Below are positions 1 to 23,703 of a DNA stretch of 23,703 nucleotides, piece by piece. How positions within the stretch are numbered: position 1 is the first letter of the stretch; the number at the start of each line of letters is the position of its first letter. The notes under the pieces are model-generated. The model made no database searches. It was not told where the DNA came from and saw only the letters and a program-made list of their open reading frames with translations. This DNA is from a virus, in the IMG/VR virus record IMGVR_UViG_3300037238_000155, positions 1 through 23,703 of that record; one strand, 5' to 3'. A program made the position numbers and the translations under genes.

Positions 1-14
1 CTCCTGGTTGTTGA
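1..14 (-). promoter_or_regulatory. Ribosome-binding leader of a minus-strand gene starting left of the window
   Basis: Read on the minus strand, the window ends in TCAACAACCAGGAG. The same 14 bases sit directly before the start codon of the secreted Gln/Gly-rich gene (4281-4294). This is a strong Shine-Dalgarno, so a further minus-strand gene probably starts a few bases beyond the left edge. Confidence 0.5.
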
Positions 15-27
15 GACGCTATCATGA

Positions 28-51
28 GATGACCCTCGTGAGAAGGTCATC
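28..51. terminator. Short inverted repeat between minus-strand genes
   Basis: GATGACC (28-34) is complementary to GGTCATC (45-51), with a 10-nt loop. It lies just after the stop of the 53-aa gene in the direction of transcription. There is no T-run, so it may be a weak terminator or a processing hairpin. Confidence 0.25.
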
Positions 52-57
52 AAGTGA

Positions 58-219
58 TTATTTCCCGTTAAGTAAAGTCAGCAGCCACTGCACCGCGCGC
101 TCGGCTGTCATGTGCTCGATCTCAGGGTTCTGATATCCAGCCGCGGCCAATAGCAAGCGCACCGTCGCATCGACATCTCGCTTACCTCTGTAAAACGCTT
201 CTTTGATTTCGTCTGTCAT
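58..219 (-). CDS. Small protein of unknown function (53 aa)
   Basis: The frame stays open upstream to about 300, but the start chosen is the ATG at 217-219, because AGAGGAAA lies five bases before it. The preceding 32-aa gene's stop overlaps this start by one base (TAATG), which suggests translational coupling. The product (MTDEIKEAFYRG...) is charged with a helical C-terminus (AERAVQWLLTLLNG). It has no signal peptide and no family I recognise. It is the last gene of the minus-strand run fully inside the window. Confidence 0.6.
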   Translation of the reverse strand: MTDEIKEAFYRGKRDVDATVRLLLAAAGYQNPEIEHMTAERAVQWLLTLLNGK

Positions 220-317
220 TAGTATTTCCTCTTGGGTTGCGTAAAAGCCCACCCGCGGGGCCGTTTGAATTTCAGATAGCTCGGCGGCCCGAACAGCCAA
301 TACATCAAGCGCCTCAT
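219..317 (-). CDS. Tiny basic protein (32 aa)
   Basis: This 32-aa frame begins MRRLMYWLFGPPSY. Its start overlaps the stop of the upstream 25-aa membrane peptide (ATGA), and its own stop overlaps the start of the next gene (TAATG). A perfectly chained triplet of tiny frames, two of them with clear Shine-Dalgarno sites, argues for real coding. The C-terminus is rich in Lys, Arg and Pro. No function is recognised. Confidence 0.5.
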   Translation of the reverse strand: MRRLMYWLFGPPSYLKFKRPRGWAFTQPKRKY

Positions 318-391
318 GTCATCATCCACGTGAGCAACACGCAGATCACGGCGAGGAATATCCAAGCCGGTAGGGATTCCCACTTGTCCAT
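314..391 (-). CDS. Tiny single-helix membrane peptide (25 aa)
   Basis: A strong Shine-Dalgarno (ACAGGAGG) lies six bases before the ATG. The peptide is MDKWESLPAW followed by a hydrophobic stretch (IFLAVICVLLTWMM), so one inner-membrane helix is expected. Its stop overlaps the start of the 32-aa gene by four bases. Such peptides are common in phage accessory operons; none of the known functions (holin, Rz1, inhibitors) can be assigned from sequence. Confidence 0.6.
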   Translation of the reverse strand: MDKWESLPAWIFLAVICVLLTWMMT

Positions 392-451
392 CGAGTCCTC
401 CTGTGAAACTGGTGCCCCGTTTCGTGGGGCTGACGTTTTGCTATCTCCTAT

Positions 452-874
452 TTACTGCACTGTCTTATGCGGTGCGTGCTCGCCTTGCAGCATGTCGATC
501 ACGCCCATTTCGACGTACATCGCGGGCTGCGCGGGCAACTCGCGCTGCGTTCCGCGGGTTAATGCTTCGCGTAAGACCCAAAGTATCCGGCCAGTGCGGT
601 ATACGTCCGCGGGTGATATCGTCGTCCCAGGCGTAAGCCCTTTGTTGTTCAAGCTCTTGGCGCCATCGCATTCGACCAGGGCTATATAATTGTCCTCGCC
701 GTTGGTGTCGGCAGTCTTCCGGCACTCTTCGCAGAGGCCGAACCCGGTGATGTTCTTCTTCGACGAATCGAACACCGGCTTCAACCGCTTGTCTAGCAGC
801 ACTTCGCCGCTCTCGAACACAATGCCGCACACCACGCAACTGTGATGCCCAATGCAAACATGTGACATTGTCAT
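452..874 (-). CDS. Zinc-finger-like phage protein (140 aa)
   Basis: The protein begins MTMSHVCIGHHSCVVCG and has Cys pairs at roughly residues 7-16 (CxxxxxCxxC) and 48-51 (CEEC), the spacing of a zinc ribbon. The middle contains ALVECDGAKS and PADVYRTGRI, which I recall from small phage proteins of unknown role, sometimes loosely annotated as ATPases; no Walker motif is visible here. The start is fixed by AGAGGTCAAGTC before ATG 872-874, the same leader type as the second pentapeptide gene. The upstream 30-aa gene overlaps it by four bases. Zinc binding is inferred from the cysteine pattern only. Confidence 0.7.
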   Translation of the reverse strand: MTMSHVCIGHHSCVVCGIVFESGEVLLDKRLKPVFDSSKKNITGFGLCEECRKTADTNGEDNYIALVECDGAKSLNNKGLTPGTTISPADVYRTGRILWVLREALTRGTQRELPAQPAMYVEMGVIDMLQGEHAPHKTVQ

Positions 875-963
875 GACTTGACCTCTTTATCGGTGATGGG
901 CATCGGGTGCCGCGCCGCGAGCGCGCACATGATAATTGCCCAGGATGCGAACACAATCCACAT
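871..963 (-). CDS. Tiny membrane peptide (30 aa)
   Basis: ACCAGGAG precedes the ATG at 961-963. The peptide has an N-terminal hydrophobic helix (MWIVFASWAIIMCALAA) and a polar tail. Its stop overlaps the start of the zinc-finger-like gene (ATGA). Layout and position resemble the 31-aa peptide before the second pentapeptide gene (7086-7181), so the two may be related leader genes. Confidence 0.55.
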   Translation of the reverse strand: MWIVFASWAIIMCALAARHPMPITDKEVKS

Positions 964-980
964 GATCTATACTCCTGGTT

Positions 981-1166
981 ATGGACCCAAAAATGTTCTT
1001 GACGCTCAATTATCTCAACGCGGTGAACCTGGCCAACGCGTGGAAAGCAAATATTCGTGTCGTGAAGCTCGACGGGATTCCTTATATAGGAATGGTCAAA
1101 CCGACCAAAGGCGAGATCAAACTCACCATGACCAATGGCATCATCACGGACGCCAAGCAAGGCTAA
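981..1166 (+). CDS. Plus-strand small protein resembling the 86-aa protein at 1474-1734
   Basis: This is a rightward frame inside an otherwise leftward cluster. No good Shine-Dalgarno is visible before ATG 981 or the alternative ATG 993. Codon third positions are GC-rich and the minus strand has no convincing gene here. Residues 24-60 (IRVVKLDG..YIGMVKP..) align by eye with residues 4-40 of the minus-strand 86-aa protein (IQIVVIEGG..LVGIVKQ..), with shared VV, DG/EG, VG/IG and VK positions. It overlaps the 3' end of the Gly-rich gene by four bases, so the two converge. It may be an inverted, shortened paralog. Confidence 0.45.
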   Translation: MDPKMFLTLNYLNAVNLANAWKANIRVVKLDGIPYIGMVKPTKGEIKLTMTNGIITDAKQG

Positions 1167-1486
1167 CTCACAAGCAGTCTTATTAGGTAGTCATAGGTGA
1201 AATAACAGCCGTGGCCGTTGCCGTAGCCGCAGCCGCTGCCGTAGCCGCCGCCGTCGCCGCTGCCGTAGCCGATGCCGTCGCCGTCGCCGTGGCCGTCGCC
1301 GCTGCCGTAGCCGCTGCCGCTGCCGCTGCCGCTGCCGTAGCCACCGCCGTCGCCGCCGCCGTCGCCGCTGCCGTCGCCGCTGCCGTCGCCGTCGCCGAGG
1401 CCGCTGCCGTCGCCGTCGCCGCTGCCGTTTTCCAGACCTGCTCCGAGTGTGCGAGCTATATGCGCCTCGAACTCTACAGATGCCAT
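1163..1486 (-). CDS. Gly/Asp/Ser/Tyr-rich repeat protein (107 aa)
   Basis: After a short unique N-terminus (MASVEFEAHIARTLGAG) the protein is almost entirely GDG, GSG and GYG units to about residue 92, ending in a short aromatic and hydrophobic tail. Such proteins would be flexible and could bind metal or assemble; similar low-complexity proteins occur in other phages without known function. The ATG at 1486 was chosen because it begins a natural-looking N-terminus. A GTG at 1501 in the same frame is an alternative, and neither has a strong ribosome-binding site. The start lies inside the end of the upstream gene. Confidence 0.6.
   Translation of the reverse strand: MASVEFEAHIARTLGAGLENGSGDGDGSGLGDGDGSGDGSGDGGGDGGGYGSGSGSGSGYGSGDGHGDGDGIGYGSGDGGGYGSGCGYGNGHGCYFTYDYLIRLLVS
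1210..1430. repeat. Hexanucleotide-type GC-rich tandem array
   Basis: About 220 bases consist of near-identical GCCGTNGCCGCN units (6-bp period, higher-order 12 to 18). It encodes the Gly-rich repeat on the minus strand and an uninterrupted Ala/Val run on the plus strand. Because the unit is a multiple of three, copy-number change would alter length without breaking the frame. Confidence 0.85.
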
Positions 1487-1734
1487 TTGGTCTCGTCGCA
1501 CGGTATCGTGAAACGAACCTGTCTAAGCTGCACGAATGCGACGCCTAGTTTATCCAACACAGTCTTCGGCGTGGGGCCGTTCAACGCGATCTCACCAAGC
1601 CCCTTTGTTGTTCCCCATTGCCTGACTACATGGGCATTGACCAACGCAATGGTTGATGTTGATGTTGATTTCTGTTTCACGATGCCCACCAATACCCATC
1701 CGCCTTCGATGACTACGATTTGGATGTCTTTCAC
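1474..1734 (-). CDS. Small phage protein, DUF6948-like (86 aa)
   Basis: The start is the GTG at 1732-1734, preceded by ACAGGAGAG. The first half is beta-rich (IQIVVIEGGWVLVGIV), followed by VRQWGTTKGLGEIALNGPTPKTVLD. The pattern of a hydrophobic strand with G..G, then W..TKGLGE.A..GP, resembles a family of small phage proteins that I associate tentatively with DUF6948. No enzymatic residues are evident. It is the first gene of its leftward unit and its 3' end overlaps the Gly-rich gene. A related fragment may lie on the plus strand at 981-1166. Confidence 0.65.
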   Translation of the reverse strand: MKDIQIVVIEGGWVLVGIVKQKSTSTSTIALVNAHVVRQWGTTKGLGEIALNGPTPKTVLDKLGVAFVQLRQVRFTIPCDETKWHL

Positions 1735-1782
1735 GGAACTCTCCTGTTGATAAAACGAACAGCCCGCCAGTGTCCGTTGCAA

Positions 1783-2399
1783 CTAATCATGGGTTTGTGA
1801 CTGTACTTGTCCTGACCATGGTAGCATTGGGTTGCCGTATTTACTCGGGCAACTTTTCCGCGGCGTTCCATTTATGGATTCATAACGCCCTGTCTAGGTG
1901 CTTGTCCTGACGTTCATTAAACTCTCATGTACGACGCCTTTTGATCAGAAAGGACGCTCAGTCTATGACGACACTGTGCGGGCTGAGAAGATGGCACTGA
2001 CGCCGATAAAGACTAAAGGAAAAGGAGCCGGGTATCACCCTCGGCGGCAAGTTCCTACGCCAATACCATCATCTCAACTCACGAACAAATCCGCCACTTG
2101 AGTCCGCGGGTCGCCGTCACCCTAACCCCGCGCAGTGCGGAACGAACGGTCTTGCATTGGCCCACAAACGAGAGAGCTAGTTGGCCTTTCTGATCTTTGG
2201 GCTCGGGGCCACCTAGTATCAGCCGCCTAACAGAATCCGGTCGATCGTCGGGGCTGTGTGTGTCCGACGCAAATAGATTCCCGGTGTCTACGACCTCGTC
2301 TTTTCGCTCTGAAGATGGCACTGGCTATGATTCGTGGAGGCGGACAAAGCCGCGCTCGACCCACCGCTTTTTCCAATGCCATCATCAGAACAAAAGAAA
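1783..2399. other. Roughly 600-bp stretch without a supported gene
   Basis: Frames of 67-110 codons occur on both strands but none has a convincing start, Shine-Dalgarno or protein-like composition. Short sequences recur inside it: CTTGTCCTGAC at 1806 and 1901, GAAGATGGCACTG at 1987 and 2311, and CCAAT(A/G)CCATCATC near 2060 and 2376. This suggests an old internal duplication of about 325 bp that has decayed. It lies between the terminator at 2388-2428 and the leftward unit starting at 1734, so it probably holds that unit's promoter. Confidence 0.5.
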
Positions 2400-2428
2400 G
2401 CCCGCACAGGCTAATTCACTGTGCGGGC
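2388..2428 (-). terminator. Rho-independent terminator of the 107-aa membrane-protein gene
   Basis: GCCCGCACAG (2400-2409) and CTGTGCGGGC (2419-2428) form a perfect 10-bp stem with a 9-nt loop. On the minus strand the stem is followed directly by TTTCTTTTGTT. It sits nine bases after the stop of the leftward gene at 2437-2760. All features of an intrinsic terminator are present. Confidence 0.9.
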
Positions 2429-2436
2429 TAATCGGC

Positions 2437-2760
2437 TTAAAGAACGCCGTGGTGATAGGCATATGCCAGGATGCCGACGGCAACCAGACCCACTGCCCAA
2501 CGCCAGTATTTTCCAAGGAACACCGTTAGGCTATCCACGTCGCTCGACGCGGTAAGCACGATTGCGGCCGCCTGGTCTGCCGACGCTGTTGCGGCTGGAA
2601 CCGCTTTTGCGATCAGCGCTTGCGCTGCTGTCACTTCGGCCTGATGCGCCGCTGCATGAGCCTGTAGCGCGCTCACGTAAGTTGCGATCGCCGCCTGAGC
2701 CTTGGCTATTCCAGACGCTGCGTCCGTCACGATTGACGCTGTAGATGTAACTGTCGCCAT
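2437..2760 (-). CDS. Ala-rich protein with C-terminal membrane helix (107 aa)
   Basis: The open frame extends 20 codons further, but ACGGAGG lies eight bases before the ATG at 2758-2760, which fixes the start (MATVTSTASIV). Residues 5-80 are Ala-rich and likely helical or coiled. Residues 85-103 (WRWAVGLVAVGILAYAY) form one membrane segment followed by HHGVL. The design resembles the first rightward gene (8810-9070), which also has a Thr/Ala-rich helix and a C-terminal membrane segment. A role in lysis or envelope modification is possible but unproven. Confidence 0.65.
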   Translation of the reverse strand: MATVTSTASIVTDAASGIAKAQAAIATYVSALQAHAAAHQAEVTAAQALIAKAVPAATASADQAAAIVLTASSDVDSLTVFLGKYWRWAVGLVAVGILAYAYHHGVL

Positions 2761-2803
2761 ACATAAAGCCTCCGTTGTGGGTGAGAGTGGGATCTTACGC
2801 CTC

Positions 2804-3322
2804 TTAGATGACGCCTTCAAGCCATTGGGCGCAGTCGTTCACAGGAACATACTGGCAACCGCCGTTGTACAAGAAACACCCCATGAACTCGCTCAGGACT
2901 TTTTCCGGATCGCCCAGCGGTACCGCGTATGACATCAGGTCTCGGATGCTCTCCGCGACATGGACCAAAGTGCTTCCTGATTCTATCTGGTCATCCACGA
3001 AGATCCACTTTCTTCCGAACATCCCTTCAACCTGTGCGATGGAATGCGAGTTGTCCGCGCTCGAAGTTCCGCCATACGCGCTCGTGTTTATTTTCCCTTT
3101 GCGCACGACAGCCAAATGTCGCCCCATGGCTCTAGACAAAATCGGCGCAACCAACAAGCCAGACGTACCGCAACACACCATGGTGTCGAACTGGACGTTC
3201 TCCAGTACCGCGTACGCCGATGCGATGATCGGTGCGGGATTCCCAAACCCCACACTTAAATAACCGCAGCCGTGCCTTGTGGCGGGCTCCGCGGGCTCTT
3301 TGAGGTTGATTACGCCGTTCAT
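2804..3322 (-). CDS. Phosphoribosyltransferase-like protein (172 aa)
   Basis: The signature of type I phosphoribosyltransferases, a hydrophobic strand followed by two acidic residues and a Gly/Ser/Thr loop, is present as WIFVDDQIESGSTL at about residues 106-119 (DDQIESGST 110-118). An upstream strand and loop (FDTMVCCGTSGLLVAPILSRAMG) matches the region before it in this fold. The family transfers bases to or from PRPP; the substrate cannot be read here. Phage homologues are often annotated as orotate or adenine phosphoribosyltransferase-like without proof. The ATG at 3322 overlaps the stop of the upstream 44-aa gene (ATGA). Confidence 0.75.
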   Translation of the reverse strand: MNGVINLKEPAEPATRHGCGYLSVGFGNPAPIIASAYAVLENVQFDTMVCCGTSGLLVAPILSRAMGRHLAVVRKGKINTSAYGGTSSADNSHSIAQVEGMFGRKWIFVDDQIESGSTLVHVAESIRDLMSYAVPLGDPEKVLSEFMGCFLYNGGCQYVPVNDCAQWLEGVI

Positions 3323-3453
3323 TGCGTACACTTACGCGCCAACCACACGGCGGCTCCAACGACAGCCACGACTATGGCGCCTAAAGAGAACACCACAGCC
3401 CAACCGATCACACACAGAACTATCAAGAAAGCGTGGAACGTGATTCGCCACAT
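3319..3453 (-). CDS. Small membrane protein (44 aa)
   Basis: ATAGGAG lies six bases before the ATG. Almost the whole chain is hydrophobic (FLIVLCVIGWAVVFSLGAIVVAV, then GAAVWLA) with a basic end (RKCTQ), so one long or two short membrane helices are expected. Its stop overlaps the phosphoribosyltransferase start by four bases. Its leader shares a 17-bp sequence with that of the secreted gene upstream. Confidence 0.65.
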   Translation of the reverse strand: MWRITFHAFLIVLCVIGWAVVFSLGAIVVAVVGAAVWLARKCTQ

Positions 3454-3468
3454 GTGAATCTCCTATGG

Positions 3469-3485
3469 GTTGATTCAAGCGTGCA
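3469..3485 (-). repeat. 17-bp leader repeat, copy 1
   Basis: GTTGATTCAAGCGTGCA (plus-strand reading) occurs identically at 4290-4306. Each copy begins 16-17 bases upstream of a minus-strand start codon, adjacent to the Shine-Dalgarno. Equal spacing suggests a shared 5' leader or a regulatory site rather than chance. Confidence 0.6.
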
Positions 3486-3526
3486 AGCTCTGGAACAACC
3501 AAAGCTCACACGGTTCAATCAACGGC

Positions 3527-4273
3527 TTACTTTTGCATCTGCCGACGAAACGCGCGATCAAACGCTTCCTTCGTCACATACTCAGGCTGTGGCGCGCTCA
3601 CTGGCGCGCTCACTGGCGCGGGCTGCGCGCAGTCAGGTAAATGCGCGCCGTTGCGTTCCGCACGCTTCGCCGCTGGCGTGTTGTTCAAGATCTCGCATGC
3701 GGCTTGTTGGGCGCCGATCGCCAAGTATGCTTGCGCTTGGATGTAGTCATAGCACGCTTGTGGCGTGAACCCTATCCCTAGCATCGCAGCCGCGTGAGTG
3801 TTAGATCCGCCCACTTGCCCAGCCACGCCGCAGCCTTGGATCAGCATCATTGCGGGCTGTACGGGCTGAGCGGATTCCCTGTATGTCGTGTTGCCGCTAT
3901 TGGTCGAATTAGTCGTTATGCCCTGTGATGCGCTGGCGGCGCTTGCCGTGCTGGCGATCTGGTTCGACGAGGAACTCGAAGTCCCACCAGCCCCACCAGT
4001 TGCAGACTGGCCTTGCGTATTGGTGCCGGACAGACTTTGTCCTTGGCCTTGGCCTTGTCCCTGCCCTTGCCCTTGAGACTGGTTTCCGCCATACGCATTT
4101 TGCGATTGTCCCTGATTGGTTGTCGACACCGGGCTGCTGTTTAGCGCCTTAGTGATGCCAGCAGCACAGACCGGGTTGCCGTAATTCTGCGGCAGTGCGC
4201 AATTGCACGCGGACGCAGTGTACGCGGTAGCCGAAAGCGCCATCGCGATCGCCCCCGCAAGTTTCAAGTTCAT
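3527..4273 (-). CDS. Secreted Gln/Gly/Ser-rich protein (248 aa)
   Basis: ACCAGGAGATAG precedes the ATG. The N-terminus is a classical signal peptide (MNLKLAGAIAMALSATAYTASA) with predicted cleavage before CNC. A cysteine-rich section (CNCALPQNYGNPVC) is followed by a QSQGQGQGQG-type run near residues 60-85, a Ser/Ala-rich linker, a second Cys-containing section (QGCGVAG, QACYDYIQAQAY) and a Pro-rich tail. The product should be periplasmic, outer-membrane or secreted. Similar proteins occur in phages of Burkholderiales-like hosts by my recollection, with unknown function. The cysteine is not in a convincing lipobox (-3 is Ala). Confidence 0.75.
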   Translation of the reverse strand: MNLKLAGAIAMALSATAYTASACNCALPQNYGNPVCAAGITKALNSSPVSTTNQGQSQNAYGGNQSQGQGQGQGQGQGQSLSGTNTQGQSATGGAGGTSSSSSNQIASTASAASASQGITTNSTNSGNTTYRESAQPVQPAMMLIQGCGVAGQVGGSNTHAAAMLGIGFTPQACYDYIQAQAYLAIGAQQAACEILNNTPAAKRAERNGAHLPDCAQPAPVSAPVSAPQPEYVTKEAFDRAFRRQMQK

Positions 4274-4289
4274 AAACTATCTCCTGGTT

Positions 4290-4306
4290 GTTGATTCAAG
4301 CGTGCA
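4290..4306 (-). repeat. 17-bp leader repeat, copy 2
   Basis: This copy is identical to 3469-3485 and lies just upstream of the Shine-Dalgarno of the secreted Gln/Gly-rich gene. The adjoining CTCCTGGTTGTTGA is also found at the left window edge. Confidence 0.6.
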
Positions 4307-4320
4307 TCCTGGTCCGACCT

Positions 4321-4406
4321 AGACTCAAGTCTGCGCACTGGGAAGAACATCCGGTCGCGGAAATAGTGTCGCTGGGGATGTATAGCCAGTGCGCAGAGTT
4401 TAGTCT
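4321..4406. repeat. Long-loop inverted repeat upstream of the secreted-protein gene
   Basis: CTGCGCACTGG (4331-4341) and CCAGTGCGCAG (4386-4396) are perfectly complementary over 11 bp. Flanking AGACT (4321-4325) and AGTCT (4402-4406) can extend the stem past an internal loop. The 44-nt loop is long for a terminator. It lies between two minus-strand genes, so an operator pair or a structured leader is possible. Confidence 0.6.
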
Positions 4407-4411
4407 AATCC

Positions 4412-4434
4412 ATGCTTATCCGGTTAATGCCCAT
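4412..4434. repeat. Dispersed repeat R1, divergent copy
   Basis: CATGCTTATCCGGTTAATGCCCA matches the R1 copy at 6237-6260 except for three substitutions. It follows the stop of the 4446-4976 gene on the minus strand. Confidence 0.55.
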
Positions 4435-4445
4435 TAGTTCTAGGA

Positions 4446-4976
4446 TCATATGAGCACCGCTACACTAACCGTGCTGAAAAACGCGCCGGGCTCGACAGTT
4501 ACACAAGCGGGAAGCGTCTCAAGGTATTGCCAGCGACGATTGAGGATAGCCTTATCGTATGCGCGCTGAAGCATGGAGGGGAACATATCGCTGTTATAGT
4601 ATTCATGGTCACACGGACGCAGATTACAGTCTGCACGCGAGACTTTCAGTTTATAGTCCACTATATTGCGCCGTGTCTCACCGTCGAGCATCTGCTTGAT
4701 CTTGACTTTGAATGTCACTATGGCGTCTACCTGTTTCAATTGGTTATCTCCTTGGGTGTTAAGCGGATAAGCATGGGTTCTAGTATGGCCCGGCGTGTTG
4801 TTGGGTTCCGTGACGCTCATCTCACTTTGCGCGGATGGTGTACCCGATGAAGGCTGCGGAGCTTCGCTGTCACTTGCTGATAGAACAAATGGAAGTCGGT
4901 ACACGCCAATGCAAGGGTTGCCCCGGTTGGCTTCCGCAAATGCCTTAGAAAAGGAGGTTAAACGGTTGTTGTTCAC
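4446..4976 (-). CDS. Protein of unknown function (up to 176 aa)
   Basis: The longest frame starts at a GTG whose codon overlaps the stop of the pentapeptide gene (GTGA). An internal TTG at about 4741, with AAGGAG eight bases upstream, would give about 97 aa starting KQVDAIVTFKVKIKQML. That C-terminal part looks the most protein-like (beta-rich, charged, CNLRPCDHEYYNS). The N-terminal 78 residues are Pro/Ser/Asn-rich and contain the R1 and R2 repeats, so they may be translated DNA repeat rather than a conserved domain. On the opposite strand 4776-4948 holds two ATGA-linked tiny frames, so the strand of that part is uncertain. No family is recognised. Confidence 0.5.
   Translation of the reverse strand: MNNNRLTSFSKAFAEANRGNPCIGVYRLPFVLSASDSEAPQPSSGTPSAQSEMSVTEPNNTPGHTRTHAYPLNTQGDNQLKQVDAIVTFKVKIKQMLDGETRRNIVDYKLKVSRADCNLRPCDHEYYNSDMFPSMLQRAYDKAILNRRWQYLETLPACVTVEPGAFFSTVSVAVLI
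4752..4775. repeat. Dispersed repeat R1, inverted copy
   Basis: The 24 bases TTGGGTGTTAAGCGGATAAGCATG are the exact reverse complement of 6237-6260. A diverged copy lies at 4412-4434. Confidence 0.85.
4816..4834. repeat. Dispersed repeat R2, copy 1
   Basis: CTCATCTCACTTTGCGCGG is identical to 6157-6175 in the same orientation. On the minus strand it reads CCGCGCAAAGTGAGATGAG, ending at or near an ATG in both places, so it may act as a translation-start leader. Confidence 0.8.
4847..4948 (+). CDS. Possible plus-strand tiny protein (33 aa)
   Basis: The ATG overlaps the stop of another plus-strand frame (ATGA at 4847-4850). The product, MKAAELRCHLLIEQ then a CKGCPGW motif, looks protein-like and ends just before a strong rightward Shine-Dalgarno-like AAAAGGAGG. 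It lies antisense to the N-terminal part of the 4446-4976 frame; probably only one of the two is real. No family is recognised. Confidence 0.3.
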   Translation: MKAAELRCHLLIEQMEVGTRQCKGCPGWLPQMP

Positions 4977-5779
4977 GTGGTTTCATCCTGGCGTTGATGC
5001 GTCACAGTTGTCGCAGGCGTCCAGTGCTTCTTGTGAAGTTTGACCAGGGCGATGGCCCCCGCGTATTCCTTCGCATGGACATTGGTGCCGTGCTCGGCTT
5101 TGACCGCTGCGGCAAATCTCGTCAAAGTGTTGAAGAAGCACCCGGCCCGCACGTAGACCCCACCATCCGTGATGAAGGCGAACAAGGTGTCATTGCGGGA
5201 ACCAATCGGGGTAATTTGCAGGACTGGACGTTCACCCACAAGGGTCAGCTTTTTGCCTTCGTGTTCCAAAAAGGCGCCGCGCAGGTACGCTCCGCGCAGG
5301 TACGCGCCGCACAGGTCCACGTCGCGCAGGTCCACGCCGCACAGGTCTGCTCCGCACAGGTCCGCGTCGCGCAGGTCCGCGTCGCGCAGGTCTGCGCCGT
5401 ACAGGTTCGCGCCGCACAGGTTCGCGCCGCCCAGGTCTGCGTCGCGCAGGTCTGCGTCGCGCAGGTCTGCGTCGCACAGGTCTGCTCCGCCCAGGTCTGC
5501 GCCGTGCAGGAACGCACCGCCCAGGTTCGCGTCGCGCAGATCTGCTCCGCCCAGGTCTGCGCCGTGCAGGAACGCTCCGCGCAGGTACGCGCCGCACAGG
5601 TCCGCGCTGTGCAGGAACGCGCCGCCCAGGTTCGCGCCGCCCAGGTCTGCGCCGTACAGGTTCGCGCCGCGCAGGTCCGCTTTTTCCTTTACCGCAGCTT
5701 CCATGGCTAGCTTTAATAGGGGGGCTTCGAAGGAAAACGCTATGCTTCCAGTGAAGCGGTTCAAAATATCGAACTTCAT
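4973..5779 (-). CDS. Pentapeptide-repeat protein A (268 aa)
   Basis: Residues of about 34-176 are tandem A(D/N)LxX pentapeptides, roughly 28 units ([25 protein letters not shown]). These fold as a right-handed quadrilateral beta-helix; MfpA/Qnr members mimic DNA and bind gyrase, but most members have no known role. The C-terminal about 90 residues (EGKKLTLVGERPVLQITPIGS...GGVYVRAGCFFNT...AEHG) form a separate domain that I recall from other phage pentapeptide proteins. TGGAG precedes the ATG. Cys-containing units (ADLCG) are unusually frequent. A second, shorter-tailed member lies at 6382-7089. Confidence 0.85.
   Translation of the reverse strand: MKFDILNRFTGSIAFSFEAPLLKLAMEAAVKEKADLRGANLYGADLGGANLGGAFLHSADLCGAYLRGAFLHGADLGGADLRDANLGGAFLHGADLGGADLCDADLRDADLRDADLGGANLCGANLYGADLRDADLRDADLCGADLCGVDLRDVDLCGAYLRGAYLRGAFLEHEGKKLTLVGERPVLQITPIGSRNDTLFAFITDGGVYVRAGCFFNTLTRFAAAVKAEHGTNVHAKEYAGAIALVKLHKKHWTPATTVTHQRQDETT
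5270..5690. repeat. 15-bp tandem repeats encoding pentapeptides (protein A)
   Basis: The unit resembles CGCGCAGGTTCGCGC with a 15-bp period over about 420 bases. Variation is mostly at the codons for the variable residues, as expected for coding repeats under selection for the (A/C)(D/N)LxX pattern. Confidence 0.9.
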
Positions 5780-5855
5780 GATTTACTCCATGTGTGATGT
5801 GATATGCCATTCTGCCCAACACGGGCGGTTGCGCGCGCGGTAATCACTCTTTCGT

Positions 5856-5877
5856 ATGCCGGCGGGATAGCCGGTAT
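5856..5877. other. Hairpin in the leader of pentapeptide gene A
   Basis: ATGCCGGC (5856-5863) pairs with GCCGGTAT (5870-5877) over 8 bp including one G-T pair, with a 6-nt loop. It lies in the 164-base gap between the 70-aa gene and the pentapeptide gene, where I see no other gene. It has no T-run. Confidence 0.45.
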
Positions 5878-5943
5878 GAACATTCAAGACACGTAATCTA
5901 GTAGGAGTCAAGCTTTCCGTCTGTACGGCAGCACACTTAAGAG

Positions 5944-6156
5944 TTAAATATATGCAATCTGTGGCGAGGACGCCGAAGCGCCCGGGTATGTGGGGCGCGG
6001 CTTGCGCGGGTCAAAGCCTGTCCAACCGCTGGGCCAGGCCGTATCCATCACTGCCGAACCAGGCATGGCGTATTCTCGGGCTTCGATGCCATCTGTGGAC
6101 ACCGGGGACAGCGTGCTGATGACGCCAAGAACCCATCGAATCTGTTTGCGGTTCAT
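5944..6156 (-). CDS. Small protein of unknown function (70 aa)
   Basis: The ATG at 6156 overlaps the stop of the upstream 28-aa frame (ATGA) and is preceded by GTGAGATGAG, part of repeat R2. The N-terminus is mildly hydrophobic (IRWVLGVISTLSPVS); the rest is Pro/Ser/Gly-rich with WPSGWTGFDPRKPRP. No family is recognised. Coupling and position in the leftward chain are the main support. Confidence 0.45.
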   Translation of the reverse strand: MNRKQIRWVLGVISTLSPVSTDGIEAREYAMPGSAVMDTAWPSGWTGFDPRKPRPTYPGASASSPQIAYI

Positions 6157-6239
6157 CTCATCTCACTTTGCGCGGGCGGCCCAAGTTCGACGTGGTTTTG
6201 TGAGCGTGTCCGCATTCTATGCCGCAATGTTTCTTGCAT
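6153..6239 (-). CDS. Tiny protein (28 aa)
   Basis: This frame (MQETLRHRMRTRSQ...) lies between the 47-aa gene and the 70-aa gene, starting three bases after the stop of the former and overlapping the latter by four bases. The start region is repeat R1 (GCGGATAAGCATG) and the end is repeat R2. Only the chained layout supports it; the Shine-Dalgarno is weak. Confidence 0.35.
   Translation of the reverse strand: MQETLRHRMRTRSQNHVELGPPAQSEMR
6157..6175. repeat. Dispersed repeat R2, copy 2
   Basis: This 19-bp sequence is identical to 4816-4834 in the same orientation, while the nearby R1 element is inverted relative to its partner. Confidence 0.8.
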
Positions 6240-6260
6240 GCTTATCCGCTTAACACCCAA
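6237..6260. repeat. Dispersed repeat R1, copy 2
   Basis: This is the exact 24-bp inverted partner of 4752-4775. Here it covers the last codons and stop of the 47-aa gene and the start codon of the 28-aa frame. Confidence 0.85.
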
Positions 6261-6385
6261 TTGATCCGTTCAATCCGTACCGCGCGCCATGCCTTGCACA
6301 TCAGCGCAGCGTCGCTAATGCTTGCCGCGCGCATCTGCCAGCTGGTACGAATACCTAAAAGCGTAATTGTGATACGATAGTTCAT
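6242..6385 (-). CDS. Small basic protein (47 aa)
   Basis: ATTAGGAGTG lies before the ATG at 6385, which overlaps the stop of pentapeptide gene B (ATGA). The product starts [16 protein letters not shown] and continues as a likely helix ([19 protein letters not shown]). Good Shine-Dalgarno, coupling and composition support coding. No family is recognised. Confidence 0.6.
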
Positions 6386-7089
6386 GACTGTACACTCCTA
6401 ATCGCTGCCTGGATAGTTGCGCCATGCAATTTCCACCACGCCGTGGCGTCCTCGTGCATCGCTGCAATCCATTGATCATCCGCTTTTAGCCACAAAGCAT
6501 TGACGTGCCTTTGGCAGCCTATGGACGTTTCTTCGGCGGTTACGCATACGCTCCATCCGCCAAAGTCTAGCCGTGCAATCTTGAAACCGTCGGGCAGGTT
6601 CGCGTAGCTCAGGTTCGCGTAGCGCAGGTTCGCGCCGCACAGGTTCGCGCCGCCCAGGTCCGCGTCGCGCAGGTTCGCGCCGCTCAGGTCCGCGTCGCTC
6701 AGGTCCGCGTCGCTCAGGTCCGCGTAGCTCAGGTTCGCGTAGCGTAGGTTCGCGTAGCGCAGGTTCGCGTCGCGCAGGTCCGCGTCGCTCAGGTTCGCGT
6801 AGCGCAGGTTCGCGTCGCGCAGGTTCGCGCCGCTCAGGTTCGCGCCGCGCAGGTTCCCGCTCAGGTTCGCGCCGCTCAGGTTCGCGCCGCGCAGGTCCGC
6901 GTAGCTCAGGTTCGCGCCGCGCAGGTCCGCGCAGCTCAGGTTCGCGCCGCGCAGGCTCGCGTAGCTCAGGTTCGCGCCGCTCAGGTTCGCGTAGTGCAGG
7001 TTCGCGCCGCTCAGGTCCGCGCCGCTCAGGTTCGCGTCGCTCAGGTCCGCGAATGGAGTAATGTTCCTTTCAATACCATTGATAATCAT
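6382..7089 (-). CDS. Pentapeptide-repeat protein B (235 aa)
   Basis: Residues of about 13-174 are roughly 32 pentapeptides of the [10 protein letters not shown] type, forming a predicted right-handed beta-helix. One unit ([14 protein letters not shown], near base 6855) has lost one residue, an in-frame 3-base loss that would shift the helix register locally. The C-terminal about 60 residues ([27 protein letters not shown]...[13 protein letters not shown]) form a short domain different from that of protein A. AGAGGGTCAAGCT precedes the ATG. Function is unknown; DNA mimicry or gyrase binding as in MfpA/Qnr is only an analogy. Confidence 0.85.
6590..7060. repeat. 15-bp tandem repeats encoding pentapeptides (protein B)
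   Basis: Units like GCGCAGGTTCGCGTA run with a 15-bp period, with one shortened unit around 6850-6862 (GCGCAGGTTCCCGCTCAGG). The units are more homogeneous than in gene A, which suggests more recent expansion or conversion. Confidence 0.9.
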
Positions 7090-7181
7090 AGCTTGACCCT
7101 CTTATTAAGATAAGCGCACATTGCGCAGTTAAGTACTATGCAGATAGGCCATGTGCATGGCGCTCGAATCCAGATTGTCAT
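7086..7181 (-). CDS. Tiny Cys-containing hydrophobic peptide (31 aa)
   Basis: The ATG overlaps the stop of the 89-aa gene (TCATGA) and its own stop overlaps the start of pentapeptide gene B. The product is [25 protein letters not shown] plus a basic tail, so it is probably membrane-associated. It resembles the 30-aa peptide at 871-963 in length and in its 3' coupling to a gene with the same type of leader. Confidence 0.5.
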
Positions 7182-7447
7182 GATTGCACCTCCTCCGAAT
7201 AGTGGTCGACCGCCAACGCTGCATTCGCCACGAGCGCCGCGCGGTAAGCCATGATGCGGTCCGACAATTTGCGCGTTCGCTCGCCGTCATAGGCGAGAAG
7301 ATCGCCGTTATCAAGGGCACGCCACACTTGCACAAGCTCTTTTGTCAGCGCGTTGTGGCGAACCCCGGCGGCATACATGGCTCGTGCTTGCTTGGCAGTC
7401 CAGCGGCCGCCGATGCATCCGTGCCTATCCTTAATTGCGTATCTCAT
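7178..7447 (-). CDS. Small protein of unknown function (89 aa)
   Basis: ACGGAGAGG precedes the ATG at 7447. The sequence (MRYAIKDRHGCIGGRWTAKQARAMYAAGVRHNALTK...) is charged and helical, with no membrane segment or motif I recognise. It is the first gene after promoter-leader copy 1 and starts a chain of coupled genes running through pentapeptide gene B to about 5944. Confidence 0.7.
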   Translation of the reverse strand: MRYAIKDRHGCIGGRWTAKQARAMYAAGVRHNALTKELVQVWRALDNGDLLAYDGERTRKLSDRIMAYRAALVANAALAVDHYSEEVQS

Positions 7448-7462
7448 GATTGTGCCTCTCCG

Positions 7463-7575
7463 TGTGTTTATTGACTCTACGGGACATAGGATATACCCGT
7501 TTAATCGAATGTCAACAAAAGAATCATTACAATTGCTTCATGTTCGTTATCGACTGGCTCGATGGCATCGGCGAT
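7463..7575 (-). promoter_or_regulatory. Duplicated promoter-leader, copy 1
   Basis: On the minus strand TTGACA (about 7508-7513) is followed after about 16-18 bases by TATCCT/TCCTAT, a sigma70-like promoter, upstream of the 89-aa gene. The surrounding 110 bases recur at 7805-7916 with clear similarity, including a perfect 28-bp block (7511-7538). The conserved TCCCGTAGAGT after the -10 could be an operator. Confidence 0.65.
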
Positions 7576-7783
7576 ATACGCCTGATGCTAGTAAGCGTCC
7601 GCTCGAAGCCGATTCGTGGTAATGGCGTCCCTCGACGTAGCCGGCCAAAACTATCGCAGCGCGCGCAATTCGAGCCCGTAGGCGTTGCCGCGCGGCCTCA
7701 TGATCGGTGCGGAATGCGCCCGGGTTCGTGGCGTCGTTTACGGTGTCGAGGAGTTTTTGCAAGCTGCGAGTTTTGGTGTTCAT
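7547..7783 (-). CDS. Small protein of unknown function (78 aa)
   Basis: This frame starts at ATG 7783 below promoter-leader copy 2, with a modest AGGACA site. The N-terminal 55 residues (TRSLQKLLDTVNDATNPGAFRTDHEAARQRLRARIARAA) look like a real helical protein. The last about 20 residues run into promoter-leader copy 1 and are probably not conserved. No family is recognised. Confidence 0.5.
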   Translation of the reverse strand: MNTKTRSLQKLLDTVNDATNPGAFRTDHEAARQRLRARIARAAIVLAGYVEGRHYHESASSGRLLASGVYRRCHRASR

Positions 7784-7804
7784 GGCGGCGCTATGTCCTA
7801 TCTA

Positions 7805-7916
7805 GTGTGTTTATCAACTCTACGGGATATAGTAAACACCCGTTCCGCTTGAGAGTCAACAAAAGAATCATTACAATTGCTTAATGTTCGCTATCGTCCG
7901 GCTCGATAGCATCGAT
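7805..7916 (-). promoter_or_regulatory. Duplicated promoter-leader, copy 2
   Basis: The minus strand has TTGACT, a long spacer (about 19 bases) and TACTAT, then TCCCGTAGAGTTGATAAACACAC. It shares the 28-bp block 7855-7882 with 7511-7538. It would drive the 78-aa gene and could be the head of the whole leftward region. Confidence 0.6.
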
Positions 7917-8036
7917 AGGGGAATGTGGGCGGGATGCTAAGTTATTGATGTGCGTACGCACAATACCGATGATTGGGTGTACGGATGATAGGGTGTAGGG
8001 ATGTGCGGATGCCTGGATATGGTCATTATTGTGCGC

Positions 8037-8158
8037 TTGCACATGGCTTCAGTGCACACGCACACATTGCACACAAATTGCACACATGCATGCATTGTGT
8101 GCGCAATTCCTGCACACACTGCACACACAACCCTTTAGGGTGTGTGCATGTGTGCAAA
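8037..8158. repeat. Cluster of TGCACACA-like half-sites
   Basis: About nine copies of (T)TGCACA(C)A or its complement lie within about 120 bases, including TTGCACACA twice in a row at 8068-8088 and an inverted pair around 8095-8118. Such spacing fits iterons or an operator array. Confidence 0.65.
8121..8147. terminator. Hairpin GCACACAC..TGTGTGC
   Basis: GCACACAC-AA-CCC pairs with GGG-TGTGTGC across a TTTA loop, forming about 10-11 bp with an AA bulge. It lacks a T-run. Since genes diverge from here, its role as a terminator is doubtful. Confidence 0.3.
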
Positions 8159-8569
8159 TGAATGCACCGGTGAGTCTATAACCAATCTATTACGCTCACA
8201 TCGAGCATGTCCCACGTTTGAAACGTCAACTGTTAAATACCATTGCACCCCCGGTCCGCTTGCAAACCGCCCCACAACCACGCTGCCGGCTGCCTGTATG
8301 GATAGCATATGACCGTTTGCTATCAACCCAGCCAGCTGAGACGCCATCCGTGCCCATGAACCCAGGCACGATTCGGCATGGTGCGCTGCAAAAACCGACC
8401 CCCCGAAATGGTTTCGCGTCTTGAGCCCGTGCCTTGAACATAAATTTTTCCAAAAAATTTTTTCGATTAATAAAGTAAAATCAACTACTTAGCATAGCAT
8501 CCCTAACATCGATGTCCGGATAAATGTCCGCTTCGCCGAACAACCTAAAACGCATACAACGCAATGCCC

Positions 8570-8599
8570 TTGACATACCCCTCGTTCATCAGGCATAGT
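8570..8599 (+). promoter_or_regulatory. Candidate sigma70 promoter for the rightward genes
   Basis: TTGACA (8570-8575) and CATAGT (8594-8599) are separated by 18 bases. The -35 is a perfect match and the -10 matches four of six positions. It lies about 210 bases before the first rightward gene and just ahead of the inverted-repeat element, which would become the mRNA leader. Confidence 0.55.
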
Positions 8600-8665
8600 T
8601 GCAAGTCTAAGCACTGAAAATGCTTTGACAAGCCTCTGTCCCATGCTGACGCATTTGCGGGCATA

Positions 8666-8770
8666 GCCAGAACTGCCATCCCGCATCAGCGCCGTGTCGA
8701 TCCGCCGGTTCCCGGCGATGCTTCTCCCGTCGACCGGGAAAGGCACGATACCCCTGATGCGGGCTCTGGC
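8666..8770 (+). ncRNA. Structured leader element of nested inverted repeats
   Basis: An outer stem pairs GCCAGA (8666-8671) with TCTGGC (8765-8770) and CCCGCATCAG (8680-8689) with CTGATGCGGG (8754-8763). Inside lie CGTG/CACG (about 8693 and 8744) and two hairpins, GCCGG-TTC-CCGGC (about 8704-8716) and TCCCG-TCGAC-CGGGA (about 8725-8739). This predicts a branched RNA fold directly upstream of the first rightward gene. It could be a 5' leader regulator or a DNA-level packaging or replication site; no known riboswitch was recognised. Confidence 0.5.
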
Positions 8771-8809
8771 CCCGAACACGAAATGAATTTTTTACATGAG
8801 GGCGAGGAA

Positions 8810-9070
8810 ATGGTTGATGTCACAAGTACCACGGTTACAACGTCTGCAATCGCAACCCCAACCAGTCCCGCCGCGTCTGCAACTCTCGGCGGCTCGATTG
8901 ACGCAGAGATCATCGTCCTCAAGTCCCGGCTCGCCGCAATCGAGGCCGCCGGCAAAACGGGTTGGACGAAAGCTGTTGCTTGGGTCAAAGACAAATGGCC
9001 GCACTTCGTAACTTGGGTTGCTCTTGCTGCCGCGAGCCCCTGGGGCGCCGCCGTACTTAAGGCGCTGTAA
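8810..9070 (+). CDS. Small protein with C-terminal membrane segment (86 aa)
   Basis: An upstream ATG at 8783 is in frame, but GAGGGCGAGG lies just before ATG 8810, so this start is preferred. The product begins MVDVTSTTVTTS, has a short predicted coiled segment (AEIIVLKSRLAAIEAAG) and ends in WPHFVTWVALAAASPWGAAVL, a probable membrane helix. It is the first rightward gene, and its stop overlaps the next start (TAATG). Holin-like or virion-associated roles are possible; neither is shown. It resembles the 107-aa protein at 2437-2760 in layout. Confidence 0.65.
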   Translation: MVDVTSTTVTTSAIATPTSPAASATLGGSIDAEIIVLKSRLAAIEAAGKTGWTKAVAWVKDKWPHFVTWVALAAASPWGAAVLKAL

Positions 9071-9591
9071 TGGCGGATCCTACCGCTGCTGAAGTCCAGG
9101 CCGCCCTTGCGATACTCGCCGCGGCCGAAGCGGCACGCGAAGCAGCCATCAAAGTTGTGGCCGTGCCGGCCGAGCCAGTGAAGCCGTTACCGACGGCGAA
9201 CCAGATCGAGAACCTGCAGCCGGTGGACCCACGGCCGCGGCAGAACTGGCAGGACCATGTAGCACCAGCACGTGCGCCGGTTGTACCTCCTGCGGATGAT
9301 GCACATGTCGCCGTTGGCAGTTCGTTATTCAGCGACCCATCTGTGCTGAAGACTGCGCCAGTGGCCGTGCCACCGGTGCCGGCCGCCGTAGTTCCCGCGG
9401 CACCTACGCAGCCCGTGAATGCACTGGCCGCGCTCGACGCTGACGTAGCAACGTATAGCGAAGTCGCATCGCGACTCTCGTCGCTGCGATCGTCGCTCGT
9501 CGGCTTGTCCGAGCATGATGCGCGGCAGTTGCATGCTGCGAACTACGCGAAGGTGTTGAGCACCATGCGCAAGCAGAATTTGCTTCCGTGA
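9070..9591 (+). CDS. Ala/Pro-rich protein of unknown function (173 aa)
   Basis: The start overlaps the previous stop by one base. An Ala-rich N-terminal helix (residues 5-30) leads into a long Pro/Val/Ala-rich low-complexity linker (about 45-120) and a helical C-terminus (SEVASRLSSLRSSLVGLSEHDARQLHAANYAKVLSTM). There is no signal peptide or membrane segment. Its place before the terminase genes suggests a structural or assembly role, by inference only. The next gene's GTG overlaps its stop. Confidence 0.65.
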   Translation: MADPTAAEVQAALAILAAAEAAREAAIKVVAVPAEPVKPLPTANQIENLQPVDPRPRQNWQDHVAPARAPVVPPADDAHVAVGSSLFSDPSVLKTAPVAVPPVPAAVVPAAPTQPVNALAALDADVATYSEVASRLSSLRSSLVGLSEHDARQLHAANYAKVLSTMRKQNLLP

Positions 9592-9704
9592 AGGATAGTT
9601 TCTTCGACGGACTCGTTGCTGCAGTCAGTGTCGCCGTGTTGGTGCTGCTGTGTCTTTGCATTGCCGTCATAGTACAGGCCTACACGATGATCGTGATTCC
9701 TTAA
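9588..9704 (+). CDS. Tiny membrane protein (38 aa)
   Basis: GTG 9588 overlaps the upstream stop (GTGA). The sequence MKDSFFDGLVAAVSVAVLVLLCLCIAVIVQAYTMIVIP is one long hydrophobic helix with a short polar N-terminus. Coupling and hydrophobic profile support it; such genes before a terminase are often holin or spanin candidates, but nothing here is specific. Confidence 0.6.
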   Translation: MKDSFFDGLVAAVSVAVLVLLCLCIAVIVQAYTMIVIP

Positions 9705-9734
9705 GATTTTTGAAAACACCGCAGGAGAAGTGCG

Positions 9735-10025
9735 ATGGACGAACTGTACCAAGTGCCGCGCGAGAATAATCTCGTATCACTCGCCGACATGGCAAAGCAA
9801 AACATATTCGCGCAGCTGACAATTGACAATCCTGAACTTGCGGAGGAAATCGCTGCGGTGATATCCGGAGAGATTCGGCGCATCGAGATCGAGTTCTCGA
9901 TCATGCTCGCCGATCTGAAGGATTCGTTCGCAGCCGATGTCGAAGTGTTGAAGGCTGAAGGGAAGCTTCCCGAGGATCACATGCTCCATGCCCTACTATC
10001 CCAGAGGGAGAGCACCGGTGCATAA
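9735..10025 (+). CDS. Helical protein of unknown function (96 aa)
   Basis: GCAGGAGAAG precedes the ATG. The product is acidic and helical (LAEEIAAVISGEIRRIEIEFSIMLADLKDSFAADVEVLKAEG), suggesting a coiled coil. The next protein has a similar segment (IADEVGRIEKHLSLVLAHVEGHYESQVANLK), so the two may be paralogs or partners. No membrane segment is present. Confidence 0.7.
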   Translation: MDELYQVPRENNLVSLADMAKQNIFAQLTIDNPELAEEIAAVISGEIRRIEIEFSIMLADLKDSFAADVEVLKAEGKLPEDHMLHALLSQRESTGA

Positions 10026-10323
10026 CACAGCCGTACTCGCCAGCGTGCTCACCGGCGCCACTGCATCGCAATCGGTGCAGACCGTGATGGACAAAGCGCC
10101 GGATGCCAGCGAGAAGCGTGTTGCTGCGACAATAGCGGATGAAGTCGGCCGCATCGAGAAGCATCTGTCATTGGTGCTTGCACATGTTGAAGGCCACTAC
10201 GAATCGCAAGTTGCGAACTTGAAATTGAAGTTGGTCGCGATTCGCTTTTATTGGATGACGCTAATCAGCGTGACGCTAATTGGCGGCGCGATTGGTTTTG
10301 CCGTAGGGCATTTTTTCAGATGA
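10018..10323 (+). CDS. Coiled-coil protein with C-terminal membrane helix (101 aa)
   Basis: The frame opens at ATG 9988, but AGAGGGAGAG sits five bases before GTG 10018, which also overlaps the previous stop region, so GTG 10018 is preferred. The middle matches the upstream 96-aa protein in pattern (EIRRIEIEFSIMLADL versus EVGRIEKHLSLVLAHV). Residues 77-98 (YWMTLISVTLIGGAIGFAVGHF) form a membrane helix. The pair could form a soluble and membrane-anchored complex, by inference. Its stop overlaps the next ATG. Confidence 0.65.
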   Translation: MHNTAVLASVLTGATASQSVQTVMDKAPDASEKRVAATIADEVGRIEKHLSLVLAHVEGHYESQVANLKLKLVAIRFYWMTLISVTLIGGAIGFAVGHFFR

Positions 10324-10940
10324 GTGACGAACCGGCATGGCTCGATATCGATTCGATCGAAGCACCGAAAGCAGCGCTACCCTACGACGCGCTGCGCTTT
10401 CAGTGCATGCGAGGTAGCGGCCGAGTATGGGCATGCGATGGGAGATACGTTGCGTACCGGCCTTTTAATCATGCGCTCGACAAGGTTGCGAATCCTGTGT
10501 TCCAAGAGCGCGTCGAGCGGTTTCAACGCGAGGGTCACTTCACGCATGTCGGCACGTTCGACGAAGTACAGATCTTCAAGCTCGAGCCTGAAAGCCCCTG
10601 GTATGCGAAGACTGACGAAGCATATACCGCCGGCAAGAGTCTGTGGGCCGATATCAACCATGCAGTGAAGCTCGCTTGTAATCGCGACTGGGTTGATTAT
10701 ACCGATCTTCTCGAAGCGATGGCCGCCGGTATGATGGCTGGTCGCGAACCGATGTTCGCACGTAAATCGTGGGAGGATGCAGTGAATCAGATTATGATCG
10801 GCATCTACCAGCGCGGCGGCCCGCTGCCCGTGGAAGTACGCGCCGGCGTGCAGAACGTGTGTTTGAAGCGAAAAGGTCCTGCGAAGATTTTGATGGCGAC
10901 GGATGTTGCACATTCAAATGCTGTGCAGTGTGAAGCGTAA
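10320..10940 (+). CDS. Phage protein of unknown function (206 aa)
   Basis: The open frame extends upstream, but ATG 10320 overlaps the previous stop (ATGA) and is the natural start (MSDEPAWLDIDSIEAPKAALPYDALRF). The protein is soluble, mixed alpha/beta and aromatic-rich, with WACDGRYVAYRPFNHALDKVAN and a helical centre. No catalytic signature or known fold is recognised. It lies directly before the terminase small subunit with a one-base overlap, so it may act in packaging. Confidence 0.7.
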   Translation: MSDEPAWLDIDSIEAPKAALPYDALRFQCMRGSGRVWACDGRYVAYRPFNHALDKVANPVFQERVERFQREGHFTHVGTFDEVQIFKLEPESPWYAKTDEAYTAGKSLWADINHAVKLACNRDWVDYTDLLEAMAAGMMAGREPMFARKSWEDAVNQIMIGIYQRGGPLPVEVRAGVQNVCLKRKGPAKILMATDVAHSNAVQCEA

Positions 10941-11542
10941 TGGCGTGGGACGATATCGAGGATGATAAGCCGGCGCTTCCGGTAGTTGTTGCAGATCCAC
11001 CGGGTGATCCGATTGAGCGCGTGCGCGCATTCGACAAAGCATACTCGCAATTGAAGGACGACCAGAAAACGTTTCTTGTCGAGTGGAAGAAGAACAACTT
11101 CAATGTGCGTCGCACACTCCGCATGATGGGGGAGAGCGCGCCGGCCGCGACGACGATCTGGCGTTGGAATGCGACTGAGCATTACGGCTTCGTGGCGAAA
11201 GTCATGAAGCAGGATATCGTCAAGGACATCCTCGAGCGTGAGCGCCTTGTGCTCCGGCAAGATGATTGCGTGGAGCAGTTACTTGAACCGAAACCGATTT
11301 TGTATCAAGGCTGCCCAACAGGGTTCTATGAGAATCAGCCGGCCGCTGCTGCGAAGGTCAACGAGACATTGCTGCGCGTCGGCGGCCACATGAAGGAAGA
11401 CGAGCAGCAGTCGTATAAAGGCGGCCCCGCGCTCGTGATCCAGCTGACGAATCGCATCGGAGGCGAGATCATCTCGGAAGTGAGGGTCGGCGTGATTCCC
11501 GAACTGCCCGCGCCGACGCCGTCGTGGCTCGACGAAGAGTAG
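10940..11542 (+). CDS. Terminase small subunit (200 aa)
   Basis: Residues of about 30-75 contain a helix-turn-helix-like segment (DDQKTFLVEWKKNNFNVRRTLRMMGES..ATTIWRWNA), followed by a helical oligomerisation region and a beta-rich C-terminus (ALVIQLTNRI...SEVRVGVIPELP). This layout and position, one small gene before the ATPase, fit the terminase small subunit, which recognises the packaging site and loads DNA onto the large subunit. Start overlaps the previous stop (TAATG). An endonuclease gene separates it from the large subunit. Confidence 0.7.
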   Translation: MAWDDIEDDKPALPVVVADPPGDPIERVRAFDKAYSQLKDDQKTFLVEWKKNNFNVRRTLRMMGESAPAATTIWRWNATEHYGFVAKVMKQDIVKDILERERLVLRQDDCVEQLLEPKPILYQGCPTGFYENQPAAAAKVNETLLRVGGHMKEDEQQSYKGGPALVIQLTNRIGGEIISEVRVGVIPELPAPTPSWLDEE

Positions 11543-11543
11543 C

Positions 11544-11966
11544 ATGGCAAGCGCCGAGTATCAAAAACAATGGAAAGCTGCGCACCCCGAAAAAGCGCGA
11601 GAGTACCACAGGCGCTGGCGGGAAAAAATTGGCGACGAGGCAGCGAAAAAGCAGTCTCGGGAAAGAGCCGCGCGAGAACGCGCTCTACATCCTGAACGAG
11701 TACGTGAGCGCAAGAAAAAGAACTACGATCCTGCGTATGAATTGAGCCGCAGTCGTCAACGACAAGGTCTGCCTGAGCCAACGCGGCCTATACCTTTGTT
11801 TTGTGAGTGTGGTTGTGGGCGTCTTGCGGAAGTCCTAGAGCACGATCATGAGACGGGTAAATTTCGTGGCTGGCTCAGTTCAGAATGTAACCTCGGTCTA
11901 GGAAAGCTCGGGGACAGCATAGAGGGCGTTGAGCGCATACTGGCATATTTGAAGCGTGCACTATGA
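11544..11966 (+). CDS. Endonuclease VII-like HNH nuclease (140 aa)
   Basis: The first 75 residues are highly charged with repeated KAREYHRR/RVRERKKKN, a DNA-binding arm. The C-terminal part has CECGCGR, then EHDHETGKFRGWLSSECNLGLGKLGDS, the signature of the recombination endonuclease VII family: zinc-binding cysteines, a DH catalytic pair and the N of the ECN(L/x)GLG loop. T4 endonuclease VII resolves branched DNA before packaging; relatives also act as free-standing homing endonucleases. Placed between the two terminase genes, with ATGA overlap to the large subunit, either role is possible. Confidence 0.85.
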   Translation: MASAEYQKQWKAAHPEKAREYHRRWREKIGDEAAKKQSRERAARERALHPERVRERKKKNYDPAYELSRSRQRQGLPEPTRPIPLFCECGCGRLAEVLEHDHETGKFRGWLSSECNLGLGKLGDSIEGVERILAYLKRAL

Positions 11967-13498
11967 GTACGATGAACCCCTTCGGTCCTGTGGCGTCTGC
12001 TTTCTACTCAGACAACCACGAAGCTGCCGTGATAATGGGACCTGTAGGAAGCGGAAAAAGTACCGCGTCTGCGTGTCGCCTTGTGCGCCACGCATACGAG
12101 CAAGCGCCGCACAACGGCATTCGCTATTCGCGCTGGGCGATAATCCGGAATACAGGGCCGCAGTTGGTGGACACCACGATCAAAACGTGGTTGAAGTTGT
12201 TCCCCGAGAACATTTACGGACGCTTCTCCACGACGAGCAAAACGCACAGATGGAGGTTTCGTCCGGAAGGCACGAAGCATTTGGTTGATGCAGAATTCAT
12301 ATTTCGAGCCTTAGATGATCCTGACGATGTGGCGAATTTGCTTTCGTTAGAGGTTTCCGGGATGTGGATGAACGAGATCAGAGAAATAAACTCCACGATC
12401 TTTGCTCACGCTGGTCGTCGCTGCGGCCGCTTCCCCGGTGCGGATATGGGCGGCTGCACCTGGCGAGGAATTTTAGGCGACACGAATCCTTGGGCTGCTA
12501 CTTCTGATTTCCATGAAATGTTTGTAGCGGACCCGCGGCCTGGGTACAAATTTTTTAAACAACCCGGTGGCCTTGACGCCGAGGCAGAAAGTTTAGAAAA
12601 TCTCGAGCAGACGCCTGAGACGATCCTGCTACCCTGGAATGATCCGCGCCGTCGCGAACAGGGTCGCACGTACTACATCAACGCACTGCGCGACTACAAT
12701 AAAGCAGACGGCTCGATGTACGTGCACTGCAAGTACGGAGCATCGCGTGACGGCAAGCCTGTGTTCGAAGCGTACGATGACAACGTTCATTGCCGCGAAA
12801 AAGAATTGCTGCTGCTGAAGGATCACCCGAAAGCAGACCCGGTTATACCAATTTATCTAGGATGGGATAATACAGGACGTAATCCTGCAGTGGTTGTAGC
12901 GCAGAAGTCCGAAGACGGGCAGTGGTGCGCGCAATACGAATTGTGTGCGGAAGGTATGGGCATGAAAGCCTTCGCCGCGGAAGTGAAGCGATGGCTCGCG
13001 GAGATCATTCCGAACTATCGCATCATCAAGATCACATGCGATCCTGCCGGTAAAGCTAAAGGCGCGGATGATTTGGACATGAGGATGCTTATCGTCCAAG
13101 TGTTCCCCAGCGTACCCGTACAGAACGCGCGAACGAATGACCCGGCAACGCGCATCGAGGCAGTCGACGGTGCGATGCGCCGGCAGATCCTTCCCGGCGG
13201 TGAGCCCGCATTGATCATCAGCAAACGTTGCAAGATCCTGCGCACGGCCTGCATCAGCAAGTACCACTTCCGCAAGATGAAGATTTCCGGCAGTGATCGG
13301 TGGACTGACACACCGGAAAAAGTTACGCCGTATGCGGACGTTGCAGATGCTCTGCAATATCTGATGCTCGGCGGCGGCGAAGGGCGTTTAAACAGCGGAG
13401 CGACCGGTGCGCAGCAACCTCCAGATTGGCCCGCCGGCGGCGCCGCAATTACGATGGCACGGCCAAAATCCTGGAACCCGCTCGGCGTCAAGGATTAG
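11963..13498 (+). CDS. Terminase large subunit (511 aa)
   Basis: The packaging ATPase and nuclease. Walker A is GPVGSGKST at residues 26-34; a Walker B-like strand with acidic residue is VSGMWMNEIREI near residue 135. The C-terminal RNase H-like nuclease shows D302 (LGWDNTG), D360 (ITCDPAG) and D459/D462 (YADVADALQY), matching the expected acidic triad. Length is normal for the family. It translocates DNA into the prohead through the portal and cuts the concatemer. The start overlaps the endonuclease VII-like stop by four bases. Confidence 0.93.
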   Translation: MSTMNPFGPVASAFYSDNHEAAVIMGPVGSGKSTASACRLVRHAYEQAPHNGIRYSRWAIIRNTGPQLVDTTIKTWLKLFPENIYGRFSTTSKTHRWRFRPEGTKHLVDAEFIFRALDDPDDVANLLSLEVSGMWMNEIREINSTIFAHAGRRCGRFPGADMGGCTWRGILGDTNPWAATSDFHEMFVADPRPGYKFFKQPGGLDAEAESLENLEQTPETILLPWNDPRRREQGRTYYINALRDYNKADGSMYVHCKYGASRDGKPVFEAYDDNVHCREKELLLLKDHPKADPVIPIYLGWDNTGRNPAVVVAQKSEDGQWCAQYELCAEGMGMKAFAAEVKRWLAEIIPNYRIIKITCDPAGKAKGADDLDMRMLIVQVFPSVPVQNARTNDPATRIEAVDGAMRRQILPGGEPALIISKRCKILRTACISKYHFRKMKISGSDRWTDTPEKVTPYADVADALQYLMLGGGEGRLNSGATGAQQPPDWPAGGAAITMARPKSWNPLGVKD

Positions 13499-13922
13499 TC
13501 TTCTCGATATTGAGCCCGGAATCCGCTTGATTGAATGGGATGTTGTTTATCACCCGCGCGAGCCACACTTTTTCTGGGCTGCATGGTTGAAGCAAGGCTT
13601 CCGGCATGTTGAACTTTGGCGCCGGCAACCTTATGGTGAGAACCCAGACCAGACGCTCTGGCTCGTACTGAAGCCTACCTTTGAAGTGCTCGAGTCGTAC
13701 ATCGACTGTGATTCTCGATCACCCGCGCAGAGATTTCCCGGAGCCACCATTCAGAAAGTGCAGGTGCTCTCAAAGGCATACAAGGTCCGTGAGTGGTTTT
13801 CCATCGGGCCGCCTTCGTGTGTCGAGACCGTCAAGAACGCGCTCGGCATCAACTCATTCTGGATGCGCACGCCGCACCAGTTATACCAATACATCCAACG
13901 CCGTGGAGGCATCCTTAAGTGA
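13407..13922 (+). CDS. Phage protein of unknown function with conserved His and Cys (up to 171 aa)
   Basis: The longest frame starts at GTG 13407 with GGAG upstream, overlapping the terminase end by 92 bases; TTG 13527 is a shorter alternative that begins where the sequence becomes protein-like (LIEWDVVYHPREPHFFW). Visible landmarks are FRHVELWRR, LVLKPTFEVLESYIDCD and PPSCVETVKNALGINSFWMRTPHQLYQYI. A His in a strand followed later by a Cys at a helix start recalls circularly permuted papain-like folds, but this is speculation. The next gene's GTG overlaps its stop. It lies within the packaging and head module. Confidence 0.65.
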   Translation: MRSNLQIGPPAAPQLRWHGQNPGTRSASRISLLDIEPGIRLIEWDVVYHPREPHFFWAAWLKQGFRHVELWRRQPYGENPDQTLWLVLKPTFEVLESYIDCDSRSPAQRFPGATIQKVQVLSKAYKVREWFSIGPPSCVETVKNALGINSFWMRTPHQLYQYIQRRGGILK

Positions 13923-14305
13923 GTTCCTTCGGCGGTGGCAGCAGCGGCCCGACAGCACAGCAACAAGCGTTGCAGACTGAGCAGGCGACGACGAACGCGA
14001 ACCTCAATCTCCAAGAGAACGAGCAACGCAAAGTCATCTTGAATGCGATGCAGGGCACGCGAGTGTTCCGCGGGTCCGCGCTTTCGCGTGCTGTCGCTGG
14101 CAACGAGCCTGGCACCGGTGCGCCACAAGCGCCTCCGGGTATTTCAGGTGCAACACAGAATGCTTCGCTGACTACGGCCGCCGCCGGCAATAGCTTGCTC
14201 GATCAATTCGGCGCCGCTGTCTCTGGCAGCGCAGCTGCGACTCGAGGCGGCGGCGTCGGCGCTAGTGGTGCTCCCACCCCCGGCCGCGCTTTCGGTGGAA
14301 AGTAA
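13919..14305 (+). CDS. Gly/Ala/Gln-rich protein before the portal (128 aa)
   Basis: GTG 13919 overlaps the previous stop. The sequence begins SSFGGGSSGPTAQQQALQTEQ, has a helical centre (NANLNLQENEQRKVILNAMQGTRVFRG) and ends in a Gly/Ala/Pro-rich tail. Phages with T7-like connectors often carry such low-complexity proteins near the portal. No function can be assigned; a virion or head-completion role is inferred from position. Confidence 0.6.
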   Translation: MSSFGGGSSGPTAQQQALQTEQATTNANLNLQENEQRKVILNAMQGTRVFRGSALSRAVAGNEPGTGAPQAPPGISGATQNASLTTAAAGNSLLDQFGAAVSGSAAATRGGGVGASGAPTPGRAFGGK

Positions 14306-15925
14306 ATGCTACTGAGTACGCTACCTTCTGGCCTTGAGGATGTTGACGCGCTCATGAGGCGTCGTAAGCACGCCGAGGACAAGAAACATCTATGGCAATC
14401 GACCTATCGAGATGCATATCAGTACGCGATGCCTGCGCGCGAGACGTTTACATGGCATACCGAGGGACAGCAGAAGAACCGTTTACTCTACGATTCGACG
14501 CTGCAGGAAGCCACGTATACGGCAGCCAATACCCTGTGCGCACTTCTCTTCCCTGCATGGATGCATTGGTGCGAACTAGCACCAGGCGCTGCGGTGAAGA
14601 AGAAAGATTTGGAGGATCATCCGGAGATCAATGAAGGGTTGCAGGAAGCAACTAGGATGTTCTTCAGTTACCTGAATACATCGAACTTCAACACAGTGAT
14701 CTCTGAAGCCGCGCTCGACTTGCAAGTCGGTACGTGCGCGCTGTCTTTCGATGAGGGGGATCAGGATAATCCGTTCGTATTCCAAGCAATCGCGCTAAGT
14801 GCGATCGAGATCGAAGAAGGTCCGAACGGCACGATTGAAACGACATGGCAGCATCGCAAGCCTCACGCTCGCAATCTTCTGCGCATGTACCCTGGCATGG
14901 AGCTACTTGACCTTCCCGAGGCTACTCGTAAGACTATAGCGGAAGATCCGGAGAAAAAACTCTCAATCATTCAAGGCGAAATTTACGACCCTGAGACGAA
15001 GAAGTATTTCGGTGTCGTGATTGACACCCCCGGCCCGACGATCATTTGGCGCTACGATTTCGGTGCTTCGAATCCGACGATAGTTGCGCGTGCTTCGAAG
15101 TGCGCCGGTGAGACTTATGGCCGTGGCCGTGTGCTCATTGCGCTTTCGGATGCGCGCAGCGTCGACCGTATGCAAGAGTTCTTGCTGACGCAGATGGCGC
15201 TCCAAGTGGCGCCGCCCATGACGGGCGTCAGCGATGGTGTGCTCAATCCGTATACGGCCAGTCTTACGCCGAACACGATTATCCCGGTAGCATCGAACGC
15301 AGACAATAGTCCGAGTTTGAGGCCGCTTGAACTGGGGCAAAATTTCCCTCCGACGCAGCAGGAAATGGCAGCCCTGCGCGAGCGCATCCGAAGAACGTTG
15401 CTTGGACCGGAGCCAAGTGAAGGCCCGGTTAAGAGTGCCACGGAAATTTCTGTGGCCGACCGAAACCGCCTCTGGGCGATGAACGGTGAGTACAACCGCA
15501 TTATGGCTGAACTCCTCGCGAAGATTGTCGGCCGAGGGATTTTTATTCTGCAGAAGAAAGGCTTGGTCGCGAAGTTCAAAGTTAACGGCCGATCGGTCGC
15601 CGTCAAGTACACATCCCCATTTGCGAAGACGCAGAACGCGGATGACGTGCTCGCGCTGCAAGAGACGATGCAGATCCTTGCGCCCCTCGGCCCGCAGGCA
15701 CTGCAGATGGGTTTGAAGGTTAAGGACATCCCGGCATACGTCGCGCGCATGAAGGGCATCCCCGAGTCGTTGATTATGTCGGATGCGGATCGTACCGAGT
15801 TGACGAGGCAGGCGACTGCCGCGGCACAAGCCATGCAGCAGAATCAGATTCAGCAGAATGCGGCGATGAATCCGCAGGCGCCGAACACGACGAACGAGGC
15901 ACCACCACCGTTGAGTCCAGCGTAG
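14306..15925 (+). CDS. Head-tail connector (portal) protein, T7-like (539 aa)
   Basis: Length and sequence fit the T7 gp8-like head-tail connector family. The N-terminal part has the typical WQSTYRDAYQYAMPARETF and LYDSTLQEATYTAANTLCALLFP segments. The stem and wing region includes GRVLIALSDARSVDRMQEF, and the C-terminal third has SATEISVADRNRLWAMNGEYNRIMAELL. The protein forms the dodecameric ring through which DNA enters and leaves and onto which the tail assembles. ATG follows the previous stop directly. The Gln/Pro-rich last 35 residues are variable in this family. Confidence 0.93.
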   Translation: MLLSTLPSGLEDVDALMRRRKHAEDKKHLWQSTYRDAYQYAMPARETFTWHTEGQQKNRLLYDSTLQEATYTAANTLCALLFPAWMHWCELAPGAAVKKKDLEDHPEINEGLQEATRMFFSYLNTSNFNTVISEAALDLQVGTCALSFDEGDQDNPFVFQAIALSAIEIEEGPNGTIETTWQHRKPHARNLLRMYPGMELLDLPEATRKTIAEDPEKKLSIIQGEIYDPETKKYFGVVIDTPGPTIIWRYDFGASNPTIVARASKCAGETYGRGRVLIALSDARSVDRMQEFLLTQMALQVAPPMTGVSDGVLNPYTASLTPNTIIPVASNADNSPSLRPLELGQNFPPTQQEMAALRERIRRTLLGPEPSEGPVKSATEISVADRNRLWAMNGEYNRIMAELLAKIVGRGIFILQKKGLVAKFKVNGRSVAVKYTSPFAKTQNADDVLALQETMQILAPLGPQALQMGLKVKDIPAYVARMKGIPESLIMSDADRTELTRQATAAAQAMQQNQIQQNAAMNPQAPNTTNEAPPPLSPA

Positions 15926-15935
15926 GAGAAGTACG

Positions 15936-16232
15936 ATGGCGATTGGAAACTGGTTCGAAGGGGATGACCCTTTCGCACGAACGAAGGCAGAGAAGGACGA
16001 AGTTAAGGATGAGGCGCTGATCTTTGCGCAGAAGTTCTTGATCTTCACATCCGGCCCCGGTCTCGACTTGCTCAATCATTGGAGTAGCAAGGTGCGGAAT
16101 CGGAAGATATCTACGAATGCGACTTTAGGCGAACTGGCATATTACAACGGCGAACGCGAGTTTGTTGAAGGTATTCATCAGCAGATCGAGTTCGCGCGAA
16201 ACGGCGGGCAGAGCCCTTACAAAGATCGATAG
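15936..16232 (+). CDS. Small protein after the portal (98 aa)
   Basis: GGAGAAG precedes the ATG. The product is charged (MAIGNWFEGDDPFARTKAEKDEVKDEALIF...) with a C-terminal QQIEFARNGG. It is soluble with no motif I recognise. It is placed between portal and scaffold, so a head-assembly role is plausible. Its 3' end overlaps, on the opposite strand, the end of the antisense lipoprotein gene. Confidence 0.65.
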   Translation: MAIGNWFEGDDPFARTKAEKDEVKDEALIFAQKFLIFTSGPGLDLLNHWSSKVRNRKISTNATLGELAYYNGEREFVEGIHQQIEFARNGGQSPYKDR

Positions 16233-16375
16233 TGCTTTAGATCATGAGGAATCAGCGTTTCGATAAATTGCTGAGGTTTAGGCGCTGCTTCGGGCAAGTG
16301 TACGCATTCGTCCGCTAAGCAGCCCATCAGTAGGAAGAAGATGACTTTTAGCCATGCGTGCCGTGCTAAACGCAT
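16217..16375 (-). CDS. Antisense small lipoprotein (52 aa)
   Basis: A minus-strand frame in the gap between the 98-aa gene and the scaffold. It has a basic start (MRLARHAWLK), a hydrophobic stretch (VIFFLLMG) and a lipobox LMGC, giving a mature lipoprotein of about 34 residues with HLPEAAPKPQQFIETLIPHDL. The Shine-Dalgarno is weak. A TTGACA lies upstream on the minus strand (16405-16410) but no good -10 is seen. Phage lipoproteins made on their own often block superinfection (T5 Llp type), or act as outer spanins; here neither is proven. Confidence 0.5.
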   Translation of the reverse strand: MRLARHAWLKVIFFLLMGCLADECVHLPEAAPKPQQFIETLIPHDLKHYRSL

Positions 16376-16432
16376 ATGGGCAAGTTGGCCTTAATTTAGC
16401 AGAATGTCAAGTTACAAATTGGAGAGATGATA

Positions 16433-17449
16433 ATGGCAGAAGAGACACCTGCGGCCGCAGTAGCGGCACCCGCAGCCCCAGCCGCCGCAGTAGCCCCAGC
16501 AGCCCCCGCTGCGCCGGCCGCCGTAGCTCCCGCCGCATCAGCGGCCCCTGCAGCAGCCCCAGCCGTCGTAGCCGGTGCTTCGCTCCTTGACACCGCTCCC
16601 GCCGCCCCAGCGGCTCCTGCGGCAGCCGCCGGGGCCACCCCGACGCCCGAGGAAGCCCTCGCCGCCGCCAAGGCGTTGGTAGCGAAGGCAGACGAAGCGG
16701 CCAGGCTGGCCGCCCAGCCGAATAGTGGCTTGGCATGGAACTTGAATGACACGACCCCTGGGCAGGGCGAGAAACCGACCTGGTTCAAGAGCGACAAGTA
16801 TAACAGTGTCGCGAAGCAGGCAGAAGCCTACGTTGCGCTCGAGAAGCAACTTGGCGCGTTCACTGGCGCCCCGAAAGATGAAAAGGGCCAGCCGAAAGAC
16901 TACGAACTGAAGTTACCTGAAGGGGTAACGGTCGATATGAAGCACCCCGTCATGGTGGGCTTCAAGGATTGGGCGGTCAAGAATAACGTCAGCAATGACA
17001 AGTTCAATGATCTCCTCGGCCAATTGGCATCTTACGAAGCTTCGCAAGATGTTCCGATGTCGACGGTGCTGACGCAGCTGGGTGAAAATGCACCGTCTCG
17101 TATCGGCAATGTAGTAACATGGGCGAAGGCGAATCTCGACGGTCCCGGTTTCGAACTGATGCGCGCGGCGACGAGCGACGGCAGTACGGCCGCGGCGACG
17201 TTCGCAGTGCTCGAGCGCATGATTGCAAAGACCACGCAGGTACGTATGCCGAAGCCAGGTGAAGATACAGCGGCCGCCGCCGTCCAGGGTAAGGATGCGA
17301 TCGTGGCGATGCAGGGTGCCAAGGACGCGAAAGGCCAGCGCCTGTATGACACCGATCCGAGCTATCGCAAGACGGTTGAGGCGGCGTGGAAAACTCATTT
17401 CGATGCGAACCCAGTTGTTCGTGATCGACAGGGGAACATTCGAGGATAA
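16433..17449 (+). CDS. Scaffold (capsid assembly) protein (338 aa)
   Basis: GGAGAG lies six bases before ATG 16433; an ATG at 16427 is too close to it. Residues 5-75 are a striking Ala/Pro/Val repeat. Then comes a helical EEALAAAKALVAKADEAARLAAQ segment, a folded region (WFKSDKYNSVAKQAEAYVALEKQLGAF, similar to many scaffold proteins), a beta segment (YELKLPEGVTVD) and a helical C-terminus. Such proteins guide capsid shell assembly and leave before DNA fills the head. The capsid gene would normally follow at once, but about 3.2 kb intervene. Confidence 0.85.
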   Translation: MAEETPAAAVAAPAAPAAAVAPAAPAAPAAVAPAASAAPAAAPAVVAGASLLDTAPAAPAAPAAAAGATPTPEEALAAAKALVAKADEAARLAAQPNSGLAWNLNDTTPGQGEKPTWFKSDKYNSVAKQAEAYVALEKQLGAFTGAPKDEKGQPKDYELKLPEGVTVDMKHPVMVGFKDWAVKNNVSNDKFNDLLGQLASYEASQDVPMSTVLTQLGENAPSRIGNVVTWAKANLDGPGFELMRAATSDGSTAAATFAVLERMIAKTTQVRMPKPGEDTAAAAVQGKDAIVAMQGAKDAKGQRLYDTDPSYRKTVEAAWKTHFDANPVVRDRQGNIRG

Positions 17450-17476
17450 TATGCCAAGTACTTCACGAGCGCAGCA

Positions 17477-17539
17477 ATGGCCGTTCCCAACATCGCAGGT
17501 AAGCGGCTGATGCTGCGCCGTCCGTCCGGGCGGGCATAG
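17477..17539 (+). CDS. Possible tiny protein (20 aa)
   Basis: The frame MAVPNIAGKRLMLRRPSGRA ends in a stop that overlaps the GTG start of the restriction-modification gene (TAGTG). It has a weak GAGCGCAG site. It could be a translational leader for the next gene, or chance. The sequence CCGTCC-GTCC-GGGCGG (about 17519-17532) can form a hairpin. Confidence 0.25.
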   Translation: MAVPNIAGKRLMLRRPSGRA

Positions 17540-19968
17540 TGGTGGCGCGCGCCGAACGTATTGCAGAGGTTCGGGCAGAAGAACTCTTAGCCGAACTTCT
17601 CCGCTCACAAGGATGGGATACGCGGCGGCCTCCGTCCGGCGAGATGCTACGCCAGCACGAATATAAGGACCACACGCATTTAGCGGCGATCCTACGCGGC
17701 ATCAGCAAGAGTGGAGATGGCGACGGGAAGCCAGAAGCATTTCTTGTAGACCGTGCCACAATGCAACCGCTCGCGGTCATCGAAGTGAAGTCCGACATTC
17801 GGGCGCTTGATATTGCCGTCAAAGAAGTGACGACGGTTTATGGTCGCGCGTCAATCGATGCCGGTTTTACGCCGCTCGCTATCGCACTCGCCGGAACGTC
17901 AGAAGATAATTTCGCGGTTCGGGTTCTTAAGTGGGTGGGAACACGCTGGTTGCCTGTTACGTATGAAGGCAATCCCATCGAATGGATTCCGAACCGCACA
18001 GATATTGAGCGCCTTCTGGTCCCCGGCGCATCGCGTGAGATTCGTCCTTCGGTTCCACCGGCATTAGTCCTGGCTGATCGCGCGGACGAAATAAACCGGC
18101 TTCTTCGCGAGTCTGGCATCAAAGACGAATTTCGTCCGGCTGTTGTTGGCGCGATCATGCTCGCGCTGTGGCAATCGAAAGGGAATATACGCAAAGACCC
18201 AGCGCATATTCTCTCTGACATTAACGAGGCGTGCGGCAAAGCGTTTTGGAAAGCCAAGAAAGCCGATCTCGCAAAGAGCATTCGCGTCGATGAGGCGAAT
18301 GACGATCTATCCGTCCATGCGCGGCGCATTGTGGCTATCCTAGAGCGCCTTAACATTACCGTCTTGACGGCAGAGCATGATTATCTAGGGCATTTATACG
18401 AGGCGTTTTTCCGCTATACAGGCGGCAACACGATAGGACAATACTTCACGCCACGCCATATCGCTGAATTTGTCGCGGCGCTACTGGATGTCAAGTCAAC
18501 GGACATCGTTCTAGATCCGAGTTGTGGCACGGGCGGTTTTCTTATTGCCGTGATGAACCGCATCAGTACAGTCGAGCATCTTTCTAAAGCGCAAGTCGTC
18601 AAGATCATTCAGAAGTGCCTGATCGGTTTTGACAAAGAGCCGGTAACAGCGGCTCTTTGTGTCGCGAATATGATCCTTCGTGGCGACGGTTCCACAAGCG
18701 TACATCGGGGCGATTGTTTCACATCGGACGAATACCCGGTCGGCCACGCAAGCGTCGTTCTCACTAATCCACCGTTCCCGCATGCGAAGACAGACACCCC
18801 ACCCGAGCGGTTCATCACGCGCGGACTTGAAGGCTTGCAGCAACGCGGGCGACTGGGTGTTGTTGTTCCGCGATCACTGTTAAGCAAGATCACGAGTTGG
18901 CATGCGGGCACGCTGGCTAAGAATACTCTAGACGCCGTTATCATCCTGCCAGACGAATTGTTCGCGCCCTACGCTTCATCGTATACGGCTATTTTGCTTC
19001 TGACTAAGGGCATCAAACACCCACCGAAGCACAACGTTTTTTGGGCGCGCATAGAGAATGATGGTTTCAGACGCCGCAAGAGCGTTCGCGTTCCCTTTGA
19101 AGGCGAGCAAATATCGCTTGCGCTTAAGGCATTCCAGAATCATGAGACCGTCCCTGGTTTTTGCGGCTGGTCGCCGGTAATCGAAGGGGCTGGATGGGAC
19201 GCTGGTTACTATATTCCGGCCCGGCCTTTATCAGAGCAAGAGGTTGATGACCAGTCGGCACTCTTGGCGCGCAATGGCGCGGCCTTTGTCGTTTCACATG
19301 CACCAGAACTTGCGGCCCTCAATGATGCCGTCGCGGGTGGGAGGCTGATACCAAGGAACTATCGAACTATTAAGGGGAAGAGTGACGGCCTTTTCATCAG
19401 CGCGAAGGATGCTTCCGTAATCAGCACATATTTCGATATCTATTACGGTCAAAAGTCGCTTCACAACAAGGACGGCCTCACGGACGGAAAGGCGTTGGTA
19501 ATTTCGTCCAGCGGCATCGACAATGGCTGTTATGGCTTCTATGACTTTGACGACATCATAGAGCCGCCGTTTGTCACGGTGCCTAGCACTGGCAGCATTG
19601 GCCGCGCGCATGTTCAGAAGTGGCCGTGCGGTGTTACGGATGATTGTTTGGTTCTCGTACCGAAAAAAGATACGCCGTTGGAGCTGCTTTACATCGCGGC
19701 GTCAGTCGTCCGACAAGAGCGATGGCGGTTCAATTATGGTCGCAAGATCACCCCGGCGCGCATCGCTGAATACCCTATGCCCGTTGCAGAAAGCATTTTG
19801 GCGCGCGTCCGAACTCATATTGAGGAAGGCAGGGAACTGGAGACTATCGCGCTCCAAAGAGCAGAGGATAATCTTGACAGTTCGGTTGCACGTAAACGGT
19901 TGAAGGACGCTGACAAAGTTGTGCAAGGCCATGTGTTGAGCGAGAGGCTTGCCCGGTTAGAGACTTAA
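17539..19968 (+). CDS. Single-chain restriction-modification enzyme, type IIG-like (809 aa)
   Basis: Three parts can be read. The N-terminus has a PD-(D/E)XK nuclease motif: D71 (FLVDR), E82 and K84 (VIEVKSD). A helical HsdM-like segment (about 190-310) leads into TGQYFTP-type sequence (IGQYFTPRHIAEF). The methyltransferase shows SAM motif I D326-PSCGTGGF and catalytic motif IV N410-PPF, in gamma-class order, for N6-adenine methylation. The last about 220 residues resemble one HsdS-type target recognition domain (STGSIGRAHVQKW, NYGRKITPARIAEYPMPV). No helicase motifs exist, so it is not a type I HsdR. Both activities appear intact. It splits the scaffold-capsid pair, which is unusual. Confidence 0.88.
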   Translation: MVARAERIAEVRAEELLAELLRSQGWDTRRPPSGEMLRQHEYKDHTHLAAILRGISKSGDGDGKPEAFLVDRATMQPLAVIEVKSDIRALDIAVKEVTTVYGRASIDAGFTPLAIALAGTSEDNFAVRVLKWVGTRWLPVTYEGNPIEWIPNRTDIERLLVPGASREIRPSVPPALVLADRADEINRLLRESGIKDEFRPAVVGAIMLALWQSKGNIRKDPAHILSDINEACGKAFWKAKKADLAKSIRVDEANDDLSVHARRIVAILERLNITVLTAEHDYLGHLYEAFFRYTGGNTIGQYFTPRHIAEFVAALLDVKSTDIVLDPSCGTGGFLIAVMNRISTVEHLSKAQVVKIIQKCLIGFDKEPVTAALCVANMILRGDGSTSVHRGDCFTSDEYPVGHASVVLTNPPFPHAKTDTPPERFITRGLEGLQQRGRLGVVVPRSLLSKITSWHAGTLAKNTLDAVIILPDELFAPYASSYTAILLLTKGIKHPPKHNVFWARIENDGFRRRKSVRVPFEGEQISLALKAFQNHETVPGFCGWSPVIEGAGWDAGYYIPARPLSEQEVDDQSALLARNGAAFVVSHAPELAALNDAVAGGRLIPRNYRTIKGKSDGLFISAKDASVISTYFDIYYGQKSLHNKDGLTDGKALVISSSGIDNGCYGFYDFDDIIEPPFVTVPSTGSIGRAHVQKWPCGVTDDCLVLVPKKDTPLELLYIAASVVRQERWRFNYGRKITPARIAEYPMPVAESILARVRTHIEEGRELETIALQRAEDNLDSSVARKRLKDADKVVQGHVLSERLARLET

Positions 19969-19972
19969 TCTC

Positions 19973-20176
19973 GTGGCTTCGCTTTATGGGTTCGCCTTCA
20001 CAGAGATCGCCTTGGCGTATCTTGAAACGAACGTACCGACAAAAATTCGCGGCCAGATTAAGCGACGGATAGAAGCCCTCGCTGCGAATCCCGCGCCCAC
20101 GGGATCGAAGAAGCTGATGGGCGTGATGGATGGCGAGCATTCGGTTTATCGTGTGAGACAAGGTGACTATGGATGA
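19973..20176 (+). pseudogene. Truncated RelE/ParE-like toxin (67 aa)
   Basis: GTG 19973 follows the restriction-modification stop by four bases. The sequence matches the pattern of RelE/ParE toxins: FTEIALAYLETNVP, IKRRIEALAANPAPTGSKKLMG and the late strand HSVYRVRQGDY. Family members run about 85-100 residues; here a stop follows one codon after GDY, so the last strands, which carry important residues, are missing. No antitoxin gene is seen beside it. The family cuts ribosome-bound mRNA or poisons gyrase. It is probably an inactive relic. Confidence 0.6.
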
Positions 20177-20187
20177 AGCCGCTATGA

Positions 20188-20319
20188 TCGAGGTTCGGCG
20201 ATTCTATCTGGTATTGTGAAGTGCATAATCGCCAAAAGATAGCTGACGTATACAAACTTCGCGCGGCATGCGTGGAGTTGCTTGAACAGCCTTTTGATGT
20301 AGACCAACTACGTGCTTAA
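20188..20319 (+). pseudogene. Open-frame fragment of unknown origin (43 codons)
   Basis: After the toxin's stop another frame reads SIWYCEVHNRQKIADVYKLRAACVELLEQPF and ends in TAA. It has no good start (GTG 20221 at best) and no Shine-Dalgarno. It looks like the tail end of a real helical protein that has lost its N-terminus, not like the missing RelE end. Confidence 0.3.
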
Positions 20320-20345
20320 CGGTTATTAGGTCCCTAGCCGGACTC

Positions 20346-20363
20346 GCCCCCCTTCGGGGGGGC
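20346..20363 (+). terminator. Perfect GC hairpin with UUCG tetraloop
   Basis: GCCCCCC (20346-20352), TTCG loop, GGGGGGC (20357-20363). The C(UUCG)G closing makes it very stable. It has no T-run, being followed by CCCGGCGGGG then TTATCTAATTTG. It could stop or pause transcription leaving the restriction-modification segment. Confidence 0.6.
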
Positions 20364-20382
20364 CCCGGCGGGGTTATCTAAT

Positions 20383-20589
20383 TTGAACCAAACAATGCTG
20401 CCCGACGCACCCTCTGAGATATACGCCGTCGCGTTTGTCGACGTCATTCCGTTGCGTGGCAAGCTAGTTAGTGGTTTGCACGTGCATAACAATTTACAAG
20501 TTTTACCTCAAAGCAAAAATCGCAAGAAGCATAATTGCTTTGAGGTAGAGTTTGAGCAAGAGATGCGGGACCCGGTAACGGCCGCATAG
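20383..20589 (+). pseudogene. HNH endonuclease remnant (68 aa)
   Basis: The core VDVIPLRGKLVSGLHVHNNLQVLPQSKNRKKHN closely matches the centre of HNH homing endonucleases, which usually read (H)VDHI(I/V)PL.GK.VSGLHVP.NLQ.L....N..K.N. The N-terminal recognition part is missing and the second His of the DH(I/V) pair is Val here, so catalysis is unlikely. The start is a TTG without Shine-Dalgarno. It lies just before the intron-split capsid gene, so it may be what is left of the nuclease that once spread the intron or the whole segment. Confidence 0.6.
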
Positions 20590-20649
20590 ATCAGCGCAAA
20601 ATATACAAGACGAGCGCGGGCCGGAAACGGGACCCCAAACGAGTCAGAG

Positions 20650-20676
20650 AGCCGTGGAAGTCGGCGAGGCTTTTTT
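20650..20676 (+). terminator. Weak terminator-like AGCC..GGCT-T6
   Basis: AGCC (20650-20653) can pair with GGCT (20668-20671), followed by five further T. The stem is short. It sits about 30 bases before the capsid start. Confidence 0.25.
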
Positions 20677-20703
20677 CTCAAAACTCTCACAGGAATTTTC
20701 AAA

Positions 20704-20793
20704 ATGTCTATTAACTTGGGTGGGGTTTATACTTCCACCACGGACGCCGCAATTGCCGCGTTCGACACCGAGGTCAAACTCGTTTATCAGGGT
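20704..20793 (+). CDS. Major capsid protein, exon 1 (30 codons)
   Basis: CAGGAA precedes the ATG by eight bases. Exon 1 reads MSINLGGVYTSTTDAAIAAF, then DTEVKLVYQG, the typical N-terminus of phage capsid proteins of this podovirus type. The frame then hits TAG, the first codon of the intron, so without splicing only a 30-aa peptide would be made. The exon continues in the same frame at about 21007. Confidence 0.85.
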
Positions 20794-21006
20794 TAGCTCC
20801 TAGCCCCACGCGCGCCTTACGCCGCGCGTGCAAAGACTGCGAATTCGGTGGAAGTCCAGAACGGATAATACCGAGCCAAACTCCGAAAGGATGTGTGTGT
20901 AACGACTAGGTGCAGTCCCCGAGAGGGATGGTATAGTCTGAACTCTGCAGGAATGCAGAGAGCCTGGCGGAAACGATCAGGCCGGCGAAAGCCAGTAACA
21001 AGATTG
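20794..21006 (+). ncRNA. Group I self-splicing intron in the capsid gene (about 213 nt, no ORF)
   Basis: Expected elements appear in order. P1 pairs exon end GGGT (20790-20793) and intron TAG with CTAGCCC (20800-20806), putting a U-G pair at the 5' splice site after 20793. P2 is CACGCGCG/CGCGCGTG (20807-20814, 20823-20830). P3 is GACTGC/GCAGTC (20835-20840, 20912-20917). P4 is TCGGT/ACCGA (20845-20849, 20870-20874). P7 is GACTA/TAGTC (20904-20908, 20934-20938) within the R and S conserved sequences. P8 is TCCC/GGGA. P9 is CTCTGCA/TGCAGAG (20943-20949, 20954-20960), and a GGC-GAAA-GCC hairpin follows at 20984-20993. The 3' end at G21006 keeps the frame but is a guess. Confidence 0.85.
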
Positions 21007-21792
21007 GAAGGTGTTCTACGAAATTGCGTGCGTGTTAAGACCGGCGTCACCGGTCAGCAATACGCCTTTCGCAAAATGGGCGCAGGGATGGCGTACCAGC
21101 AAACTTCTTCGGCTGAAGCAATTACTCCGAATGATACGAGCCATAGCAAGATCTTTGCGACTCTCACGAATTGGAGGATCGGAGATTACACCGATCTGTT
21201 CGATCAAGCCGAAACCAATATCGACGAGCGCATGGAATTAGCGAAGTCTTTCGCAAAGTCAATAGGCCGCGCCGAAGATCAGCTTATTATCAACGCACTG
21301 AATGCGGCCACCGGTTATGCCGGCACCGTCACCAGTGGCTATGGTGGAACGAACACCGGCCTTACGGCCGACAAGCTTCGTCACGCCAAACGCTATTTGG
21401 TTCAGCAGCAAGCGAGCGGCGGGGATCACTATCTCGCCACGACCGCGATAGGCCTCGAGACGGCATTGGCCGAGATCGAAGTCACGAGCGCGGATTATCA
21501 GACGATGCGCGTCCTTGTGGACGCCGATATCAACAGCAAGAAGGCTTTCGGCTTCACGTTCAAGATTATCGAAAATCGTTTGGAAGGCGGCTTGCCGACT
21601 GGTTCGACCAGCACCGCCGTCTGCTTCGCTTGGGACAAAGCTTCGACCGGTCTTGCGACCGCCATCGAGCCGCAATCCCGCGTTGACTTCATCCCTGTGA
21701 ACGGCGCATGGCTGTCGCAGTCAATCTACATGGGCGGGGCCGCCGTGATCGACGCTTTGGGCGTTGTTCCGGTCATGGTCTACGGCACCTAA
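21007..21792 (+). CDS. Major capsid protein, exon 2 (about 261 aa)
   Basis: The rest of the shell-forming protein. The start GVLRNCVRVKTGVTGQQYAFRKMGAG continues the exon 1 ending VYQG, as in related capsid proteins where the AYQG and VRVKTG.VG segments are adjacent. Further landmarks are DTSHSKIFATLTNWRIGDYTDLFDQAE and DADINSKKAFGFTFKIIENRLEGGLP, ending in AVIDALGVVPVMVYGT. The joined protein would be about 291 aa, normal for this group. The apparent start at 20893 of the uninterrupted frame is inside the intron and is not real. Confidence 0.85.
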   Translation, partial: EGVLRNCVRVKTGVTGQQYAFRKMGAGMAYQQTSSAEAITPNDTSHSKIFATLTNWRIGDYTDLFDQAETNIDERMELAKSFAKSIGRAEDQLIINALNAATGYAGTVTSGYGGTNTGLTADKLRHAKRYLVQQQASGGDHYLATTAIGLETALAEIEVTSADYQTMRVLVDADINSKKAFGFTFKIIENRLEGGLPTGSTSTAVCFAWDKASTGLATAIEPQSRVDFIPVNGAWLSQSIYMGGAAVIDALGVVPVMVYGT

Positions 21793-21816
21793 GCCATCAT
21801 TTAGAGGTACATTTCA

Positions 21817-22149
21817 ATGGCTAACAAAGGCTTTTCTTCTTTCAACACCAACCTGGCCCGCGGCACTGTCGGCAACGACAATGCACCGACGATCTGGACG
21901 TATTCGACCACGGATACGGTAACTGGAACTGGCGGCGTCCGCGCCGGCGGGTACTTCAATGCGGCTGCGAACCGCTTGAAGGTGGGTGATTTGATCTACG
22001 TCTGCGGGCAAGCGAGCCCGTTCCAAGCGGTCCTTCTGGTCGTTCGGAGCAATACGCGTTCGGTAGTCCCGACGTTCGTTGCAGGTGTTGTCAATGTCGG
22101 AGCAGGTACGATCCTGACTACGACGATCTCGAGCTTCGGCACTGCCTAA
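21817..22149 (+). CDS. Capsid decoration-like protein (110 aa)
   Basis: AGAGGT lies before the ATG. The product is small, beta-rich and Gly/Thr/Val-rich (MANKGFSSFNTNLARGTVGNDNAPTIWTYST...GGYFNAAANRLKVGDLIYVCG...). Small proteins of this kind directly after the capsid gene in such phages are usually virion components, often head decoration proteins. The assignment rests on position and composition. It is followed by a perfect palindrome. Confidence 0.65.
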   Translation: MANKGFSSFNTNLARGTVGNDNAPTIWTYSTTDTVTGTGGVRAGGYFNAAANRLKVGDLIYVCGQASPFQAVLLVVRSNTRSVVPTFVAGVVNVGAGTILTTTISSFGTA

Positions 22150-22156
22150 GCTCTCC

Positions 22157-22180
22157 GGTGGGATTCTGCAGAATCCCACC
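22157..22180. terminator. Perfect 24-bp palindromic hairpin after the decoration gene
   Basis: GGTGGGATTC-TGCA-GAATCCCACC is a perfect 10-bp stem with a 4-base loop, eight bases after the stop. It has no T-run. It could be a terminator, RNase-processing site or mRNA stabiliser that favours high capsid and decoration output. Confidence 0.6.
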
Positions 22181-22493
22181 ACTTCTCCAAGGAGTTTCTT
22201 TTGCCAAACTATTTGGTCAAGTGGACACCGTTTCGACTGGCTTGCACCTTGCGCAGTTTGCAGCAAGGCGCGAACAACGTTGGCAACCGCCAGCAGAACC
22301 GATTGGCGCTGCTGGCACTCGCGATCACGGAAGCCAACCTTACTATAGCAGGCACCGGTCCGGGACGCGGGTGGGCGACGTGGCGCGTCGGAGAGAATTC
22401 TCGCACGTCCAGTTGTGGCTTGCTGATATGCGTGACTTCGGTACCGGGGTACAGCCCGAATTGATCCGCCTCTGCAAACGGAGTAGAGCATGA
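22158..22493 (+). CDS. Unknown protein, start and frame uncertain (up to 111 aa)
   Basis: This frame ends in a stop overlapping the next gene's ATG (ATGA) and its second half looks natural (VARRREFSHVQLWLADMRDFGTGVQPELIRLCKRSR). Its only early start, GTG 22158, is inside the palindrome. In contrast, AAGGAG (22189-22194) is perfectly spaced before TTG 22201 in the next frame, which gives an 87-aa product of less natural composition. Possible explanations are a sequencing or real frameshift near 22205, or two overlapping genes. No family is recognised. Confidence 0.4.
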   Translation: MGFCRIPPLLQGVSFAKLFGQVDTVSTGLHLAQFAARREQRWQPPAEPIGAAGTRDHGSQPYYSRHRSGTRVGDVARRREFSHVQLWLADMRDFGTGVQPELIRLCKRSRA

Positions 22494-22699
22494 CCGATGC
22501 ACCGACACCGATGGTACCTGATGACGGCAGCCCGCTTGCGTCTCGCAAATTCTTGATATCGCTTTTATTCGCGTTAACTGGTTGCGCGGCGTTGTTCTTT
22601 GCCAAGATAGATGCACAGTCATTCAATTGGCTGGTAGGCATCATTCTCATTGGACATAGTGGCGGCAACATCTTGGATAAGAAACTCAACGGCGTATAA
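22490..22699 (+). CDS. Small two-helix membrane protein, holin-like (69 aa)
   Basis: ACGGAG lies before the ATG. After a polar N-terminus (MTDAPTPMVPDDGSPLASRK) come two hydrophobic segments, FLISLLFALTGCAALFF (residues 21-37) and SFNWLVGIILIGHSGGNI (about 44-61), and a short charged tail. Two helices with a charged C-terminus fits class II holins, which open the inner membrane for the endolysin. No endolysin gene is visible nearby, so this remains a candidate. Confidence 0.6.
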   Translation: MTDAPTPMVPDDGSPLASRKFLISLLFALTGCAALFFAKIDAQSFNWLVGIILIGHSGGNILDKKLNGV

Positions 22700-23368
22700 A
22701 TGAATACGATGTTGGTGGTCGGATCGGCACCTTGCCTATACGACGACGTGAGAGAGGCATTGAAGCTACGGCCATTCGCGGAGTTGATGTTGATCAACGG
22801 CGCGTGTACGGCGATAGAAAATGCGGAGCACGTGCTGGCGGGTCATGAGGAGAAGGCCGAGTTCTTCGCTGCCGCACGCCGTAAGGTCTTTCCGTACGCG
22901 CCGCCTTGGCGGCTCCATGCGGCCTCGATGGATCATCGGTTGAGTGAGATGCGGCATTTGTGCCCTTCCGTCACGGACTGGTGGCCGTTCGAGAAAGGGA
23001 TTTGCTCAACCTCGGCAAGCCGAGCAGCGAAAATCGCAAAGTACCATCTGGGATGTGATGAAGTGATTTTGTGCGGTTCGCCCCTGGACGACAGCGGCTA
23101 TTTCCCAGACGAAGGAAAGGGTATTCCACAGAATCGCAGTTGTGTACGTGTGGGCTCTCCTGATGTGATCAAGGGCTACATCACACCGCCGCACAACGGC
23201 GAGTACTCGACGCGCCCCGGTGAGTCAATGAAGATTCAGGAAACGAAGATTGTTAGGGCATATCGAACTCGGTTCAAACAGCTGGCCGAGGGTGAGTTCA
23301 AAGGCTGGGTTTTTTCTATGTCGGGTTTTACCCGCGAAATTTTAGGCTACCCGTCACAGAGGATTTGA
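22700..23368 (+). CDS. MptE/DUF115-like Rossmann protein (222 aa)
   Basis: The N-terminus MLVVGSAPCLYDDV is a Rossmann-type nucleotide loop (VVGS.P..), followed by LMLINGACTAIENAEHVLAGHE, and later STSASRAAKIAKYHLGCDEVILCGSPLDDSGYF. This order matches phage and bacterial proteins related to 6-hydroxymethylpterin diphosphokinase MptE and DUF115 glycosyltransferase-like enzymes. Phage members sit among virion genes and may modify surface sugars or virion proteins; the substrate is unknown. ATG follows the previous stop at once and no clear Shine-Dalgarno is seen; ATG 22709 is an alternative. Confidence 0.6.
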   Translation: MNTMLVVGSAPCLYDDVREALKLRPFAELMLINGACTAIENAEHVLAGHEEKAEFFAAARRKVFPYAPPWRLHAASMDHRLSEMRHLCPSVTDWWPFEKGICSTSASRAAKIAKYHLGCDEVILCGSPLDDSGYFPDEGKGIPQNRSCVRVGSPDVIKGYITPPHNGEYSTRPGESMKIQETKIVRAYRTRFKQLAEGEFKGWVFSMSGFTREILGYPSQRI

Positions 23369-23370
23369 AA

Positions 23371-23589
23371 ATGGCAGTCACAGCACCAGCAAAAGATCGT
23401 GATCTTTACGTGAAACAAGCAGAAGTTACGACTCTTACCGCGACCCTTGCCGCGCAACCGGCGAATGCGAGCACTCCTTCGCTTGCAGCGGCGCTTCTTA
23501 ACACGCAGGCAGAATTTGTCATTTCGTTGATGGCCGCCGGCAAGTTGTCGCCCGCGACGATTCTCTCCACCTGCACTTACGGAACTTAA
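23371..23589 (+). CDS. Small protein with duplicated tail (72 aa)
   Basis: AGAGGA sits seven bases before ATG 23371; TTG 23365 in frame is less likely. The product is MAVTAPAKDRDLYVKQAEVTTLTATLAAQPANASTPS followed by a helical LAAALLNTQAEFVISLMAAG and the tail KLSPATILSTCTYGT. The tail is repeated just downstream. No family is recognised; it is likely a virion or assembly protein by position. Confidence 0.6.
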   Translation: MAVTAPAKDRDLYVKQAEVTTLTATLAAQPANASTPSLAAALLNTQAEFVISLMAAGKLSPATILSTCTYGT

Positions 23590-23597
23590 CGTGTAGC

Positions 23598-23639
23598 ATG
23601 CCGGCGACCATTCTTTCCACTTGCACGATCAATACTTAA
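23598..23639 (+). CDS. 13-residue peptide repeating the preceding gene's tail
   Basis: ATG 23598 opens MPATILSTCTINT, which repeats PATILSTCT from the previous gene's end. Five base differences over the 27-base block are all at third positions and synonymous. It has a GGAA-type site upstream. It may be a translated mini-gene or the relic of a duplicated gene. Confidence 0.35.
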   Translation: MPATILSTCTINT

Positions 23640-23651
23640 GGATTATTCCAC

Positions 23652-23703
23652 ATGGCTACTTGGGTTTCGATAAAGCGGGCTGCGAAATTTCCGCATGTCA
23701 TTG
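23652..23703 (+). CDS. Start of a gene cut by the right window edge
   Basis: TAAGGA precedes ATG 23652, and the frame MATWVSIKRAAKFPHVI is open to the edge. Nothing can be said of its function; the rightward structural operon continues here. Confidence 0.6.
   Translation, partial: MATWVSIKRAAKFPHVI

Follow-up and report, generated by a model that had tools for sequence, protein, structure and literature searches.

Results and Discussion

The major capsid gene of an uncultured tailed phage (IMG/VR record IMGVR_UViG_3300037238_000155) is split after codon 30 by an intron of 213 nt, located at 20794–21006 of the window, that is, of the whole stretch of 23,703 nucleotides analysed here. The intron is almost certainly a compact group I ribozyme without an open reading frame (ORF), placed between capsid codons 30 and 31 and predicted to be excised from the precursor mRNA with joining of the exons. 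Judged from its sequence, it is a group I intron and not an unprecedented kind of element.

Organization of the Interrupted Capsid Gene

Coordinates refer to the plus strand unless stated otherwise. Exon 1 (20704–20793), which aligns with the uninterrupted gene of 17 relatives, consists of 30 codons (MSINLGGVYTSTTDAAIAAFDTEVKLVYQG) and finishes with GGT, placing U (T20793) at position -1 of the splice site. The intron opens with an in-frame TAG (20794–20796) and ends with the omega-G, G21006. Exon 2 (21007–21792; 261 codons plus TAA, the stop codon at 21790–21792) reads EGVLRNCVRVKTGVTG from 21007. When 20794–21006 is removed and 20793 is joined to 21007, a continuous protein of 291 aa ending at 21792 is obtained, which matches Phage_capsid_2 (PF19821; 191.5 bits, E = 2.4e-56, cut-off 25) and PHROG 3437, a major head protein. 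No ORF was found inside the 213 nt, no recognisable homing endonuclease gene adjoins the intron and no further copy of it was found elsewhere in the same record. An earlier note on this DNA had described a 30-codon first exon of the major capsid gene followed by an in-frame TAG opening a small intron of about 213 nt without an endonuclease gene, with 20793 joined to about 21007. This description is borne out, the boundaries almost to the base. The capsid frame does resume, as the note also stated, though not at VRVKTGVTG but somewhat further upstream, at 21007.

Several observations concern the surrounding genes. A type IIG-like restriction-methylation protein of 809 aa (17539–19968; N6_Mtase, E = 2.6e-33) is encoded between the scaffold and capsid genes; this methylase was found in none of the records of the 17 relatives, and by eye a phosphoglycerate-mutase-like gene takes its place in records L002 and L003. 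A short frame (19973–20330; 67 aa) begins, by eye, like a RelE-type toxin, ends early at 20176 and may be a remnant. On the minus strand, two pentapeptide-repeat-like proteins (4973–5779 and 6382–7089) were recognised by eye.

The Empty Site in Relatives

All 17 close IMG/VR relatives, with capsid proteins 79–95% identical, encode the capsid protein as a single uninterrupted frame. This frame measures 873 nt, except in three relatives whose match goes no further than residue 281 and in which it measures 843 nt. On the upstream side, DNA similarity between the window and each of the 17 stops at 20792 or 20793; the next match begins exactly at 21007 in nine and 19 to 30 bases later in the rest. 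The insertion point has YQG on one side and EGVLR on the other, all of them invariant residues. At codon 30, GGT stands in the window and GGC in 14 of the 17 relatives, so that the U required at -1 is a minority variant. A profile search extended the comparison to 58 capsid loci, the first 17 included, none of which is interrupted at the insertion site; RF00028 had no match in the records of the 17 relatives, and the intron at this position is seen in a single record. The empty-site comparison is unusually clean, and excision as predicted would restore the relatives' gene codon for codon.

Group I Identity and Fold of the Intron

The earlier note had proposed a check against the Rfam group I model, the outcome of which was favourable in part: a local search of 701 bases matched the core to RF00028 at 20784–20960 across the full model (positions 1–253 of 253; 42 bits, E = 2.7e-9), a score below the gathering score of 50 bits. 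A scan of the whole window at the curated cut-off reported nothing, and routine annotation would therefore miss the intron. The predicted fold gave z = -4.2 against dinucleotide shuffles, none of 200 shuffles being as good.

The core helices P3, P4, P5, P6, P7, and P8 are present in order, P6 being short and P8 assigned by eye. P1 (20790–20806), drawn from the sequence and the predicted fold, pairs exon GGGU and intron UAG (20790–20796) with CUAGCCC (20800–20806) and holds the internal guide sequence; its core is the pairing of GGGU with guide-sequence GCCC, with a U(-1).G wobble at the splice site. P2 is a predicted hairpin, CACGCGCG...CGCGCGUG (20807–20830). The strands of P3 are GACUGC (20835–20840) and GCAGUC (20912–20917), and P4-P5 occupies 20845–20874 (UCGGU/ACCGA; GUCC/GGAU). 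P7, the guanosine-binding helix, is formed by GACUA (20904–20908) and UAGUC (20934–20938), the latter placed by the RF00028 match and by covariation. P8 is the hairpin CCC-GAGA-GGG (20918–20927), in agreement with the predicted fold, and P9 is CUCUGCA-GGAA-UGCAGAG (20943–20960). These are followed by P9.1 (20962–20982), a hairpin with a bulged A and a GAAA loop. P10 is short, with three pairs, AGG/CCU, recognised by eye. The order P1, P2, P3, P4, P7, P8, and P9 had already been read in the earlier note and agrees with the model match, the fold and the covariation; P5, P6, and P9.1 are additional to its list. In subgroup IA2, common in phages, the P7.1 and P7.2 stems lie between the 5' strand of P7 and the 3' strand of P3. 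The window intron lacks this feature of the subgroup, only three bases separating the two strands.

Related introns were gathered through a gene-agnostic pattern of the P4-P5 core, found in 18 phage contigs, and through two more patterns, which gave 24 further contigs. Across 14 aligned introns, P5, P7, and P9 displayed compensatory changes, with 94.3% of cells paired and a covariation score of 0.420 compared with 0.123 when shuffled (0 of 500 shuffles). In P7, three of five pairs changed on both sides and all cells were paired (100%), while P4 was invariant. Among the five most compact introns, 18 of 34 pairs had changed on both sides, located in P3 (5 of 6), P5, P7, P9, and P9.1 (5 of 8, with 100% of cells paired). 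Here 99.4% of cells were paired, against 26–42% when the structure was slid along the alignment, and again no shuffle of 500 equalled the result. A related nrdA intron in contig L042, for example, carries an insertion with extra stems between P7 and P3, which are absent from the window intron and from the compact introns related to it.

The sub-threshold Rfam score would also fit an intron that has decayed and lost its splicing activity, in a phage which uses another capsid gene. This is highly improbable, since the core helices and the two splice-site bases have all been preserved, the reading frame continues across the exons to give a product 95% identical to that of the nearest relative, and a second capsid gene was not recognised among the window proteins scanned. 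An assembly chimaera, or an insertion of another type (a group II fragment, an intein or an insertion sequence), might be suspected from the occurrence in a single record and from a weak overlapping match to group II D1-D4 (18.4 bits, E = 0.088). That match lies far under its cut-off of 49 and uses the group I P4-P9 stretch; internal stop codons rule out an intein, and a chimaera would not yield a complete group I core ending at a codon boundary. The probability of such an origin is accordingly close to negligible.

Proposed Splicing Reaction

The anatomy of the intron, as read from the DNA, speaks for the two-step reaction that is standard for group I introns. In the precursor mRNA, GGGU at the end of exon 1 would pair with the internal guide sequence to form P1. 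A guanosine bound in P7 would then attack after U20793, and the freed exon end would in turn attack after G21006, joining the exons into the mRNA for the 291-aa capsid protein. We infer that splicing does occur, and without the help of protein. Translation of an unspliced transcript would halt at the in-frame stop codon with which the intron begins and yield only a 30-aa peptide; the supply of capsid protein would therefore depend on splicing.

Comparison with Known Systems

The size of the intron, its lack of an ORF and its host gene each have precedent, as the following cases indicate. In LittleE, a Cluster J mycobacteriophage, a capsid intron of 819 bp, likely of group I, was demonstrated to splice by RT-PCR and protein sequencing (PMC3706429). 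It resembles the window intron in lying in the major capsid gene, in having been found against intronless relatives and in the U before and the G at the end of the intron; it differs in its length, in an endonuclease-like ORF and in belonging to another phage group. The intron of the BAKA/Optimus minor tail gene (265 bp), the splicing of which was shown by RT-PCR (PMC3706429), is likewise small, without an endonuclease gene and in a virion gene, although that gene is a minor tail gene and the phages are actinobacteriophages. An intron in a capsid-subunit gene, as in the window, is cited in the same paper for Tuc2009, a phage that differs in being lactococcal. Jug phages are reported to carry small introns in large numbers, with a mean of about 206 nt (PMC12363816). 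By blastn, the closest P4-P5 cores in phage records belong to introns of Cronobacter phage vB_CsaP_009 and Pectobacterium phage PPWS1 (39 and 36 of 42 bases, respectively); unlike the window intron, these adjoin primase/helicase and DNA polymerase genes and have ORFs inside. In Klebsiella phage vB_KpnP_ZH4 (L020:1912–3133), a gene whose pieces are annotated as DNA maturase B contains two RF00028 introns (67.7 and 59.6 bits).

Compact Introns in Head-Protein Genes

Compact introns whose core, like that of the window intron, lacks P7.1/P7.2 were found in major-head-protein genes of IMG/VR contigs L046 (two introns), L051, L041, L110, L112, L115, and L118, and those aligned share P9.1 with a GAAA loop. 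They differ from the window intron in residing in capsid genes of other PHROG families and, in several cases, in HNH, LAGLIDADG or other endonuclease-like ORFs inside or adjoining them. In the gene-agnostic scans, exons beside such introns matched head-protein PHROGs 1357, 1328, 9953, 2522, 11589, 267, and 4523; portal, tape measure, nrdA, and primase/helicase genes were the other hosts. Head-protein genes accounted for about 11 roughly independent contigs of about 33, with independence grouped by eye, a figure that stands without a background rate in viral contig collections favouring hallmark-gene contigs such as those with capsid genes. A preference of such introns for capsid genes is thus a lead and not a result. 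It is possible, and put forward tentatively, that a compact intron lineage without P7.1/P7.2 has repeatedly and preferentially colonised the major capsid genes of unrelated tailed phages, the window intron being its Phage_capsid_2 member. The view in the earlier note that introns are uncommon in phage capsid genes was overstated, given the published LittleE and Tuc2009 cases and the 11 or so contigs in the scans.

Two of the contigs deserve separate description. The PHROG 1357 capsid gene at L046:4782–5694 contains a pair of compact group I introns separated by about 770 bp, the second of which is followed by a LAGLIDADG ORF (PF03161, E = 8.3e-36). In L024 (bajarodcaudo virus 1), the annotation divides the major capsid protein into four pieces, separated by intron-associated endonucleases, which suggests a capsid gene with three introns.

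Mobility and Candidate Helpers

Mobile introns are recognised by an endonuclease gene inside the intron; the 213 nt of the window intron contain no ORF. As it has no endonuclease of its own, the intron probably owes its transfer to ordinary recombination among related phages, or else to an endonuclease whose gene lies elsewhere. The expectation in the earlier note that mobility needs help is reasonable, although the only candidate helper is unsupported by its context. This candidate is a free-standing endonuclease VII-like ORF (11544–11966; PF02945, E = 2.9e-12) just before the large terminase gene. In cyanophage S-PM2, the free-standing endonuclease F-CphI, of the Endo VII-motif kind, performs collaborative homing of a psbA intron (PMC6083498). 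The window resembles S-PM2 in combining a group I intron and a free-standing Endo VII-motif gene in one phage, whereas in S-PM2 the endonuclease gene is adjacent and cleavage of the site has been shown.

As an addition to the explanation given above, bearing on mobility, the product of 11544–11966 might cut intronless capsid alleles at the insertion site, with the intron protecting its own phage and spreading by repair. Such collaborative homing would suit an ORF-less intron and an insertion site within invariant codons, and the third-position GC of the ORF (0.468, compared with 0.62–0.65 for TerL, portal, and scaffold) suggests its recent arrival. It is nevertheless unlikely. Some 8.8 kb separate the candidate gene from the intron, while F-CphI adjoins its target; the best relative of the candidate, 46% identical, occurs in an intronless phage and, by its coordinates, likewise immediately precedes the large terminase region; and the motif of the window copy reads E-H-H-R-N in place of D-H-H-R-N, with one cysteine of the second pair missing. 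The neighbouring methylase gene was set aside as a helper, nothing tying it to the intron.

A co-converted flank arriving with the intron was considered too, as synonymous divergence from all relatives is greater in the first 190 codons of the capsid gene than in the remainder. This was rejected: the third-position GC of these codons (0.60) fits that of the other genes of the window (0.62–0.65), while codons 191–291 (0.75) resemble L002. It is simpler to regard the 3' end of the capsid gene as the imported part, and the divergence of the flank therefore provides no evidence of homing. At synonymous sites, the last 100 capsid codons (21487–21792) are much closer to L002, with 0.15 differing, than are the first 190, with 0.53, which places a mosaic breakpoint within the capsid gene some 500 nt downstream of the intron. 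No match to the intron was found in a plasmid collection. A profile search of bacterial and archaeal genomes gave no relative of the capsid protein that could point to a host.

Implications

Annotation at the Rfam cut-off misses introns of this kind, leaving a capsid gene that appears truncated. Why they settle in capsid genes, where they recur across eight PHROG families, is a question that lends itself to testing. If a compact lineage has indeed colonised capsid genes preferentially, its niche would be late, very highly expressed and conserved genes.
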